DNA from: Georgenia sp. SYP-B2076
GTDB lineage: Bacteria > Actinomycetota > Actinomycetes > Actinomycetales > Actinomycetaceae
Assembly (NCBI RefSeq): GCF_003991205.1
Contig: NZ_RXOZ01000034.1
Coordinates: 124,001-188,000, forward strand
DNA: 64,000 bases
Direction: 5' to 3'
The notes under the pieces are model-generated. The model was not told the DNA's origin. It made no database searches and saw only the letters and a list, made by a program, of their open reading frames with translations. Numbering within the stretch: the first letter of the stretch is position 1; each line of letters opens with the position of its first letter. Below are positions 1-64,000 of the stretch, piece after piece. The position numbers and the translations under genes were made by a program.

Positions 1-1
1 G

Positions 2-1003
2 GAAGCCGCGACGAGCGCCCGGGCGACCCCCTCGCCCGCGGCGTCCCCGTCGCCGTCGCCGACGGTGGCGAGCCTGGAGGAGCGGGCCGCCGCGCTGCCC
101 GCACCCGAGCCCGCGCCGGCGGCCGACGTCCAGGCGGCGAAGGAGGCCGCCCAGCCGCAGACGGCGCTGGCCACGGCGCTCGCGCTCGAGGTCAAGGGCC
201 GCGCCCCCAAGACGGGCTACGAGCGGGACCTGTTCGGCAGCGGCTGGGTGGACGTGGACCGCAACGGCTGCGACACCCGCAACGACATCCTCGCCCGCGA
301 CCTCGAGGGCGAGACGTTCCGGCCAGGGACGCAGAACTGCGTGGTGCTCGCGGGCACGCTGGCGGACCCGTTCTCCGGCTCGTCGATCAGCTTCGTCCGC
401 GGCAACGGCACCTCCAACGCCGTCCAGATCGACCACGTGGTGGCGCTGAGCGATGCGTGGCAGAAGGGCGCCCAGCAGTGGGGCACGGACAAGCGGGTCA
501 GCTTCGCGAACGACCCCATGAACCTCAACGCGGTCGACGGCCCGCTCAACGCCCAGAAGGGCGACGGCGACGCTGCCACCTGGCTGCCCCCGAACAAGGC
601 CTTCCGCTGCGAGTACGTCGCGCAGCAGGTGGGCGTGAAGTACACGTACGGGCTGTGGGTGACGCAGGCCGAGCAGAACGCCATGGTCGGCGTGCTGTCC
701 TCCTGCCCGGAGCAGCCGCTGCCCGCCGGCTCCGCGGTTCCGGTGGCGGCCGCGGCGCCTGCTCCTGCACCGGCTCCTGCACCGGCACCGGCACCGGCTC
801 CTGCGCCAGCTCCTGCACCGGCTCCTGCGCCCGCCCCGGCGCCCGCCCCGGCACCGGCGCCCGCCCCGGCACCTGCGCCCGCAGGCACTGCCTTCAAGAA
901 CTGCGCCGCCGCCCGCGCCGCGGGTGCCGCTCCCGTGCACGCCGGCGACCCCGGGTACGGCAAGCACCTGGACCGCGACGGCGACGGCATCGGGTGCGAA
1001 TAG
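2..1003 (+). CDS. Secreted HNH-type nuclease with Excalibur domain (5' end missing)
   Basis: The frame is open from the window edge, so the start and any signal peptide lie upstream. A GTG at 65 is only an internal candidate. The visible protein has a DUF1524/HNH-like nuclease core around IDHVVALSDAW (codons near 431), followed by NDPMNLNAV and LNAQKGDGDAATW, the H...N...K pattern of this family. A linker of about 20 Ala-Pro dipeptides follows (about 750-890). The C-terminus is an Excalibur-type calcium-binding motif (KNCAAARAAG ... DRDGDGIGCE). This architecture is known for exported actinobacterial nucleases that may degrade extracellular DNA. The nuclease call rests on motifs; export is inferred from the linker plus Excalibur layout. 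Confidence 0.85.
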   Translation, partial: EAATSARATPSPAASPSPSPTVASLEERAAALPAPEPAPAADVQAAKEAAQPQTALATALALEVKGRAPKTGYERDLFGSGWVDVDRNGCDTRNDILARDLEGETFRPGTQNCVVLAGTLADPFSGSSISFVRGNGTSNAVQIDHVVALSDAWQKGAQQWGTDKRVSFANDPMNLNAVDGPLNAQKGDGDAATWLPPNKAFRCEYVAQQVGVKYTYGLWVTQAEQNAMVGVLSSCPEQPLPAGSAVPVAAAAPAPAPAPAPAPAPAPAPAPAPAPAPAPAPAPAPAPAPAPAPAGTAFKNCAAARAAGAAPVHAGDPGYGKHLDRDGDGIGCE

Positions 1004-1159
1004 GCGCGGTGCGCGACCGCCTCCGCCGGCGTCAGCGGTGCGCGACCGCCTCGGTGGGGGCTCAGCAGCGTGGTCGTACCCGTGACGCTCCGGATTGCCC
1101 GCCTCTCAGCTCCCCGCTCAGGGCGGCCAGCGGTTCCACCGCTCCACTGGGGTCGGGGA

Positions 1160-1165
1160 TAAACT
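1160..1165 (+). promoter_or_regulatory. Candidate -10 element of a leaderless promoter
   Basis: TAAACT matches TANNNT and lies exactly 6 nt before the ATG at 1172, where no Shine-Dalgarno sequence is present. No convincing -35 was seen. A leaderless transcript is inferred. Confidence 0.45.
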
Positions 1166-1171
1166 GCCGAG

Positions 1172-1816
1172 ATGCGGCGGCCGCTGCGGCCCGGACCCAC
1201 GCTGTCCACCAGGCGCCTCGAGGCGTACACCGACGGCGTCTTCGCCATCGCCGCGACGATTCTTGTCCTAGATCTCACGACCAGCCGAATCCCCGCCGTG
1301 ACGTCGAACGGGGAGCTGGGTCAGGGTCTCCTCAGCCTCAGCACCACCGCCACCACGTTCGTCATCAGCTTTCTCCTCCTCTGCCTGCTGTGGTCCATCC
1401 ACGTCAGGCAGTTCGAGTTCATCGTCCGGATGAACCACAGGTTGATGACGCTGAACTCGATCCGGCTTCTCGGTGTGGTGACGATCCCCTTCACGACCGG
1501 CCTGGCCTCCGACTACAACGAGTACGTGCTCGGGCGGATCCTGCTGCCCGCCAACTTCTTCTTCATCACCGTGGTCAGCGCCTGCCAGTGGTTCTACGCG
1601 ACGAGCGAGACCCGCACCTTCGTCCCCAACCTTGACGACCGGCAGCGGAGCGACAGCCGCTCAGACTCCGTCTCTGCCGCCGTGCTCGCCGGGGTGGTCG
1701 TCGTCTTTTCCACCGTTGCCGGGTTCTGGGCCTTCTTGGTCTTCCTCCTCGACCCACCACTGTCCCGCCTCGTCCGCAACACCGCCCGACGAAGGTCGGC
1801 GGAGGTCGGCAAGTAG
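1172..1816 (+). CDS. TMEM175 (DUF1211) family integral membrane protein
   Basis: A 214-residue hydrophobic protein. The N-terminus holds the family signature near residues 15-33 (R-LEAYTDGVFAIAATILVLDL, the 'F-S/T-D-G-VFAIA' motif), followed by about five further membrane segments, the last near residues 168-195. Bacterial TMEM175 homologues form potassium-permeable channels without the classic selectivity filter. The length fits the single-repeat bacterial form, which assembles as a tetramer. The start was chosen because of the -10-like TAAACT 6 nt upstream and the lack of a ribosome-binding site. The gene stands alone between the nuclease and the convergent ATPase gene. Channel function is inferred from family membership. 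Confidence 0.8.
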   Translation: MRRPLRPGPTLSTRRLEAYTDGVFAIAATILVLDLTTSRIPAVTSNGELGQGLLSLSTTATTFVISFLLLCLLWSIHVRQFEFIVRMNHRLMTLNSIRLLGVVTIPFTTGLASDYNEYVLGRILLPANFFFITVVSACQWFYATSETRTFVPNLDDRQRSDSRSDSVSAAVLAGVVVVFSTVAGFWAFLVFLLDPPLSRLVRNTARRRSAEVGK

Positions 1817-1907
1817 GCGCTGCGCCAGCCGGAGTAGCAGGTGGAATCTGGGACCGCCCACGCCCGGCGCCACGCGCAAACATCACACCGCCCACGGCCA
1901 CGGCGCG

Positions 1908-4900
1908 TCAGTCGCCCGCCTCCTCGGCGAGCAGCTCGACCAGCCGCGCGGGATGGGCCAGGAGCGCCTCCACGAGGTGCCGCGCCGACCACCGACCAGC
2001 GGCGTGGGCCAGCGCCCTCGCCAGGCCCGCCGTGGTCGTCGCCCAGGCCTCGCCGTCGGCCACCCACCAGGTGACCTCCACGCCGTCGACGCTGACCTCA
2101 TCGCACTCCCACCAGCTCGCCGGCGCGCCCGGAAGCACCGCGAGCACCTCCTCCGCCGTGGCAACGAGGCGCGCACCGTGGCTCACGGGTGTCCGCTCAC
2201 CGGCGACGTCGAGGTCGAGGAGGTCGGCGACGCCCTCCACCGCCTCGGCTGGCGCCGGCACGACCGCCCTGACCTGCGCCCACATCGGCGCCGCGACCAC
2301 GGCGTCCTCGGCGGGCACCATGCGCGCGGCGCCGGCGACCAGCGCCGGCACGCCCTCGGGGCCAGCCAGCTCGATCCCCTCCGCGGCCGCCCGGGCGAGC
2401 CCTCGCCACAGCGCGAGGGCCTCGGGCATCGTCAGCTCACCTGCCGAGGGCCACGCCTCGGCGTAGGCCTCCCAGGCCGTGGCATCAAGCTCGGCCAGGT
2501 CGCCGACGGCGCCCAGCGCGGTCAGCACGGCGTCGTCGAGGCGCCCGAGGCCCTCCGGAGTCGGGAACAGGAACGGCACCTGTGCGCCGTCGCCCGCCCG
2601 GGGATGGGCGAAGGGCGCGCCGAGCTCCTCGCGCAACCACCATGAGGTGTACGACGGCGACGTCAGCCCGGCGCCGCGGGCCCCCGACGCCGCACGGACC
2701 GGGGTGAGCAGCGCCGCCCGGGCGTGCGGGTCCTCCGCCAGCCGCGCGAGCACCGCTCCCCACGCGTCGTCGGCGACGGCGTCGAGGTCCGCGACGACGG
2801 AGACGTCGCCGATGTACGCGCCCCGGCCGAGCACCTCCGCGAGATGGGCGAGGTAGTCGCGCCAGCCCTCGACCACCTCCTCCTCCCCGGCCGGCTCCGC
2901 GACGACGTCACGCACGGTGCGGGTGACCAGGTCCCCCCGCACGCCCACCGCCTGCAGCGTCGCCGCACCCCAACGCTCGACGACGGCGGGGTCGAGGCCG
3001 GTCAGGGCGTCGAAGACGGTGGCCGCCCAGCTGCCGGGCAGGACGAGCTCCGCGGCGGGGAGCGTCTCTCCGTCCGCGCCGGGAAGCGGCAGCCCGGCCA
3101 GCCACCCGGGCAGCGGGGCGTCGGGCCCCCGCTCGGCCACGGCCGCGCGGGCCAGGTCGAGCACGGCGGCGACGACGGCCGGCACGGGACCCGCGGCGGC
3201 ACCGTGCCCGGTCGGGTCCGCGACGGCACTGTGCCCGGCCTCCGGCTCAGACGATCCGGCGAGGGGATCGTGCACGTCGACGGCGGCGCGCACCGCGGGC
3301 TGCTCGAGGACCGTGACTGCGTCGGCCTCGACGGCCCCCAGCAAGGTGAGCATGGGATGAGCGGCACGGGGGTCGACGACCCGCAGACCGGGGAGCGGCC
3401 ACGCCATGGATGCGCCGATGCCGCCGGCCGCGCCAGCGGGGGCGGGCGTCCCCGACCGTGCGTGATCGCCCCAGACCGCGGCCAGGTCCGCCGTCGGCAG
3501 GAGGACGCCGCGTGCGCCGCGCACGATGCGGCCGTCCGCCAGCGGGACCGGCAGCCCGGCGAGCGCCTCGCGCTGCGAGGCGGCGTGCGGCGCGAGGGCC
3601 GCGTAGAGGGCGTGCCACTGCTCGGGCGGGCGGGTCGTCGGCAAGGACTCGACGAGGTCACCGAGCTCGCGCAGGGCCACCCCGAGCACGCGCGCCTGCG
3701 CATGCCGGTCGGCCGGGACCTGGATGAGGCCACCGATCATCGCGGCCAGCGCCGCGAGCGCGGCCTCGTCCTGACCGACGGGCCCGGCGACCGCCTGCGC
3801 GGTCCGGGCCGTGAGCAGCTCGCCCGTCCCGATCTCCCGCAGGAGGGGTGTGCGCCGCAGCGCGTCCAGGGCGGCCGCGTGCAGGGCGGCGTCGAGCCCG
3901 CCGGCGGGCAGACCGGTGGGGACGAGGGCCAAGGGGTTGACCGTCGCGCGCGCACCCGCGGCGGCGTGCCCGGGCGGCCGACCGGCGGCGTCGTCGGTGG
4001 CCGGGTCCGTCACGTGGGCCTCGCCGCGGGCCGTGTCCGTCACGTCGGCGTCCGCGGGGCCCGGGTCTGTCAGCGCGGAGCCGCCGCCGACGAGGCGATG
4101 CGCCAGCGCCGCGTAGAGGTCGCCGGCGCGAGCGACGATGGCGTCGGTCAAGGGCCCCGCGGCCACGTGCCGGCGCGAGGGGTCCAGCGGGAGGCTCGCA
4201 ATCAGCAGGGCCGGGAGCGTGCAGGACTCATCCGTCGGCGTGGGCGCGTGCACCACATGCCGGGCGCGACGGTTCGCCGGCACAGCGACGGCGTCCGGCC
4301 ACTCTGGTCCTGCGTGCGGCCACGTGAGCTCGGCAAGCGGCCACGCGGGTTCGGTAGCCGCCGGCCGTGTCTGCTCGGCCGGCCGTGCTGAGCCGCGGTT
4401 GGTTCCGTCGACGGCGCGCGCCCGAGGCAGCGCCCAGGTGATGCTCCAGCCGGCGCGCTCGCGCTCCTCCACCGGACGGTCCGCGAGCAGCGCCGCCTCA
4501 AGGCGGCCGGCCGCGTGCGCGGTGTACCAGCGGGACGCGACGTCTGCGACGCGCCGCGGCTCCTCGCCGGGGACCTCGACGAGCACCTCGCTCAACGCGG
4601 GCAGCGCGAGGAGGAGCGCGTCGTCGACCTCGGCAAGCGAACGTCGCACGGCGTCCACCTCCGCGGCGCCACGCAGGCGGAGCCGGACGGCGGTGACGTA
4701 GCTGGCGGGGATGGGCGCCTCGCCGGTGAAGGGCAGGCGCAGGACGGGCAGGTCGCCGCGACGCCGGGCGACCTCGGCCGCCAGCGCCGGGGAGCCGGCG
4801 GCGGCCTCGGTGAGGAGTGCGCCGGCGCGCTCGAGGGAGAAGGTGACGCCGGTCCCGGGCACGTCGGCGCCTGCTCGCGGGCTGGTGGGGGCGTCGGCAC

Positions 4901-5330
4901 CCCGTCCGGCGTCGACCGGCGTGCGGGTGGCGACGGTGATCTCGTCACTGACCGAGCGCACGGCGGCGAAGCCGACCCCGAAGCGGCCCACCATGCCGTC
5001 GGCCTTCTTGGCGCTCGCACGCATGCTCGCCAGCGCTGCGACGCCGTCGGCGGTCAGGGGCGCGCCGGTGTTGGCCGCGACGAGCTCCGCGCCGCCGTCA
5101 TCGGTGCGCAGGCGCAGCAGCAGCCGGCCCGGTCCGCCCGCCGCCGCGGCGGCGTCGGCGGCGTTCTGCGCGAGCTCGATCACCACGCGGTCGCGGTAGT
5201 ACCCGCGGGCGTGGTCCTCCTCGAGGTTGGCGTCCTGGCGCAGCCGGGAGGGGGCCGTCAGCCAGGTCGACAGCGCGGCCTCGCGCAGGACGGCGGCGCC
5301 GAACGGGTCAGCGCCGGCCGCCCCGGTCAT
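1908..5330 (-). CDS. Large HSP90-like (sacsin-type) GHKL ATP-binding protein
   Basis: A 1140-residue protein. The first ~180 residues form an HSP90-like GHKL ATPase fold: N-box ELAQNAADAAAAAG, an N-T-G element (AANTGAPLTADGV) and the glycine-rich lid DGMVGRFGVGFAAVRSV. The remaining ~900 residues are Ala-rich with no motif I recognise. Proteins of this layout are annotated in actinobacteria as 'ATP-binding protein' or sacsin-N-terminal-domain proteins; no substrate or partner is established that I can name. The ATG overlaps the stop of the upstream DUF3027 gene (ATGA at 5327-5330), so the two are translationally coupled and probably act together. Residues ~300-480 contain a low-complexity Ala/Asp/Thr stretch, suggesting a flexible insertion. 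Confidence 0.8.
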   Translation of the reverse strand: MTGAAGADPFGAAVLREAALSTWLTAPSRLRQDANLEEDHARGYYRDRVVIELAQNAADAAAAAGGPGRLLLRLRTDDGGAELVAANTGAPLTADGVAALASMRASAKKADGMVGRFGVGFAAVRSVSDEITVATRTPVDAGRGADAPTSPRAGADVPGTGVTFSLERAGALLTEAAAGSPALAAEVARRRGDLPVLRLPFTGEAPIPASYVTAVRLRLRGAAEVDAVRRSLAEVDDALLLALPALSEVLVEVPGEEPRRVADVASRWYTAHAAGRLEAALLADRPVEERERAGWSITWALPRARAVDGTNRGSARPAEQTRPAATEPAWPLAELTWPHAGPEWPDAVAVPANRRARHVVHAPTPTDESCTLPALLIASLPLDPSRRHVAAGPLTDAIVARAGDLYAALAHRLVGGGSALTDPGPADADVTDTARGEAHVTDPATDDAAGRPPGHAAAGARATVNPLALVPTGLPAGGLDAALHAAALDALRRTPLLREIGTGELLTARTAQAVAGPVGQDEAALAALAAMIGGLIQVPADRHAQARVLGVALRELGDLVESLPTTRPPEQWHALYAALAPHAASQREALAGLPVPLADGRIVRGARGVLLPTADLAAVWGDHARSGTPAPAGAAGGIGASMAWPLPGLRVVDPRAAHPMLTLLGAVEADAVTVLEQPAVRAAVDVHDPLAGSSEPEAGHSAVADPTGHGAAAGPVPAVVAAVLDLARAAVAERGPDAPLPGWLAGLPLPGADGETLPAAELVLPGSWAATVFDALTGLDPAVVERWGAATLQAVGVRGDLVTRTVRDVVAEPAGEEEVVEGWRDYLAHLAEVLGRGAYIGDVSVVADLDAVADDAWGAVLARLAEDPHARAALLTPVRAASGARGAGLTSPSYTSWWLREELGAPFAHPRAGDGAQVPFLFPTPEGLGRLDDAVLTALGAVGDLAELDATAWEAYAEAWPSAGELTMPEALALWRGLARAAAEGIELAGPEGVPALVAGAARMVPAEDAVVAAPMWAQVRAVVPAPAEAVEGVADLLDLDVAGERTPVSHGARLVATAEEVLAVLPGAPASWWECDEVSVDGVEVTWWVADGEAWATTTAGLARALAHAAGRWSARHLVEALLAHPARLVELLAEEAGD

Positions 5331-6721
5331 GCCTGGTCCGGCGCTCCGGTCTCGCCATGGGGCGCCTGCAGGTCCGCGGCTTCTGGCTCGGGCGCCGCGT
5401 CCGGCTCGGGCGCCTCAGCCGCGGGCGCCGCATCCGGCTCGGGCGCGTCCGACGCGGAGGCGTCCGTCTCTGGGGTGGCTTCCGTCTCGGCCGCGTCATC
5501 GGTGCCGCCGTCGAAGTCCGGGACGGCGTCGGCAGCCGTCTCGGCCGCCTCCTCCACGGCGATCTCGGTTGGGATGTCGCGCTGGGTGACTGGAGTCTCG
5601 GCGGGAGCCTCGGCCGCGGGCGTCTCGGCGGGAGCATCCGCCGCGGGCGTCTCGGCGGGAGCCTCCGCCGCGGGCGTCTCGGCGGGAGCCTCGGTCGCTG
5701 GCGTCTCGGCGGGAGCCTCGGTCGCGGGCGTCTCGGTCGGAACGTTGGACTCGGACGACTCGGCCGGGACCTCGGCGGCCGGAGCCTCCACCGCAGGCTC
5801 CGCCTCGACGGCAGGAGACCCGGACGACTCGGCCGGAACCTCAACGGCTGTACTCTCCTGCGCGCCAGCGTCGGGGAACTCGGCGGGCTCGACAACCTCG
5901 GACGGCTCGACGGCCTCAGCCGACTCCACGACCTCAGGCCGCAGCGGGTGGATGGTGAGGACCTCGAGGTTGCGCTCGTCGATGACCATCTCGGAGGGGT
6001 GCCACAGCGGCGCCGGCTCGGGGGCGTGCGTCTCGGAGTGCGCTCCGCACCCGTGGTCCATGGAGACGACGCGGCCGTCGTCGGGCGACCACTCGTTGGC
6101 GCACACGCCGAAGACGGTGCGCGGCGAGCCGGCGAGCTTCATCAGGAAGCCGCAGGTCGAGCACGGCGCCGCGGCGGCCTTGGCGCTGGGAGCGCCCGGG
6201 CCGTGGTCGCCCTCGTACCACCGGGTCGTCGCCTGGGCGCGGCCCTCGGGTGAGAGCACACGGTGTCGGCCGAGGCCGAGCTCGTAGATCGCGAGCTCGT
6301 CGGCGTCCTCACCGGTGGCCTCGTAGCCCTGCTCGAGACGCTCGTCGTCGGCCATGTAGGGCAGGACGTCGGTCGGGCCGACGTCGCCGGGCTCCAGACG
6401 CTCGGACCACGGCACCCACGCGGGCGCGAGGAGCGCGCCGTCGCCGGGCAGGAGCTCGACCTCGCACACCGTCGCGGCGCGCCCGCGCGGCGGACGCGCC
6501 ACGGTCACGGCCCAGTGCCAGCCCCGGTAACCGGGGACGAGGGACTCGAAGGTGTGGGTCAGCAGGCGCTCGCCCTCGACGACGACACCCGTGTGCTCGC
6601 CCACCTGACCCGGCAGGGCGACCTCCTCGGCCGCCTGGCGTGCGAGGTCGACAGCACTGGCGAGCACGATCTCCTTGGCCGGACGGGTGGCGGCGCGGGG
6701 CGTCTTGGTAACGGGTGGCAC
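5327..6721 (-). CDS. DUF3027 family protein with repetitive acidic tail
   Basis: About 464 residues. The N-terminal ~270 residues match DUF3027, an actinobacterial family of unknown function, and include a cysteine/histidine cluster (PCSTCGF ... GVCANEW ... DHGCGAH) that looks like a zinc site. The C-terminal ~170 residues are an acidic, Ala/Pro/Glu-rich disordered tail with a 10-residue repeat (AETPAAEAPA type; DNA about 5590-5760). Two GTG starts are possible, 6727 and 6721. I chose 6721 because TAGACT lies 6 nt before it, a leaderless arrangement. The gene is coupled to the downstream HSP90-like ATPase by ATGA. A cold-shock gene lies just upstream on the same strand. Confidence 0.8.
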   Translation of the reverse strand: MPPVTKTPRAATRPAKEIVLASAVDLARQAAEEVALPGQVGEHTGVVVEGERLLTHTFESLVPGYRGWHWAVTVARPPRGRAATVCEVELLPGDGALLAPAWVPWSERLEPGDVGPTDVLPYMADDERLEQGYEATGEDADELAIYELGLGRHRVLSPEGRAQATTRWYEGDHGPGAPSAKAAAAPCSTCGFLMKLAGSPRTVFGVCANEWSPDDGRVVSMDHGCGAHSETHAPEPAPLWHPSEMVIDERNLEVLTIHPLRPEVVESAEAVEPSEVVEPAEFPDAGAQESTAVEVPAESSGSPAVEAEPAVEAPAAEVPAESSESNVPTETPATEAPAETPATEAPAETPAAEAPAETPAADAPAETPAAEAPAETPVTQRDIPTEIAVEEAAETAADAVPDFDGGTDDAAETEATPETDASASDAPEPDAAPAAEAPEPDAAPEPEAADLQAPHGETGAPDQA

Positions 6722-6727
6722 GGTCAC

Positions 6728-6733
6728 AGTCTA
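6728..6733 (-). promoter_or_regulatory. Candidate -10 element before DUF3027 gene
   Basis: On the minus strand TAGACT ends 6 nt before the GTG at 6721. It could give a leaderless DUF3027/ATPase transcript separate from the cold-shock gene. No clear -35 was seen. Confidence 0.35.
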
Positions 6734-6775
6734 GGTCGTGGGCGATAGGCCGATGACGACGGCGTCAGCACCGGC

Positions 6776-7153
6776 TCAGGCGTCGAACTGGTCGGCGACG
6801 GCGCGGAGAAGCTGGGCGATCTTCTTCGCCTCCTTCTCCGGGTAGCGGCCGCGGCGCAGCGCGTTGGAGGAGCCGTCGAGCAGCTTGATGAGGTCCTCGA
6901 CGATCGGGACCATGTCTTCGGCCGGCTTGCGGTGCGCGCGCACCACCGACGGCGGTTCCTCCAGGACGGTCACCGACAGCGCCTGCGGGCCGCGTCGCCC
7001 ATCGGCCACACCGAAGTCGAGCTTCGTGCCGGGCTTGGGCACGACCCCCGCCGGGAGCGCGGAGGCGTGCAGGAAGACCTCACCGCCGTCGTCGGCGGCG
7101 ATGAAACCGAAGCCCTTGGCGGCGTCGTACCACTTGACCTTGCCGGTAGGCAC
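6776..7153 (-). CDS. Cold-shock (CspA-type) protein with C-terminal extension
   Basis: 125 residues. Residues 1-65 are a canonical cold-shock domain with RNP1-like KGFGFI and RNP2-like VFLHAS, binding single-stranded RNA/DNA. A ~60-residue charged extension follows (EDLIKLLDGSS ... KEAKKIAQLLRAVADQFDA), making it longer than the usual ~67-residue Csp but typical of one actinobacterial subgroup. The GTG at 7153 is preceded by AAGGAAGAGG at good spacing, which rules out the longer open frame. The stop is ~50 nt from the DUF3027 gene on the same strand, so they may be co-transcribed. An RNA-chaperone role is inferred from the family. Confidence 0.88.
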   Translation of the reverse strand: MPTGKVKWYDAAKGFGFIAADDGGEVFLHASALPAGVVPKPGTKLDFGVADGRRGPQALSVTVLEEPPSVVRAHRKPAEDMVPIVEDLIKLLDGSSNALRRGRYPEKEAKKIAQLLRAVADQFDA

Positions 7154-7362
7154 GGGGGCGACCTCTTCCTTCACGCAACGAAGGCGCCAGCGTTGCCGGC
7201 GCCACTTCCGGACCTCCAGGGTAACGGGCGCGGGCCGCGCGCCGTGGACCTTTATGCCCCCGGCGCAGGCCCATGTGCCTTCCCGTGCACCTCCCGACTC
7301 GCACGCGGACGGCTCCTGAGCGAGCCTGGACTCCCGTCGCGGACCCACGCCAGGGAGGCCCC

Positions 7363-8637
7363 ATGACGCTCACGCCGCACCCCGGTGCGCCGTCCCCCGA
7401 CACCGGGCCGCCGGCGCAGGTGCTCGTCCGCGTGGACGCGGACACCATCGCGCGACCCGACGGCGGCCGGCCCCACCGCCGCGACCTCGTCGTAAACGGG
7501 CGGATCACGTTGCACGACCTCCTCGGGCTCGTCGACGTGCCGCTCCGGTTCACCGACGAGCACGGCGTGTGGGTCGCCGTCCACGGCACGAGCGGCGCCG
7601 ACGGCGGCGAGCACGTGCTCGGCGTGGTCGTGCAGGCAGCCACAGGCGGCCCGGGCGCCACGGGCGCGGCGACCGCCACGGGCGCCGCACGCCAGGTGCC
7701 CCCGACGGTCCACGTGACGTCCGACGTCGCCCCCGGGCAGCTACTGGACGCGGACGGCACGATCGACCTGTACTTCCGCTCCGCCCCCGGACCGGTGGAC
7801 GAGGTGGTCGCGGCGGCCGAGCTGGGCGAGGTCTACACCCCGCCGCGCCCGCACGGCATCCCGCCGGACAACATGCCCGTCCATGCCGCCCTCGCCGAGT
7901 ACGCGGAGGCGCAGACCGCCACGAACGCGCTCAACGTGCTGCGCCAGGCGCTCGGCGGCCAGCTGGTCCTGGACGCCACCGGCTCGCGGCTCGCGGGGAC
8001 GCCGGAGCACCCGCGCGAGCGGCGGGTCGTCATCAACTTCATCCGGGCGCCCGACGGGTCCAAGGCCCTGCCCGCGTTCACCCACCACACTGAGCTGGTC
8101 CGCTTCCGGGAGGACGACGACGGCGGGCCCCAGTCGATCGTCCAGCCAGCGGCCGGCGTGCTCGAGTTCTTCGTCGGCGATCCCGACGCGGAGTGGCTCT
8201 ACATCAACCCGGCCGGGCCGCCGCTGGGCATCCGCCGTGACCAGGTTGCGTTCGCCCTGCGGGCCGGGCACAACGCCGCCGTCAAGGACGCGCTGACCCG
8301 CTCGCCGCTGCGGATGCAGGTCCTCTTCGACGCGCTGCGCCACGACGACGGCGTGCTGTTCGTCGGTGACCGCGGGACGAACGGCGCCCCCACGCCGCTG
8401 ACCGTGCGGGACGGCGCCGGCAACCGTGTGCTGCTCGCCTTCACCTCCGCCGTCGAGGCCGCGGCGTGGGACCAGTCGATGCGGTTCCGGCGCCTGGCGG
8501 TGGCCACGGTGCTCGAGCTGGTCCTGGAGACGCGGGCGGCCGCGCTGCTGATCAACCCCGGCGGCCCCAGCGCGACCGTGCCGGCGAACCAGGTTTGGCA
8601 GTTCTTGGGACGGACGCCGCAGGATCGGGACCAGTAG
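7363..8637 (+). CDS. SseB family protein (two SseB-like regions)
   Basis: 424 residues starting at ATG 7363, preceded by GGGAGG at proper spacing. The N-terminal ~160 residues are variable and include an Ala/Thr/Gly-rich stretch. Residues ~165-290 and ~295-420 each look like an SseB N-terminal domain (the first ending in EWLYINPAGPPLGIRRDQV, the second in AALLINPGGPSATVPANQV; both share an 'INP-G-P' element). SseB-fold proteins in actinobacteria are mostly uncharacterised; the name comes from an enterobacterial protein and does not imply secretion here. The 3' end overlaps the convergent membrane-protein gene by 86 bp. Confidence 0.7.
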   Translation: MTLTPHPGAPSPDTGPPAQVLVRVDADTIARPDGGRPHRRDLVVNGRITLHDLLGLVDVPLRFTDEHGVWVAVHGTSGADGGEHVLGVVVQAATGGPGATGAATATGAARQVPPTVHVTSDVAPGQLLDADGTIDLYFRSAPGPVDEVVAAAELGEVYTPPRPHGIPPDNMPVHAALAEYAEAQTATNALNVLRQALGGQLVLDATGSRLAGTPEHPRERRVVINFIRAPDGSKALPAFTHHTELVRFREDDDGGPQSIVQPAAGVLEFFVGDPDAEWLYINPAGPPLGIRRDQVAFALRAGHNAAVKDALTRSPLRMQVLFDALRHDDGVLFVGDRGTNGAPTPLTVRDGAGNRVLLAFTSAVEAAAWDQSMRFRRLAVATVLELVLETRAAALLINPGGPSATVPANQVWQFLGRTPQDRDQ

Positions 8638-9313
8638 ACGGGACGGCCGACCCGGTCCCGCGCATCGCGGCCCCGGCGTTCCTCGCGGCCGGGCCTGTCC
8701 GCGCGGCCCGCACGGCCAGCGCGGCGGCCAGGACCGCCATCCACAGCATCCCTGCGACGGCGCCGAGCCCGGGCGTGATCCATGCCAGGGCGACGGCGGC
8801 CGCGCCGAATCCCACCAGGCCCAGTGCACGCGGCAGCCACTGCTCGCGCATGATGACGAGGCTGGTCGCCGTCACCAGGGCTGCGACGGGTGCGGCGTAG
8901 ACGAACGCGAAGTTGTACGCCACGGCGAACACCATGCGGGCGATCGGTCCACCGCTTCCTGCGGCCACCGTGGACGCCGCCAGCGAGAACATGATCTGGA
9001 GCATGACGCCCGCGCTGAAGAGCACACCGCCGACCAGGGCGACGGTGGCGTATATCCGGCTGTTCGCCACGCGGCGGAGCTCCCCGTGCAGGTAGGCGAG
9101 GAACCACACGAACAGGAAGAGAGCGAGCAGGGAGCCGTAGGCGCCCCGGTAGAACAACGGCTCCCACGCGGTGAACTGGCCGGAGAGCACCGAGTCGGAC
9201 GAGTCCAGCGCGACCGTGCAGGCCATGCATGGGGCGCTGGGGATGGCGAGGAGCAGCACCATGGCAATGACCCCGGCCACCCCGGCGAGAATTCCGCCTA
9301 TGCGTCCTTGCAT
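8552..9313 (-). CDS. Polytopic membrane protein of unknown function
   Basis: 253 residues with about six hydrophobic segments: residues ~5-25, 55-75, 88-110, 125-155, 165-190 and 192-210. A soluble Ala/Pro/Arg-rich tail covers the last ~40 residues. The sequence has no motif I can assign. A CMAC motif sits just after the first segment, on the probable outer face. The start is an ATG with an AT-richer stretch ahead. The last 86 bp overlap the 3' end of the SseB-family gene on the other strand, so the C-terminal tail is constrained by the opposite frame. Confidence 0.65.
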   Translation of the reverse strand: MQGRIGGILAGVAGVIAMVLLLAIPSAPCMACTVALDSSDSVLSGQFTAWEPLFYRGAYGSLLALFLFVWFLAYLHGELRRVANSRIYATVALVGGVLFSAGVMLQIMFSLAASTVAAGSGGPIARMVFAVAYNFAFVYAAPVAALVTATSLVIMREQWLPRALGLVGFGAAAVALAWITPGLGAVAGMLWMAVLAAALAVRAARTGPAARNAGAAMRGTGSAVPSTGPDPAASVPRTAKPGSPARSRWGRRG

Positions 9314-9423
9314 GCCGGAACGGTACCGGTTCGTCGGACGTGCCAGCCGGGCATTGGGTCACACCGACGTGGGCGGTGGGCGGGCCAGGGGGCCCGGCGG
9401 GCCAGGGGCCCCTGGCGGTGCGG

Positions 9424-9453
9424 TTCAACCGGTGTCTCCGGTCGCCGTAAAGT
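9424..9453 (+). promoter_or_regulatory. Candidate promoter of the Helicase_C_3 gene
   Basis: TTCAAC (9424-9429) and TAAAGT (9448-9453) are 18 nt apart. The -10 lies 7 nt before the ATG, so the transcript is probably leaderless. Confidence 0.45.
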
Positions 9454-9460
9454 TGGACGG

Positions 9461-11956
9461 ATGGCTGAGGACGGCGCGCCGCGGGCGGCGACGGTGAGGG
9501 GAGAGGCCCTGTTGGCCGAGCTCGCCCGCCGCAAGGACGGCGATCTCACCGCCCTTCTCCTCGCGCGCCCCGACCTCGCCGCGCCAGCCCCGTCCTCGTT
9601 GATGGCCCTGGCTGCCCGCGCCGAGTCGCGACCCAGCGTCGAACGCGCCCTGACCGGCCTCGACTCCGTCGAGCTGGCCGTCGCCGAGGCCGCCGTCGCG
9701 CTCGCCCCACTCCGGCGCCCGACGGCGGCGGCCCTCACCAGGGCCGTCGGTCTCGACGCCGGCCCCGCACGCGCACGACTCCACGAGCTCGCGCTCCTGG
9801 TCAAGGACCTGCCTGTCCCCGCCCTCGCCGAGGCGCTCGGCCTACACCCGGCCGGGCTCGGCCCCACCCTCGCAGAGCTCACGCACACAGCTAAGTCGGC
9901 GCCCGGCGCGAGAGGTTCGGGCGCACAGACACGGGGAACGGCGCCGGGCGCGACGGATCCGGCGGCCACCACGCCCAACGTCACACTCGGTGTCGATGTC
10001 ACGCCCGCTGTCGACGTCGCACCGGGTGGCGGCGTCCCGCCCACGACGCCCGCCGCCCTACGAGCCGTGCTCAGGGACGCCCCCGCGAGCGCCACCAAGA
10101 CCCTGGACGCCCTCACCTGGGGGCCGCCGGTCGGGACCGTGGGAGCCGACACCCTCCCCGAGGGCGCCGCCTGGCTGCTCGCCCGCGGCATCCTCGTCCG
10201 CATCTCCCCAACCCAGCTCGTCCTGCCCCGCGAGGTCGCCCTGGCCGGGCGTGATGGCCGGACCCATGCCGCACCGCCGTCGCCGCCGGCCGTCGACGAC
10301 CTGCGGCGCCTGCCGGGTGCGGTCGTCGAGGCCGAGGGCGCCCGCGCCGCGGAGGAGATCGTCCGGCTCGTGGGCCGGCTGCTGGAGACCTGGCACGCGT
10401 CCCCGGCCACGGTGCTGCGCACCGGCGGGATCGGCGTGCGCGAGCTGCGCCGGGCGGCCACGGCTCTCGAGCTCGCGGAGACCGACGCCGGCCTCGTCAT
10501 CGAGCTCGCCGCCATGGCCGGCCTGCTCTCGCAGGACGGTGACGAGACCGTGTCCTGGTCGCCCTCCCGGGCCGCGCTGGACTGGCGCGAGGACCCCCTG
10601 CCCGTGCGCTGGGCCCACCTGGTCCGGGCCTGGCTCACCTCGGCCCGCACCCCCTGGCTCATCGGGGTCCGCTCCGAGCAGGGCACGCTCCGCGCCGCGC
10701 TCGAGCCCACGCTCGAGCGGGGATGGGCGGCAGACCTGCGCGGCCGGGCGCTGCAGGCCCTGGCCGAGCTGCCCGAAGGCACCGGCGCCGGCGCCCAGCA
10801 GGTCCACGCCACGCTGGCCTGGCGCCGCCCGCGGGCCACCGTCCCGGCGCGCACCGTCGGAGCCGTCCTGGCGGAGGCGGAGCGTCTCGGGTTGACCGGC
10901 GCAGGCGCGCTGACACCGGCCGGTCGCGCGGTCCTGGAGGGGCGGGGACCCGACGACGTCGCCCGGGCGCTCGAGGCCGCGCTCCCCGAGCCCGTCGGTG
11001 ACCTGCTCGTCCAGGGCGACCTCACCGCCGTCGTGCCGGGCCGGCCGCTGCCCGCCCTCGCCGACCTGCTGATGCTGTGCGCCGAGGTGGAGTCCCGGGG
11101 CGCCGCGCTGACGGTGCGGTTCGGCCAGGAGTCCGTGCGTCGCGCGCTCGACGCCGGACTGGGCGCGACCGAGCTGCTGGACGCCCTCGCCTCCTACTCG
11201 CGCACGCCGCTCCCGCAGCCGCTGGAGTACCTCGTGCGCGACACCGCACGCCGGCACGGGCAGGTTCGGGTGGGTGCCGCCGCGGCCTACCTGCGCATGG
11301 ACGACCCGGCCGCCGCCACGACACTCGTGGGGCACCCGGCGCTAACGGACCTCGCCCTGCGCGCCATCGCGCCGACGGTCCTGGTCAGCCCCGTCCCCCC
11401 GGGCGAGGTGCTCGAAACCCTGCGCTCCGCCGGGCTCGCACCCGTGCTCGAGGGACCCGACGGCGTCATTGTGCTCGGCGGCCTCGACGGCCTCGGCGCG
11501 GGCCTGGCGGCCCGTCCGGGCGCGAACGGTCACGGCCATTCGACCTCGCGGGTGCGCGCCGTCGGCGTCCGGGGCCGGCGCGGGATGAGCCGCGGGCTGC
11601 CGACCTATCCGGGGGCGGGGGCGAGCACGTACACCCGTCGGCTCGACGAGGAGGACCTGGCCGTCATCGTCGCACGCATGCGCGCCGGGGAGCGCCAGGC
11701 CAGGCGCGACGCCGGCCGCCGGGCCGACGGCGCGCCGGCCGCGACCGACCCCGTCCATGCGCTCGCGCTGCTGCGCGAGGCCGCGAGCGCCGGCACACCC
11801 GTGGAGATCGTGGTGGTCGGGGCCATGGGCCGGCCCGAGCGCCGCCGCGTCCAGCCGGTGCACATCGACGGTGGCCGGGTGCGCGTGACGGACCTGGACC
11901 GCGACACGGACATGACCGTGGCGATCCACCGCATCTCCGCCGTCGCCACCGTGTAG
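9461..11956 (+). CDS. Helicase-associated (Helicase_C_3/XPB-Ssl2-like C-terminal) protein
   Basis: 831 residues. No Walker motifs are visible, so this is not itself an ATPase. Residues ~90-140 and ~280-420 form predicted winged-helix-like segments. The region around residues 520-690 (EVESRGAALTVRFGQESVRR ... HPALTDLALRAIAPTVLVSP) matches the Helicase_C_3 family, which in actinobacteria accompanies the XPB repair helicase. The bona fide XPB helicase lies 2.9 kb downstream on the same strand, so a joint role in nucleotide excision repair is an inference from family and context. An Ala/Thr/Pro-rich spacer occurs at residues ~150-200. The ATG follows a probable -10 by 7 nt. Confidence 0.8.
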   Translation: MAEDGAPRAATVRGEALLAELARRKDGDLTALLLARPDLAAPAPSSLMALAARAESRPSVERALTGLDSVELAVAEAAVALAPLRRPTAAALTRAVGLDAGPARARLHELALLVKDLPVPALAEALGLHPAGLGPTLAELTHTAKSAPGARGSGAQTRGTAPGATDPAATTPNVTLGVDVTPAVDVAPGGGVPPTTPAALRAVLRDAPASATKTLDALTWGPPVGTVGADTLPEGAAWLLARGILVRISPTQLVLPREVALAGRDGRTHAAPPSPPAVDDLRRLPGAVVEAEGARAAEEIVRLVGRLLETWHASPATVLRTGGIGVRELRRAATALELAETDAGLVIELAAMAGLLSQDGDETVSWSPSRAALDWREDPLPVRWAHLVRAWLTSARTPWLIGVRSEQGTLRAALEPTLERGWAADLRGRALQALAELPEGTGAGAQQVHATLAWRRPRATVPARTVGAVLAEAERLGLTGAGALTPAGRAVLEGRGPDDVARALEAALPEPVGDLLVQGDLTAVVPGRPLPALADLLMLCAEVESRGAALTVRFGQESVRRALDAGLGATELLDALASYSRTPLPQPLEYLVRDTARRHGQVRVGAAAAYLRMDDPAAATTLVGHPALTDLALRAIAPTVLVSPVPPGEVLETLRSAGLAPVLEGPDGVIVLGGLDGLGAGLAARPGANGHGHSTSRVRAVGVRGRRGMSRGLPTYPGAGASTYTRRLDEEDLAVIVARMRAGERQARRDAGRRADGAPAATDPVHALALLREAASAGTPVEIVVVGAMGRPERRRVQPVHIDGGRVRVTDLDRDTDMTVAIHRISAVATV

Positions 11957-12069
11957 TTGAGGCGGCGTCAGGCCGTGCACAACGGGGTGTCCACAGCGCC
12001 ATCCGGAGTGTCAGTACCCCGCCGTAGCGTCGGCAGTGTCGATGATGACGCCGACGGAGGGAAGAGGTC

Positions 12070-12552
12070 ATGTGCCTGATGTGCCAGGGCTGGACCCGGG
12101 AGCAGGTGCTGGAGCTGTACGTCGAGAAGATCAGGAACGACGGGTGGACGATCGTGACGGTCGAGGGTGACCGTGCCCGTCCACCCCTGTCGTACACCGT
12201 GGGGCTGACCCGTTTCCACGATCATCCCGAGCTGGTGATGAGCGGCCTGACCGCCGAGCATGCCAGCAAGGAGCTGGACGAGCTCGCGAGGCATGTGGAA
12301 GACGGGCACCGGTACAGCGCCGGGGACGTCATCATGAGCTTCAGTCCACACCGGTACTCGCTGCTGCGGGTGAACGATCCACGCCGGCTCACGATCGCCC
12401 AGGAGGTCTACGGTCTGGGCGGGGCCAAGATCGTGCCCGCGCTGCAGGTGGTGTGGAGCAACCACGACGGGCAGTGGCCGTGGGACCGAGCCTGGCACGG
12501 CGGGCTCAAGGTGCAGCAGGTCTTCGGGCGGCCCCGGCCGTCGCCGGTGTGA
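12070..12552 (+). CDS. DUF4262 domain protein
   Basis: 160 residues. The family hallmarks PPLSYTVGLTRFHDHPELVMSGL and the C-terminal LQVVWSNHDGQWPWD are clear. DUF4262 has no established biochemical function. The N-terminus MCLMCQGWT carries a CxxC pair. The start is supported by GGAGGGAAGAGG a few bases upstream. The gene is convergent with the aminotransferase gene, only 33 bp apart. No operon partner. Confidence 0.8.
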   Translation: MCLMCQGWTREQVLELYVEKIRNDGWTIVTVEGDRARPPLSYTVGLTRFHDHPELVMSGLTAEHASKELDELARHVEDGHRYSAGDVIMSFSPHRYSLLRVNDPRRLTIAQEVYGLGGAKIVPALQVVWSNHDGQWPWDRAWHGGLKVQQVFGRPRPSPV

Positions 12553-12585
12553 CCGGACGCCGGGCCCGGCGCGATGGTGCGGTTG

Positions 12586-13794
12586 TCACGCGTGGTCGGA
12601 CTGGAACGCGAGGATCCGTTCGACGGCCTCCGCGACGGCGTCGGCACCGGCGGCGAAGGAGAGCCGTACGAAGCGGCCACCGTTGACGGCGTCGAAATCC
12701 CCGCCGGGCACGACGGCGACGCCGGCGTCCTCGAGCAGGGAGCGGCACCAGTGCGCGGAGTCGGCGAACGGGCCCAGGCGCGCGCCCAGGTCGGCGTAGA
12801 GGTAGAACGCGCCGTCCGCGGGCGCGACCGGTCCCCACCCGAGGCGGTCGAGCTGGCCAAGCAGCACCGAGCGCGTCCGGGCGAAGCCCGCGACGCGGTC
12901 GTCGGCCTGGGCGTAGGACTCGGGCGTGAACGCGCCGACGGCCGCCAGCTGTGCCGGCGCGGGCGGGCACAGCGCCACGTTCCCGGCCAGCGCGTCGATG
13001 GCGGCCGCGAGGTCGGCGGGCATCAGCGCCCACCCGAGCCGCCACCCCGTCATGCCCCAGTACTTGGAGAAGGAGGAGATGACGACGGCGCCGCGGTCCA
13101 GCTCCCACGCGCACACGCCGCGCGCGTCCGCGGCGGCGGGGTCCGCCGGGTAGGTGATGCCGTGGTAGATCTCGTCGCTGACCAGCCGCACGCCGTTGTC
13201 CGCGCACCAGTCGCTCAGCGCGGCGAGCTCGTCGCGGGTGACCATCGTGCCGGTTGGGTTCGCGGGCGAGGCGAGGATGAGCCCGGCGAGGGGCCCGTGC
13301 GCAGCGACGGCGGCGTCCAGGGCGTCGGGCGTGGGCTGGAAACGGTCGTCCGGCCCGCAGGCCATCTCGACGACCTCGCAGCCCAGGGCCGCGAGGATGT
13401 TCCGGTACGCCGGGTAGCCGGGGCGGGCGAGGGCCACCCGGTCCCCGGGGTCGAAGGCCGCGAGGAAGGCCAGGACGAAGGCGCCCGAGGACCCCGTGGT
13501 GATCGCGACCTGCTCCGCCGCGACGTCGAGGTCGTACCAGCGCCGGTAGTGCCCGGCGACGGCCTCACGCAGGTCCCGGGTGCCCAGCGCGCTGGTGTAC
13601 CCGAGGTCGAGGCGCGCGCCGTGCGCGTCGGCAGCGAGGCGGTGGACGTCGTCGGGCGCCCCGCCGGAGGGCTCGCCCGCGCACAGGGAGATGACGTCAC
13701 GGCCGGCGCCGCGCAGCTGCGCCACGCGGTCCAGGATGGTCATCACCTGGAAGGGCGGCACCGACGCGCGCCCGGCGACCTTCAGGGGACTCAT
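12586..13794 (-). CDS. PLP-dependent class I/II aminotransferase
   Basis: 402 residues, the usual length for fold-type I aminotransferases. Visible signatures: substrate loop SLCAGEPSGGAPDDV, cofactor-binding TTGSSGAF, SPANPTGTMVTRDEL, DEIYHGITY, and the Schiff-base lysine in SSFSKYWGMTGWRLGW. It resembles aspartate/aromatic aminotransferase-like (AspC subgroup I) enzymes. The exact amino acid donor cannot be told from sequence. The ATG at 13794 was preferred over an upstream in-frame ATG because AACGGGAG precedes it. It is divergent from the DUF2237 gene with 99 bp between. Confidence 0.88.
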   Translation of the reverse strand: MSPLKVAGRASVPPFQVMTILDRVAQLRGAGRDVISLCAGEPSGGAPDDVHRLAADAHGARLDLGYTSALGTRDLREAVAGHYRRWYDLDVAAEQVAITTGSSGAFVLAFLAAFDPGDRVALARPGYPAYRNILAALGCEVVEMACGPDDRFQPTPDALDAAVAAHGPLAGLILASPANPTGTMVTRDELAALSDWCADNGVRLVSDEIYHGITYPADPAAADARGVCAWELDRGAVVISSFSKYWGMTGWRLGWALMPADLAAAIDALAGNVALCPPAPAQLAAVGAFTPESYAQADDRVAGFARTRSVLLGQLDRLGWGPVAPADGAFYLYADLGARLGPFADSAHWCRSLLEDAGVAVVPGGDFDAVNGGRFVRLSFAAGADAVAEAVERILAFQSDHA

Positions 13795-13893
13795 CGCGGC
13801 TCCCGTTCCTCGATGCCGACAGGCTCCCACACCATGGTCGACGCGCTGCGCGACTGCCACGCCGCACCGGCGCCGGGCTGCCATGATCGGTCC

Positions 13894-14283
13894 ATGGCGG
13901 AACGCAACGTCCTCGGCTCAGAGCTGACCGAGTGCGGGATGGACCCGGTCACGGGCTACTACCGGACCGGGCGGTGCAGCGCGGACGAGTCGGACCTCGG
14001 CAACCACAGCGTCTGCGCGGTCATGACCGCGGAGTTCCTCCAGCACCAGCAGAAGGTCGGCAATGACCTGGTGACGCCGCGGCCCGAGTGGCGGTTCCCG
14101 GGGCTGCGGCCCGGGGACCGCTGGTGCGTGGTCGCCGTGCGGTGGTTGCAGGCCTACGACGACGGCTGCGCCGCGCCGGTCGTGCTCGCCTCGACCCACG
14201 AGCGGGCGTTGGAGGCCGTCCCCCTGGAGCTCCTTCAGCAGCACGCCGTCGACGTCCCCGACGACGCAGGGTCGCTCGGATGA
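13894..14283 (+). CDS. DUF2237 family protein
   Basis: 129 residues covering the whole family: NVLGSELTECGMDPVTGYYRTGRC near the N-terminus, HSVCAVMTAEFL, and PGDRWCVVAVRWLQAYDDGCAAPVVLASTHE. The family is conserved, small and of unknown function, and its cysteines (Cys15, Cys28 and others) are retained. The stop overlaps the ATG of the HIT gene (ATGA at 14280-14283), so the two are translationally coupled. Confidence 0.85.
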   Translation: MAERNVLGSELTECGMDPVTGYYRTGRCSADESDLGNHSVCAVMTAEFLQHQQKVGNDLVTPRPEWRFPGLRPGDRWCVVAVRWLQAYDDGCAAPVVLASTHERALEAVPLELLQQHAVDVPDDAGSLG

Positions 14284-14714
14284 ACAGCGCGGCCGCGTCC
14301 TGCACGTTCTGCCGGATCGTCCGCGGGGAGATCCCGGCGCACGTCGTGCTCGAGACCGCGGAGACGATGGCCTTCCTCGACGCCCGGCCGGTGTTCAAGG
14401 GCCACACCCTGCTCGTCCCCCGCGACCACGTCGAGACCCTGCCCGACCTGCCCGCGCCGCTGCTGGCGCCCTACCTGGGCGCCGCCCAACGCTTGGCCAC
14501 GGCGATGACCGAGGGCCTCGGCGCCCAGGGGTCGTTCGTGGCGACCAACAACGTCGTCAGCCAGAGCGTGCCGCACCTGCACGTCCACGTGGTCCCGCGC
14601 ACGAAGGGCGACGGGCTGCGCGGCTTCTTCTGGCCCCGCACGAAGTACGCGGACGACGCCGAGGCGCACGGGTACGCCGAGCGGCTGCGGGCGGCGCTCT
14701 CGCCCGGCGGTTGA
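14280..14714 (+). CDS. HIT family hydrolase/nucleotidyl-binding protein
   Basis: 144 residues. It has the N-terminal CTFCRIVRGEIPAHVV zinc-type motif, GHTLLVPRDHVETLPDL, and the histidine triad HLHVHVV near residue 98. This family hydrolyses nucleoside phosphoramidates, Ap4A or similar. The precise substrate is unknown. It is coupled to the DUF2237 gene by a 4-nt overlap. Confidence 0.9.
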   Translation: MNSAAASCTFCRIVRGEIPAHVVLETAETMAFLDARPVFKGHTLLVPRDHVETLPDLPAPLLAPYLGAAQRLATAMTEGLGAQGSFVATNNVVSQSVPHLHVHVVPRTKGDGLRGFFWPRTKYADDAEAHGYAERLRAALSPGG

Positions 14715-14879
14715 GGCGCGCCCCCGGGCGGGTGCGACAGGCCCCCGACGCGTGACGCGCGCCGTCGGGCGGGTACCGCACGGTGCTCGGTGCCGCGGCC
14801 GCGTCGGCGCGGACGAGCCGCGGGCGTCTGTGACCAGGTTCGCACGCGCCCCGCCCGGTCCAGCGTGGACAATGGCCAG

Positions 14880-16523
14880 ATGCCCGACGGCCCCCTGATC
14901 GTCCAGTCCGACAAGTCGCTCCTGCTCGAGGTCGACCACCCGCGCGCCACGGAGGCGCGCCGGGCGATCGCGCCCTTCGCCGAGCTCGAGCGCGCCCCGG
15001 AGCACGTGCACACCTACCGCCTGACGCCGCTGGGGCTGTGGAACGCGCGCGCCGCGGGGCACGACGCCGAGCAGGTGGTGGCCGCGCTCATCGAGTACTC
15101 CCGCTACCCGGTCCCCCACGCCCTGCTCATTGACATCGCCGAGACGATGGACCGCTACGGGCGCCTCCAGCTGATCAAGCACCCCACGCACGGCCTGGTG
15201 CTGCACGCCCTGGACAAGCCGGTGCTCGAGGAGGTCCTGCGCTCCAAGCGGGTCAAGGGCCTGCTCGGCGAGCGCGTCGACGCCGAGGACGTGATCATCC
15301 ATCCCTCCGAGCGCGGCCACCTCAAGCAGGTCCTCCTCAAGCTCGGCTGGCCCGCGGAGGACCTGGCGGGCTACGTCGACGGCGAGGCACACCCGATCGC
15401 GCTGGAGGAGACCGGCTGGCACCTGCGCCCCTACCAGCAGGAGGCGGTGGACACGTTCTGGTTCGGCGGCTCCGGCGTCGTCGTCCTGCCCTGCGGCGCC
15501 GGCAAGACCATCGTGGGCGCCGGCGCCATGGCCAAGTCGCAGACCACCACCCTGATCCTGGTCACGAACACGGTCTCGGCCCGCCAGTGGCGCGAGGAGC
15601 TCCTGAGGCGCACCACCCTGACCGCGGACGAGATCGGGGAGTACTCCGGCTCCCGCAAGGAGGTCCGGCCCGTCACCATCGCGACCTACCAGGTGCTCAC
15701 CACCAAGCGGAAGGGCGTCTACACGCACCTCGAGCTCCTCGACGCCCACGACTGGGGACTGATCCTCTACGACGAGGTCCACCTCCTGCCCGCCCCGATC
15801 TTCCGCATGACGGCGGACCTGCAGGCGCGCCGCCGCCTCGGCCTGACCGCCACGCTGGTGCGGGAGGACGGGCGCGAGGACGAGGTCTTCTCCCTCATCG
15901 GCCCGAAGCGCTACGACGCGCCGTGGAAGGACATCGAGGCCCAGGGCTACATCGCCCCGGCCGAGTGCGTCGAGGTGCGCCTGACGATGCCCGACCACGA
16001 CCGCATGGTCTACGCCACCGCCGAGCCCGAGGATCGCTACCGCCTCGCCTCGAGCGCCCCGGGCAAGGTGCGCGTGGTCGAGCAGATCCTCGCCAGGCAC
16101 GCGGGCGAGCAGACGCTGGTGATCGGCCAGTACCTCGACCAGCTCGAGGAGCTCGCCGAGGACCTGGACGCCCCGCTGATCACCGGGAAGACGACGGTGA
16201 CGGAGCGGCAGCGCCTCTTCGACGCCTTCCGCTCCGGGGAGATCCAGGTCCTCGTGGTCTCCAAGGTCGCGAACTTCTCCATCGACCTGCCCGAGGCGTC
16301 GGTGGCGGTGCAGGTCTCCGGGTCCTTCGGGTCACGGCAGGAGGAGGCGCAGCGGCTGGGCCGGCTGATGCGGCCCAAGGCCGACGGCAAGACCGCGCAC
16401 TTCTACGCCGTCATCGCCCGGGACACCGTCGACCAGGAGTTCGCCGCGCACCGCCAGCGGTTCCTCGCCGAGCAGGGCTACGCGTACACGATCATCGACG
16501 CCGAGGACCTCGCCGCCGCCTGA
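14880..16523 (+). CDS. DNA repair helicase XPB
   Basis: 547 residues, typical of bacterial XPB. An N-terminal damage-recognition-like region (residues 1-180) precedes helicase domain 1: LRPYQQEAV, Walker A LPCGAGKTIV, DEVH box ILYDEVHLL, and the XPB-specific VREDGREDEV (R-E-D) motif. Helicase domain 2 includes LVIGQYLDQL, VVSKVANFSIDLP, and the arginine motif QEEAQRLGRLMRPK. XPB is a 3'-5' helicase of nucleotide excision repair. The ATG at 14880 has no Shine-Dalgarno, but GACAAT sits 6 nt upstream, compatible with leaderless expression. It likely works with the Helicase_C_3 protein encoded upstream. Confidence 0.95.
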   Translation: MPDGPLIVQSDKSLLLEVDHPRATEARRAIAPFAELERAPEHVHTYRLTPLGLWNARAAGHDAEQVVAALIEYSRYPVPHALLIDIAETMDRYGRLQLIKHPTHGLVLHALDKPVLEEVLRSKRVKGLLGERVDAEDVIIHPSERGHLKQVLLKLGWPAEDLAGYVDGEAHPIALEETGWHLRPYQQEAVDTFWFGGSGVVVLPCGAGKTIVGAGAMAKSQTTTLILVTNTVSARQWREELLRRTTLTADEIGEYSGSRKEVRPVTIATYQVLTTKRKGVYTHLELLDAHDWGLILYDEVHLLPAPIFRMTADLQARRRLGLTATLVREDGREDEVFSLIGPKRYDAPWKDIEAQGYIAPAECVEVRLTMPDHDRMVYATAEPEDRYRLASSAPGKVRVVEQILARHAGEQTLVIGQYLDQLEELAEDLDAPLITGKTTVTERQRLFDAFRSGEIQVLVVSKVANFSIDLPEASVAVQVSGSFGSRQEEAQRLGRLMRPKADGKTAHFYAVIARDTVDQEFAAHRQRFLAEQGYAYTIIDAEDLAAA

Positions 16524-16634
16524 GGCCGACTGCCGCGCCGCCCTTGGCGTGACCGGACAACCAAGTCACCGGTCACCCTGGCCGCCAGTCATGCCGGAGC
16601 ACCGGGGGCGCCCGGCCCCGCCCGGGCACGCCAG

Positions 16635-16717
16635 TTGCCCCATGACCGGTGCTGGAGTCAACGATGGAGGCGCATTCCAGCTCCTGGATCGCCTCACGTG
16701 CACCATTCATGGGGCAA
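16635..16717. repeat. 83-bp inverted-repeat element, copy A (TTGCCCCAYGA family)
   Basis: Bounded by TTGCCCCATGA (16635-16645) and its perfect complement TCATGGGGCAA (16707-16717). The inner sequence is partly complementary too (GGTGC on both arms). The same ends and almost the same length recur at 17907-17988 and 44711-44793. It lies between two convergent genes. It could be a hairpin-forming REP/MITE-like element or a bidirectional terminator. Confidence 0.75.
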
Positions 16718-16771
16718 TGACCGATGACGCGCGCATCGACAGCCATCAGCGCCCCTTCGGACGAGCGGTGC

Positions 16772-16875
16772 GGGCGCGCTCGCTCAGGTGAGGGCGGGCG
16801 CGCTCGCTCAGGTGAGGGCGGGCGCGCTCGCTCAGGTGAGTGCGGCCGGGGCCGGGCGCGCTCCCTCAGGTGCGG
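16772..16875. repeat. 24-bp tandem repeat, three exact copies plus one degenerate
   Basis: GGGCGCGCTCGCTCAGGTGA recurs at 16772, 16796 and 16820, with a degenerate copy near 16853. The repeat is not in a gene and ends ~55 bp before the 3' end of the DUF559 gene. Confidence 0.7.
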
Positions 16876-16928
16876 CCGGGCGGGCGCGGGTGCGTTCAGG
16901 CAGGGCGAGCGTTGCGGACACAGGCTGC

Positions 16929-17790
16929 TCACGCACGGCGAGCGTTGCGCACCTGGGCGAGCGCCCGAGCAACCGCGTCGACCAGCCGACCGCAGTCACC
17001 CGTGATGTCCTCCCAGGTGAAACGGAGCACGACGTACCCGAGCGCGACCAGCTCCCGGTCGCGCCTGCGGTCCTCGCGGTACTCCCGCCTCCCCGAGTGA
17101 TACGAGAACCCGTCGCACTCGACGACCACGCAGTCCTCGACGAGCAGGTCGACCTCGCCTACCCCGTCGATCACCACTCCTGCGCGAACCGTGAACCCGG
17201 CACCGCGGAGCACGAGCCTCGCGCGGGTCTCGGTCGCGGATCGGCTCCTCCCGCTGCACCGGCCGAGCGTGGAACGCGCCTCGACGCTTCCTGGGCCCAC
17301 CAGCGCCCGGTCGAGCTCCTCGGCCGTGACGAGACGGCGGTTCAACGCCGAGTCGACCATCACGATCGCCTGCTCGGGCGGCTGGCACCGCAGCACTCGG
17401 GCGAGGGCATCCGCGATGGGGGCGAGCGGTAGCACCGGGTTCGCGGGCCGTGTCCAGGCAGGCTCCCGATGCACGACGACCCCTGCCTCAAGACGAGACG
17501 GCATGCGTCGCCCGCCGCGGTCTTGCGGAACCGCTGGGTGCACCTCGGAAGGCCGGTGCAGCCACACCAAGCCGTAGAAGGCCCTCACGCTCACGCAGGT
17601 GATCGTTGCGTTGAGCCGACGGGCCGATGGAAGGATCCGCGTCGGCAAGTGCGAACCACCCGTTCCCTTGGTAGCGCACCAGCCCGGTGTGCACCGCCTC
17701 AGCCAGCTGCCGCCGCTGCGCCGCCGTGCGGCTGAGGTCGGCGCGCTTGGCCATACCCCCGAGTTGCTTCAGCTCGTCGTAGATCTCCAT
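16929..17790 (-). pseudogene. DUF559 endonuclease-like protein with AbiEi-like N-terminus, frameshifted
   Basis: Reading leftward, ATG 17790 begins MEIYDELKQLGGMAKRADLS ... NGWFALADADPS, a winged-helix AbiEi-antitoxin-like N-terminus. The frame then fails to continue the family pattern. The continuation (ARRLNATITCVSVRAFYGLVWLHRP ...) is in another frame, down to the C-terminal DUF559 (Vsr-like) domain: EVDLLVEDCVVVECDGFSYHS ... RRDRELVALGYVVLRFTWEDI. The total span of 862 bp is one base over a multiple of three, so a single-base shift near 17600-17640 explains it. Without the shift it would be a ~287-residue protein, normal for the family. It could be a decayed gene or a sequencing error. 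Confidence 0.75.
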
Positions 17791-17906
17791 CCAACGACGA
17801 TGGCGCGGGTGTGGTCCGTGTACCGGAGGGCTCCGGCGCACCTGTGAGCCCGCTGGCCACATCGCGCACTGTGGATCTGGGCGTTGGCGACCAGGCCACG
17901 GCACGA

Positions 17907-17988
17907 TCGCCCCACGAGTGGTGCTGGAGTGACGTTCTGGGCGCCCAGCGGCGCCTCACTGACCCCATCTGCACCGCTCGTGGGGCAA
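17907..17988. repeat. 82-bp inverted-repeat element, copy B (TTGCCCCAYGA family)
   Basis: The left end is TCGCCCCACGAG (17907-17918) and the right end is CTCGTGGGGCAA (17977-17988), with one mismatch. Both arms continue with GGTGC. GGTGCTGGAGT follows the left arm exactly as in copy A. It lies upstream of the DUF559 gene and downstream of the amidotransferase gene. Confidence 0.7.
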
Positions 17989-18038
17989 ACCCGAGTACAG
18001 CCGCCGCTTCGTCCAACGGGGCCAAGCGGCAACCGGCG

Positions 18039-18827
18039 CTAGGCCGCCAGCGCCGACGTCCCGCCGGCCTGCGCATACTCGCGCACCTGCGCGGCGAAGG
18101 CCTGGGCGATGGCCCGGCTCACCGGCGCCGTCTCGGCCTCGCGGGCCCGGGCGTCGGCGACGATCGTGGCCGCGTCGTCGCCGTCCTGCTCGGCCCACCG
18201 GCCCAGGAGCTCGGGCGAGGCCTCCGGGTGGAACTGCACACCCACGGCCGAGCCGACCCGCATGGCCTGGAACGGGTACATGTCCGAGTGGGCGAGCCAC
18301 ACCGCGCCCGGCGGGAGGTCGACGACGGCGTCGGCGTGCATGCTCGGCTGGCGCACCGCGGACGCGGCCGACGCCCCGTCGGCGCGGACGGCCGCCTCGC
18401 CGGCGTGCACTGCCGCCCCGAGCACCGGGTCTTGACCGGCGTCCGGGCGCCAGGTGATGGGCGCCATCCCGGCCTCACGCCCGGGGGGCGCCGCGACCTC
18501 GACACGGCCGCCGAGCGCCACGGCCAGCAGCTGGTGCCCGAGGCAGATACCGAGCACGGGCACGGCGCGCGCGACGGCGTCGGCCAGGAGCCGTCGCGTC
18601 GCGGGCAGCCAGGGGGCCCTGGCGTCGTCGTAGGCGTTCATCGCCCCGCCGAGCACGAGCAGGCCGTCCCCGACCTCGTCGACGGCGGGGACGGCGTCGC
18701 CCTCCCAGGCGCGGATCACGCGGAGCTCGACCCCGGCGAGCCAGTCCGAAAAGCGGTCGAGGGGGACGTCCGTGTCGTGCTGGAGGACCGTCAGGATCGG
18801 CATGTGGCCGGTCGTCGTCTGGTTCAT
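18039..18827 (-). CDS. Class I glutamine amidotransferase-like protein
   Basis: 262 residues from ATG 18827. The nucleophile elbow GICLGHQLLAVALGG holds the catalytic cysteine, and VQFHPEASPELL supplies the His and Glu of the triad. This is a stand-alone GATase1 domain, as in GMP-synthase-like or YfeJ-type proteins. No synthetase partner is adjacent, so the acceptor reaction is unknown. An ATG at 18803 is an alternative start. 18827 is preferred because TACCGT lies 6 nt upstream (leaderless). Confidence 0.85.
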   Translation of the reverse strand: MNQTTTGHMPILTVLQHDTDVPLDRFSDWLAGVELRVIRAWEGDAVPAVDEVGDGLLVLGGAMNAYDDARAPWLPATRRLLADAVARAVPVLGICLGHQLLAVALGGRVEVAAPPGREAGMAPITWRPDAGQDPVLGAAVHAGEAAVRADGASAASAVRQPSMHADAVVDLPPGAVWLAHSDMYPFQAMRVGSAVGVQFHPEASPELLGRWAEQDGDDAATIVADARAREAETAPVSRAIAQAFAAQVREYAQAGGTSALAA

Positions 18828-18833
18828 GCGGAT

Positions 18834-18839
18834 ACGGTA
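18834..18839 (-). promoter_or_regulatory. Candidate -10 element, leaderless amidotransferase transcript
   Basis: On the minus strand TACCGT ends 6 nt before ATG 18827. No Shine-Dalgarno is present. Confidence 0.4.
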
Positions 18840-19030
18840 AAGCACCTTGTCGCCGCGAGACAGAGACGGTCGACACCCGTCGATCAGAGCCGCCGCGGCG
18901 CCCGGTGGCGGCTCACCCTCGGCCCCGGCGCAGCCAGAACGCGCTGACCTGGGAGGTTCCCGTTATCCACCCTCGGCGAACGTGCCGTTTCGCCGTTGCG
19001 CCGTCCTCCCGCGCCAGAGAGGATCACGGT

Positions 19031-21046
19031 GTGAGACTCCTCGCTGTCGTCCGGTCCCTGGCCGTCGCGGCCCTCGTCGCCCTGCCCGCCGTCGCGGTGG
19101 CCGGGCCGGCCGCCGCCGAGCCGCCCCAGCAGCTCACGAGCCAGGTCACGGACTCGGCCGGGGTCCTCGGCGGGGACGCCGACCAGGTGCAGCAGGTCAT
19201 CGAGCAGGTCCAGGCGGACACCGGGCAGCTCGTCTACGTCACCTTCGTCAAGGACTTCGGCGGCGAGACCTCGACGCAGTGGGCCCAGGACACGGCCACG
19301 AAGTCCAACCTCGGCCCCAACAACGTCCTCCTCGCGGTGGGGGTGGACGTCAGCTCCTATGGCTTCGCCCGCCACAGCGACTCCCCGATCGGCAAGGAAG
19401 AGCTGCAGGGCTTCATCGACTCCGACGTCACACCCAAGCTCAGGCAGGGCGACTGGGCCGGCGCCGCGACCACCTTCGCCCAGGGTGTCGGGGACCTCGC
19501 CCAGGGCGGGAACGGCACCGGCGGCGGCGGAGGCGGCGGCTTCGGGACGGTGCTCGTCGTCGGGCTGATCGCGATCATCGCCGTCGGCGCATTCCTGATC
19601 TTCCGGCGCAAGCGGACGACCGGGGAGCGGACCGAACCGGCTCGCGCCCTGCCGCCGAACCACCCTCTGAACCTGCCGACCGACCAGCTCGCCAAGCGCG
19701 CCGGCGCCGCCCTCGTCGCCGCGGACGACGCCGTCCGCTCCTCCGAGGCGGAGCTCGGCTTCGCCAAGGCCCAGTTCGGCCTCCAGGCCACCGACGCCTT
19801 CACCCGCGCCCTCGCCGAGGCCAAGACGAAGGCCCAGCGGGCCTTCACCGTGCGCCAGGAGCTCGACGACGACATCCCGGAGACCGAGCCGCAGCAGCGT
19901 CAGATGTACGCGGAGATCCTCCAGCTCACCGGAGAGATCGAGAAGACCTTGAGCGCGCAGGCCGAGCAGTTCACCAAGCTGCGCAACATGCAGGCCCGCG
20001 CCCCGCAGGTCCTCGACGAGCTCGAGCAGCGTGCCGGGGAGGTGGCCCGTCAGGTGGAGGACGCGCGCATCGAGCTCGCGCAGCTCGCCAACAGGTATCC
20101 GGCGGCCGCGCTCGCCTCGATCTCCCAGAACCCCGACCAGGCCAAGGCCCTGCTCGCCTCGGCCCGCCAGTCCGTCGAGGAGGGACGCGCGAAGGTCGCG
20201 CAGCAGGACCGCGCCACCGCAGTCACGCACGCGCGGGTGGCCGAGGAGGCCATCGCCCAGGCGGACACCCTCCTGAACAACGTCCACGGCGCCGGCGCGG
20301 CCCTCGCGGAGGCGGGCAGCAGGCTCGACGCGGCCATCGCGTCCATCACCGCGGACGTGCGTGACGCCAACCGCCTCGCGCCCCGCGACCCCAACGTGGT
20401 GGCCCGCCGGCAGGAGGCCGAGGCGGCCATCGCGCAGGGGTACCAGGCCCGGCAGGGCGGGGACCCGCTGGCCGCCATCCAGCGCCTCACGGCGGCCGAG
20501 ACCGCGATCGACGCCGCCCTCGCCGGCGCCCGCGAGGACGACGAGAACAACCGCCGCGCCGCCGCCCAGCTCTACGACCGGCTCGGCCGGCTCAACTCCC
20601 AGATCCGCGCCGTCTCCGACTACATCGCCACCCGGCGCGGCACCGTCGGCACCGAGGCCCGCACGCGGCTGTCGGAGGCCAGCCGCCTGGCGAGCGAGGC
20701 CAACGCCCTCGCCAACACCCAGCCGTTCGTGGCCCTGCAGAAGGTGGCGCAGGGCGAGCAGATGGCCATGGACGCCCAGCAGCTCGCCGAGCGCGACGCC
20801 GACCGGTTCGACGGCGGCTTCGGAGGCGGCTTCGGCGGCGGCGGGTACGGCGGCGGGCGGCGCGGCGGCCTCGACGTCGGGTCCCTCATCCTCGGCGGCA
20901 TCCTCCTCGGCGGCGGCGGTCACGGCGGCGGCTGGGGCGGCGGCTTCGGCGGCGGCGGCTTCGGCGGCGGGGGCGGCTTCGGTGGTGGCGGTGGCGGCTT
21001 CGGCGGCGGGGGCGGCGGCTTCGACGGCGGCGGGGGCGGCTTCTGA
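19031..21046 (+). CDS. TPM-domain exported membrane-anchored protein
   Basis: 671 residues starting at GTG 19031 with GAGAGGATC upstream. A signal peptide covers ~29 residues (…AVAGPAAAE). A TPM domain (residues ~35-160: VTDSAGVLGGDADQVQQVIEQV ... LLAVGVDVSSYGF) is followed by a Gly-rich hinge. A single membrane segment (about 173-193) comes next, then a long coiled-coil-rich region (210-590). The last ~75 residues are almost pure Gly/Phe repeats. TPM proteins are linked to photosystem repair in plants and to envelope functions in bacteria. In actinobacteria they often sit next to PspA, as here, suggesting a membrane-stress role (inference). Confidence 0.85.
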   Translation: MRLLAVVRSLAVAALVALPAVAVAGPAAAEPPQQLTSQVTDSAGVLGGDADQVQQVIEQVQADTGQLVYVTFVKDFGGETSTQWAQDTATKSNLGPNNVLLAVGVDVSSYGFARHSDSPIGKEELQGFIDSDVTPKLRQGDWAGAATTFAQGVGDLAQGGNGTGGGGGGGFGTVLVVGLIAIIAVGAFLIFRRKRTTGERTEPARALPPNHPLNLPTDQLAKRAGAALVAADDAVRSSEAELGFAKAQFGLQATDAFTRALAEAKTKAQRAFTVRQELDDDIPETEPQQRQMYAEILQLTGEIEKTLSAQAEQFTKLRNMQARAPQVLDELEQRAGEVARQVEDARIELAQLANRYPAAALASISQNPDQAKALLASARQSVEEGRAKVAQQDRATAVTHARVAEEAIAQADTLLNNVHGAGAALAEAGSRLDAAIASITADVRDANRLAPRDPNVVARRQEAEAAIAQGYQARQGGDPLAAIQRLTAAETAIDAALAGAREDDENNRRAAAQLYDRLGRLNSQIRAVSDYIATRRGTVGTEARTRLSEASRLASEANALANTQPFVALQKVAQGEQMAMDAQQLAERDADRFDGGFGGGFGGGGYGGGRRGGLDVGSLILGGILLGGGGHGGGWGGGFGGGGFGGGGGFGGGGGGFGGGGGGFDGGGGGF

Positions 21047-21062
21047 GCCGCGCGGCCACCCG

Positions 21063-21082
21063 GGCCCCTCCCCGCAGGGGCC
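21063..21082 (+). other. Intercistronic hairpin between TPM and PspA genes
   Basis: GGCCCCT and AGGGGCC form a 7-bp stem with a 6-nt loop, 17 bp after the TPM stop. There is no T-run. It may be a partial terminator or an mRNA-processing site that lets PspA be made at a different level. Confidence 0.4.
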
Positions 21083-21146
21083 GCTCCGGCGCGCCCCGCC
21101 GGCAGCACCGACATCTTCGCGAGACCCAACCAAGAAGGGCATCACC

Positions 21147-21968
21147 ATGGCAGAGAAGCAGAGCATCCTGGGCCGCATCGCCCAGCTCACCAAGGCCAAC
21201 ATCAACTCGATCCTGGACCGCGCCGAGGACCCGCAGAAGATGCTGGACCAGCTCGTGCGCGACTACACCTCCTCGATCGCCGAGGCGGAGGACGCCGTGG
21301 CGGTCACCATCGGTAACCTGCGCCTGGCCGAGCAGGACCACGCCGCCGACATCTCCGACGCCCGCGACTGGGGCCAGAAGGCGCTCGCCGCCTCCTCGAA
21401 GGCGGAGCAGCTGCGCGGCGCCGGCGACGCGGGCGAGGCCGCCCGCTTCGACAACCTCGCCAAGATCGCCATCGGCAAGCAGATCAGCGCCGAGAACGAG
21501 GCCCGGGCCGCCGAGCCGATGATCGCGTCCCAGAACGAGGTCGTCGAGAAGCTCAAGGTCGGCCTGCAGCAGATGCGGGGCAAGCTCGACGACCTCAAGG
21601 GCCGACGGGACCAGCTCGTCGCCCGCGCCAAGATGGCCGACGCGCAGGGCAGGGTGCAGGGCGCCATCGCCTCCATCAACGTCATGGACCCCACGAGCGA
21701 GATCGCCCGCTACGAGGAGCAGGTGCGCCGCGAGGAGGCCCGCGTGGCCGGTCACGCCGAGCTCCAGGGCGCCACGCTCGAGGCGCAGTTCGCCGAGCTC
21801 GAGGACTACGGCAAGGACGCCGAGGTCGAGGCGCGGCTCGCGGCGCTGAAGGGCGGCGCGGCCCCGCAGCAGATCGGCGCCTCGGTCGGCGCGGACGAGG
21901 ATGCCGCCGTGGGCACCGACGAGGGGTCGGCGAACCTCGCGGCGGAGGAGGACAAGACGCGGTACTGA
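21147..21968 (+). CDS. PspA/IM30 family membrane-stress protein
   Basis: 273 residues. The N-terminal amphipathic segment SILGRIAQLTKANINSILDRAEDP and the following long heptad-rich helices (residues ~25-225) are diagnostic of PspA/IM30/Vipp1, ESCRT-III-like membrane-remodelling proteins. An acidic Ala/Gly tail (ADEDAAVGTDEG) follows. The ATG at 21147 is preceded by AAGAAGGG. It follows the TPM-domain gene on the same strand by 100 bp, so the two form one module, ended by a strong hairpin at 22007-22050. Confidence 0.92.
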   Translation: MAEKQSILGRIAQLTKANINSILDRAEDPQKMLDQLVRDYTSSIAEAEDAVAVTIGNLRLAEQDHAADISDARDWGQKALAASSKAEQLRGAGDAGEAARFDNLAKIAIGKQISAENEARAAEPMIASQNEVVEKLKVGLQQMRGKLDDLKGRRDQLVARAKMADAQGRVQGAIASINVMDPTSEIARYEEQVRREEARVAGHAELQGATLEAQFAELEDYGKDAEVEARLAALKGGAAPQQIGASVGADEDAAVGTDEGSANLAAEEDKTRY

Positions 21969-22006
21969 GCCTCGGCCCCAGCACCGCCCCAGTCCCGGCA
22001 CCGAGG

Positions 22007-22050
22007 AGGCCCTGCCGCACTCTCCGTATCAGGAGAGTGCGGCAGGGCCT
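22007..22050 (+). terminator. Strong intrinsic terminator-like hairpin
   Basis: A perfect 19-bp stem (22007-22025 with 22032-22050) around the loop GTATCA, starting 38 bp after the PspA stop. It is followed by TTCGTCG rather than a long T-run, as is common in GC-rich actinobacteria. The remaining ~220 bp before the convergent ROK gene hold nothing I can recognise. Confidence 0.85.
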
Positions 22051-22268
22051 TCGTCGTGCGGGAACGCGTGGCGGGCAATGCGGGACGTGTGAGCCGAGCC
22101 CTGGCCGGGCGCGTCCAGCGGGCGTCCACGCGCCGGGCGCAATGGGGTGGCGGGATCGAACACGACGCCGCGCTCGCTCGAGGAGCCACCGTCCGCGCGA
22201 GCGCGTGGCCGGCCCTGCGGGGCGCCGGCGCCACCGGCGTGCCTGCCGGCCCCTCGCGTAGAGCCGCG

Positions 22269-23558
22269 CTACTCCAGGACACCGCTCAGGACGACGTCCG
22301 GGCGACCGGTGGGCGCGCCCGCGTCGATCCAGCGTGCCAGGCATTCCGGCTCGAACAGCTCGTCGATCGCCATGAACGCCGCCCCCGTGAGCCCTGCGTT
22401 GTTGCTCAAGGGCGAGTGGGCGATGCGTAGCTCGCGCGTGGCGAGGGGCAACGAGCGCCCGTAGATCGTCTGCCGGATGGCGGCGAGGACGAGGTCTCCC
22501 GCGGTACCTCCCGTGACAGCCCCCCCGACGATGATCAGCGAGGGGTTGAAGAAGTTCACCAGTGCCGCGAGCATCCGGCCGATCTGCTGGCCGGCACGGG
22601 TCAGGAGCTCGACGCTCACCGGATCACCGTGCTCCGCGGCGACGGCGACGTCCGCGACCGAGAGACGTCCGCCGGGCTGCGCCAGCCGCGCCAGGATCGG
22701 GCTGCGCCCCTCGTGCGCCGCCGCGGTCGCATCCCGGACGAGCGCGAACCCGCCAGCGAGGGCCTCGAGGCAGCCCACGTTGCCGCAGCGGCAGATGACC
22801 GAGGCGTCGTCCGTCATGGCGACGTGCCCCACGTCGCCGGCGCTGCCCTGCGCCCCACGGTGCAACCTGCCACCGGAGATCAGACCCGCGCCGATGCCGG
22901 TGCCGACCTTCAGGAAGACGATGTCACGCTCGGAGTCGGCGAGCCCGCCGCGGAACTCGCCGAGGGCCATGAGGTTGACGTCGTTGTCCACCCACACCGG
23001 CACGTCGTAGCGGGCGGCAAGCCTGTCACGCACCGCGTAACCGTCCCACCCGGGCATGATCGGCGGCGCGACAGGACGTCCGGTGGCGAACTCGACCGGT
23101 CCGGGAAGGCCGATGCCGATGCCCCAGACGGGCGGTGCGTCCGACGGCCGTGCGGCGATCATGTCGTCGAACACCCCCTCGACGTGGGCGAGCGTGGCGT
23201 CGGGCCCGTCCGAGACGTCGATCTGTTCCTGACGCTGAGCGAGCAGTCGCCCCTCGAGATCACTGAGACCGATGTTGAGTGTGGTCGCCCCCAGCTCCGC
23301 GACGAGGAGATTGCCCGCGTGTGACCGGAACCGCAGCTCGCGCGGGGCCCGGCCCCCCGTGGAGGCACCCAGGGGGCCCTCCTCGATGAGTCGGGCCTCG
23401 ATCAGCTGGGTGAGTCGCTGCGTCGTGGCCGTCCGCCCGAGGCCTGACAGCCGTGCAACTCCCGGCCGCGTGCTGGCACGGCCGTCGCGGATCAGGTCGA
23501 GGACCGCCGTCAACGTGTTGAGCTTCTCCGGGACCACCGCCGGTGCCAGTACCGCCAT
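22269..23558 (-). CDS. ROK family transcriptional regulator (left carbohydrate locus)
   Basis: 429 residues. The N-terminal winged helix (residues ~10-75: TAVLDLIRDGRASTRPGVARLSGLGRTATTQRL) precedes a ROK sugar-kinase-like domain: GIGIGLPGPVEF, DNDVNLMALGE, GTGIGAGLISGG and the zinc motif CRCGNVGCLEALAGG. The ATG at 23558 follows GGGAGGG by 6 nt; the ATG two codons earlier abuts that Shine-Dalgarno and is unlikely. It is divergent from the dehydrogenase/ABC operon, so it most likely represses that operon and is released by its sugar ligand (inference). It shares several exact ROK-domain motifs with the second ROK regulator at 36715. Confidence 0.9.
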   Translation of the reverse strand: MAVLAPAVVPEKLNTLTAVLDLIRDGRASTRPGVARLSGLGRTATTQRLTQLIEARLIEEGPLGASTGGRAPRELRFRSHAGNLLVAELGATTLNIGLSDLEGRLLAQRQEQIDVSDGPDATLAHVEGVFDDMIAARPSDAPPVWGIGIGLPGPVEFATGRPVAPPIMPGWDGYAVRDRLAARYDVPVWVDNDVNLMALGEFRGGLADSERDIVFLKVGTGIGAGLISGGRLHRGAQGSAGDVGHVAMTDDASVICRCGNVGCLEALAGGFALVRDATAAAHEGRSPILARLAQPGGRLSVADVAVAAEHGDPVSVELLTRAGQQIGRMLAALVNFFNPSLIIVGGAVTGGTAGDLVLAAIRQTIYGRSLPLATRELRIAHSPLSNNAGLTGAAFMAIDELFEPECLARWIDAGAPTGRPDVVLSGVLE

Positions 23559-23611
23559 GGTCATCCCTCCCGGGGTATAGGCGTCCCTCCGATTCGGCCT
23601 CATCCTAGGTG

Positions 23612-23641
23612 TTGACCTTCTGTACGCGGTAGACGTAACGT
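23612..23641 (+). promoter_or_regulatory. Candidate promoter of dehydrogenase/CUT1 ABC operon
   Basis: TTGACC (23612-23617), an 18-nt spacer and TAACGT (23636-23641) form a sigma-70-like promoter pointing right. It overlaps a palindrome at 23631-23643. Confidence 0.55.
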
Positions 23642-23643
23642 CT
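23631..23643. promoter_or_regulatory. Candidate ROK operator
   Basis: AGACGT-A-ACGTCT is a perfect inverted repeat covering the -10 hexamer. The position fits repression by the adjacent ROK regulator. It shares ACGTAAC with the 17-bp palindrome at the second ROK locus (36628-36644). Confidence 0.55.
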
Positions 23644-23953
23644 GTCGTGTTGCACATAAGTGGCCTCCGATCCCCCCAACGGTGTGAGGTCGAGATGAGT
23701 CCCCGGTTGCGCTCCAGCACCCTCGCCGGCTCCATGGCTGCGGTCCACGCGCCGGCCATGCCGGCCGGTCACCCACCAAGCGGCCCGCCCACCTTCTCCG
23801 ACGGCCCGCGCGCCGCCGCTCTCGCCGACGCCGTTCTCGCCCCTGCCCGGCACGGCTCGCGCGCCGAAGTCGCCGCACCGGCGACCCCACGCTCCCCAGC
23901 TACGGGTTCCGGGCACCACACCCGTACATCCCCCCGCTGACGCAAGGAAAACC

Positions 23954-25012
23954 ATGGTTGAGATGATGACGGCCATCCGGTTGCACGCCCCGGGCGACCT
24001 GCGCGTGGACGAGGTGCCTGTGCCGGATCCCGGCCCTGCGGAAGTTCTCGTCAGGGTCCATCGGTGCGGCATCTGCGGCACGGACCTGCACATCGCGAAG
24101 GGCAACTTCCCGGCACCGAATCTCCCGCTGACCCTCGGGCACGAGTTCTCCGGCACCGTCGCGGCGCTGGGGAACCAGGTGCGTGACATCGAGATCGGCG
24201 ACCCCGTCGTCGTCGACATCAACACCTCCTGCGGACACTGCTACTTCTGCACACGCGGGCAGAAGCTGTTCTGCAAACGGGTCGCGCAGCTGGGCGTGCA
24301 CACCGCGGGGGGCCTCGCCGAGTACGTCCTCGCACCGGCGAGCAACCTCCACAAGCTGCCCGGGACCGTCTCGCTCGACCAGGCGGCCTACGTCGAGCCT
24401 CTCGCATGCGCCGTCCACGGGCAGGACCGCATCGGCATCCGCTCGGGTGACCGGGTCCTCATCATCGGCGGCGGCCCGATGGGCCTCGCCCACACCACGC
24501 TCTCCCGGCTGCAGGGCGCCTCCGAGGTCATCGTCTCCGAGCCCGACCCGGCACGGCGCGAACGTGCCACGCGCCTGGGCGCCGACCACGTCATCGACCC
24601 GTTCGCCGCATCCCTCACCGAGACGCTCGCCGAGCTCACGGAAGACATCGGCCCCGACGTCGTCATCGAGGCGGTGGGCAGCATCCCCACCTACGAGACC
24701 GCGGTCTCGGCCGTACGCCGCGGCGGGAAGATCCTCGCCTACGGCGCGGCCCCGCAGGACGCCCAGATGTCCCTGCGGCCCTTCGACGTCTACTCCAAGG
24801 AGCTCACGCTCGTCGGCTCCTACGCCGGCACGTACGACACCTGGCCCCGGGCCATCGCGCTGCTCGCCGGCGGACGCTTCGACCCCTCCCTCATCGTCGA
24901 CTCGCTCCGACCGCTGAGCGAGGCGGCCGACGCCATCCGGGCGCTCGAGCACGACCGCTCCACCGTCAAGGTCCACATCCAGGTCACACCCGCGAAGGGA
25001 AGCCCGTCATGA
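23954..25012 (+). CDS. Zinc-dependent medium-chain dehydrogenase (sorbitol/threonine-dehydrogenase-like)
   Basis: 352 residues. It has catalytic zinc ligands in CGICGTDLH and GHEFSGTV, a four-cysteine structural zinc site (CGHCYFCTRGQKLFC), and the Rossmann motif GGGPMGL. The family oxidises polyols or related alcohols with NAD(P)+. As first gene of a sugar-uptake and epimerase operon it probably converts an incoming polyol/sugar to the keto form. AAGGAAAACC precedes the ATG. Its stop overlaps the binding-protein start (ATGA). Confidence 0.88.
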   Translation: MVEMMTAIRLHAPGDLRVDEVPVPDPGPAEVLVRVHRCGICGTDLHIAKGNFPAPNLPLTLGHEFSGTVAALGNQVRDIEIGDPVVVDINTSCGHCYFCTRGQKLFCKRVAQLGVHTAGGLAEYVLAPASNLHKLPGTVSLDQAAYVEPLACAVHGQDRIGIRSGDRVLIIGGGPMGLAHTTLSRLQGASEVIVSEPDPARRERATRLGADHVIDPFAASLTETLAELTEDIGPDVVIEAVGSIPTYETAVSAVRRGGKILAYGAAPQDAQMSLRPFDVYSKELTLVGSYAGTYDTWPRAIALLAGGRFDPSLIVDSLRPLSEAADAIRALEHDRSTVKVHIQVTPAKGSPS

Positions 25013-26382
25013 CCCGCACCTCCCGCCCCTCGCTGCGCCGTCGGCTGGCCGCCGCGACGGCCTCGCTCCTCGCCGGATCCCTCGCACTGGCCGGCTGCGC
25101 GGCCGGCGGCGGTGGCGGCGGGGACCAGAACTCCGGCGGGAAGGGCACGCTCCACGCCATCTTCCTGCCGGCCGACTGGGGCACCATCGTCAAGAACGAC
25201 CTCGCCCCGCAGTACGAGAAGGAGACCGGCGTCAAGGTGGACGTCCAGCTGATCGGCCGCGATGCCATCCACGAGAAGATGGCCACGCTCTTCGCCGCCG
25301 GTGACTCCAGCTTCGACATATTCAACGTCGACTACAACTGGATACCCGAGTTCGGTCGGGCGGGTCACCTCGTGCCGCTCGACGACGTCCTGACCGCCGA
25401 GGACAAGGCGGACTTCCTTCCCCTCGCGCTGCAGGTCGGGACGTGGGACGGACAGCTGCTCGGTGTCCCGCAGACCATTCACCCCGCCCTGCTGTGGTAC
25501 CGCGCCGACCTCTACAACGACCCTCAGACGCAGGCCGACTACCAGGCCGCCACCGGCAAGCAGCTGACACCGCCTGCGACGATGGACGACTGGCAGCAGC
25601 AGGTCCAGTTCTTCAACGGCCGCACCTTCAAGGGCACGAAGCTGTCCGGCTGGGCGGCGCAGGCCGCGAAGGGCTTCGGAAACGTGCACACCTGGCTCAG
25701 CTTCTGCTACACGTACCAGTGCCAGCCGTTCAACAAGGACTTCACCCAGTCCACGTTGTCCACCCCCGAAGGCATCGCCGCCACCCAGCGCTGGGCCGAC
25801 ATGATGAAGTTCATGCCGGAGGGCGCCAACCAGTTCACCTACGACAACGTCACCGCGGCCGCACAGCAGGGCACCATCGCGACGGCGATCCAGTGGTCCT
25901 GGGGCGCGTTCGCCGTTGACGACGCGAAGTCCTCCAAGACCGTGGGCGACTGGGAGTTCACCACCATCCCGACGGGCCCGACGGGGACCAGCAGCTCCCA
26001 CCTGGCGGAGTGGACCATCACGGTCTCGAAGTACTCCAAGCACGCCGACGCGGCGAAGAAGTTCGTCGCGTGGCTCGAGACCAAGAAGAACGACGTGTAC
26101 CAGGCCGACCACGGTGGCGGGGACCCGGTCCGGCAGTCCAGCTACCAGGACCCGCAGCTGACGGAGCAGAAGCTCCCGAACTCCGACGTGCTCCGCTTCC
26201 GTCGCCTGCCCGTGGTCCTCGAGGCCATGAAGACCGCTCAGCCGCGCCCGTTCTTCCCGCTGGAGGAGCAGTGGGAGACGACCCTGAGCACCCAGCTCAG
26301 CGCCATCTCCACGGGCCAGGTCTCGGTCCAGGACGGCCTGAAGACCGCCGACCAGGGCGTCGCCCAGATCCTCCAGCAGTGA
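25009..26382 (+). CDS. CUT1-type ABC transporter sugar-binding lipoprotein
   Basis: 457 residues. A twin-Arg-like n-region and hydrophobic stretch end at the lipobox LAGC (Cys ~29), so the mature protein is a membrane-anchored lipoprotein. The body matches the family-1 extracellular solute-binding fold (NVDYNWIPEFGRAGHLVPLDD, aromatic-rich). The ATG overlaps the dehydrogenase stop. Its ligand is unknown, but the operon enzymes suggest a polyol or rare monosaccharide. Confidence 0.9.
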   Translation: MTRTSRPSLRRRLAAATASLLAGSLALAGCAAGGGGGGDQNSGGKGTLHAIFLPADWGTIVKNDLAPQYEKETGVKVDVQLIGRDAIHEKMATLFAAGDSSFDIFNVDYNWIPEFGRAGHLVPLDDVLTAEDKADFLPLALQVGTWDGQLLGVPQTIHPALLWYRADLYNDPQTQADYQAATGKQLTPPATMDDWQQQVQFFNGRTFKGTKLSGWAAQAAKGFGNVHTWLSFCYTYQCQPFNKDFTQSTLSTPEGIAATQRWADMMKFMPEGANQFTYDNVTAAAQQGTIATAIQWSWGAFAVDDAKSSKTVGDWEFTTIPTGPTGTSSSHLAEWTITVSKYSKHADAAKKFVAWLETKKNDVYQADHGGGDPVRQSSYQDPQLTEQKLPNSDVLRFRRLPVVLEAMKTAQPRPFFPLEEQWETTLSTQLSAISTGQVSVQDGLKTADQGVAQILQQ

Positions 26383-26399
26383 CGGCGAGGAAGCCCACC

Positions 26400-27338
26400 A
26401 TGTCCGACACCTCCGTGAGCCTTCGCGCGCCGGCGTCCACCACGACGCCGGCGGCCCGGGCGCAACGCCCCCGGGGCCGCCTCGGGCCGCGCTGGGCCAT
26501 GATCCCCGGCCTCGTCGTCCTCGCCGCCCTGTCCATCTATCCCGCGCTCTACTCGATCTACATCTCGTTGTTCCGGTGGAACCTGCAGGACCCCACGAAC
26601 CGGCCCTTCGTCGGGCTGCGGAACTACGCGTCCCTGCTCACCGACGCCTCCTTCTGGCACGCCCTGCAGGTCACCGCCGTCTTCGTCGTGTGCTCGGTGG
26701 CGCTCGAGTTCGTGCTCGCCTTCGGGCTCGCCCTGGTGTTCTTCCGCGGCCTGCCGGGCGAGAAGCTCATGCGCGGCCTGATCCTGCTGCCGATGCTGTG
26801 CGCCCCGGTCGTCATGGGCCTCCTGGCCAAGTTCACCCTCGACCCGTCGTTCGGCATCGTGAACCAGATTCTCGGGGCCGTGGGCATCCCTCACGTCGAC
26901 TTCCTCGGCAGCACCTCCCTCGCCCTGCCCACGATCATCGCGATCGACGTGTGGCAGTGGACGCCGTTCCTGTTCCTCATCTTCCTGGCGGGCATGCAGG
27001 GTCTGCCCGAGGAGGTCATCGAGGCCTCCAAGCTCGACGGCGCCTCCTGGCCGCGCATCGTCTGGCACCAGTTCTTCCCGCTCCTGCGCTACCCGATACT
27101 CGTCGGCCTGGCCCTGCGCCTCATCGACACGTTCCGGGTGTACGACGTGATCTTCATGACCACCCGCGGCGGCCCGGTGGACGCGACCTCGACGATGTCG
27201 TGGCAGATCTACGACGTCGGGTTCCGCTCGTTCAACCTGTCCTACGCGGCGGCCTTCTCGTGGCTGCTGCTCATCATCGTTCTCGTCTGCGTCAGCGCCA
27301 TGATCCGCCGCATCGTCAATCACGAGTCCGGAGCCTGA
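26400..27338 (+). CDS. ABC sugar permease, first subunit (MalF/UgpA type)
   Basis: 312 residues with six membrane segments after a ~30-residue Ala/Thr/Pro-rich N-terminus. The ATPase-contact EAA loop reads EEVIEASKLDGASWPRIVWHQ. The ATG follows GAGGAAG. It lies 17 nt after the binding-protein gene and 3 nt before the second permease. Confidence 0.92.
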   Translation: MSDTSVSLRAPASTTTPAARAQRPRGRLGPRWAMIPGLVVLAALSIYPALYSIYISLFRWNLQDPTNRPFVGLRNYASLLTDASFWHALQVTAVFVVCSVALEFVLAFGLALVFFRGLPGEKLMRGLILLPMLCAPVVMGLLAKFTLDPSFGIVNQILGAVGIPHVDFLGSTSLALPTIIAIDVWQWTPFLFLIFLAGMQGLPEEVIEASKLDGASWPRIVWHQFFPLLRYPILVGLALRLIDTFRVYDVIFMTTRGGPVDATSTMSWQIYDVGFRSFNLSYAAAFSWLLLIIVLVCVSAMIRRIVNHESGA

Positions 27339-27341
27339 GCC

Positions 27342-28220
27342 ATGACCACCGCCCCGACCGTCACCGCCGCCACCACACCAGCGCCGGCAGCCCGGGCGCG
27401 CCGCAAGCGGTCGCGCTCCACCGCGGTGCGCATGGTGATCGCCGTCGCGGCGACCTTCTTCTTCGTCGCCCCGATCTACTGGATGGTCGCGACGGCGTTC
27501 AAGACGGGGAACCAGGCGTTCGCCGCGCATCCGGTGCTGATCTTCACCCCCACGCTGGAGAACTTCCGCGGGGTCCTCGCCGGCAGCGCGTTCGGCTACG
27601 CGGTCATCAACAGCATCCAGGTCTCGGTCCTGTCGTCGTTGTTCGCCGTGATGCTCGGTTCCGGGATCGCCTACCCGCTGGCCCGGTTCCCGTTCCGGGG
27701 GGACAAGCACGTCAGGACCTGGATCATCTCGCTGCGCATCGTGCCGCCCGTGGTCACGATCATCCCGCTGTTCCTCATGATGCGGGCGGTCGGCCTCACC
27801 GGGACCCTGACGTCGATCATCATCCTGCACACCTTCATGAACCTGCCCCTGGCGGTGTGGCTGCTCCAGGGCTTCTACGCCGACGTGCCCAAGGAGATCG
27901 AGGAGGCGGCCCACATCGACGGCCTGGGCCCCCTGGGCGGGTTCCTGCGCATCGTGCTTCCCCTGGCGATGCCGGGTGTCGCATCAACGTTGCTGCTCAG
28001 CTTCGTCTTCTCCTGGAACGAGTTCCTCTTCGCGAACATCCTCTCCGGCGCGAACACCCGCACCGCCACCGTCGCGCTGACCGAGTTCACCACCCCTGTC
28101 GGCACCGACTGGGTGCGCATCATGGCGGCCGGCGTCGTCGTCGCCGTCCCCGTGTGGCTCGCCGCGCTCGCCGCGCAGAAGTACCTGGTCCGCGGGCTCA
28201 GCTTCGGCGCTGTGAAATGA
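27342..28220 (+). CDS. ABC sugar permease, second subunit (MalG/UgpE type)
   Basis: 292 residues, six membrane segments, EAA loop KEIEEAAHIDGLGPLGGFL. It pairs with the preceding permease. No ATP-binding subunit is encoded in the operon, which is usual for CUT1 systems of actinobacteria that share a MsiK-type ATPase encoded elsewhere. Confidence 0.92.
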   Translation: MTTAPTVTAATTPAPAARARRKRSRSTAVRMVIAVAATFFFVAPIYWMVATAFKTGNQAFAAHPVLIFTPTLENFRGVLAGSAFGYAVINSIQVSVLSSLFAVMLGSGIAYPLARFPFRGDKHVRTWIISLRIVPPVVTIIPLFLMMRAVGLTGTLTSIIILHTFMNLPLAVWLLQGFYADVPKEIEEAAHIDGLGPLGGFLRIVLPLAMPGVASTLLLSFVFSWNEFLFANILSGANTRTATVALTEFTTPVGTDWVRIMAAGVVVAVPVWLAALAAQKYLVRGLSFGAVK

Positions 28221-28273
28221 CGCCGCCACCCCCGCACACATCCACCCCCGCAACACCCACCCGCGAGGAAGCC

Positions 28274-29137
28274 ATGGCCGACGACCGGTTCCGTTACTCC
28301 TACAACTCACTGGTCTACTACGAGGAGGACACGGCGACGTCCGTGGACCGCGTGGCACGGTTCGGCTACGACGCGATCGAGATCGTCGGCGAGCCCAGCA
28401 GGATCGACGCCAAGCAGGTCGCCAGGCTGACGAAGGGCGCGGGCATCGGCGTGAGCAGCATCTGCTCCATCTACACCGCCGATCGTGACCTCGTCCACCC
28501 CGACCCCGACTCGCGCCGGGCCGCGATCCGGTACGTCAAGGACCTCGTCGACTTCGCCGCGACCATGGAGTGCCCCACCGTCGTGCTCCATCCCACCGCC
28601 AACGGCAAGACGCAGCCGCTCGCCGACCCCGCCGAGGAGTGGAAGTGGGCCGTCGAGAGCATCCGCACCGTGGGCGAGTACGCCGCGGGGCGTGGCGTCA
28701 GCTTCTCCCTCGAGGCCTGGAACCGCTACGAGACCTACTTCGTGAACCGCCTCGAGCAGGCACGCCGGCTGTGGAAGGAGACCGAGCTGACCAACGGCGG
28801 CGTGCAGGGCGACACCTTCCACATGAACATCGAGGAGGTCTCGATCCCCGACGCGTTCCGCGCGAGCGAGGGCGTCCTGCAGCACGTCCACCTCGCCGAC
28901 GCCGACCGGACCGCCCCGGGCGGCGCGCACATCGACTTCGAGCCCATCCTCGAGGCGCTGCTGGACATCGGCTACGACAAGTACGTGGCCTTCGAGCTCC
29001 TTCCCGCCATGGCGGACCCGTTCGCCTCCGGGCGCCACGAGGAGTTCTTCGACCGCTACACCGAGCGCGCGATCCGGTACCTGCGCGCCGTCGAGGACCA
29101 GGTCCGTACGCGCCGCGAGCTGGCCGGGAGGGCATGA
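28274..29137 (+). CDS. Sugar phosphate isomerase/epimerase (AP-endonuclease-2 TIM barrel), first copy
   Basis: 287 residues. TIM-barrel metal ligands appear in FSLEAWNRYETYF (Glu), QGDTFHMNIEE (Asp, His) and VAFELLP (Glu). The pattern is that of the xylose-isomerase-like/ketose 3-epimerase family. The ATG at 28274 follows GAGGAAG. It is the fifth gene of the operon, 1 nt from the next epimerase. Substrate not determinable. The presence of two paralogues in tandem suggests a heteromeric enzyme or two successive epimerisations (inference). Confidence 0.85.
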   Translation: MADDRFRYSYNSLVYYEEDTATSVDRVARFGYDAIEIVGEPSRIDAKQVARLTKGAGIGVSSICSIYTADRDLVHPDPDSRRAAIRYVKDLVDFAATMECPTVVLHPTANGKTQPLADPAEEWKWAVESIRTVGEYAAGRGVSFSLEAWNRYETYFVNRLEQARRLWKETELTNGGVQGDTFHMNIEEVSIPDAFRASEGVLQHVHLADADRTAPGGAHIDFEPILEALLDIGYDKYVAFELLPAMADPFASGRHEEFFDRYTERAIRYLRAVEDQVRTRRELAGRA

Positions 29138-29138
29138 G

Positions 29139-30014
29139 ATGGGCGCGGAACGCACCATCCCGCTCGGACTGAGCACCTTCGTCCTCGCCTCGCCCTTCTC
29201 CGACACGGACGTCGGCCTGTTCGAGAAGGTCCGGGGCTTCGGGTACGACCAGGTCGAGGTCTGCATCGAGGACCCCGCCGTCCTCACCGCCCGCACGGTC
29301 CAGCGGGCCGCGGCCGACCAGGGCCTGGGCGTGCTGGTCTGCGGGGCCTTCGGGCCGGACCGGGACGTCTCCAGCGACGACCCGGCGCGCCGCCGGGGCG
29401 GCCTGGACTACCTCCGCCAGTGCGTCGACTTCGCCGCCGAGGTGGGCAGCCCATGGGTGAGCGGCCCGATGTATGCCACGACCGGGCAGGCGCGCATGCT
29501 GGAACCGGCGGAGCGCCGGGCGCAGTGGGACCGTGCGGTCGAGAGCCTGCGGGAGGTCGGCGGGCTCGCCCGTGGGTCGGGGGTCGGCCTCGCGATCGAA
29601 CCGCTGAATCGCTTCGAGACGGACCTGGTCAACACGGTGGAGCAGGGGGTGCGGCTCTGCCGCGACATCGGTCGGGACAACGTGGGCCTCATGCTCGACA
29701 CGTTTCACATGAACATCGAGGAGCGGCACCTTCCCGACGCCATCCGAGCGGCGGCCCCGCACGTCTTCCACTTCCAGGCCTCCGAGAACGACCGGGGCAC
29801 CCCCGGCTCGGGACACACCGACTGGGACGGCGTGGTCCGGGCGCTCCGGGACATCGACTACGCCGGCAGCGTCGTGGTGGAGTCGTTCCTCCCCACGGTC
29901 AAGGAGATTGCGCGCGCCGTGTCCCTGTGGCGACCGGTCGCGGAGTCCATGGACGCTCTGGCCGAGGACTCGGTGACGTTCCTGCAGCCCCTGCTTCGCG
30001 CCGGCGGCTCCTGA
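29139..30014 (+). CDS. Sugar phosphate isomerase/epimerase (ketose 3-epimerase-like), second copy
   Basis: 291 residues. Ligands: GLAIEPLNRFETDLVN (Glu), GLMLDTFHMNIEE (Asp, His), FHFQASENDRGTPGSGHTDW (His, Arg) and VVVESF (Glu). This set closely follows D-tagatose/D-psicose 3-epimerase enzymes, so C3 epimerisation of a free ketose is the best guess. It ends the left carbohydrate operon, just before the 22-bp inverted repeat. Confidence 0.87.
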   Translation: MGAERTIPLGLSTFVLASPFSDTDVGLFEKVRGFGYDQVEVCIEDPAVLTARTVQRAAADQGLGVLVCGAFGPDRDVSSDDPARRRGGLDYLRQCVDFAAEVGSPWVSGPMYATTGQARMLEPAERRAQWDRAVESLREVGGLARGSGVGLAIEPLNRFETDLVNTVEQGVRLCRDIGRDNVGLMLDTFHMNIEERHLPDAIRAAAPHVFHFQASENDRGTPGSGHTDWDGVVRALRDIDYAGSVVVESFLPTVKEIARAVSLWRPVAESMDALAEDSVTFLQPLLRAGGS

Positions 30015-30100
30015 GGGGGAACGGGTTCGGCCCCCGACCGCCGCCGTCGCACGCGGCCGGCGCGGCGCCGCCGGACGCATGATCGCCTCCCCTCCCTTGC

Positions 30101-30168
30101 CGCCGAGAGGTCAAGTACTCGCCACGAGAGACCGTCTCCTCACGCTGCGAGTACTTGACCTCTCGGCG
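30101..30168. repeat. Perfect 22-bp inverted repeat (GGTCAAGTACTC family) between convergent operons
   Basis: Arms 30101-30122 and 30147-30168 are exact reverse complements, and each contains GAGAGGTCAAGTACTCGC or its complement. The 24-nt loop itself contains GAGACcGTCTC. It lies midway between the ends of the two carbohydrate loci. The core recurs at 38.6-38.7, 52.5 and 55.6 kb. It may terminate both transcripts, although there is no T-run. Confidence 0.8.
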
Positions 30169-30196
30169 AGGTGGGGGAAGAGGCTGCGCGGTCCGT

Positions 30197-31201
30197 TCAG
30201 CGGGCGCTGAACGCGGCGTCGAAGGCCGACGTCGGCTGCTCGAACGCCATCCGCCGGATGAACGCCAGCGCCTCCGGGGCGCCGACCAGCCGGTCCATCC
30301 CGGCGTCCTCCCACTCCACGGAGATCGGGCCGTCGTAGTCGATGGTGTTGAGCATGCGGAAGGAGTCCTCCCAGGGCACGTCCCCGCGCCCGGTGGAGAC
30401 GAAGTCCCAGCCGCGGCGGGGGTCCCCCCAGGGCAGGTGGGAGCCGAGGCGCCCGTTGCGCCCGTTGCCCACGCGGCGCTTCGCGTCCTTGCAGTCCACG
30501 TGGTAGATCCGGTCCTTGAAGTCCCACATGAAGCCGACCGTGTCGAGGTCCTGCCACACGAAGTGGCTGGGGTCCCAGTTCAGGCCGAAGGCCTCGCGGT
30601 GCCCGATGGCCTCGAGCGTGCGCACCGTGGTCCAGTAGTCGTAGGCGATCTCGGAGGGGTGGACCTCGTGGGCGAAACGCACGCCCACCTCGTCGAAGAC
30701 GTCGAGGATCGGGTTCCACCGGTCGGCGAAGTCCTGGTAGCCGGCGTCGATCCACTCCGCCTTCACCGGCGGGAACATCGCCACGTACTTCCAGATCGAC
30801 GAGCCGGTGAACCCGACAACCGTCTTGACGCCGAGCCTCGCCGCGGTGCGCGCGGTCAGCTTCATCTCCTCCGCGGCGCGCCGGCGGACCCCCTCGGGGT
30901 CGCCGTCGCCCCACACCACGTCCGGGAGCATGTCGCGGTGGCGCGCGTCGATCGGGTCGTCGCACACCGCCTGGCCCTTGAGGTGGTTCGAGATCGCGTA
31001 GACCTTCAGGCCGTGGCGGTCGAGCAGGTCCAGCTTGCCCTGGATGTAGTCGTCGTCCTCCGCGCCCCGCCAGGGGTCCAGGTGGTCGCCCCAGCAGGCG
31101 ATCTCGAGCCCGTCGTAGCCCCACCCGGAGGCCAGCCGGGCCACCTCCTCCAGTGGCAGGTCCGCCCACTGACCGGTGAACAACGTGACGGGTCGTGCCA
31201 T
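30197..31201 (-). CDS. Sugar phosphate isomerase/epimerase (TIM barrel) of right carbohydrate locus
   Basis: 334 residues. Metal-ligand motifs: [15 protein letters not shown] (Glu), [12 protein letters not shown] (Asp, His), [10 protein letters not shown] and ISVEWEDAG (Glu). These larger TIM-barrel enzymes usually accompany Gfo/Idh/MocA dehydrogenases, as here (10 bp downstream of one), in inositol or keto-sugar breakdown. The ATG at 31201 has GAGGAGACAGCC ahead. It is the last gene of the leftward operon. Confidence 0.88.
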
Positions 31202-31211
31202 GGCTGTCTCC

Positions 31212-32519
31212 TCATTGGGTGAGGTCGGGTTCGGCTGCGTCGCCGGACCCGACGGCGGTTCCACCGGCGGTCGCCGATCCACTGACACTCCCGGCGGCGG
31301 CCCGGGCGGCGGTGGACCCCGCGGGGGTGCCCGCGTCGTCGTCCGCACGGACCTGGGTGAACACGCTGGACGCGGCGGCGGAGCGTTCGACGGCGTCGAG
31401 GACCCGCTGCACGGCCAGCCCGTCCTCGAAGGACGGCGTGGGCTGCTCCCCCGCGGCGAGCGCCCCCACGAGGTCGACCACCTGGTGCGTGAAGGCGTGC
31501 TCGTACCCGAGGCCGTGGCCGGCGGGCCACCACGCCCCGACATAGGGGTGGACCGGCTCGGTGACGACGATGCGCCGGAAGCCGGCCGTCAGGTCCTCGT
31601 CCACGGCGTCGAAGTACTGCAGGACGTTCATGTCCTCGAAGTCGAACGCGACGGCGCCCAGTGAGCCGGTCACCTCGATCCGCATGGCGTTCTTGCGACC
31701 CCACGCGAACCGGGTGGCCTCGAAGACGGCCGGGGCGCCGCCGCTGAGCCGGGCGAGGAATGAGGCGGCGTCGTCGACGGTGACGGGCCCCCGCTCGGTG
31801 CCGGCGGTGCCGTGCAGGCCGTCGGAGCTCTCGGCCACCGGCCGCTCGTGGACGAAGGTGTCGAGCATCGCGGAGACACCCACCACCCGCTGCCCGGTGA
31901 TGAACTGCGCGAGGTCGACGATGTGGGCGCCGATGTCCCCCAGCGCCCCCGAGCCCGCCTGCTCCTTGTCGAGGCGCCAGGAGAGCGGGGCGTCGGGGTC
32001 CGCGAGCCAGTCCTGCAGGTACTGGGCGCGGACCTGGCGGATCGTGCCGAGGCGCCCGTCGGCGACCAGCTGCCGGGCCAGCGCCACCGCCGGCACCCGG
32101 CGGTAGCTGAAGCCCACCATGGCGCGGACGCCCGACGGCGCCGCCGCCCGGGCCGCCGCGGCCATCGCCTCCGCCTCGGCGAGGGTGTTGGCCATGGGCT
32201 TCTCGACAAGCACGTGCTTGCCGGCCTCCAGCGCGGCGACGGCGATCTCGGCGTGCGTGCTGCCGGGTGAGCAGATGTCCACCAGGCCGACGTCGTCGCG
32301 CTCGAGGACCCGGCGCCAGTCGGTCTCGGCGTCGGCCCAGCCCAGCCGGGCCGCGGCCGCCGCCGCCCGGGCGCCGTCCCGCCCGACCAGGACGGTCATC
32401 TCCGGCGTCATGGGCAGGTCGAAGAAGCGGGGGGCCACCCGCCACGCCTGGGAGTGGGCGCGCCCCATGAAGGCGTACCCGATCATCGCCACCCCGAGCC
32501 TGCGTCGTTCCTCGCTCAT
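31212..32519 (-). CDS. Gfo/Idh/MocA family NAD(P)-dependent oxidoreductase
   Basis: 435 residues. The N-terminal Rossmann fold ([16 protein letters not shown]) carries the family hallmark [15 protein letters not shown]. The catalytic-region motif [19 protein letters not shown] follows in the C-terminal alpha/beta domain. An Ala/Gly/Ser tail of ~40 residues is extra. Inositol 2-dehydrogenase-like or glucose-fructose-type chemistry is expected. In this operon it would oxidise the sugar imported by the CUT2 transporter, feeding the isomerase encoded next. Confidence 0.88.
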
Positions 32520-32606
32520 CGGACCACTCCTCGTTCGTTGTTCCGGCGGGCCGGCCGGCAGGCGCGGGCCCGGCCCGCGGGGCCGCGGCGCGCCGTCTGG
32601 CCCGGG

Positions 32607-33665
32607 TCAGGACTCGAAGGCCGCCGGCAGGTACGTGTCGACGTTGTCCTTGGTCACGACGGGCGCGTACAGCTGGACCTTGCGCGGGACCTCGACCTCG
32701 ACCAGGTCGCCCAGCGCCTTGCCCTGGACCAGCAGGCGGGCCAGCCGGATGCCGTCGGCCGCCTGGGTGGCCGGGTAGATGACCGTGGCCTCGACGACGG
32801 AGTCACCGGACTGGATCTCGCGCATCATGTTGGCCGAGCCGGCGCCGCCGACCATGAAGAACTCGTCCCGCCCGGCGTTCTCGATGGCGGCCAGGACGCC
32901 CACGCCCTGGTCGTCGTCGTGGTTCCAGATCGCGTCGATCTTCGGCGCGGCCTGGAGCAGGTTCGCCGCGGCGGACTCGCCGCCCTGGACGGTGAAGTCC
33001 GCGGCGACCCGGTTGGAGACGTCGAGCCCGCAGTCGGACAGCGCGTCGGCGAAGCCCTTGCTGCGGTCCTGGGTCAGCGGCAGGTTGTCGATGCCGGCGA
33101 TCTCGGCGACGACGGCGTCGGGCTTGTCCTTCAGCCGGTCGCAGATGTAGGTGCCGGCGCTCACGCCCATGCCGTAGTTGTCGCCGAGCACGGTGGTGCG
33201 GGCGGCGAAGGGGCTGGTGAACTCGCGGTCGACGTTGACCACGGTGATGCCGGCGTCCATGGCCTTGGTGGCCACCTCGGTCAGCGCCGCGCCGTCGAAG
33301 GGCAGGAGCACGATGGCGTCGACCTTGTCGTTGATGAACGTCTCGATCTGGCTGATCTGGAGGTTGACGTCGTTGGTGCCCTCGGCGACCCGGAGGTCGA
33401 CGTCGCCGTACTTGTCCGCCTCGGCCTGCGCCGCAGAGGTGATGGCGCCCATCCAGCCGTGGTCGGCGGCCGGTGCCGAGAAGCCGATGGTGACGGTCTT
33501 GCCGGTCTCGTCGTTGCCGCCGGCGGGCGCCGAGGCCGCGGCGCCGCCGTTGCTGGTGGGGCTCGCGGCGGGTTCGTTCGAGGTGCAGCCGGCGACCACG
33601 ACGGCGGCCGCGGCGGCGAGCCCGGCGGTGGCCACGAGGCGACGGCGGAACTGGGGTGCGGACAT
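32607..33665 (-). CDS. CUT2-type ABC sugar-binding lipoprotein (ribose/inositol-like)
   Basis: 352 residues. The signal ends at the lipobox VAGC (Cys ~27), followed by a Ser/Asn/Ala spacer. The mature part is a periplasmic-binding-protein-like domain (TVTIGFSAPAADHGWMGAI ... DAIVLLPFDGAALTEVA ... AIWNHDDDQGVGVL), of the RbsB/rhizopine-binding class. It is third in the ATPase-permease-binding protein order of the leftward operon. A 36-bp tandem repeat separates it from the permease gene. Confidence 0.9.
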   Translation of the reverse strand: MSAPQFRRRLVATAGLAAAAAVVVAGCTSNEPAASPTSNGGAAASAPAGGNDETGKTVTIGFSAPAADHGWMGAITSAAQAEADKYGDVDLRVAEGTNDVNLQISQIETFINDKVDAIVLLPFDGAALTEVATKAMDAGITVVNVDREFTSPFAARTTVLGDNYGMGVSAGTYICDRLKDKPDAVVAEIAGIDNLPLTQDRSKGFADALSDCGLDVSNRVAADFTVQGGESAAANLLQAAPKIDAIWNHDDDQGVGVLAAIENAGRDEFFMVGGAGSANMMREIQSGDSVVEATVIYPATQAADGIRLARLLVQGKALGDLVEVEVPRKVQLYAPVVTKDNVDTYLPAAFES

Positions 33666-33699
33666 GACGCTCCTCCTTGAGCGGGCGCCCCGGCGGGTG

Positions 33700-33784
33700 C
33701 CGGTGCGGGGGTGGACGGCGGTGGTGCCGGTGGTGCCGGTGCGGGGGTGGACGGCGGTGGTGCCGGTGGTGCCGGTGCGGGGGT
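33700..33784. repeat. 36-bp tandem repeat (2.4 copies) inside the CUT2 operon
   Basis: Unit CCGGTGCGGGGGTGGACGGC… begins at 33700, 33736 and 33772. It lies in the 163-bp gap between permease and binding-protein genes. On the transcribed strand it is strongly C-rich (CCACC/CCCCC runs). It could affect mRNA stability or the ratio of binding protein to permease. Confidence 0.75.
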
Positions 33785-33828
33785 ACGGCGGCGCTGGGGC
33801 TGGGCGGCGGACAGCAGGTGGGGCGGGG

Positions 33829-34935
33829 TCAGGTGGCGCGGGCGCGCGTGGCGAAGCGCTGCTGGAGCAGCACCGCGGCGACGATGATCACGCCCTTCGC
33901 GACGGACTGCGCGGAGATGGACAGGTTGTTCTGCGTGAAGACGTTGGTGAGCGTGGAGAAGATCAGGACGCCGAAGACGGTGCCGACGATGGTGCCGCGG
34001 CCGCCGATGAGGAGCGTCCCGCCGACCACGACGGCGGCGATGGCGTCGAGCTCGTAGAGCTGGCCGTTGGTGGAGGACCCGGCCGTGGTGCGGGCCAGCA
34101 TCATGACGGCGCCGATGCCGGCAGACAGGCCCGCGAGGGCGTAGAGGTACATGGTGTGGCGCTGGACCTTGATCCCGGCCAGGCGGGCCGCCTCCGGGTT
34201 GCCGCCCACGGCCACGGTGCGCCGGCCGAACGTGGTCCGGCCCAGCAGCACCCACCCCGCCACGGCGACCACGACGAAGATCCAGACGAGCACCGGGATG
34301 CCGAGCAGGTCCGCGCGGAAAAAGTCCAGGAATGGTCGCACGGTGACGATCTGCGTGCGCCGGTTGGAGATGATCTCGGCGACGCCGCGGGCGGCGACCA
34401 TCATCGCGAGGGTGGCGATGAACGCCACGACCCTGCCGTACGCAATCAGCACCCCGTTGACCAGCCCTGCCGCCGTGCCCACGATCAGCGCGGTGACCAC
34501 CATGACGAGCCAGTGGACCTCGGCGGCGTAGGTCTGGGTGGCCAGCGTCGAGGCCCACACCGTCGCCAGGCCCATGACCGAGCCGATCGACAGGTCGATC
34601 CCGCCGCCGGTAATCACGAAGGTCATGCCCACGCTCAGCACCCCGATGACGGCGGCCAGGCGCAGGATCGTCATGACGTTGTCGAGGCTGGCGAAGCGCT
34701 CCCCGGCGGTGACCACGCCGACCACGCAGAGCAGGACCAGGGCGATGACGAGGCCGAGGTTGCGGCCGAGCCCGAGCCCGCGCCCCCTCGCGCCGCCGCG
34801 GGTGGCGCCGGCGCCGCCCGCTGCCCCGCCGGCCGGGGATGCGGTGGCTCCCGGCGCCACCTCGGCGCCCGGCGGGAGCCAGTCGCGGTTGCCGGGCGGC
34901 AGGCCGGAGGGCGGCCCGGTGTTCTGCTCGGTCAT
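33829..34935 (-). CDS. CUT2-type ABC sugar permease (RbsC-like)
   Basis: 368 residues. An unusually long ~55-residue Pro/Gly/Ala-rich N-terminus precedes eight to ten membrane segments with family motifs GMTFVITGGGIDLSIGSVMG, FIATLAMM and GTLLIGGRGTIVGTVFG. The ATG overlaps the stop of the upstream ATPase gene (ATGA), so they are coupled. Confidence 0.92.
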   Translation of the reverse strand: MTEQNTGPPSGLPPGNRDWLPPGAEVAPGATASPAGGAAGGAGATRGGARGRGLGLGRNLGLVIALVLLCVVGVVTAGERFASLDNVMTILRLAAVIGVLSVGMTFVITGGGIDLSIGSVMGLATVWASTLATQTYAAEVHWLVMVVTALIVGTAAGLVNGVLIAYGRVVAFIATLAMMVAARGVAEIISNRRTQIVTVRPFLDFFRADLLGIPVLVWIFVVVAVAGWVLLGRTTFGRRTVAVGGNPEAARLAGIKVQRHTMYLYALAGLSAGIGAVMMLARTTAGSSTNGQLYELDAIAAVVVGGTLLIGGRGTIVGTVFGVLIFSTLTNVFTQNNLSISAQSVAKGVIIVAAVLLQQRFATRARAT

Positions 34936-36620
34936 GAGGGAGCTCCTTCCATGACGAGGTCGAGCACGCCGTGCTCGTCGATCTCGTCGGCCGGGCCGTG
35001 GTGGACCACCCGGCCGTCGGAGATGACGAGGACCTGGTCGGCGAGGCCCAGGACCTCCTCGATCTCGCTGGAGACGACCACGACGGCGGCGCCGCGGCGT
35101 GCGAGCTCGCGGACGAGCCCGTAGATCTCGGCGCGGGCGCCGACGTCGACGCCGCGCGTGGGCTCGTCCAGCAGCAGGACGGAGCAGCCGTGCACCAGCC
35201 ACCGCGCCAGCATCGCCTTCTGCTGGTTGCCGCCGGAGAGGGTGCGGGTGCGCCGGTCGGCGTCGCGCGGGGCCACCTCCAGCGCGCGGATCTGCTCCTC
35301 GGCGGCGGAGCGCTCGGCCGCCTCGTCGAGGAAGCCGCCGCGGGCGAAGCGCGCGAAGGAGGAGAGCGTGATGTTGCGGTAGACGGGCTCGTCGAGCAGG
35401 AGTCCCTGGCTCTTGCGCTCCTCGGGCGCCAGGCCGATCCCGTTCGCCACCGCGTCGGGCACCGAGCCCGGCCGCAGGCCGTGCCCGCGCACCTTCACGC
35501 CGCCCGACGTCGCCCGCCGGGCGCCGTAGACCGTCTCGAGGATCTCCGAACGCCCGGCCCCCACGAGGCCGGCGAGCCCGACCACCTCGCCGGCCCGCAC
35601 GGAGAAGCTCACGTTCGCGAACACACCGGCGAGGCCGAGGTTCTCCACCTCGAGGACGGTCGGCGCGCCGTCGAGGTCCGGGCGCTCCCCGCCGAGGACG
35701 CCCTCGAGGGTGCGGCCGGTCATGAGCCGGATCAGCTCCCTGGTGGGGGTGTCGGCCACCGCGAGCCCGGCGGCGACGGTGCGGCCGTCCTTGAGGACCG
35801 TGATCCGGTCACCGATCTCGCGGATCTCCTCCAGCCGGTGCGAGATGTAGATGACGGCCACGCCGGCGTCCGCGAGAGAGCGCACCACCCGGAAGAGGTT
35901 CTCCACCTCCTCGGGGTCCAGCACGGCGGACGGCTCGTCCATGACGATGACCTTCGCGTCGTGGGACAGCGCCCGTGCCATGGAGACGATCTGCTTCCCG
36001 GCCGCGGAGAGCCGCCCGACCTCACGCCCCGGCGGGATCTCGGTGTGCCCGAGGCGGGCGAGCAGCTCGCGGGTGCGCGCATGGGCGTCCCGGCGGCGCA
36101 GCAGGCCGCCGGAGGCCAGCTCGTGGCCGAGGTAGATGTTCTCCGCCACGGTGAGCCCGTCGACGACGTCGAGCTCCTGGTACATCGTCGCGATGCCGAG
36201 GTGCAGCGCCGCCACGGGCGTCGGGATGGTCACCGGTTCCCCGCGCCAGCGGATCTGGCCGGTGTCGGGCTGGTGCGCGCCGGAGAGGATCTTGATGAGC
36301 GTGGACTTCCCGGCGCCGTTCTGGCCGAGCAGGCAGTGCACCTCCCCGGCGCGGATGTCCAGGTCGACGCCGTCGAGCGCGCGGGCGCCGGGGAACGTCT
36401 TGACGATCCCGCGCATCTGCAGCAGCGACGCGTCTCCCGTGCGGTCGCCGTTGCGGCGGCCGCCGGTGTCGTTCGCGGCGCGTCCAGCGCCGTCGGCGGG
36501 GCCGTCCGCGACGCGTCCAGCGCCGTCCACGACCGCGCGGGCGCCCACGGACTCGCCGGCGCCCGCGACCTCACCGGCGCCCGCGACGTCAAAAGCGCCG
36601 GTGGAGCCCTCGTTGGCCAT
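34932..36620 (-). CDS. CUT2-type sugar ABC transporter ATPase (RbsA/MglA-like)
   Basis: 562 residues. A ~60-residue repetitive Ala/Gly/Val/Asp-rich N-terminal extension is followed by two ABC domains. The first has GQNGAGKSTLIKIL, LSAAGKQ and VIVMDEPSAVLDP. The second has a degenerate Walker A (GLVGAGRSEIL), LSGGNQQKAMLARWL and VLLLDEPTRGVDVG, the standard asymmetry of RbsA. It is first gene of the leftward operon and its ATG lies 6 nt after a -10 hexamer, so it is probably leaderless. Confidence 0.93.
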   Translation of the reverse strand: MANEGSTGAFDVAGAGEVAGAGESVGARAVVDGAGRVADGPADGAGRAANDTGGRRNGDRTGDASLLQMRGIVKTFPGARALDGVDLDIRAGEVHCLLGQNGAGKSTLIKILSGAHQPDTGQIRWRGEPVTIPTPVAALHLGIATMYQELDVVDGLTVAENIYLGHELASGGLLRRRDAHARTRELLARLGHTEIPPGREVGRLSAAGKQIVSMARALSHDAKVIVMDEPSAVLDPEEVENLFRVVRSLADAGVAVIYISHRLEEIREIGDRITVLKDGRTVAAGLAVADTPTRELIRLMTGRTLEGVLGGERPDLDGAPTVLEVENLGLAGVFANVSFSVRAGEVVGLAGLVGAGRSEILETVYGARRATSGGVKVRGHGLRPGSVPDAVANGIGLAPEERKSQGLLLDEPVYRNITLSSFARFARGGFLDEAAERSAAEEQIRALEVAPRDADRRTRTLSGGNQQKAMLARWLVHGCSVLLLDEPTRGVDVGARAEIYGLVRELARRGAAVVVVSSEIEEVLGLADQVLVISDGRVVHHGPADEIDEHGVLDLVMEGAPS

Positions 36621-36626
36621 GTGACG

Positions 36627-36654
36627 AACGTAACAGAGTTACGTCGAGGGTCAA
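36627..36654 (-). promoter_or_regulatory. Candidate leaderless promoter of CUT2 operon
   Basis: On the minus strand TTGACC (36649-36654) and TACGTT (36627-36632) are separated by 16 nt. The -10 lies 6 nt before ATG 36620, so transcription would start at or next to the start codon. Confidence 0.6.
36628..36644. promoter_or_regulatory. Candidate ROK operator, 17-bp palindrome
   Basis: ACGTAACAGAGTTACGT has perfect 7-bp arms and a 3-nt centre. It covers the -10 and most of the spacer of the operon promoter, between the operon and the divergent ROK gene: an ideal repressor site. Confidence 0.65.
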
Positions 36655-36714
36655 GCAAAAGATGCGTTCTGCACGCCGGACTAAGAGTAGATCCGGCACC
36701 GAAGGTGGTTGACT

Positions 36715-37908
36715 GTGCTCATGAGCGACGCCGCCCCCGCCGCCGCACCGCCGCGTCTGACCGGTGCCGGGGACCTGTTCCAGCTCCTGCGCGACGGCCG
36801 GGCGTGGACGCGGTCGCAGATCGCCGCGGACACCGGGCAGGCCCGCTCCACGATCGCCGCGCGCGTCGAGCTGCTGCGTTCCATCGGCCTGGTGGAGCCG
36901 GCGGGCGAGGCCACCTCTACCGGGGGGCGTCCCCCGGCGACCTTCCGCTTCAACCCCGCGGTGCGCATGGTCCTCGCGGTGGACCTCGGCGCCGTCCACG
37001 CGCGCCTGGCGGTGACGGACCTCGCCGGCACGGTGCTCGCCGAGGTCGACGAGCCGCTCACCATCGCGGCCGGGCCCGAGCACGTCCTGGGCTGGGTGGT
37101 CGCGGCCGGGCGGCGCCTGGTCGCGTCCACGGGCCGGCCGGTCGACGAGGTCGTCGCCGTCGGCGTCGGGCTGCCCGGCCCGGTCGAGCACTCCACCGGA
37201 CGGCCGATCAACCCCCCGATCATGCCGGGCTGGCACGGCTACGACGTCGTGGGGCGCCTGCGCGAGGCGTTCGACGCCCCCGTCCTGGTGGACAACGACG
37301 TCAACCTCATGGCGCTCGGCGAGCACACCGCCGTGCTGCCCGACGTCGACGACCTGCTCTTCGTCAAGGTCGCCACGGGGATCGGCGCGGGCATCATCAG
37401 CGACGGCGAGCTGCGCCGCGGCGCCCAGGGCGCCGCCGGGGACCTCGGGCACATCAAGGTGCGCGAGGGCCGCCGGCTGCCCTGCCGGTGCGGGAACACC
37501 GGGTGCCTGGAAGCCGTCGCGAGCGGCGCCGCCATCGCCGCCGCGCTGCGCGAGGAGGGCCTCGACGCCGCCACCTCCCGGGACGTCGTCGCGCTCGTGC
37601 ACGCGGGCGACGTCGTCGCCTCGCGTGCGGTGCGCCAGGGCGGCCGCGTGATCGGCGGGGTGCTCGCGGGGTGCGTCAACCTGCTCAACCCCTCCGTCAT
37701 CGTCATCGGCGGCAACCTGGCCGCCGCCGGCGAGCAGCTCATCGCCGGGATCCGCGAGGTCGTCTACCAGGACTCCCTGCCGCTGGCCACGCAGCACCTG
37801 CGCGTCGTCGTCTCGCGCACGCAGGGCCGTGCCGCCGTGCTCGGCGCGAGCGCGATGGCCACCGCCCATGTCCTCAGCCCCGCGGCGATCGACGCCGTCG
37901 TCGGCTGA
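36715..37908 (+). CDS. ROK family transcriptional regulator (right carbohydrate locus)
   Basis: 397 residues from GTG 36715, 6 nt after AAGGTGG; ATG 36721 or TTG 36709 are alternatives. A winged helix (residues ~18-75) is followed by a ROK domain: GVGLPGPVEHSTGRPINPPIMPGW, DNDVNLMALGE, GTGIGAGIISDGEL and CRCGNTGCLEAVASG. It is divergent from the CUT2 operon and probably represses it through the 17-bp palindrome at 36628-36644 until its sugar ligand binds. It shares its main ROK motifs with the regulator of the left locus, suggesting related ligands or common descent. Confidence 0.9.
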   Translation: MLMSDAAPAAAPPRLTGAGDLFQLLRDGRAWTRSQIAADTGQARSTIAARVELLRSIGLVEPAGEATSTGGRPPATFRFNPAVRMVLAVDLGAVHARLAVTDLAGTVLAEVDEPLTIAAGPEHVLGWVVAAGRRLVASTGRPVDEVVAVGVGLPGPVEHSTGRPINPPIMPGWHGYDVVGRLREAFDAPVLVDNDVNLMALGEHTAVLPDVDDLLFVKVATGIGAGIISDGELRRGAQGAAGDLGHIKVREGRRLPCRCGNTGCLEAVASGAAIAAALREEGLDAATSRDVVALVHAGDVVASRAVRQGGRVIGGVLAGCVNLLNPSVIVIGGNLAAAGEQLIAGIREVVYQDSLPLATQHLRVVVSRTQGRAAVLGASAMATAHVLSPAAIDAVVG

Positions 37909-37979
37909 GCGACCATGTCGCGCCCGCTTTTCGGACACGGTCGCGGCCAAGCCGCCCCCGTCGGCGGCATGGCGCCGTC

Positions 37980-37985
37980 TACGCT
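37980..37985 (+). promoter_or_regulatory. Candidate -10 element, leaderless NYN gene
   Basis: TACGCT lies 6 nt before ATG 37992. No Shine-Dalgarno was found. Confidence 0.4.
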
Positions 37986-37991
37986 GAGCCC

Positions 37992-38564
37992 ATGCCAGAT
38001 TCCGACGCCCGCCCCACATACCTCCTCGTCGACGGGGAGAACATCGACGCCACCCTCGGCATGAGCGTCCTCGGGCGTCGCCCCGAGCCGGCCGAGCGCC
38101 CCCGGTGGGACCGCATCCTGCACTTCACCGAGGAGGTGTGGCACAAGGATGCGCGCGGCCTGTTCTTCCTGAACGCCACCAGCGGCCAGATGCCCATGAG
38201 CTTCGTGCAGGCGCTCCTGGCGATGAACTTCAACCCCATCCCGCTGGCGGGGTCGGGCACAGAGAAGGTCGTCGACATCGGCATCCAGCGCACGATGGAC
38301 GCCATCCTCGCCCAGGGCACCGGCGACGTCATCCTCGCCTCCCACGACGGCGACTACATCCCGCAGGTCGAGAGCCTGCTCGACGACGGCCGCCGCGTGG
38401 GCGTCCTGTGCTTCCGCGAGTTCCTCAACTCCGAGCTCGCCGGCCTGACGGAGCGCGGCCTGCAGATCTACGACCTGGAGGACGACCTCGGCGCCTTCAA
38501 CGCCGTCCTGCCGCGCGTGCGGATCATCCCGCTCACGTCCTTCGACCCCACGCGCTACCTCTAG
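37992..38564 (+). CDS. NYN domain protein (PIN-like RNase fold)
   Basis: 190 residues. The fold markers are YLLVDGENIDATLG at the start, VVDIGIQRTMDAI in the middle and DVILASHDGDYIPQVESLLDDG, giving the conserved acidic residues of NYN/PIN-like nucleases. An RNase role is predicted for the family, but the substrate is unknown. It is a single gene, followed by a 473-bp non-coding stretch with repeats. Confidence 0.85.
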   Translation: MPDSDARPTYLLVDGENIDATLGMSVLGRRPEPAERPRWDRILHFTEEVWHKDARGLFFLNATSGQMPMSFVQALLAMNFNPIPLAGSGTEKVVDIGIQRTMDAILAQGTGDVILASHDGDYIPQVESLLDDGRRVGVLCFREFLNSELAGLTERGLQIYDLEDDLGAFNAVLPRVRIIPLTSFDPTRYL

Positions 38565-38584
38565 GCCGCGACAGGTACGGGCCG

Positions 38585-38770
38585 CCCCATGGTGGCGACA
38601 GACCCTCGGGTGGCAACACGCCCACCTTGGGTGGCGAGCGGTCAAGTCCTGACGGGCCACCGCGCGGTCGCGACCGCCAAAACTCTCATGGCGACAGGTC
38701 AAGTACTCACGGGCCAGCCCCTCATGGCGACCGGTCAAGCGCTCACGGGCCGCTCACGCCTGTGCTCACT
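38585..38770. repeat. Degenerate tandem array of the GGTCAAGTNCTC motif
   Basis: Three clear copies (around 38639-38657, 38697-38715 and 38731-38750) follow the pattern GCGACCGGTCAAGTACTCAC then GGGCC. Two or three decayed copies flank them (38593, 38670, 38762). The spacing is irregular (about 35-60 bp). Confidence 0.65.
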
Positions 38771-38813
38771 GGCCTGCGCGGGGCGGCGAGCGGTCGGCCC
38801 GGGGCAGCGCGCG

Positions 38814-38921
38814 GATCGCGCCACAAACGCCGCCTGTCAAGGGACCGCCGGTGCTGCTGTGACGCGTGAGGTGCCGCGGCGGTGGCCGGCCGGCCCCGCC
38901 CGCGACCTTTGTGGCGCGATC
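38814..38921. repeat. 14-bp perfect inverted repeat, 108-bp element
   Basis: GATCGCGCCACAAA (38814-38827) and TTTGTGGCGCGATC (38908-38921) bound an 80-bp interior with no open frame of note. It could be a MITE-like remnant or a large hairpin. Confidence 0.55.
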
Positions 38922-39037
38922 AGCACGGTCGGCGCGACGCGCGCGCCACAGCCGCGCGCGCACCGCCGGAACGTCGGCCGGCGGCCCCGGCCCGCCGCCG
39001 CGATGAGCCACGCTGCCGCACCTCCGGAAGCCGCCTC

Positions 39038-40717
39038 GTGAGCCCGACGCCCAAACCCGTGCTCCCGACGCACACGCGGCGCCCCGCCGGCGACCTCCCC
39101 CGGTCTCTGCTGGTCCGGCGCGCCCGCCTCGTCCCCGTCGGCGTCTCGGCGAGGACCACCGGCGCGCCCATGGACGTGCGGATCGTCGACGGAGTCGTCA
39201 CCGACGTCGGGGCGCGTCTCGATCGTCTCCCGGTCGAGGACGTCCTCGAGGCGGAGGGCCGCTGGGCGATCCCGGGCCTGTGGGACCACCACGTGCACCT
39301 CGGCCAGTGGGCGTCGACCTTCAGCCGCCTCGACCTCGGCACCGCCGCGAGCGCGGCGGAGGCGCTGGAGCTCGTGCGCGCCCGGCTCGAGGCCGAGCCG
39401 CCGGCGCGGGACGACATCCTCGTCGGCTTCGGGTTCCGCGACGCCCTGTGGCCCGACGCGCCCTCGCTGGCGGCGCTGGACGCCGTGGCGGGTGACGTAC
39501 CGGTGACCCTGCTCTCCGGTGACGTGCACTGCGGCTGGTTGAGCAGCCGCGCCCGCGAGCTTCTCGGCGCGGCGCCGGGCGGCGCACGCGACGGCGGTGC
39601 GCACGACGGCGGCGCGTGCGACGGCGGCGCGCGCGGCGGCGGCCCGCCCGACGACGGGCTCATCCGGGAGGCGCCCTGGTTCGAGGTCCTCCAACGCCTG
39701 CGCGAACGGCCCGGTCCCGACCCCGCCGCCGCGTACCGCCGGGCGCTCGGCGATGCGGCCGCGCGCGGCGTCGTGGGCGTGACGGAGCTGGAGTGGGCGC
39801 CCAACCACCGGGAGTGGCCGGACCGCGTCGCCGAGGGCCTGGACCTCGTCCGCGTGCGCGCCGGGTTCTATGCGGAGCACCTCGACGATGTCCTCGCCAC
39901 CGGCCGGCGCACCGGCGACGCGCTGCCCGGCGGCCGTGGCCTCGTGACCATGGGCGCTCTGAAGATCATCTCCGACGGCTCGCTGAACACCCGTACCGCG
40001 CACTGCCTCGCGCCCTACGCCGACCCGCCAGACCCCGAGCACCCCCACGGCGTGCAGACCGTGGACCCGCAGACGCTCGAGGAGCTGCTGCGCCGGGCCC
40101 GGGCGGGTGGGCTCGACGTTGCCGTCCACGCGATCGGCGACGCGGCGGCCGGCATCGCCCTGGACGCCTTCGCCGCCGCGGGCGCCCGCGGGTCGATCGA
40201 GCACGCCCAGCTCCTGGCCCCCGAGCACGCGGAGCGGCTGGCGCGCCTGGGCGTGGTGGCCAGCGTGCAGCCAGCGCAGCTGCTGGACGACCGCGACGTG
40301 ACCGAGCGGGTCTGGCCCGGCCGCGCCGACCGGTCCTTCCCGCTCCGCGCCCTCCTCGACGCCGGGGCCACGCTGGCGTTCGGGTCCGACGCACCGGTGG
40401 CCCCGCTGGACCCGTGGCTCGCGATGGCGGCCGCCGTGCACCGCAGCGCCGACGAGCGCCCGCCCTGGCATCCCGAGCAGCAGATCACCGCGGCCGAGGC
40501 CCTGGCGGCCAGCACGGATGGGCAGCGCACGCTGGCGCCGGGCGGCCGCGGCGACGTCGTCCTGCTCGACGCCGACCCGCTCGCCGCAGGGACTGCGGCC
40601 CGCACCGGCGAGACGGTGGCCCGCACCGGTGACACGGCGGACGCCGCCGCGCGCCTGCGCACGATGCGCGTGGCCGCCACCGTCGTCGCCGGCCGCATCA
40701 CGCACCGCGCCCTCTGA
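39038..40717 (+). CDS. YtcJ-like metal-dependent amidohydrolase
   Basis: 559 residues from GTG 39038 with GGAAG 8 nt upstream. It has the metal-binding HVH in [29 protein letters not shown] (typical of YtcJ/amidohydrolase family 3), [17 protein letters not shown] and [13 protein letters not shown]. Such enzymes hydrolyse N-formyl or amide bonds; the substrate is unknown. Around residues 180-205 there is a low-complexity Gly/Ala/Asp insertion ([13 protein letters not shown] pattern) made by short tandem repeats near 39570-39650, probably a surface loop. Confidence 0.85.
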
Positions 40718-40755
40718 GCCCGGTCCAACGCCCCACGCTCGCCGATGATGGGGGC

Positions 40756-41091
40756 ATGACGGTTCTCCGATCGATGATCCTGTTCGTCCTCGCCGCCGGC
40801 GCCGAGATCGGCGGTGCCTGGCTCGTGTGGCAGGCCGTCCGGGAGGGGCGCGCGTGGTGGTGGGCGGGCCTGGGCGTCATGGCGCTGGGCCTCTACGGCT
40901 TCGTCGCGACCCTGCAGCCCGAGGCGCACTTCGGGCGCATCCTGGCCGCCTACGGCGGCGTCTTCGTCGCCGGGTCGCTGCTGTGGGGCGTGCTGGTCGA
41001 CGGCTTCCGACCCGACCGCTGGGACCTCGCCGGTGCGGCGATCTGCCTGCTCGGCGTGGTGGTCATCATGTTCGCGCCCCGCCCGGCGTGA
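40756..41091 (+). CDS. ynfA: YnfA (UPF0060) family small membrane protein
   Basis: 111 residues with four predicted membrane helices and the family features [55 protein letters not shown] and [23 protein letters not shown]. YnfA resembles a small multidrug-resistance transporter; some members export cationic compounds. The gene may share a transcript with the following phzF-like gene, 14 bp away. Confidence 0.92.
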
Positions 41092-41105
41092 GTACCGTGG
41101 CGGTC

Positions 41106-41948
41106 ATGAGCTCCCGCGCCTTCGCCCAGGTCGATGTCTTCTCCGCGGAGCCGTACCGGGGCAACCCGGTCGCCGTCGTCGTCGACGCCGAGGGCCTGGG
41201 CGAGACGGACATGCAGCTCTTCGCCCGCTGGACGAACCTGTCCGAGACCACCTTCCTCCTGCCCGCCACTGACCCAGCCGCCGACTACCGCGTGCGCATC
41301 TTCACCACCGAGGAGGAGCTGCCGTTCGCCGGGCACCCCACCCTGGGATCGGCCCACGCCTGGCTCGAGGCCGGCCACGCGCCGCGCACCCCCGGCCGGC
41401 TGGTCCAGCAGTGCGGCGTCGGGCTCGTCGAGCTGCGCGAGGACGACGGGCGGTGGGCGTTCGCGGGCCCCGCGCTGACCCGGTACGAGCCCGTCGACAC
41501 CGAGACGCTCGCCCAGGTCGCCGCCGGGCTGCGGCTGGACCCCGCCGACCTCCTCGACAGCTCGTGGCTGGTGAACGGCCCGACCTGGATCGGTGTGCGC
41601 CTCGCCACGGCCGCGCAGGTCCTGGCGCTGCGCCCGGACTACGCCGCGCTGGGCGACCTGTTCGTCGGCGTGGTCGGCCCGCACACCGGTGACGCGGCGG
41701 GCGCCGGCGGCCCCGCGTTCGAGGTCCGCGCGCTCATGGGCACCGGCGTCGAGGACCCGGTCACCGGCTCCTTCAACGCGGGCGCGGCCCGCTGGCTGAT
41801 GGACACCGGGCAGGCGCCGTCCTCCTACGTCGCCGCGCAGGGCACCGTCATCGGCCGCGCCGGGCGGGTCTACGTGCGCGCGGCCGACGGCGAGGTGTGG
41901 GTCGGCGGGGACGCCACGACGGCGATCGCGGGGTCGGTCCGGCTCTGA
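41106..41948 (+). CDS. PhzF family isomerase
   Basis: 280 residues. It starts AFAQVDVFSAEPYRGNPVAVV, has the catalytic-glutamate region TNLSETTFLLP, GHPTLGSAHA, and the C-terminal motif GVEDPVTGSFNAGAARWL. This is the two-domain diaminopimelate-epimerase fold. PhzF itself isomerises trans-2,3-dihydro-3-hydroxyanthranilate, but no phenazine genes are here, so the real substrate is unknown. TACCGT lies 7 nt before the ATG. Confidence 0.9.
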   Translation: MSSRAFAQVDVFSAEPYRGNPVAVVVDAEGLGETDMQLFARWTNLSETTFLLPATDPAADYRVRIFTTEEELPFAGHPTLGSAHAWLEAGHAPRTPGRLVQQCGVGLVELREDDGRWAFAGPALTRYEPVDTETLAQVAAGLRLDPADLLDSSWLVNGPTWIGVRLATAAQVLALRPDYAALGDLFVGVVGPHTGDAAGAGGPAFEVRALMGTGVEDPVTGSFNAGAARWLMDTGQAPSSYVAAQGTVIGRAGRVYVRAADGEVWVGGDATTAIAGSVRL

Positions 41949-42100
41949 CGACGGACCCCGCCGGGCGGGACGCCGCGGGGGGGGCCGAGGCAGACGCCAC
42001 GGACGGACGCCGGGCAGGACGGCGACGGCGACGGCGACGGCCAGCCTCGCCCCAGCCTGCTCCCAGGAAACCCTCAGACCGGCGGGGCACACTGGGTGTC

Positions 42101-42910
42101 ATGGAAGCGCGAACCGCCCCGCAGCCCGCCTCGAACACCACGCGGCCGCACGAGGGCGCGCGCGGGCAGGACCGGCCCCCGGAGGCCCGGCTCCTGGTCG
42201 TGGACGACGAGCCCAGCATCCGGGAGCTGCTCTCCGCGTCCCTGCGCTTCGCCGGGTTCGAGGTGGTCACCGCCGAGGACGGCAACGCCGCGCTCCGCGC
42301 CGCGGCCGACCACCAGCCCGACCTGGTGGTCCTCGACGTCATGCTCCCGGACATGGACGGCTTCACCGTCCTGCGGCGCCTGCGCGCGCACGGCGACCCC
42401 ATCCCCGTCCTCTTCCTCACCGCCCGCGACGACATGACCGACAAGGTCCAGGGCCTCACCGTCGGCGGTGACGACTACGTCACCAAGCCCTTCAGCCTCG
42501 AGGAGGTCGTGGCCCGCATCCGCGCGGTGCTCCGCCGCACGCACCCCGAGGCGGAGGACGATGGCGCCGTGCTCCGCTACGCCGACCTCGAGCTCGACGA
42601 GGACGCCCACGAGGTCCGCCGCGCCGGGCGTCAGGTCGAGCTCTCCCCCACCGAGTTCAAGCTGCTGCGGTACCTCATGATCAACGCCGAGCGCGTCGTC
42701 TCCAAGGCGCAGATCCTCGACCACGTCTGGGACTACGACTTCGCCGGTGACGCCGCCATCGTCGAGTCCTACATCTCCTACCTGCGGCGCAAGGTCGACT
42801 CCGCGTCGGCGCTGGGCCTCGAGGGCACCCCGGAGGGTGAGGCGCTGAGCCCGCTGATCCACACCCGCCGCGGCGTCGGGTACGTGCTCCGGCAGCTTCC
42901 CACGCGCTGA
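42101..42910 (+). CDS. OmpR-type response regulator
   Basis: 269 residues. A receiver domain (residues ~30-145) has acidic pocket VVDDEP, phospho-acceptor Asp in LVVLDVMLPDMDG, LTARDD and YVTKPF. A winged-helix DNA-binding domain follows (residues ~165-265; LSPTEFKLLRYLMINAERVVSKAQIL, RGVGYVL). The N-terminal ~28 residues are disordered. The stop overlaps the kinase ATG by 1 nt (TGATG), giving tight coupling. Confidence 0.95.
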   Translation: MEARTAPQPASNTTRPHEGARGQDRPPEARLLVVDDEPSIRELLSASLRFAGFEVVTAEDGNAALRAAADHQPDLVVLDVMLPDMDGFTVLRRLRAHGDPIPVLFLTARDDMTDKVQGLTVGGDDYVTKPFSLEEVVARIRAVLRRTHPEAEDDGAVLRYADLELDEDAHEVRRAGRQVELSPTEFKLLRYLMINAERVVSKAQILDHVWDYDFAGDAAIVESYISYLRRKVDSASALGLEGTPEGEALSPLIHTRRGVGYVLRQLPTR

Positions 42911-44598
42911 TGCTGACACGGCTGCGACGGCGCTGGGGCGCGTTCCCCCTCAGCGTCCAGCTCGTCGCGATCCTCGCCGCGCTGCTGCTGCTTGGCCTGG
43001 CCACGGCGGGGACCACCACGCTGACCGTGCTGCGCGCGCACCTGGTCCACCAGCTCGACGACGAGCTGACCTCCAGCGCCCGCTCGCTCGGGCAGAACAC
43101 CGTCGACCAGCTCATGGCCGGGCGCAACGAGCAACCGGTGCTCCCGTCGGACTACTACGTCCGGGTCGAGGTCGACGGCAAGGTCGACCAGATCATCAAC
43201 CACCAGGCCGAGGAGCGGTTCGGGGTCCCCCGCGTCCCACGGCTCGACCTCGACGACCTCGACGACGAGCTCGAGCCGGTCACGCTCGACGGCGCGGGCA
43301 GCGCCGTGGACTGGCGCGCCGTGACGCTGCCCGTCAGCGCCGTCCGCGGCGGCCCGACGGTCGGCGCGGTCACGGTGGCCCTGCCGCTCGCCTCGGTCGA
43401 CCTGACGATCGCGCGCACCGGCCGGCTCCTCGTCCTCTCCGGTGCGGCCATCGCGGGCGTTGGCGCTTTGGCGGCGTGGTTCGCGGTGCGCCGGTCGCTA
43501 CGCCCGCTCCGCGAGATCGAGGCGACTGCGGGCGCGATCGCCGCCGGCGACCTCTCCCGCCGCGTCCCCACGCCCCCGCCGACGACGGAGGTCGGCTCCC
43601 TGGCCCGGTCGCTCAACGTCATGCTCGCCCAGATCGAGCAGTCCTTCGCCGCCCAGCAAGCCTCCGAGCAGCGCATGCGCCGCTTCGTCTCCGACGCCTC
43701 CCACGAGCTGCGCACCCCGCTGGCCACCATCCGCGGGTACGGCGAGCTCTACCGCATGGGCGGCGTCGAGCCCGACGGCGTGGGGCACGCCATGAGCCGC
43801 ATCGAGTCCGAGGCCAAGCGCATGGGCACGCTCGTGGAGGACCTCCTCCAGCTCGCCCGGCTCGACGAGGGACGCCCCCTGGACCTGCGCCCCGTCGACC
43901 TCACCGCGGTGGCCGCCGACGCCGTCGCCGACCTCCGCGCCGTGGCCCCGGGCCGTCCCGCGACCGTGGTGCCGCTCGCGGCCACCGGTGACGCCGGCGC
44001 CGACGCGACGGTCCCACCCGTGGTGGTCACGGCCGACGGGGACAAGATCCGCCAGGTGGTCGCCAACCTGGTGGGCAACGTCCTGCAGCACACCCCCGCA
44101 GGCACGCCGGTGGAGATCGCCGTCGGGCAGCCCGAACCGGAGTGGGCGCTGATCGAGGTCCGCGACCACGGTCCCGGGATCGCCGAGGATGACGCCCCGC
44201 GGGTCTTCGAGCGCTTCTTCCGAGTGGATCCCTCCCGCACTCGCAGCTCCGGCGGCTCGGGGCTGGGCCTGGCGATCGTCGCGGCCATCATGGGCGCCCA
44301 CCATGGCGGCGTGCGGGTGCTCCCCACGCCCGGCGGCGGCACGACGGTGCAGGTCGCCGCGCCGGTGGCCGGGCCGCCGCCCGCACCCGTGCCGGCGGGC
44401 GAGGGCGACGAGGCGCAGCCGGCGCCCGCCCACGACGGCGACGAGGCGCAGCCGGCGCCCGCGAGCACCACGCCGCGGGGCCGCTCCCCGCACGCGTCCC
44501 CGGCGGCGCACCCCAAAGGCGCCACCGCCGCCACGGCGGAGCAGGCTCCGCCCGCCGCCGAGCAGGCACCCCCCGCGGGCGTCGCTGACCGCCGCTGA
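42910..44598 (+). CDS. Sensor histidine kinase
   Basis: 562 residues. Membrane segments at ~residues 17-40 and ~170-195 flank an extracytoplasmic sensor of ~130 residues. A HAMP domain follows, then HisKA with SDASHELRTPLATIRGYGEL (phospho-His) and HATPase_c with NLVGNVLQHTP, RDHGPGI and SSGGSGLGLAIV. The last ~85 residues are a disordered Ala/Pro tail with a 13-residue repeat (GDEAQPAPA pattern). It is cognate to the response regulator directly upstream; no stimulus can be inferred. Confidence 0.94.
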   Translation: MLTRLRRRWGAFPLSVQLVAILAALLLLGLATAGTTTLTVLRAHLVHQLDDELTSSARSLGQNTVDQLMAGRNEQPVLPSDYYVRVEVDGKVDQIINHQAEERFGVPRVPRLDLDDLDDELEPVTLDGAGSAVDWRAVTLPVSAVRGGPTVGAVTVALPLASVDLTIARTGRLLVLSGAAIAGVGALAAWFAVRRSLRPLREIEATAGAIAAGDLSRRVPTPPPTTEVGSLARSLNVMLAQIEQSFAAQQASEQRMRRFVSDASHELRTPLATIRGYGELYRMGGVEPDGVGHAMSRIESEAKRMGTLVEDLLQLARLDEGRPLDLRPVDLTAVAADAVADLRAVAPGRPATVVPLAATGDAGADATVPPVVVTADGDKIRQVVANLVGNVLQHTPAGTPVEIAVGQPEPEWALIEVRDHGPGIAEDDAPRVFERFFRVDPSRTRSSGGSGLGLAIVAAIMGAHHGGVRVLPTPGGGTTVQVAAPVAGPPPAPVPAGEGDEAQPAPAHDGDEAQPAPASTTPRGRSPHASPAAHPKGATAATAEQAPPAAEQAPPAGVADRR

Positions 44599-44913
44599 CC
44601 GCCGCCGACGCCGCTGACCGCCACTGAAAGCCACTGAAGGCCGCCGTACCCCGCGCCCCATCGCCCCCGTGAGCGCGGCTGAACGCGGCCTCGACCCGCC
44701 GGAACCGCGTTTGCCCCACGACTGGGGCGGATGGCTACCAACGAGGCACGATCGGGGGCCCCATCGGTCACACCTGCCCCAGTCGTGGGGCAATCGGCTC
44801 ATTCCGTGCGTGCGACCGGGGCAGTCGCTCGATGCGCCAGTAGCGGCCCCCGGCGACAGACCGCGGGCGGGCGTGCGACCGGAGCCTGTGCCGGAGCCGC
44901 TACCGGTGCGCGC
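44599..44913. other. Convergent intergenic stretch with repeat element C
   Basis: 315 bp between the kinase and the leftward lipid operon. It starts with short degenerate GCTGACCGCC repeats, holds the 83-bp element at 44711-44793, and then a GCGTGCGACCGG direct repeat (about 44808 and 44870). No gene is seen. Confidence 0.55.
44711..44793. repeat. 83-bp inverted-repeat element, copy C (TTGCCCCAYGA family)
   Basis: The 18-bp perfect arms TTGCCCCACGACTGGGGC (44711-44728) and the complement (44776-44793) are the longest of the three copies. Total length matches copy A exactly. It lies between convergent genes. Confidence 0.8.
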
Positions 44914-46602
44914 TCACCACTCCCGGTGCGCCGGCAGCAGCGTCCCGGGGTTGAGGTTCCGCCCGGGGTCGACCGAGCGCAGCAGCCCGACCATGACGTC
45001 GGCGCCGGCGGCGGAGATGTCCTCCTCGAGCCAGCGGGCGTGGTCGGTGCCCACGCCGTGGTGGTGGGAGATCGTCGCGCCGGTGTCCATGAACGACTGC
45101 TGGACCGCGTTCTTGACCGCCCAGTAGTTCTCCAGCTGCGCATCCACGTCCGCGGTCCCGGGCGCGAACGCGAAGGTGAAGTACAGGCACGCGCCCGAGT
45201 GGTAGCTGTGCGAGAGGTGGCACATGACGAAGCCCTTGACCCCGAGCCGGGCGAACGCGTCCTGCGCGGCGCGGACCGTGCCGGTGTAGACGTCCATCAG
45301 CTTCGACCACGGCGCCGCGGTCTCGGAGACGTCGGCGAGGCCACCGATGTCGAGGAGGAAGTCGCGGATGTAGGGCGTGTCGAACTTCTTCTGGTCGTAC
45401 AGCGTGCCGGGGCCCTTGCCGAGCTTGATGCCGCCGTGCTTCTTGGCGATCTTGGCGACGATGGCCTTGTTGCGCCCCACGTGCTCGGCCCCGCCCTCGT
45501 ACCCGATGTAGGACAGGCACGCCGCGTCCAGGTCCCAGCCGCGGCGCCGCAGGACGTCGAAGAGCACCTTGGAGACCTTCCCAGAGATGCCCTTGCTCTT
45601 CTTCTGGGTGGACAGGGAGAACGCGGTCTCGTTGGCATCGGAGACCCGGGTGACGCTCGGCGCGGCGTCGGAGGTGGAGATCTCCTGCATGGCAGCCAGG
45701 CCGGCGGACCAGGTCGGGTAGAGGTAGGCGATGATCTCGCGGTGCTCCGGCAGGCGGTGCACGTTGACCCAGGCCTCGGTGACCACGCCCATGCGCCCCT
45801 CGGAGCCGAGGATCATCTCGCGCACGCTGGGCCCCGAGGACGTCGACGGCAGCGGCCGCAGGACGACGACCTTGCCGGGCTGGACGACGCGCAACCCGCG
45901 GGTGATGTCCGCGATGTCGCCGTACTTGTCCGACTGCATGCCCGAGGACCGGGTGGCGATCCACCCGCCGAGGGTGGAGTGACGGAAGCTGTCGGGCTGG
46001 TGGCCCATGGTCCAGCCGCGCGCGACGAGCTGCTCCTCCATGTCCGGGCCGAGCACGCCCGCCTGGATGCGGGCCAGGCCCGCGGCCTCGTCCACCTCGA
46101 GAACTCGGTTCATGCGCCCGAGGTCGAGGGAGACGACGGCGCGCTGCTCGTCGGGCGGCGGGGTCAGCGAGCCGGAGATGTTGGAGCCGCCCCCGAAGGG
46201 GATGAGCACGGCGTCGGCCGCGACGACGGCGTCGACGACCGCCCGCACCTGGTCCTCGTCGGCGGGGTAGACCACGACGTCGGGCACGCGCGGCAGGTCG
46301 CCGGCGCGCACCCGCACCAGGTCGGCGAGGCCCTTGCCGTAGGTGTGGACCACGCGGTCCATGTCGGCCTGGACCACGTGCTCGTCCCCGACGGCGGAGC
46401 GCAGCCGCTCGGCGAGCTCCTCGCCCAGGCGGGGGGCGGGCACGTCCAGGTCCTCGAACGACGGCGGCGGCGTGGCGGGCGCGCCGAGGTCGATGCCGAC
46501 CCGGTCCAGCACGAACGGTGCCATCTTGGGCTTGTCGCGGTAGTTGAAGGCGACGCCCTCGACGCCCCAGCCCCACCACTTCTGGTGCGAAACACCGTTC
46601 AC
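44914..46602 (-). CDS. Alkyldihydroxyacetonephosphate synthase-like FAD-binding oxidase
   Basis: 562 residues from GTG 46602 (AGGAGGA upstream). The match to eukaryotic AGPS runs through the whole chain: N-terminal KWWGWG, FAD-binding PFGGGSNISGSL, PDSFRHSTLGGWIATRSSGM, GSEGRMGVVTEAW, YIRDFLLDI, SETAAPWSK, the Tyr region SHSYHSGACLYFTFAF (catalytic Tyr in AGPS) and the His-rich loop SHHHGVG. AGPS exchanges the acyl chain of acyl-DHAP for a fatty alcohol, making the ether bond. It is the last gene of a four-gene coupled operon (GTGA overlap with the PlsC-type gene). Related D-lactate/glycolate-oxidase-like flavoproteins lack the KWWGWG and HHH signatures, so AGPS-like chemistry is the best inference. 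Confidence 0.9.
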   Translation of the reverse strand: MNGVSHQKWWGWGVEGVAFNYRDKPKMAPFVLDRVGIDLGAPATPPPSFEDLDVPAPRLGEELAERLRSAVGDEHVVQADMDRVVHTYGKGLADLVRVRAGDLPRVPDVVVYPADEDQVRAVVDAVVAADAVLIPFGGGSNISGSLTPPPDEQRAVVSLDLGRMNRVLEVDEAAGLARIQAGVLGPDMEEQLVARGWTMGHQPDSFRHSTLGGWIATRSSGMQSDKYGDIADITRGLRVVQPGKVVVLRPLPSTSSGPSVREMILGSEGRMGVVTEAWVNVHRLPEHREIIAYLYPTWSAGLAAMQEISTSDAAPSVTRVSDANETAFSLSTQKKSKGISGKVSKVLFDVLRRRGWDLDAACLSYIGYEGGAEHVGRNKAIVAKIAKKHGGIKLGKGPGTLYDQKKFDTPYIRDFLLDIGGLADVSETAAPWSKLMDVYTGTVRAAQDAFARLGVKGFVMCHLSHSYHSGACLYFTFAFAPGTADVDAQLENYWAVKNAVQQSFMDTGATISHHHGVGTDHARWLEEDISAAGADVMVGLLRSVDPGRNLNPGTLLPAHREW

Positions 46603-47333
46603 GAAGCTTCCTCCTGTGTGTGCTCGTCGGTCTGCGGTCGTGTGCCCGCCACGTTCCCGTCCCCGAGGACGTACGGCGTCTGCATGGTCAGCATGGTGCT
46701 GATCCGGGCGGCCACCCGGTCGCTGAACTCCCGGGGCTTCTCCCCCGGACGCGCCCGCATGGGCCGCCCGACCAGCATCGTCACGGGCGGGCGGCCGGGG
46801 ACGGGCCAGCTGCGTCCCACCGGCATCGCGTCGCGCGTGCCGAGCAGCGCGACGGGGATGCAGGGGACGTCGTGGTGGCAGCACAGGGCGGCCGCGCCAG
46901 GCTTGAAGTGCTGCATCTCGCCGTCGCGCGAGCGGGTGCCCTCGGGGAAGATCAGCACCGGCACGCCGGCCTCGAGGAGGCGGGAGGACATGCCCTTGCC
47001 CCGGCCCGCGCCGTCGCGGTGCACCGGGTAGGAGTTGAAGAACAGCGAGGTGGGGGCCTTGATCCACCACTGCTTGTAGAAGTAGTCGGCCGCGGCGGCG
47101 ACGGCGAGGTTCCCGGTCAGGCGCCGCGGCAGCTCGGTGACCATGACGGTGGCGTCGAGGTGGCTGGTGTGGTTGGCGACGACGACGAACGGCCCGGAGA
47201 CGCCCTCGACGTTGCGGGCACCCTCCACCCTGACCCGGGCCACCGAGTGGACGACCGACTTCAGGACGACGCGCTGGGCCACGAACCGGGCCCACCGGTG
47301 CCATCGCGCGTGGTAACGGCTCAGGCTCTGCAC
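46599..47333 (-). CDS. PlsC-type 1-acylglycerol-3-phosphate/DHAP acyltransferase
   Basis: 244 residues from GTG 47333, 6 nt after GGAGGTG; the GTG inside that Shine-Dalgarno (47342) is less likely. Acyltransferase block I is NHTSHLDATVM (NHx4D), block III FPEGTRSRDGEMQHFKPGA, and block IV VPCIPVAL. It acylates a glycerol-phosphate type acceptor with acyl-CoA or acyl-ACP. In this operon the acceptor may be DHAP (as in GNPAT) or 1-alkyl-glycerol-3-phosphate; sequence does not decide. It overlaps the AGPS-like gene by 4 nt and starts 6 nt after the upstream SDR stop. Confidence 0.88.
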   Translation of the reverse strand: MQSLSRYHARWHRWARFVAQRVVLKSVVHSVARVRVEGARNVEGVSGPFVVVANHTSHLDATVMVTELPRRLTGNLAVAAAADYFYKQWWIKAPTSLFFNSYPVHRDGAGRGKGMSSRLLEAGVPVLIFPEGTRSRDGEMQHFKPGAAALCCHHDVPCIPVALLGTRDAMPVGRSWPVPGRPPVTMLVGRPMRARPGEKPREFSDRVAARISTMLTMQTPYVLGDGNVAGTRPQTDEHTQEEAS

Positions 47334-47338
47334 GGCAC

Positions 47339-48166
47339 TCACCTCCGGCTCTTGTTCAGCAGGGCGGTGAACTGGCGTACCGCCGGCCGTGGCGCGTGCT
47401 CGGCGAGGAACGCCAGCACGGTGAAGCGTTTGGAGGGCACCGAGCGCACCCGCCCCTTCTCGACGTCGGCCAGGCAGTCCGCGACCACGCGGTCTGCCTC
47501 GAGCCACAGGGCGCCGGGGATGGAGCTGGCGCGGATGCCCGCCCGCTCGTGGAACTCCGTGCGCACCCAGCCGGGCAGCAGGGTCGTGACCCGCACGCCC
47601 GTCCCGGCGAGCTCGAGGGCGAGGCTCTCGGAGTACGTCCGCACCCAGGACTTGATGGCCGAGTACGCCCCCATGGGGATCAGCCCCGCCACGGACGAGA
47701 CGTTGATGATGACGCCGTGCCCGCGGGCCCGCATGGCCCGCCCGGCCGCGTTGCCCAGCAGCAGCACGGCGCGGACCATGAGCTCCAGGGCGTCCTCGTG
47801 CTCGGCCGTGTCCTCGGCGAGCAGCGGCGCGTGCACGCCCTTGCCGGCGTTGTTGACGAAGACCTCCACCGGGGAGGCCTCGTCCGCCAGCCGCGCGGCG
47901 ACGGCGGCCGCCCCCGCGCGGGCGGCGAGGTCGGCGGGCAGGGTCTCGACCTCGACGCCGTAGCGCCAGCGGAGCTGCTCGGCGGTCTTCCCCAGCCGCT
48001 CGGCGTCGCGGGCCACCAGGACGAGGTCGCAGCCACGCGCGGCGAGGGCGTGCGCGAAGGACAACCCGATCCCGGAGGTGCCGCCCGTGATCAGAGCACG
48101 GCCGCGGAGGACGGAGTCCGGGGACCCCGCCGCCCGCCCCGGGCGACCCTGCCCAACGTCGTTCAT
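47339..48166 (-). CDS. SDR oxidoreductase, candidate acyl/alkyl-DHAP or ketone reductase
   Basis: 275 residues. Classical SDR features: TGGTSGIGLSFAHALAARG, NNAGKG, NVSSVAG and the YxxxK pair in YSAIKSW. The C-terminal extension (GALWLEADRVVADCLADVEKG ... RRFTVLAFLAEHA type) resembles membrane-associated DltE/17-beta-HSD-like SDRs acting on lipids. In a pathway like the peroxisomal one this enzyme would reduce the keto group of acyl/alkyl-DHAP (inference). The ATG overlaps the stop of the upstream reductase gene (ATGA). Confidence 0.87.
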   Translation of the reverse strand: MNDVGQGRPGRAAGSPDSVLRGRALITGGTSGIGLSFAHALAARGCDLVLVARDAERLGKTAEQLRWRYGVEVETLPADLAARAGAAAVAARLADEASPVEVFVNNAGKGVHAPLLAEDTAEHEDALELMVRAVLLLGNAAGRAMRARGHGVIINVSSVAGLIPMGAYSAIKSWVRTYSESLALELAGTGVRVTTLLPGWVRTEFHERAGIRASSIPGALWLEADRVVADCLADVEKGRVRSVPSKRFTVLAFLAEHAPRPAVRQFTALLNKSRR

Positions 48167-50430
48167 GCGCGCCGCGCCCCCTTGATGCTCCGCAGGACCG
48201 GGGACAACCGCCCCTCGGCGGTCGTGGTCCAGCTGTGGACCGGCCACCGCCGTGCCTTGGCATAACGGTAGAGGCTAGCGTCCGGGTTGACCGCGTTGGG
48301 GTGGCCGACGACCTCCAGCCAGGACCGGTCGGCGTAGCTGTCGCCGTAGGCGAAGGACCGGGTCAGGTCCATCCCCTCCTCGCGGGCGTAGCGGCGCAGC
48401 CACGCGACCCGGGCCTCCCCCACCAGCGGCGACGCGGCCAGGTGACCGGTCCAGCGCCCCTGCGGGTCGGACTCCATCTTCCCGGCGACGATCACGTCGA
48501 AGAGCGGGGCGAGCGGCTCGACGAAGACGTCGATCTCACCGGTGAGCAGCACGGTGCGGTGCCCGGCCTCGTGATGGGCCCGGACCTGCTCCAGGGCCTC
48601 GCGCAGCAGGCCCCGGCGCAGCGAGGGCATGACCTTCTTGGTGACGACCTCGCGCAGCTCGGCCTCCTTCACCCCGGCGTAGCGGCGCATGAAGGTGCGG
48701 ATGAAGTCCCCGCGGTCGCGCATCTCCGCCTGGAGGTAGCGCGGCGCGAGCGCGACGAGGTTGGCGAGCGACCCGGGCCAGTGGCTGACGGGCTTGGCCG
48801 CGAGCTCGACCCACAGGTACTGCTCCACGAGGGTGGCAGCGGCGACGGTGCGCTGGAGGTCGAAGACCGCGAGGACGTCGCTGCGCCGCTCGAGCTCCTT
48901 GGGCGCGGCGGCCTCCGCCCCGCTGCCCTGGCTCCGCATGAGCCCGGGCACGCCCGGGATGTGGACCTCCTGGAGGTAGTGCCGCCAGTCGATCTCGGTG
49001 ACGTCGAAGCCGTGCAGGTCCTGGCGCTCGGCGGGCAGCGCGGCGTGCAGGGCGCGCAGGCGGGCGTCGTCGAAGATCACCTCGGTCTGGGTGTACGGCT
49101 GGTACAGGCCGGTGAACTTGCGCAGGGTGCGCAGATCCCGCCGGGCCTTGTACAGCCCGGAGATCCAGCCCCGGGTGCGGTCGTTGGCGGGCAGGCGGCC
49201 CACCGCCTTGTCGGCCAGGTCCACGACCCGCTCGCGGCGGGACAGCGCCCGCTCCACGGCGCCGGTGTGCGGGAACGACCAGGACGGCACCGCCACGTGG
49301 GCGCCCTCGGCGTCGGTCAGGGGGTGCGCCTTGAAGTACTCGCGCACCAGCCGGACGAGCCGGCCCACCGGCAGCGGGTTGGTGATGCTGGAGCAGACCT
49401 GGAAGAACTGCGCCTGCCCGGCCGGCGAGGGGGCGGCCGCGGCGGCGAGGATCGCGTTGACCACGAAGTCCACGGGGATGACGTCGAGCACCGTGTCCGC
49501 CAGCGCGGGGAACTCGGGCAGCAGGCCGCGACCGTAGGCGGCGATGAGCGGGTCGGCCACCTTGAACCCGTCGATCCAGCCGGGGTAGGGGTGCTTGAGC
49601 GCGGACTCGATGACGGTCGGGCGCACCACGGAGAGGCGGTGGCCGTTGCCGACCCACAGGTCCTCCGCGACGCGCTCCCCGAGCGCCTTGGTGAACGTGT
49701 AGACGTCGGTCCAGCCCAGGGTGTTGGCGCGGGTGCGGCCGGCCTCGATGAGCTCCTGGCGGACCCACTCCTGCCGGGCCTCCTCGGCGGCCTCCGACAC
49801 CGCGGCGGCGCCGGCGCGGCGGTGCTCCGACTGGGCGTCGGCGAGCAGCTTCCGCAGCACCGCGGGCCGGCGGGAGGCCGCCTCGGCCTCCGTGCGCGCG
49901 ACGAGGGCCTGGGTGAGCTCCAGCTCCCGGTCGACGTCGTGGTCGAGGGACCGCTCCTCGACGACGCCCTTGCGCAGGCCGGCGACGTAGCTGGTCGAGA
50001 CGTGCACGACGTGCGGGTCGGCGCCGGTCGCGAGCAGGGCCTCGTACAGCGAGATCGGGCCGCCGACGTTGGCCTGGAAGGCCTCGTCGATGGGCAGGTC
50101 GAAGGACACGGTGGACGCGGAGTGGATGACGACGTCGAGGTCCGTGGGCAGCGGCGGGAGCGCGCCGAGGTCCCCCGCCAGGACCGTGACCCGGTCGCGG
50201 AAGGCGGCTGTGGCGGCGTCGTCCCCGACGCGCGCGCGCCAGGTCTTGAAGACCGGCTTGCGCAGCAGCTTGTCGACGCGCATCTGCGCGGTGAGGTCAC
50301 CACGCGGGCGTACCAGCACGGTCACGCGGGTGGTGGGGTATGCGGAGAGCAGCTTCTCGAGGACGGCCTGACCGACGAAGCCGGTGGCGCCCGTGAGGAG
50401 CACATGTGCCCCGTCCAAGGGTTGTGACAT
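48163..50430 (-). CDS. Fatty acyl reductase (alcohol-forming type) fused to HAD-IB hydrolase domain
   Basis: 755 residues. N-terminal half (1-~470): extended-SDR/thioester-reductase NAD(P)-binding domain with TGATGFVGQAVLEKLL, STSYVAG and catalytic YxxxK in DVYTFTKALGE, as in alcohol-forming fatty acyl-CoA reductases, followed by a FAR-C-like segment. C-terminal half (~510-755): HAD-IB fold with motif I VLAVFDLQRTV, motif II TVLLTGEIDV, motif III Lys in VAGKMESD and motif IV FAYGDSYADRSWLEVVG. The usual D-x-D of motif I is D-L-Q, so hydrolase activity may be lost. It would supply long-chain alcohol to the AGPS-like enzyme (inference). ATG 50430 has TATTGT 7 nt upstream and no Shine-Dalgarno. 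Confidence 0.88.
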   Translation of the reverse strand: MSQPLDGAHVLLTGATGFVGQAVLEKLLSAYPTTRVTVLVRPRGDLTAQMRVDKLLRKPVFKTWRARVGDDAATAAFRDRVTVLAGDLGALPPLPTDLDVVIHSASTVSFDLPIDEAFQANVGGPISLYEALLATGADPHVVHVSTSYVAGLRKGVVEERSLDHDVDRELELTQALVARTEAEAASRRPAVLRKLLADAQSEHRRAGAAAVSEAAEEARQEWVRQELIEAGRTRANTLGWTDVYTFTKALGERVAEDLWVGNGHRLSVVRPTVIESALKHPYPGWIDGFKVADPLIAAYGRGLLPEFPALADTVLDVIPVDFVVNAILAAAAAPSPAGQAQFFQVCSSITNPLPVGRLVRLVREYFKAHPLTDAEGAHVAVPSWSFPHTGAVERALSRRERVVDLADKAVGRLPANDRTRGWISGLYKARRDLRTLRKFTGLYQPYTQTEVIFDDARLRALHAALPAERQDLHGFDVTEIDWRHYLQEVHIPGVPGLMRSQGSGAEAAAPKELERRSDVLAVFDLQRTVAAATLVEQYLWVELAAKPVSHWPGSLANLVALAPRYLQAEMRDRGDFIRTFMRRYAGVKEAELREVVTKKVMPSLRRGLLREALEQVRAHHEAGHRTVLLTGEIDVFVEPLAPLFDVIVAGKMESDPQGRWTGHLAASPLVGEARVAWLRRYAREEGMDLTRSFAYGDSYADRSWLEVVGHPNAVNPDASLYRYAKARRWPVHSWTTTAEGRLSPVLRSIKGARRA

Positions 50431-50437
50431 TCCGCAG

Positions 50438-50443
50438 ACAATA
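50438..50443 (-). promoter_or_regulatory. Candidate -10 element of the lipid operon
   Basis: On the minus strand TATTGT lies 7 nt before ATG 50430. No Shine-Dalgarno is visible, so the operon mRNA is probably leaderless. Confidence 0.45.
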
Positions 50444-50951
50444 CCGGTGGTCAGGGCAGCGGCTCCGCACCGTCCCGCGCCGCTCCCCCGGCGCCCCCGG
50501 GTCGGGGACCCGGGCGCGTGCGCCGGGCCGGGTGCGCGGGCGAACGCGGGGTCGTCCGCGCCAGGCGCGTGGGCAGCAGGCCGAGGTCGACGTCGGCCGC
50601 CCGCGGGCCGCTCATGTCGCGCGTGGGCGAACACGACGACGCCGGCCGCGCCGTCGTTGACGTGGGTGCGCGAACGCGTGCATGGCGTCCTGGCCGGATG
50701 CCGGCGCCCCGGCTGCGGCGCTCGCGGGGCGCCCCCGCTTGGCCGGCGCGTCCCGGACGTCGGCGGGGCCACCTCACCCCCCGGTGGCCGGCGCGCGGCG
50801 GCCGGGTACGGGGGTGCGGACGAGGTGCCGATAGGGGCGTCAGGGGCTGTTCGCCGCCGGTTGTCGCTGTGGATAAGCATGCCGGCGGGGCCGTTCAGGA
50901 GCACACTGAGTGAGACCCGCCACCGCAGACGTTGGCAGTCCAGGCCGGAGC

Positions 50952-50979
50952 TTGCTCTGCTGCGGAAGCGGTCTACGAT
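50952..50979 (+). promoter_or_regulatory. Candidate promoter of HD-superfamily gene
   Basis: TTGCTC (50952-50957), 16-nt spacer, TACGAT (50974-50979), 35 bp before the ATG at 51015. That ATG has its own Shine-Dalgarno (AAGGGAA). Confidence 0.45.
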
Positions 50980-51014
50980 CGCTCTGCTCTTACTTCCGTC
51001 AAGGGAACAGATCC

Positions 51015-52511
51015 ATGGGCGTCTCTGACGTACCTCAATGGCTCACCGCCGCATTCACCCGCAGCGCACTCGCCGTCGGCGCTACCGCACCCCGCGAGCA
51101 GATCGAGGAGACCTTCCACCGGCTCCTGCAGCGCTGGCACGACCCGGACCGTCACTTCCACAACGTCCGTCACGTCATCGACGTCCTCGCCCGGGTCGAC
51201 GAGCTCGCCGAGGAGACCCACCACCCGGACATCGTCCGGCTGGCGGCCTGGTACCACGGCGCGGTGTTCAACTCGACCATCCGCCAGGTCTACTCGCGCA
51301 GCGGCGGTGAGGACGAGGTCGCCTCGGCACAGCTCGCGCGGGAGGAGCTCGGCGCCCTCGGGGTCCCCGAGAAGGTGCTCGACCGGGTCACCGACCTCAT
51401 CCTCAACCTCAAGCGTCACGACGCGAACCCGCGCGACATCGACTCCCTGGCGCTGTGCGACGCCGACCTTGCCGTCCTGGCCTCGGACCCCCAGCGTTAC
51501 CGGGCCTACCGGAAGGCGGTCCGGGAGGAGTACGCGCACATCCCCACGCGCCACTACCTCGAGGCCCGCATCGCCATCGCCACCAAGCTGCTCGCCCGTC
51601 GGCACCTGTTCCTCAGCCCCATGGGCGCGCAGTGGGAGGACGCGGCCCGGGAGAACCTGCGCGCCGAGCTCGACCGCCTCCGCGTGGACCTCGCCGCGCT
51701 GGGCGAGTGCGCCCCCGGCGAGTCCGTCACGGAGGCGGAGGCAGCACTCGACCCGAGCGGCGCCCACGGTGACCGGCGGCCGGCGGCGGTGCCCGCCCCC
51801 GACGCCCGGCGCGCCGCCGAGGGGGTCAGCGTCTTCGCGCCCTCGCCCGCCATCCCGATGCCCCCCACGTCCGCGGCCAGCCCGTACGCGACCCCGTCCA
51901 CACCCGACTCCGCCGCCCGGGCGGTCCGGACCCCGCTGGCCCCGCCCGACGCCGCCCGCGTCGCGACCGCCGCCCCCACTCCCGGCAGGGAGGGCTCTCG
52001 CGCGACCGCGCCGAGCCCGGCGGAGGCGGGCCGCGAGCTGGGCGGGCCCGAGACGCGCCGCCCGGTCCAGGCCCGGACGTCCTCGCTCGAGTCCTCCCCC
52101 GAGGACCTGGGCGCTGCGCCGCGTCGTGCGGCCGGCGAGGGGCAGCCCGACCGCGAGGAGGTCGCCCGCAGCTCGCGCGAGCTCGTAGACCTCGCCGTGC
52201 GCGAGGGACGCGAGCGGGCCGAGCGGGAGCGCGGCCAGCGCGAGCGCCTCGAGCTCGCACGCGCCGAGCGGGACCGCGGCCAGCGCGAGCCCGTGGAGCC
52301 CGCACGCACCGGCTCTCCGACGCCGGAGCACCGCCGGCCCGCGCGGCAGCCGTGGCTGGCCGACGTCCCCACCGGCCTCGCCGCCACGGGCGCGCCGGAC
52401 GCGGCGGTCGAGCCCGAGCGTGCGGAGGCGCTGCCGCACCACGGCATGGAGCGGGAGCCGGACCTCTTCGACCGTCCAGCACGACGCCGCCGCGAGAAGA
52501 AGGTCCGCTAA
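51015..52511 (+). CDS. HD-superfamily phosphohydrolase-like protein with long disordered tail
   Basis: 498 residues. Residues ~1-215 match the predicted metal-dependent HD-superfamily (COG4339-type): LLQRWHDPDRHFHNVRHVIDVLARV, RLAAWYHGAVFN, LALCDADLAVLASDPQRYRAYRKAVREEYAHIP. The paralogue encoded at 53266 has WFHDSVYDG where this protein has WYHGAVFN, so the metal-binding Asp of the HD pair is Gly here. The remaining ~280 residues are Ala/Pro-rich and then Arg/Glu-rich with ~11-residue repeats (RERLELARAERDRGQ). Activity may be lost or altered. Confidence 0.8.
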   Translation: MGVSDVPQWLTAAFTRSALAVGATAPREQIEETFHRLLQRWHDPDRHFHNVRHVIDVLARVDELAEETHHPDIVRLAAWYHGAVFNSTIRQVYSRSGGEDEVASAQLAREELGALGVPEKVLDRVTDLILNLKRHDANPRDIDSLALCDADLAVLASDPQRYRAYRKAVREEYAHIPTRHYLEARIAIATKLLARRHLFLSPMGAQWEDAARENLRAELDRLRVDLAALGECAPGESVTEAEAALDPSGAHGDRRPAAVPAPDARRAAEGVSVFAPSPAIPMPPTSAASPYATPSTPDSAARAVRTPLAPPDAARVATAAPTPGREGSRATAPSPAEAGRELGGPETRRPVQARTSSLESSPEDLGAAPRRAAGEGQPDREEVARSSRELVDLAVREGRERAERERGQRERLELARAERDRGQREPVEPARTGSPTPEHRRPARQPWLADVPTGLAATGAPDAAVEPERAEALPHHGMEREPDLFDRPARRRREKKVR

Positions 52512-52936
52512 CCCACCCCATCAGCGCTGACCGGTCAAGTCCTCGCACCTCCCCAACAGCGGTGACCGGTCAAGTCCTCGCACCTCCCCAACAGCGGTGA
52601 CCGGTCAAGTCCTCGCACCTCCCAACGCTGACCGGTCAAGTCCTCGCACCCCGCCCGCGGCCGGCCACCTGCGCGCGACGGGTCGATCCCGTGCCCCGGA
52701 TTGTCCTTCCGTGCCGTCGGCACGCCGGGCCGGCCGCCGATTGTCCCGCCGGGTCGCCAACACCTCGTCACGCCGGCCGCCCGGTCAGCCCGGTCAGCCC
52801 GCCACGCCATCCCGTCCACAGGCGCGCGTCCTGCCGCATCGCCCACAGCGGGGACGCCGCCCGCGCCGGCCGGTGACGTGGTTCTCTAACGTCGCCCCTG
52901 ACCGCGCCGCCGTGGCGCGGCACGAGGGAGGAAGCC
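52512..52936 (+). other. 425-bp gene-free stretch beginning with a tandem array
   Basis: The first 140 bp carry the four-copy 35-bp repeat. The rest contains a GATTGTCC direct repeat and a GTGCCGTCGGCAC palindrome, with no gene. A TAACGT near 52887 may be the -10 of the WXG100 gene. Confidence 0.55.
52530..52651. repeat. 35-bp tandem array of the GGTCAAGTNCTC motif, four copies
   Basis: GACCGGTCAAGTCCTCGCAC begins at 52530, 52565, 52600 and 52631. The first two intervals are exactly 35 bp and the last is 31 bp. The whole unit is conserved, including the interval, so this is not a spacer-bearing CRISPR. It starts 18 bp after the HD-superfamily gene. Confidence 0.85.
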
Positions 52937-53227
52937 ATGGCCAGGTTCCAGGTCGACAGCGCGGAGGTGGCGCACGCCGCCGCGCAAACCCGTATGACCA
53001 CGAGCACCATCCGCGCCGAGGTCACGGCGATGATGAATCACCTCGTGCAGCTGCAGGGCAGCTGGACCGGATCGGCGTCAGCGGCGTTCTCCACCTGCGC
53101 GGACCAGTGGCGCAGCACCCAGGCGCAGGTCGAGGCGACGCTCGAGCAGATCACGCTGGCGCTCGACACGGCTTCGCGCACCTACGCCGACGCCGAGACG
53201 AACGCCCAGGGGCTGTTCGCACGCTGA
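52937..53227 (+). CDS. WXG100 (ESAT-6-like) protein
   Basis: 96 residues, the exact size class of the family, all-helical, with the central turn QGSWTGSASAAF (W-x-G) at residues ~41-43. GAGGAAG precedes the ATG. WXG100 proteins are secreted by type VII systems or are fold relatives. No EccC/EssC ATPase or partner is encoded in this window, so secretion is unproven. It lies between two related HD-superfamily genes on the same strand. Confidence 0.9.
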   Translation: MARFQVDSAEVAHAAAQTRMTTSTIRAEVTAMMNHLVQLQGSWTGSASAAFSTCADQWRSTQAQVEATLEQITLALDTASRTYADAETNAQGLFAR

Positions 53228-53253
53228 CCGGGCCGTGCCGAACCCGGGGAACG

Positions 53254-53259
53254 TACGAT
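53254..53259 (+). promoter_or_regulatory. Candidate -10 element, leaderless DUF4031-HD gene
   Basis: TACGAT lies 6 nt before GTG 53266. No Shine-Dalgarno at useful spacing. Confidence 0.45.
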
Positions 53260-53265
53260 CGCGGC

Positions 53266-54198
53266 GTGGCCATCCTCGTCGACCCGCCCCGGTGGCCTGC
53301 GCACGGCACCGTCTGGGCGCACCTCGTCTCGGACACCTCGCTCGACGAGCTGCATGCGTTCGCACGGGCCAACGGCGTGCCGTTGCGTGCCTTCGACCTC
53401 GACCACTACGACGTCCCGGCGGAGCGGATCCCCGAGCTGGTGGCCTCGGGAGCTTTCGCGGTGGACGGCCGCGAGCTGCTGGTGCGCCTCCGCGCGTCGG
53501 GCCTGCGCGTGCGGGGCGCCGACCGGCCCGCCGAGCAGACGCGCCGCCGGCGCGCCAACCTGGTCCGCCGGTGGGACGAGATCGAGCACGACGGCGCCCC
53601 GCCCGGCGCGTGGCGCGCGCTCGGTGAGGAGCTGCTCGCACGCTGGGAGGAGCCACACCGCCGGTACCACGACGTCGCGCATCTCGCGGACGTGCTCTGG
53701 AACCTCGACATGCTGGCCGAGGACGGTGAGGAGGTGCGTCGCGCCGTCGTGCTCGCGGCCTGGTTCCACGACTCCGTCTACGACGGCGTGCCGGGCACGG
53801 ACGAGGAACGCTCGGCCGCCCTGGCCGGCAGGGCGCTCGCGGATGCTGGACTGCCGAGGCCCGAGGTGGCCGAGGTGTCACGACTGGTGCTGCTGACCGC
53901 CACGCACGCCCCGGCATCGGCGGACCGTGCCGGGGCGGCGCTGTGCGACGCCGATCTCGGCGTCCTCGGGGCCCCTCCCCCCAGGTACGCCGCGTACGCC
54001 GCGGCCGTCCGCCAGGAGTACGCCCATGTCGCGGACGACGACTTCCGCCGCGGCCGGGCCGCGGTGCTGCGCGCGCTGCTCGGGCACGTGCCGCTGTACG
54101 CCACGGCCGCCGGCCGCGAGCGCTGGGAGTCCCGGGCCAGGGAGAACGTCGCCGCCGAGCTCGCCGCGCTGGGCGGCGCCGGCCGCGCCGCCGGGTGA
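53266..54198 (+). CDS. DUF4031 domain fused to HD-superfamily phosphohydrolase
   Basis: 310 residues. N-terminal DUF4031 (residues 1-~85: ILVDPPRWPAHGTVWAHLVSD ... FDLDHYDVPAERI) is followed by an HD-superfamily domain (~110-305) with LLARWEEPHRRYHDVAHLADVL, the intact HD pair in LAAWFHDSVYDG, and LCDADLGVLG. It is a paralogue of the HD-like protein encoded at 51015 across this domain. The C-terminus and stop codon lie within a 47-bp tandem repeat. Function of DUF4031 is unknown; a phosphohydrolase reaction is a family-based guess. Confidence 0.82.
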   Translation: MAILVDPPRWPAHGTVWAHLVSDTSLDELHAFARANGVPLRAFDLDHYDVPAERIPELVASGAFAVDGRELLVRLRASGLRVRGADRPAEQTRRRRANLVRRWDEIEHDGAPPGAWRALGEELLARWEEPHRRYHDVAHLADVLWNLDMLAEDGEEVRRAVVLAAWFHDSVYDGVPGTDEERSAALAGRALADAGLPRPEVAEVSRLVLLTATHAPASADRAGAALCDADLGVLGAPPPRYAAYAAAVRQEYAHVADDDFRRGRAAVLRALLGHVPLYATAAGRERWESRARENVAAELAALGGAGRAAG

Positions 54199-54316
54199 CG
54201 ATGCCCGCCCCGCCGGGTGCCGGCGCCGGCCGCGCCGCCGGGTGACGATGCCCGCCCCGCCGGGTGCCGGCGTCGGCCGCCCCACCGGGTAACGGCGTCG
54301 GCCGCGCCGCCGGGTG
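54175..54316. repeat. 47-bp tandem repeat overlapping a gene end
   Basis: Units start at 54175, 54222 and 54269 (GGCGCCGGCCGCGCC, third copy GGCGTCGG). Copy 1 contains the last codons and stop of the DUF4031-HD gene. 47 is not a multiple of three, but each copy carries the same TGA. Confidence 0.75.
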
Positions 54317-54337
54317 GCGCGGTCCGCAACGCCACGC

Positions 54338-55336
54338 TCACGGCACGAGGACGGCGGCGCCCTCGTAGCGGTCCGCCGCCAGGTCCCGCAGCGTGACGTT
54401 CGCCGCGGCCAGCGGGCGGACGAGGGTGGTCGGTGCCAGGTCCAGCGTCGCTGCCAGGCGCAGCAACTCCTCGCCGTCGACGCGCGTGTTGGCGGTGACG
54501 CTGCGGACCTCCTTCTCGTAGAAGAGCTCACGCTCGTAGACCAGCGGCGGGACGTCGCTGAGGTGGATGCCCGCGATGACCAGCACCCCGCCGCGGTCCA
54601 GCGCGCGCAGCGCCGGCGGCACCAGCGTCCCGACCGGCGCGAACAGGATGGCCGCGTCCAGCGGCTCCGGCGGCGGGTCGGCCGCGCCCTGCGCGGAGGC
54701 GGCCCCCAGCGCGAGCGCCAGGTCCTGCGCACGCGACGACCTGGTCATCACGTGCACCACGGCCCCCTGCCGGACGGCGACCTGCGCGACCAGGTGCGCC
54801 GACGCCCCGAACCCGTACACCCCGAGCCGCCCGCCCGGCGGCAGGGTCGCTCGCTTGAGCGCGCGGTAGCCGACGATGCCGGAGCACAGCAGCGGCGCCG
54901 CGCTCGCGGCCGGGAGAGTCCCGGGCAGCCGGTACGCGAACCGCTCGTCCACCAGGGTCGCCGACGCGAACCCGCCGTCGGCGTCCCAGCCGGTGAACCG
55001 GGCGTCGGGGCACAGGTTCTCCCGGCCGCCACGGCACCAGCGGCACGCACCGCAGGTGCCGCGCAGCCAGGCCACGCCCACCCGGTCGCCGGCCGAGAGC
55101 CGCCGGCAGCCGGGGCCGAGCGCGGTCACCCGGCCCACGACCTCGTGGCCGGGCACGGTGCGGGGGCGGCGCGGGGCGAGGTCCCCCTCCGCGAGGTGGA
55201 GGTCCGTGCGGCACACGCCGCAGGCCTCGACGGCGACGCGGACCTCCCGCGGGCCCGGCTCCGGTTCCGCGAGCGCGGTCCAGACCAGCGGGTGCGTGGC
55301 GACGGGCCCGGGATCGGTGACCACCCAGCCGTGCAT
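54338..55336 (-). CDS. Zinc-binding alcohol dehydrogenase family protein
   Basis: 332 residues. Catalytic zinc: GVCRTDLHLAEGD and GHEVVGRV. Structural zinc: CGACRWCRGGRENLC. Cofactor domain: VYGFGASAHLVAQVAVRQG, giving a GxGxxA-type NAD(P) motif. It resembles the bacterial medium-chain alcohol/aldehyde reductases of the AdhA/YahK kind. AGGAGG precedes ATG 55336. It sits alone between unrelated genes. Confidence 0.88.
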   Translation of the reverse strand: MHGWVVTDPGPVATHPLVWTALAEPEPGPREVRVAVEACGVCRTDLHLAEGDLAPRRPRTVPGHEVVGRVTALGPGCRRLSAGDRVGVAWLRGTCGACRWCRGGRENLCPDARFTGWDADGGFASATLVDERFAYRLPGTLPAASAAPLLCSGIVGYRALKRATLPPGGRLGVYGFGASAHLVAQVAVRQGAVVHVMTRSSRAQDLALALGAASAQGAADPPPEPLDAAILFAPVGTLVPPALRALDRGGVLVIAGIHLSDVPPLVYERELFYEKEVRSVTANTRVDGEELLRLAATLDLAPTTLVRPLAAANVTLRDLAADRYEGAAVLVP

Positions 55337-55633
55337 CGCGTCCTCCTCGACGGCGCTCGGGGCGCCTCGCCGGGCGTTCGGGGCGTTCGGGGCGCCTCCG
55401 CCCGACGCTCGGGGCGCCTCCGCCACGGTGCGCGCCGGCACCCGGCCGCGCAAACGGACGGGTCGCCGCAATACAGCGACGGCCGGACCCTCTCGCGATG
55501 TGCGAGAACGTCCGGCCTGTCGCCGGCGCGCCGGTGCCGCCGGCTACCCGACGCGCGGACGCGCACTCCCCCGACTGCGAGTACTTGACCTGTCAGCCAC
55601 TACTGGGGGTGTCCGCACGTATGTCGGGGCAGG
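55337..55633. other. Gene-free stretch upstream of alcohol dehydrogenase
   Basis: 297 bp. It contains direct repeats of CGCTCGGGGCGCCTC (near 55352 and 55407) and GCGTTCGGGG, and one copy of the GGTCAAGTACTC motif. No gene. Confidence 0.5.
55576..55593. repeat. Single copy of the GGTCAAGTACTC motif
   Basis: GCGAGTACTTGACCTGTC on the + strand is the complement of the motif at 30101. It lies 41 bp beyond the 3' end of the maleylpyruvate isomerase gene. Confidence 0.65.
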
Positions 55634-56410
55634 TCAGAACCAGCGCGGGATCTCGGGCACCTCGCCCGTCGAGCTGGTCAGCCCCCGCCCGCCCCGGCCG
55701 GTGAGCCAGGCCGCGAGGTCCGCCGTCGTGCCGGAGACCGTGGGGCCTCCCGCGCCGACGACGATCGGCTCGCGCCCCGCCGGGGCCACCGTGAGGTCGA
55801 CCTTCTCCTCCCGGCGGGCCCACGCGCGCAGCACGTCCTCGATCAGCTCGTCCTGCAGGTCCGGCGGGAAGTCGGCGAAGCTGCCGCCGTTGCCGAGGTC
55901 GACGGCGTGGACCCACACCTCGCGGGTGCGCATCCAGGCCGTCTCGCGGGCGGGCACGAGCCGGCCCTGCGCGGTGCGCACCTGGGCGTCCCAGCCCGCG
56001 TCCGTCAGGTCGCGCCACTCGACGTTCAGGTGCACCTCGGCGTGGGCGAACAGGTTCCGCAGCGCCCGCGCGGGCAGCGTGGCGCCGTTGGCGATCTCGG
56101 CGTCGCGCTGCGCGGTCGAGGCGTACATCGGGGTCTCGACGCCGGTGCGCGCCCACTCGATCAGGCGCGTGAGCGCCCGGGCGTTGTACCCGACGTGCGC
56201 GACCAGGTGCGCCCTGGTCCATCCCGGCAGCAGGCTCGGCTCGTAGAGCGCGGCGTCGTCGAGCTCGTTGAGCTTGCGGGCGAAGTACGCCGTCCCGCGC
56301 CGCGCCCACGCGAGCTCGCGGGCCGGGGCGTTCGGCGAGTCGTACCGCGCCCCGGCCCCCTGCCGCTCCCGCAGGGCGGCCCGGGCGGCCTCCTCCGAGG
56401 TGACGCTCAC
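55634..56410 (-). CDS. Mycothiol-dependent maleylpyruvate isomerase
   Basis: 258 residues from GTG 56410. MDMPI N-terminal domain: SLLPGWTRAHLVAHVGYNARAL (zinc-ligand His) and TREVWVHAVDLGNG (Glu and His ligands). It isomerises maleylpyruvate to fumarylpyruvate in the gentisate pathway using mycothiol, a thiol made only by actinobacteria. The start overlaps the stop of the fumarylpyruvate hydrolase gene (GTGA). It is last gene of the gentisate operon. Confidence 0.9.
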   Translation of the reverse strand: MSVTSEEAARAALRERQGAGARYDSPNAPARELAWARRGTAYFARKLNELDDAALYEPSLLPGWTRAHLVAHVGYNARALTRLIEWARTGVETPMYASTAQRDAEIANGATLPARALRNLFAHAEVHLNVEWRDLTDAGWDAQVRTAQGRLVPARETAWMRTREVWVHAVDLGNGGSFADFPPDLQDELIEDVLRAWARREEKVDLTVAPAGREPIVVGAGGPTVSGTTADLAAWLTGRGGRGLTSSTGEVPEIPRWF

Positions 56411-57267
56411 GCCGTCGCCGCCTCGCTGACGCGCGCCGGCTCGTCGACCTTCTCCGACACGGCGACGTTGACGAGCTCGCCGATGCCGTCGATCGTTGTC
56501 GTGAGGGTCTGTCCCGGCGTCAGGTAGCGGGCGGGCTTGCGGGCGTGGCCCACCCCGCCGGGGGTGCCGGTGGCGATCACGTCGCCGGGGTTGAGGGTGA
56601 AGATCGTCGAGATGTACTCCACCAGGGCGGCGGTGCCGAAGACGAGGTCGTCGATCGGGGTGCGCTGGAGCTCCTCGCCGTCCAGGCTCGTCGTCATCGT
56701 CGCGCCGGCCGGGATCTCCTCCGGCGTGACGAGGACGGGGCCGAAGGGCGTGGTGTTCTCCCACGTCTTGCCCTGGAACCACTGCGTGGTGCGGTACTGG
56801 TAGTCCCGCATGGTCACGTCGTTGAGCACGGCGAACCCGGCGATCGCGGCCTCGGCCTCGTCGGCGCTCGCGCGGCGCACGGTCTTGCCGATGACGATGG
56901 CGAGCTCACCCTCCCAGTCGACCTTGTCCGACTCCGGCGGCAGCTGGATGTCGTCGCGCGGGCCGATGAGCGCCTCGGGGTACTTCGCGAACAGGGTCGG
57001 GTACTCCGGCAGCTCGCGGCCCATCTCGAGGATGTGGTTGCGGTAGTTCAGGCCGACGCAGACGATCTTGCCGGGCGCCGGCACCACGGGCGCGAGATCC
57101 GCCGTCGCCAGGTCGTGGGTCTCGCCGGTGGCGGACGCTGCGGCCTCGAGCCCGCCGGCGCGCAGCAGCTCGCCGACATCGGCGAAGCCGAGCTCGACGG
57201 CGGAGTCGCCCTCGACCCGGGCGGCGACTGTGCGGCCGTCGGACAGGCGCAGGGTGGCAAGCTTCAT
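56407..57267 (-). CDS. Fumarylpyruvate hydrolase (FAH family)
   Basis: 286 residues. FAH fold with IVCVGLNYRNHILEMG, the metal ligands in KVDWEGELAIVIGK (E-x-E) and NDVTMRDYQ (Asp), and GDVIATGTPGGVG. In this operon it cleaves fumarylpyruvate to fumarate and pyruvate. Coupled both upstream (ATGA with gentisate dioxygenase) and downstream (GTGA with the isomerase). Confidence 0.92.
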   Translation of the reverse strand: MKLATLRLSDGRTVAARVEGDSAVELGFADVGELLRAGGLEAAASATGETHDLATADLAPVVPAPGKIVCVGLNYRNHILEMGRELPEYPTLFAKYPEALIGPRDDIQLPPESDKVDWEGELAIVIGKTVRRASADEAEAAIAGFAVLNDVTMRDYQYRTTQWFQGKTWENTTPFGPVLVTPEEIPAGATMTTSLDGEELQRTPIDDLVFGTAALVEYISTIFTLNPGDVIATGTPGGVGHARKPARYLTPGQTLTTTIDGIGELVNVAVSEKVDEPARVSEAATA

Positions 57268-58379
57268 CGGTTTCCTCCGTCAACGTGAACACGGTCAAAG
57301 TGCAGACGCTCCATGATCGGGGCGTCGGAAAAGCGGAACAGGTCGAACTGGTCCTCGGCCTGCAGCGACCAGGGCACCCACGAGGGCACCACGAACAGGT
57401 CGCCCTTGTCGAGCTTGGTCTCCACGCCGTCGAGCACCACGGAGCCGTGGCCCTCGAAGACCTGGAACACGGACGAGCCGACCTCGCGCCGGGCGGGCGT
57501 CGCGGTGCCCGCCCGCAGGCGGTGGAACTCGGCCCGGATCGTGGGCATGACGTCCCCGCCGGTGGTGGGGTTGGTGTAGCGGACGGCGGCGTGGCCCTGC
57601 TCGACGGTGGCCGGCTGGCCCTCGTCCTCGAGCAGCAGCTGCTCGGTCAGCGCCGCGTCGGTGTACTCCCACCGGTACGCCCCGATCGGGGACGACACGG
57701 TGTTCTGCAGCCCGGACAGCGGGCGCAGGCCCGGGTGGCACCACAGCCGCTCGCCGCGCGAGAAGTTCGGGGTCGCGTAGTCGGTGACCCGCTCGGCGCC
57801 GAACTCGAAGAAGCCGACGTCGTTCTGCTGCGAGAACGGGATGTCGAGGCCGTCGATCCACGCCATCGGCTGGTCGGTCTCGTTGTGGTGGCCGTGGAAG
57901 TTCCAGCCCGGGGTGAGCAGGAAGTCGCCGCGGGACATGCGCACCGGGTCGCCGTTGACGACCGTCCAGACGCCCTCGCCCTCGACGACGAAGCGGAACG
58001 CGTTCTGGGAGTGGCGGTGCTCCGGGGCGGTCTCCTTCGGGCCGAGGTACTGGATGGCGGCCCACAGCGTCGGGCTGATGTAGGGCCGGCCGCCCAGACC
58101 CGGGTTGGCCAGGCCGATCGCGCGCCGCTCGCCGCCGCGCCCGACGGGCACGAGGTCGCCGGAGCGCTGCGCCAGCGGGTACAGCGTCGACCACTTCCAC
58201 ACGTGCGGCACCGCCTTGGGCGCCGGCTGCATGGGCATGAGGTCGTCCAGCTGCGTCCACAGCGGGAGCATGTGGTTGGCGTCGAAGTCCTTGTAGAGCT
58301 GCTGCAGCTCGGGGCTGTCGCCCTGCGTCATGGCGTTGGCGACCGAGCCGTGCTCGATCGGCTGATCCGTGGTGGTCAT
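57264..58379 (-). CDS. Gentisate 1,2-dioxygenase
   Basis: 371 residues, bicupin. The iron-binding cupin motif is APEHRHSQNAFRFVVEGEGVWT ... NFHGHHNETDQPMAWIDGLDIP. A second cupin near the C-terminus (RREVGSSVFQVFEGHGSVV) completes the fold. It opens the gentisate ring to maleylpyruvate with Fe(II) and O2. It lies 16 bp after the hydroxylase gene. Confidence 0.94.
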   Translation of the reverse strand: MTTTDQPIEHGSVANAMTQGDSPELQQLYKDFDANHMLPLWTQLDDLMPMQPAPKAVPHVWKWSTLYPLAQRSGDLVPVGRGGERRAIGLANPGLGGRPYISPTLWAAIQYLGPKETAPEHRHSQNAFRFVVEGEGVWTVVNGDPVRMSRGDFLLTPGWNFHGHHNETDQPMAWIDGLDIPFSQQNDVGFFEFGAERVTDYATPNFSRGERLWCHPGLRPLSGLQNTVSSPIGAYRWEYTDAALTEQLLLEDEGQPATVEQGHAAVRYTNPTTGGDVMPTIRAEFHRLRAGTATPARREVGSSVFQVFEGHGSVVLDGVETKLDKGDLFVVPSWVPWSLQAEDQFDLFRFSDAPIMERLHFDRVHVDGGNR

Positions 58380-58395
58380 CGTCGATCTCCCTGTC

Positions 58396-59667
58396 TCAGG
58401 CGTGGGCGGGGGTGCGGGGCTGCCCGGCCGGTGCGGCCGAGGGGGTCGCGGCCGCCTCGGGCGCCGCGGACGTCGTGCCGGCGTCCTGGACGGGACCGTA
58501 CAGCCAGTCCACGAACTTGTAGTCGTAGACGTCGCGGCTGCGGAAGACCTCGTCGCGCAGGATCATCGGCACGTGGCTGTCCACGTGCCAGATGTCGCCC
58601 CAGACGCGGGCGGTTGACTGCACCGCGCCCGCGTGGGCCACGCGCTGGTCCTCGTAGCCCGACAGCGCGGCGCCCACGGCCTCGGCGGTCCACTCGCCGT
58701 CGCCGAGGACCGACAGCGTCTCGGCGAGCGCGGCGCCGTCGAGGAGGGACTGGCCCGCACCCTGCGCCAGGTACTGCAGCATCGCGTGGGCGGCGTCGCC
58801 CAGGAGCGAGACGCGGCCCTTGGTCCAGGTCTGCACCGGCTCGCGGTCGTACATCGGCCAGCGGTTGTTGCGCTGAAGGGACGGGATCGCGGCGCGAACC
58901 GCGTCGCACATCCCGGAGTAGGTCCGGTCGAGCTCCTCGGGCGTGCCCCAGTCCTCCTTGCCGTCGATGTACTCCTGGCTGCGGAAGACCGCCACCTGGT
59001 TGTAGAGCTTGCCCGCGCGCACGGGGTACTGGACCAGGTGCATGCCCGGGCCCATCCAGACCACGACGTCGTCCATGGACGCGCGGCGGTCGACGTCCTC
59101 GATCGGCACGGCGCCGCGGTAGGCCACGTAGCCGGAGCAGATGGGCTCGTCCTGGACGATCTCCTTGCGCACGACCGAGTGCAGGCCGTCCGCGCCCATG
59201 AGCACCTGGCCGGTGAACTCGGCGCCGTTCGCACAGTGCACGACGACGGAGCCGGCCTGGTCCTCGACGCCGGTGACCTGGTGTCCGGTGTGCAGGGTGA
59301 TGTTCTCCTCCGCCTGCGCGGCCTCGAGGAGGGCGCTCAGGAGGTCGCTGCGGTGCAGCACGATGTACGGCGCGCCGTAGCGCTTCTTCGCGTCCTCGAG
59401 GTCGAGGGTCGTGAGCATCTCGCCGGTCTGGGCGTTCATGAACACCAGCCGGCGCGGCTGCACCGACATGGGGAGGATCTTCTCCAGCACGCCGACCTCG
59501 TCGAGCATGCGGGTGATGTTCGGGGCGAGCTGCAGGCCGGCGCCGACCTCACCGAACTCGGGGGCGCGCTCGAGCACCCGGACCTTCACGCCCTTGCGGG
59601 CCAGCATCAGGGCGGCACCGAGTCCGCCGATCCCACCACCGGCCATGATCACCTGGTCTGCGGACAT
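58396..59667 (-). CDS. 3-Hydroxybenzoate 6-hydroxylase-like FAD monooxygenase
   Basis: 423 residues. GGGIGGLGAALMLARKG binds the ADP of FAD. LMGADGLHSVVRKEI is the DG motif, and VSLLGDAAHAMLQYLAQGAGQSLLDG the GD motif of class A flavoprotein hydroxylases. Close context with gentisate dioxygenase points to 3-hydroxybenzoate (para-hydroxylation to gentisate). Salicylate 5-hydroxylation would need a different enzyme class. A ~25-residue Ala/Pro tail is extra. GGAGGAGG precedes the ATG. Confidence 0.9.
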   Translation of the reverse strand: MSADQVIMAGGGIGGLGAALMLARKGVKVRVLERAPEFGEVGAGLQLAPNITRMLDEVGVLEKILPMSVQPRRLVFMNAQTGEMLTTLDLEDAKKRYGAPYIVLHRSDLLSALLEAAQAEENITLHTGHQVTGVEDQAGSVVVHCANGAEFTGQVLMGADGLHSVVRKEIVQDEPICSGYVAYRGAVPIEDVDRRASMDDVVVWMGPGMHLVQYPVRAGKLYNQVAVFRSQEYIDGKEDWGTPEELDRTYSGMCDAVRAAIPSLQRNNRWPMYDREPVQTWTKGRVSLLGDAAHAMLQYLAQGAGQSLLDGAALAETLSVLGDGEWTAEAVGAALSGYEDQRVAHAGAVQSTARVWGDIWHVDSHVPMILRDEVFRSRDVYDYKFVDWLYGPVQDAGTTSAAPEAAATPSAAPAGQPRTPAHA

Positions 59668-59687
59668 GTATGCCTCCTCCTCGAAGC

Positions 59688-59704
59688 GCGGTCACAGTGA
59701 CCGC
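59688..59704. promoter_or_regulatory. 17-bp palindrome, candidate operator of gentisate operon
   Basis: GCGGTCAC-A-GTGACCGC has perfect 8-bp arms. It lies between the hydroxylase start and its promoter (downstream of the predicted -10), in the divergent region shared with the IclR gene. Confidence 0.6.
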
Positions 59705-59721
59705 TGTCACTCATGGCAAGG

Positions 59722-59751
59722 ACGTTAGTCCCTCTCTTCCGCTCTGCGCAA
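59722..59751 (-). promoter_or_regulatory. Candidate promoter of 3-hydroxybenzoate/gentisate operon
   Basis: On the minus strand TTGCGC (59746-59751), 18-nt spacer, TAACGT (59722-59727). The palindrome at 59688-59704 lies ~17 nt further downstream. Confidence 0.5.
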
Positions 59752-59765
59752 CACTGCGCTAGGTT
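59737..59765 (+). promoter_or_regulatory. Candidate promoter of IclR gene (leaderless)
   Basis: TTCCGC (59737-59742), 17-nt spacer, TAGGTT (59760-59765), 6 nt before GTG 59772. It overlaps the divergent operon promoter, and its spacer contains GCGCA-ACAC-TGCGC, a possible autoregulatory site. Confidence 0.5.
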
Positions 59766-59771
59766 GATTCT

Positions 59772-60539
59772 GTGCTCCAGAAAAGTGACCCGTATCGCAT
59801 CGAGGCGGTCGACCGCGCCCTCGTCCTCCTCACGCTCCTCGGCGAGCGCGGGGTCCTCAGCGTCACGGAGGCGGGCCGCGAGCTGGGGGTCGCACCGTCC
59901 ACGGCCCACCGGCTGCTGACCACCCTGTGCCACCGCGAGTTCGCCGTCCAGGGGGCGAAGCGGCTCTACCACGCGGGCCCGGCGTTCCTCGGCCCGGGCA
60001 TGGCCGCCGGCCTGCCCCCGCTCACCGAGCGGCTGCGGCCGTACCTCGAGCAGCTCTTCGACCGCGTGGGCGAGACCGTGCACCTCATGGTGCGCACCGG
60101 GGCCGAGGTCCGCTTCGCCGACGGCATCGAGGGCACCCAGCCCCTGCGGGTGGGGCTGCGCACCGGCGCACGCATGCCCGCCTACTGCACCTCCGGGGGC
60201 AAGGCCATGCTGGCCGACCTCGACGACGCCGAGGTCGACGCCCTGCACGCCGACGGGCTGACTCCGTGGCCCGGCGAGCAGATCCACGACCTCGCGGGGC
60301 TCCACCGCGAGCTGGGTGTGGTCCGCAGCCGACAGCTCGGCCTCAACCACGACGAGAGCGAGGCCGGGGTGACGGCCATCGGCGCCTCGATCGGCCAGGT
60401 CGGGGACGAGCACGCCGCGCTGACGATCGCCCTGCCCACCGCCCGCTTCGCCACCGTCGACGCCGCGGCGCTCGCCGAGCAGCTGCTGCGGACCTGCCGC
60501 GACGCCCGGCGCGCCGTGGGGACGACGGTCTCCGCCTGA
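59772..60539 (+). CDS. IclR family transcriptional regulator
   Basis: 255 residues. The N-terminal winged helix (residues ~8-70: YRIEAVDRALVLLTLLGERGVLSVTEAGRELGVAPSTAHRLLTTL) is followed by the IclR ligand domain (LRVGLRTGARMPAYCTSGGKAMLADL ... HDESEAGVTAIGASI). It is divergent from the gentisate operon, so it most likely controls it with gentisate or 3-hydroxybenzoate as effector. It may also control the rightward SDR/P450 operon downstream. Confidence 0.92.
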   Translation: MLQKSDPYRIEAVDRALVLLTLLGERGVLSVTEAGRELGVAPSTAHRLLTTLCHREFAVQGAKRLYHAGPAFLGPGMAAGLPPLTERLRPYLEQLFDRVGETVHLMVRTGAEVRFADGIEGTQPLRVGLRTGARMPAYCTSGGKAMLADLDDAEVDALHADGLTPWPGEQIHDLAGLHRELGVVRSRQLGLNHDESEAGVTAIGASIGQVGDEHAALTIALPTARFATVDAAALAEQLLRTCRDARRAVGTTVSA

Positions 60540-60548
60540 CGGAGGCCA

Positions 60549-60563
60549 CCGGCCGCGGGCCGG
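60549..60563 (+). terminator. Short GC hairpin after IclR gene
   Basis: CCGGCC-GCG-GGCCGG lies 9 bp after the stop. The stem is only 6 bp and there is no T-run, so it is a weak candidate. Confidence 0.3.
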
Positions 60564-60647
60564 CCCCCGCGCAGCCCCGGCCCCGGCGCGAAGCCAGGAG
60601 CCGGCCAAGCGTGGGCCGAAGGTCCCTGGACATCGACCCGCGGCACT

Positions 60648-60667
60648 CACTAGACACCTGTCTAGTG
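60648..60667. promoter_or_regulatory. 20-bp palindrome, candidate operator of SDR/hydrolase/P450 operon
   Basis: CACTAGACACCTGTCTAGTG has perfect 9-bp arms around CC. It lies 72 bp before the SDR gene, in the only intergenic space ahead of the operon. The form suits a TetR or GntR-type dimer rather than IclR. No such regulator gene is in the window. Confidence 0.6.
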
Positions 60668-60739
60668 ATATGCGAGGCTGCTCCCCACGTGTCGCGGGTC
60701 ACAACGACCCCCGGCACCTCGCTCGAGGAGGAGCCTCAC

Positions 60740-61552
60740 ATGAAGTTTCAGGACAAGGTCGCGTTCGTCACCGGAGCCGCCTCCGGCATGGGCCTCGCCA
60801 CGGCGCAGGCGTTCGCCCGCGAGGGCGCCACCGTCTACGGCGCCGACATCTCGGCCGACAACCTCGCCAAGGAGTTCGCCGCGCTGCCCGGCGCCCGGCC
60901 GGTCCCGCTGGACATCGCCGACGGCCAGGCCGTCCGCGCCGCCTTCGCGCGCGTCGACGAGGAGCGGGGTCGCCTCGACGTCCTCGTCAACGCCGCCGGC
61001 GTCAACGCCCCGAACAAGGCCGCCCTGGACGCGCTCAACGCCCAGAACTACGCCGGCTTCACGGCGATGAAGGAGGGTCGCGCGCACAGGCCCGAGTTCC
61101 TCGAGGACATCACCGACGAGGACTTCGACCGGGTGCTCAAGATCAACCTCTACGGCCCCTTCTACACCACCCGCTCCGCCGCGCCGCTGATGAAGAAGAC
61201 CGGCCGGGGCGCCATCATCAACTTCTCATCCGCCGCCGCCCTCATGGGCGTGGCCATGCCGGCGTACTACCCCGCCTCCAAGGCCGGGGTCCTCGGGCTC
61301 ACGCGGGAGAGCGCCGTCGAGCTGGCGCCGTTCAACATCTCCGTCAACGCCCTCGCGCCCGGCGCCGTCGACACCCCGCTGTTCCGGCAGAGCGACGAGG
61401 AGTTCATCGACTTCCTCGTGGGCATGCAGCCCATCAAGCGCACCGCCACGCCGGCCGAGGTCGCCGAGACGGTGCTGTTCCTCGCCGGCGAGCAGGGCAG
61501 CTACTACACCGGGCAGACCTTCTCGCCCTCCGGCGGACTGGTCATGCAGTAG
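60740..61552 (+). CDS. SDR family dehydrogenase
   Basis: 270 residues. TGAASGMGLATAQAFAREG, NAAGVN, NFSSAAALMG and the YxxxK in AYYPASKAGVLG. After NAAGVNAPNKAALD there is a ~20-residue insertion relative to the classical SDR core. It probably oxidises an alcohol made by the P450 or released by the serine hydrolase. GAGGAGGAG precedes the ATG. Confidence 0.9.
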   Translation: MKFQDKVAFVTGAASGMGLATAQAFAREGATVYGADISADNLAKEFAALPGARPVPLDIADGQAVRAAFARVDEERGRLDVLVNAAGVNAPNKAALDALNAQNYAGFTAMKEGRAHRPEFLEDITDEDFDRVLKINLYGPFYTTRSAAPLMKKTGRGAIINFSSAAALMGVAMPAYYPASKAGVLGLTRESAVELAPFNISVNALAPGAVDTPLFRQSDEEFIDFLVGMQPIKRTATPAEVAETVLFLAGEQGSYYTGQTFSPSGGLVMQ

Positions 61553-61593
61553 CAGCACCCGTAGCCGAGAAGCAGCAGAGCAGGAGAACCACC

Positions 61594-62772
61594 ATGACCG
61601 CAACGACCACCCTGACCGCCGGCCTGGACCGACGGGCCCTGGCACGCCTCAAGAACGAGATCGAGCGCGACATCGAGCTCGGCACCTACGACGGCGTCAC
61701 CATCATCCTCGCCCGCCACGGCGAGGTCGCCATGCACGAGACGCTCGGCTACGCCGAGCGCGCCACCGCCCGCCCGCTGGAGCCCGACAACGTCTTCCGG
61801 GTGCTGTCGCTGACCAAGGCCTTCACCAACGCCATGGCCTACCGCGCCCTGGGGGAGGGCAAGCTCGCCCTGTCCACGCGCGTGGTCGACCTCGTCCCCG
61901 AGTTCCTCGGCACGGACCCGTTCCACATGCTGCGCAAGGACAAGATCAACCTCGCGCACCTCCTCACCCACCGCTCCGGCATGCCGCCCACGCCCAACCC
62001 CGGCCTCGGCCCGGACCGATTCGGCAGCCTGGCCGACGTCATCGAGGCGCTCAGCCGCGTGGACGTGCTCTTCGAGCCGGGGTCGAACCTCAACTACGCG
62101 CCGTCGATCAACCACGCCCTCATGGGCGAGATGGTCCGCCGCGCCTACGGCGCCGAGTCCTTCGGCGCCCTGGCCCGGGACCTGGTCTTCGCGCCGCTCG
62201 GCATGACCCGCACCGCCTTCGGCCTGCCGAGGGCGTGGGAGGAGAAGGCCGTCCCGCTCAAGGTCTATCTCCCCGAGGGCGGGTTCCTCTCCCCCGAGGA
62301 CATCGAGTGCCTCAACACCTACATCACGGAGGACGCCGAGATGCCGTGGGTGGGCTCCGTGAGCACGGCCGAGGACGTCTTCACGTTCGCGGAGATGATC
62401 CGGCGCAAGGGCCAGCACGACGGCGAGCAGCTCATCCCCCGCGCGATCCTCGAGCAGGCGACCACCCTGCAGACCGGGGACATGCCCAACGACCTGTACG
62501 CCGACATGGCCCGGGCGCGCGGCTGGGAGATCCCGGCCGGCAACTTCGGCCTCGGCTTCTCCCTCAGCGGGACCGGGACCGCCCCCAACTTCTTCGGGCC
62601 GTTCACGTCCCCGCGCACGCACGGCAACTACGGCGCCGGCTCCTCCCTGTTCTGGGTCGACCCGGACCGGGACATGACGCTCGTCTTCCTCTCCGCCGGC
62701 GTCATGGAGGAGAGCGAGAACGTCGCCCGCTTCCAGAAGATCTCCACCATGGCCGTCGCGGCCGCCCTCTGA
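61594..62772 (+). CDS. Serine hydrolase of beta-lactamase/EstB type
   Basis: 392 residues. The nucleophile motif SxxK is FRVLSLTKAFTNAM (Ser-Leu-Thr-Lys). The second motif is Y-A-P in SNLNYAPSINHALMGEM, and HGNYGAGSSLFW stands where the KTG-type motif would be. Class-C-like folds of this kind are usually esterases or carboxypeptidase relatives. No signal peptide, so it is cytoplasmic. In a catabolic operon an ester hydrolase role is likely (inference). AGGAGA precedes the ATG. Confidence 0.85.
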   Translation: MTATTTLTAGLDRRALARLKNEIERDIELGTYDGVTIILARHGEVAMHETLGYAERATARPLEPDNVFRVLSLTKAFTNAMAYRALGEGKLALSTRVVDLVPEFLGTDPFHMLRKDKINLAHLLTHRSGMPPTPNPGLGPDRFGSLADVIEALSRVDVLFEPGSNLNYAPSINHALMGEMVRRAYGAESFGALARDLVFAPLGMTRTAFGLPRAWEEKAVPLKVYLPEGGFLSPEDIECLNTYITEDAEMPWVGSVSTAEDVFTFAEMIRRKGQHDGEQLIPRAILEQATTLQTGDMPNDLYADMARARGWEIPAGNFGLGFSLSGTGTAPNFFGPFTSPRTHGNYGAGSSLFWVDPDRDMTLVFLSAGVMEESENVARFQKISTMAVAAAL

Positions 62773-62788
62773 CCCCCAGGAGTCAACG

Positions 62789-64000
62789 ATGACCACCGAG
62801 GCCCCGCCCCAGGCACCTGCCCGCCGCGCCCCCGTCGCGCCCGGCTTCGACGCGATGGGCGACGACTACTACACCGACCCGGCCAGGCACTTCGCCGCCG
62901 TGCGCGACGAGCACCCCGTCTTCTTCTACCCCTATCTGAACGCCTGGATCGTCACCGGCCGCGAGGACGTCGAGACCGTCCTCGGCGACTGGCAGAAGTT
63001 CACCTCCGGCGCCAACAGCGGCCTGATCGACGTGCCCGAGCAGTTCCGGGACGTCATCCCGCCCGACCTCATCTCCCAGATGCTCGTCGGCTCCGACCCG
63101 CCCAGCCACACCACGCACCGCTACGTGGCCCAGCGCGGCTTCACCAAGGCCCGCATGGAGGCGCTCCAGCCGGAGATCGAGGCCCGCGCGCACCGGATCA
63201 TCGACAAGCTCGAGGCCCGCGGCTCGATGAACCTGGTCACCGACTACGGGCTCGAGCTCACGACGCAGACGATCATGGCGCACATGGGCCTCGGGTACGA
63301 GGACGACGCGATGATGCGCCAGCTGCGTGACGACCTCTTCGCGGTGCTGGCCAGCGCGCAGGAGCCGCTGCCCGAGCCGCGCCGGTCCGAGGTGTGGGCG
63401 CGGTTCTGCGAGGCCAACCTCTACCTCCGTGGGCTTGTGGAGCAGCGCCGGGAGAACCCCGGCACGGACCTCATCTCCGACATGGCGACCGTGCGCGAGA
63501 AGGACGGCACGCCCACGCTGAGCGCGGCACAGATCGCCCTGCACCTGGCGGAGTTCGCCGCGGCGGGTGTCGACTCCACCACCCAGGCCGTGGCCAACGC
63601 CGTCCTCTTCCTCGCCGGCACCCCCGAGGCGCTCGAGGAGGCCATCGCCGACCCGGAGCTGTGGCCGCGGGTCTTCGAGGAGACGGTCCGCCGTCGTCCC
63701 TCCTCGACCTTCGCCTCCCGCCAGGCGCAGGTGGACATCGAGCTCGGCGGCGCGCAGATCCGGAAGGGGGACATGGTGTGGCTCGCGCTGGCCAGCGCCA
63801 ACACCGACCCCACCCGCACCCCGCGGCCGTTCGACTTCGACATCCACCGGCCCGACGCCGAGGACCACCTCACCTTCACCCAGGGCCGGCACACCTGCCT
63901 GGGACAGTCGCTCGCCCGCGTCCAGGGCGCCACGGGCCTGAAGGTCCTGTTCGAGCGGCTGCCCTCGCTGCGCCCCGAGGCCGAGATCCCCCTCGAGTTC
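62789..64000 (+). CDS. Cytochrome P450 (3' end beyond window)
   Basis: 404 codons are open from ATG 62789 (AGGAG upstream) to the window edge with no stop, so the C-terminus is missing. I-helix: LAEFAAAGVDSTTQAV, with Asp-Ser where most P450s have Glu/Asp-Thr before the second Thr. ExxR: EETVRRRP. Heme loop: FTQGRHTCLGQSLAR with the cysteine ligand, where FGxG is more usual. It is a soluble class-I bacterial P450; ferredoxin and reductase genes may follow outside the window. It lies 16 bp after the serine hydrolase gene, in one operon. Confidence 0.93.
   Translation, partial: MTTEAPPQAPARRAPVAPGFDAMGDDYYTDPARHFAAVRDEHPVFFYPYLNAWIVTGREDVETVLGDWQKFTSGANSGLIDVPEQFRDVIPPDLISQMLVGSDPPSHTTHRYVAQRGFTKARMEALQPEIEARAHRIIDKLEARGSMNLVTDYGLELTTQTIMAHMGLGYEDDAMMRQLRDDLFAVLASAQEPLPEPRRSEVWARFCEANLYLRGLVEQRRENPGTDLISDMATVREKDGTPTLSAAQIALHLAEFAAAGVDSTTQAVANAVLFLAGTPEALEEAIADPELWPRVFEETVRRRPSSTFASRQAQVDIELGGAQIRKGDMVWLALASANTDPTRTPRPFDFDIHRPDAEDHLTFTQGRHTCLGQSLARVQGATGLKVLFERLPSLRPEAEIPLEF

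Follow-up and report, generated by a model that had tools for sequence, protein, structure and literature searches.

A four-gene operon on the minus strand of Georgenia sp. SYP-B2076 very likely codes for the committed part of ether-lipid synthesis by an aerobic route of the animal type; judged from sequence comparisons and a predicted structure, this acyl-DHAP/AGPS route would lead to 1-O-alkyl phospholipids. The operon gathers relatives of the enzymes that start animal peroxisomal ether-lipid synthesis in compact form in one actinobacterium. Its genes are candidates for aerobic ether-lipid synthesis in culturable bacteria, human disease enzymes have bacterial relatives among its proteins, and the operon may help account for the plasmalogen-type lipids of some aerobic actinobacteria.

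Operon organization and the AGPS-family flavoprotein

Within the window, the 64,000-nucleotide stretch of DNA that was analyzed, the operon spans positions 50430-44914, and its four minus-strand open reading frames overlap or abut in the order FAR-HAD, SDR, PlsC, AGPS. The first gene (48163..50430, 755 aa) encodes a reductase fused at its C terminus to a HAD-IB domain. It is followed by genes for an SDR (47339..48166, 275 aa), a PlsC-type acyltransferase (46599..47333, 244 aa) and an AGPS-family flavoprotein with a GTG start (44914..46602, 562 aa). As originally predicted, the genes are coupled: the FAR-HAD stop and SDR start share an ATGA at 48163..48166, and the PlsC stop and AGPS start share a GTGA at 46599..46602. 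The SDR-PlsC gap, put at 6 nt in that prediction, is 5 nt from the SDR stop to the GTG at 47333. On sequence reading this GTG is the most likely PlsC start, lying 8 nt after a minus-strand, ribosome-binding-site-like GGAGG (47346-47342). An alternative GTG at 47342 would overlap the SDR stop. The operon's 3' end and a convergent histidine-kinase gene are separated by a stretch with two hairpins (44712..44792), TGCCCCACGACTGGGGC and, inverted, TGCCCCAGTCGTGGGGC, which are a possible transcription stop for the operon and the histidine-kinase gene alike. Scans for T-run terminators and sigma-70 promoters found none, and an Rfam search of the window returned zero matches. The identical four-gene order is present in 8/8 Georgenia congeners and the set recurs across Actinomycetota; it is therefore not a chance assembly.

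The flavoprotein contains FAD_binding_4 and FAD-oxidase_C domains (Pfam, 9.8e-34 and 3.2e-33). Its best PDB sequence matches are AGPS enzymes (2uuu, 1.9e-107; 4bby, 3.2e-84), the next being D-lactate dehydrogenase at 3.3e-18, and profile comparison gave 2e-185 and 3.7e-145 for AGPS versus 1e-47 for the 2-hydroxyacid oxidase side. NCBIfam returned GlcD and other FAD-oxidase models only, every one below cut-off. When the predicted structure (pLDDT 90.7) was compared with the PDB using Foldseek, the top 37 matches were AGPS chains (E 3.0e-48 to 1.3e-42; TM 0.76-0.90 by query and 0.84-0.91 by target), followed by LDHD at 2.6e-29; the model sides with AGPS over LDHD. A tree separates 80 AGPS rows, two of them eukaryotic, from seven FAD-oxidase paralogues with a support of 98, the eukaryotic and outgroup rows sitting on long branches that leave their exact placement unsure. 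The sequence scores, the modelled fold, the active-site alignment and the tree concur that the flavoprotein is, by homology and modelling, a member of the AGPS family. A 2-hydroxyacid oxidase identity is ruled out by the PDB and profile scores, the tree and the Foldseek matches.

Grouping with 2-hydroxyacid oxidases and a lack of AGPS active-site geometry, which would have contradicted the original prediction, were looked for and not seen. The motifs KWWGWG, SHSYHSGAC and HHHGVG are all found in the protein, the first of them being the counterpart of MKWNGWG in mammalian AGPS. The putative active-site residues are H201, R413, Y474 and H513-H515. In the alignment, R413, Y474 and H513-515 correspond to R515, Y578 and H615-617 of 4bby, which we take to be catalytic positions of mammalian AGPS, and they are invariant in 33 aligned rows. 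The title of PDB entry 4bca names Tyr578Phe of mammalian AGPS. The catalytic tyrosine had been placed in SHSYHSGAC (Y467), which is ruled out: Y467 aligns with Tyr571, and the counterpart of Tyr578 is Y474 in GACLYF. Both tyrosines are invariant across the 33 aligned bacterial rows.

Partner enzymes and the proposed pathway

FAR-HAD carries NAD_binding_4 (2.5e-46), Sterile (2e-9) and HAD (4e-29) domains (Pfam). Its closest solved structure is the fatty acyl-CoA reductase 7eoz (1.1e-52), and the FAR signatures GxxGxxG and YxxxK are conserved in 42/42 aligned rows, which points to an alcohol-forming fatty acyl reductase in the N-terminal part. The SDR (adh_short, 2.6e-38, Pfam) contains TGGTSGIG, NNAG and YSAIK in its translation. 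Its best NCBIfam model is a mycolate reductase, with 161 bits under a cut-off of 380, and it is a putative acyl/alkyl-DHAP reductase. The PlsC-type protein (PF01553 Acyltransferase, 3e-21, Pfam) shows the motifs NHTSHLD and FPEGTRS.

From these families we infer the following reactions. FAR would convert acyl-CoA or acyl-ACP to a fatty alcohol, with a chain that, judged from the fatty acids of relatives, is probably anteiso-C15. The PlsC-type enzyme would form 1-acyl-DHAP, AGPS would swap the acyl chain for the alcohol to give 1-O-alkyl-DHAP, and the SDR would reduce this to 1-O-alkyl-glycerol-3-phosphate. Housekeeping enzymes would then acylate the sn-2 position, giving 1-O-alkyl (plasmanyl) phospholipids. 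In relatives with a di-iron protein, described below, desaturation of the chain may then yield a plasmalogen.

The PlsC-type protein could acylate either DHAP or the sn-2 position. GNPAT carries a PF01553 domain. No recognizable GNPAT was found among the four proteins, whose acyltransferase matches were to PF01553 and PlsC/AGPAT-like models only. The AGPS-based pathway proposed in the original prediction is thus supported by scores, fold and tree, but the claim that it is complete is not. A reading with a reasonable chance of being correct, though not the one we favour, is that PlsC acylates alkyl-G3P at sn-2 while another genome-encoded enzyme acylates DHAP. The matches to PlsC/AGPAT-type NCBIfam models, all below cut-off, are in keeping with it, and four other PF01553 loci elsewhere in this genome could provide acyl-DHAP. 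Gene neighborhoods speak against it. Among the best 80 of 549 relatives, a sample biased to close relatives, a same-strand PlsC lies no more than 1.5 kb upstream of AGPS at 56/80 loci, at some loci without FAR and SDR, and a PlsC adjoining AGPS fits an enzyme that makes the AGPS substrate. This adjacency is suggestive rather than decisive because, within 6 kb of AGPS at these 80 loci, SDR is almost as frequent as PlsC (57 vs 58; FAR, 43).

The HAD-IB domain (about 48313-48870, minus strand; Pfam) bears on the end product. It is rather unlikely that ether lipids are made but end as a neutral or glyco-lipid (an alkylglycerol, alkyl-diacylglycerol, glycolipid or lipoteichoic-acid anchor) after removal of the alkyl-G3P phosphate by the HAD domain. 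The second Asp of motif I is the usual acid/base in HAD phosphatases. Motif I reads DLQ in the Georgenia protein, and 29/42 rows have Glu, Gln or His in place of that Asp, which weakens the case for an ordinary phosphatase; in the 13/42 rows with DxD the domain could be one. The fusion of HAD to the reductase favors such a product, as do two features of myxobacteria described in passages of PMC9131029: a HAD gene, elbB, in the elb operon and the neutral ether lipid TG-1 of M. xanthus.

The preferred route to plasmanyl phospholipids resembles the mammalian peroxisomal pathway (FAR1, GNPAT, AGPS, PexRAP) in its AGPS active site and, as predicted for Georgenia, AGPS fold, and in having a NAD_binding_4/Sterile FAR, a PF01553 acyltransferase and an SDR, the likeness to PexRAP being one of SDR class with no orthology claimed. 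It differs in its single operon, the FAR-HAD fusion and a PlsC-type protein in place of GNPAT. According to passages of PMC9131029, the aerobic M. xanthus also has AGPS, FAR and an acyltransferase in one operon (MXAN_1676-1674), which comprises AGPS, a FAR-GNPAT fusion and a NAD-dependent epimerase. That operon joins the acyltransferase to FAR, with no HAD described in those passages, whereas Georgenia has a FAR-HAD fusion, a separate PlsC and a classical SDR. Loss of the AGPS homologue MXAN_1676 is reported there to lower M. xanthus ether lipids only slightly, a point against the preferred route. The myxobacterial elbA-E genes share FAR-like and acyltransferase domains, the HAD protein ElbB and NAD-dependent enzymes with our operon; unlike it, they include no AGPS named in these passages, and ElbD combines several domains, acyl-CoA synthetase and ACP among them, in a single protein (PMC9131029). 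AGPS makes the operon's pathway look more animal-like than this main myxobacterial route (ElbD). The anaerobic PlsA/PlsR (Ger) reductases are likewise bacterial ether-lipid makers but, in the passages of PMC9702350, act on diacyl lipids without involving DHAP.

Distribution, linkage and transfer

A window-type AGPS, defined by a score >850 bits, is present in at least 37/394 genomes of the class. FAR-HAD occurs in 33/37 of these compared with 43/357 others (Fisher 1e-22), so that the two genes are associated across the class; it was not found in the other 4/37. The two lie within 6 kb of each other in 22/33 genomes and are unlinked in 11/33, where contig breaks in draft genomes may play a part. 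All class counts are lower bounds because few candidates were scored per genome (at most 3 AGPS, 6 di-iron and 2 FAR). In 26 genomes hand-picked from those behind the 80 loci, window-type AGPS was found in 25 and FAR-HAD in 24/25. The two surveys overlap (locus L033 lies in genome G001; L088, L042 and L065 are G034, G218 and G266).

FAR by itself occurs in wax-ester pathways. That 43/76 FAR-HAD genomes of the class lack a window-type AGPS, and that NCBIfam offers only the sub-threshold models noted above, would suit a fatty-alcohol or wax-ester operon whose flavoprotein oxidizes a 2-hydroxyacid or alcohol and forms no ether, but this is very improbable given that the sequence scores, modelled fold, active-site alignment and tree all place the flavoprotein with AGPS, and that none of the four proteins has a wax-synthase domain in Pfam.

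Among the best 80 of 549 relatives, for which at least 7.9 kb of upstream sequence was available at 61/80 loci, 14/80 loci, some very short, have no partner genes nearby. Loci of Frankia QA3 and Actinoplanes carry AGPS alone, with no other operon genes within about 8 kb. Like the unlinked pairs and the 4/37 genomes without FAR-HAD, such loci count against the proposed pathway. AGPS-PlsC or AGPS-FAR adjacency was also seen at single loci in Acidobacteriota, Verrucomicrobiota and Gemmatimonadota. The AGPS rows of one other family are non-monophyletic (f35, p-AU 1e-12); since they share no common clade, the operon has apparently moved between families.

Ether lipids in aerobic actinobacteria and the plasmalogen step

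Aerobic bacterial ether lipids had been described in the original prediction as mainly myxobacterial, which is too narrow. Passages of PMC7472656 report anteiso-C15:0 dimethylacetal (DMA, 2.9%) by GC-MS in Kineococcus rubinsiae B12T, a finding that surprised its authors, and state that a routine system misses DMA. In this strain we located AGPS at one locus (L060) and adjoining FAR-HAD and PlsC genes at another (L157). In passages of PMC5945732, iso-C16:0 DMA makes up 11.9-17.0% in three of four Subtercola species; Frondihabitans has no DMA according to the same paper. Neither set of passages names genes for dimethylacetals. Subtercola's family is rich in cluster carriers, and its tie to the cluster is at the family level. 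AGPS homologues are known from actinobacterial metagenome bins, and elbD homologues in Pontiella were not accompanied by detected ether lipids, according to parts of PMC11868695. The portions of the literature seen on cluster-bearing Herbiconiux, Brachybacterium and Kocuria do not mention DMA, although the routine system would miss it (PMC7472656). These negatives and the Pontiella result count against the proposed pathway. The examined papers that name Georgenia report no lipids of this genus. Precedents therefore exist for the phenotype and for the single AGPS gene. Searches of the open-licence literature yielded neither the operon nor its possible link to the DMA phenotype, in agreement with the original remark that an actinobacterial pathway with this gene order is not known to have been described; the route itself is known, and the operon is a new arrangement of it in actinobacteria.

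Conversion of the Georgenia product to a plasmalogen would be the step of the plasmanyl desaturase CarF/TMEM189 (PEDS1). A CarF-family search gave no match in this genome, with a control match in one genome only, below cut-off; in the 26 chosen cluster-bearing genomes none was found, and no control matched either. With controls silent, or single and below cut-off, the absence of CarF from cluster carriers is not proven. At 23/80 loci among the best 80 of 549 relatives, the cluster includes a di-iron protein that lacks an annotation and has a fold like that of acyl-ACP desaturases, a candidate for the unknown desaturase. It had no match at E <= 10 in this Georgenia genome, in which neither plasmanyl desaturase candidate was thus found, and the class survey gave matches in at least 40/394 genomes, this Georgenia not among them. 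Searches of Kineococcus rubinsiae B12 and a second Kineococcus also returned no match to the di-iron protein, and no desaturase was found beside AGPS or FAR-HAD in these two when their conserved open reading frames were compared, with Pfam applied to FAR-HAD and the next gene only. Its candidacy as the sole plasmalogen desaturase is weakened, as Kineococcus rubinsiae B12 has DMA without a match. We tentatively suggest, while considering it doubtful, that in many aerobic actinobacteria the cluster is a plasmalogen pathway of six genes, the final reaction of which would be catalyzed by this ferritin-like di-iron protein, a new kind of plasmanyl desaturase working with a paralogue short of part of the metal site and replacing membrane CarF/TMEM189; Georgenia would then have the plasmanyl-only version. 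If true, a di-iron plasmanyl desaturase would account for the branched dimethylacetals of aerobic actinobacteria, those of Subtercola among them.

The four-gene operon and the assignment of its flavoprotein

Georgenia is an aerobically growing, high-GC actinobacterium, and the window lies inside contig C34 of a 4.28 Mb assembly that is 99.8% complete. The four-gene operon of the original prediction was confirmed. As read from the sequence, a fused fatty acyl reductase and HAD gene (FAR-HAD, 50430-48163), an SDR gene (48166-47339), a PlsC gene (47333-46599) and the flavoprotein gene AGPS (46602-44914) follow one another on the minus strand with almost no gaps. The next ORF beyond FAR-HAD (50910-52511) is directed away from the operon, and a histidine-kinase gene (42910-44598) converges on its AGPS side. 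Between that gene and the operon lie two palindromic hairpins of the TGCCCCACGACTGGGGC type, about 63 bases apart (44712-44792); no further copies were found elsewhere in the window with up to one mismatch allowed. From sequence, the four genes appear to form a separate transcription unit. The ORF at 50910-52511 and its neighbor at 52597-54198 are adjacent on the plus strand and share similar HD-like stretches, read directly as HFHNVRHVIDVL and RYHDVAHLADVL; one has no Pfam match and the other matches DUF4031.

The best PDB matches of the flavoprotein were AGPS enzymes, 2uuu (1.9e-107), which we take to be the Dictyostelium enzyme, and 4bby (3.2e-84), presumably from guinea pig (its title says 'mammalian'), followed by the D-lactate dehydrogenase family at 3.3e-18. 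A 33-row profile gave 2e-185, 3.7e-145 and 1e-47, respectively, and paired the N-terminal KWWGWG with MKWNGWG of 4bby. The predicted model (pLDDT 90.7) retrieved AGPS chains at ranks 1-37 of a structure search (TM by query 0.76-0.90), with LDHD coming after them. Residues R515, Y578 and H615-617 of 4bby align with R413, Y474 and H513-515, all of which are invariant across the 33 rows. The catalytic tyrosine had originally been placed in SHSYHSGAC; this residue is invariant as well, but pairs with Tyr571. As PDB entry 4bca is titled Tyr578Phe and Y578 pairs with Y474, the catalytic tyrosine is instead the one in GACLYF. In an 87-row tree, 80 AGPS rows, including two eukaryotic ones, separated from seven FAD-oxidase paralogues (support 98), and 64 rows including that of the window formed a clade with support 100; the outgroup and eukaryotic branches are long, which makes their exact positions unsure. 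Sequence, predicted fold, active-site positions and tree concur in identifying the flavoprotein as a predicted AGPS, as had been proposed.

FAR has the two-domain make-up of alcohol-forming reductases, and its match to a solved fatty acyl-CoA reductase scores 1.1e-52; its cofactor and YxxxK motifs are retained in 42 of 42 aligned rows. The fused HAD-IB domain retains its first aspartate. The second is mostly replaced (D in 13, E in 24, Q in 4 and H in 1 of 42 rows, with Q in the three Georgenia rows), and we therefore do not claim a phosphatase role. The motifs of SDR and PlsC are intact, and their substrates are inferred. Among the best 80 of 549 loci, SDR and PlsC occur near AGPS about equally often (57/80 versus 58/80), and in 56 of them PlsC is found no more than 1.5 kb upstream of AGPS and in the same orientation. 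PlsC directly adjoins AGPS, also in Acidobacteriota and Verrucomicrobiota loci, as would fit a DHAP acyltransferase supplying the AGPS substrate.

A di-iron protein encoded beside FAR-HAD

An unannotated gene for a ferritin-like di-iron protein of approximately 264 aa lies near FAR-HAD in 23 of the best 80 of 549 loci, and a paralogue is present in 24 of these 80; loci with the pair are L042, L043, L045-L047, L050, L051, L053, L056, L059, L062, L063, L070, L075, L089, L090, L093 and others. The putative metal-ligand pattern, E45, E76/E77 with H80, E141, and E171 with H174, does not vary among 21 rows. In the consensus of 18 extracted paralogues the first ExxH histidine is gone and the last glutamate is replaced by lysine. 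Of five di-iron and paralogous proteins searched against Pfam, three had matches, at or below cut-off, to acyl-ACP desaturase or rubrerythrin, and two had no match. The model of the di-iron protein (pLDDT 86.2) matched acyl-ACP desaturases best (7t63, 5e-4), then R2-type proteins, with only two matches below 0.001; DesA2 aligned with a TM of 0.62 by target length (E 0.011). In Occultella (L053), all six genes are co-oriented and the two di-iron copies share 37% identity.

The natural guess is that the di-iron protein uses oxygen to desaturate the fatty alcohol or ether chain; together with the paralogue that lacks the full metal site, it could form a heterodimer of an active and an inactive subunit. 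No di-iron protein was found in the genome of the window or in that of Georgenia sp. EYE_87 (L033), and in G. satyanarayanai (L040) it is encoded elsewhere in the genome.

Distribution and possible transfer

All eight congeners (L125-L132) carry the identical gene set and order. Elsewhere in the family, window-type AGPS was found in 4 of 16 further genomes (L133-L136); three keep the co-directional order, and the fourth has a divergent FAR with an adjoining di-iron gene. Among 394 genomes of the class, an AGPS-like protein was detected at 1e-60 in at least 208 and window-type AGPS (>850 bits; next best score 551) in at least 37, FAR-HAD at 1e-60 in at least 76, and the di-iron protein at 1e-20 in at least 40. 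Window-type AGPS and FAR-HAD occur together in 33 genomes (Fisher 1e-22), within 6 kb of each other in 22; the di-iron protein accompanies FAR-HAD in 34 of its 40 genomes (6e-22) and window-type AGPS in 21 of the 40 (2e-14), all three tests ignoring relatedness. Carriers include Microbacteriaceae, Brevibacterium, Brachybacterium, Kocuria, Phytoactinopolyspora and Occultella. The other 171 of the 208 AGPS-like genomes score below 560 bits. Many genomes lacking window-type AGPS likewise encode a FAR-HAD, about 43-50% identical to that of the window. Within 6 kb of AGPS, the best 80 of 549 loci contain di-iron, FAR, SDR and PlsC (23), FAR, SDR and PlsC (14), SDR and PlsC (14), FAR and SDR (4), PlsC only (7), SDR only (2), FAR only (2) or none of these (14).

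In twelve genomes of one genus of another family, f35, FAR-HAD and AGPS are separated by the same distance and the di-iron protein is encoded far from AGPS. Two loci of this genus (L137, L138) have the co-directional operon (identity 74-80% for FAR, SDR and AGPS; 53-58% for PlsC), and their AGPS rows nest among those of Georgenia (10-row set, support 95), at an exact position that is weak (support 64). Other f35 rows, among them L141 and Phytoactinopolyspora limicola (L042), grouped elsewhere. Since forcing these four rows together was rejected (p-AU 1e-12, for a group chosen after the tree was seen) and two sit among Georgenia, the sequences suggest that the operon moved by horizontal transfer. 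A contig filed as Mycobacterium simulans (L034, 1784-5734) carries SDR-PlsC-AGPS 55-72% identical to those of the window, then a HAD-like stretch, reflecting either transfer or a contaminating contig. The AGPS of three loci (L024, L108, L143) is of a distant type, at about 35% identity, and no cluster genes were found near it.

Known systems and actinobacterial plasmalogens

According to the available excerpts, Myxococcus xanthus has an operon with a minor role, made up of AGPS, a FAR-GNPAT fusion and an NAD-dependent enzyme, and an elb operon with the main role (PMC9131029); AGPS homologues span many phyla, including Actinobacteria (PMC11868695), and anaerobic ether-lipid reductases occur in some actinobacterial orders (PMC9702350). 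The kind of pathway is already known. Of the ether-lipid pathway originally predicted, the AGPS-based core stands, but calling it complete was an overstatement. We found no description of an actinobacterial AGPS operon in the open-licence papers searched. Within that scope, four things have no earlier description: the operon in actinobacteria, the fusion of FAR to HAD in it, the apparent spread of its genes as a unit, and a possible connection with plasmalogens of aerobes that lack an explanation.

Dimethylacetals (DMA) after methanolysis indicate plasmalogens. In the accessible text of PMC5945732, four Subtercola species contain 17.0, 13.3, 11.9 and 6.9% iso-C16:0 DMA, Agreia has low DMA and Frondihabitans none; the portions available of texts on the cluster-bearing genera Herbiconiux, Brachybacterium and Kocuria do not name DMA. 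According to the available part of PMC7472656, GC-MS detected 2.9% anteiso-C15:0 DMA in Kineococcus rubinsiae B12T, a finding that surprised its authors, and the routine MIDI system takes this DMA, wrongly, for a hydroxy acid. This strain encodes window-type AGPS (L060) and, on another contig away from AGPS, FAR-HAD with a PlsC-type gene of the strain's own after it (L157, 6400-9505). Searches of its genome matched neither the di-iron protein nor, in a search run without a working control, the plasmanyl desaturase CarF. With AGPS and FAR-HAD present and the di-iron protein unmatched, the AGPS/FAR part fits the Kineococcus DMA phenotype, and the di-iron part is either dispensable there or has its job done by something else.
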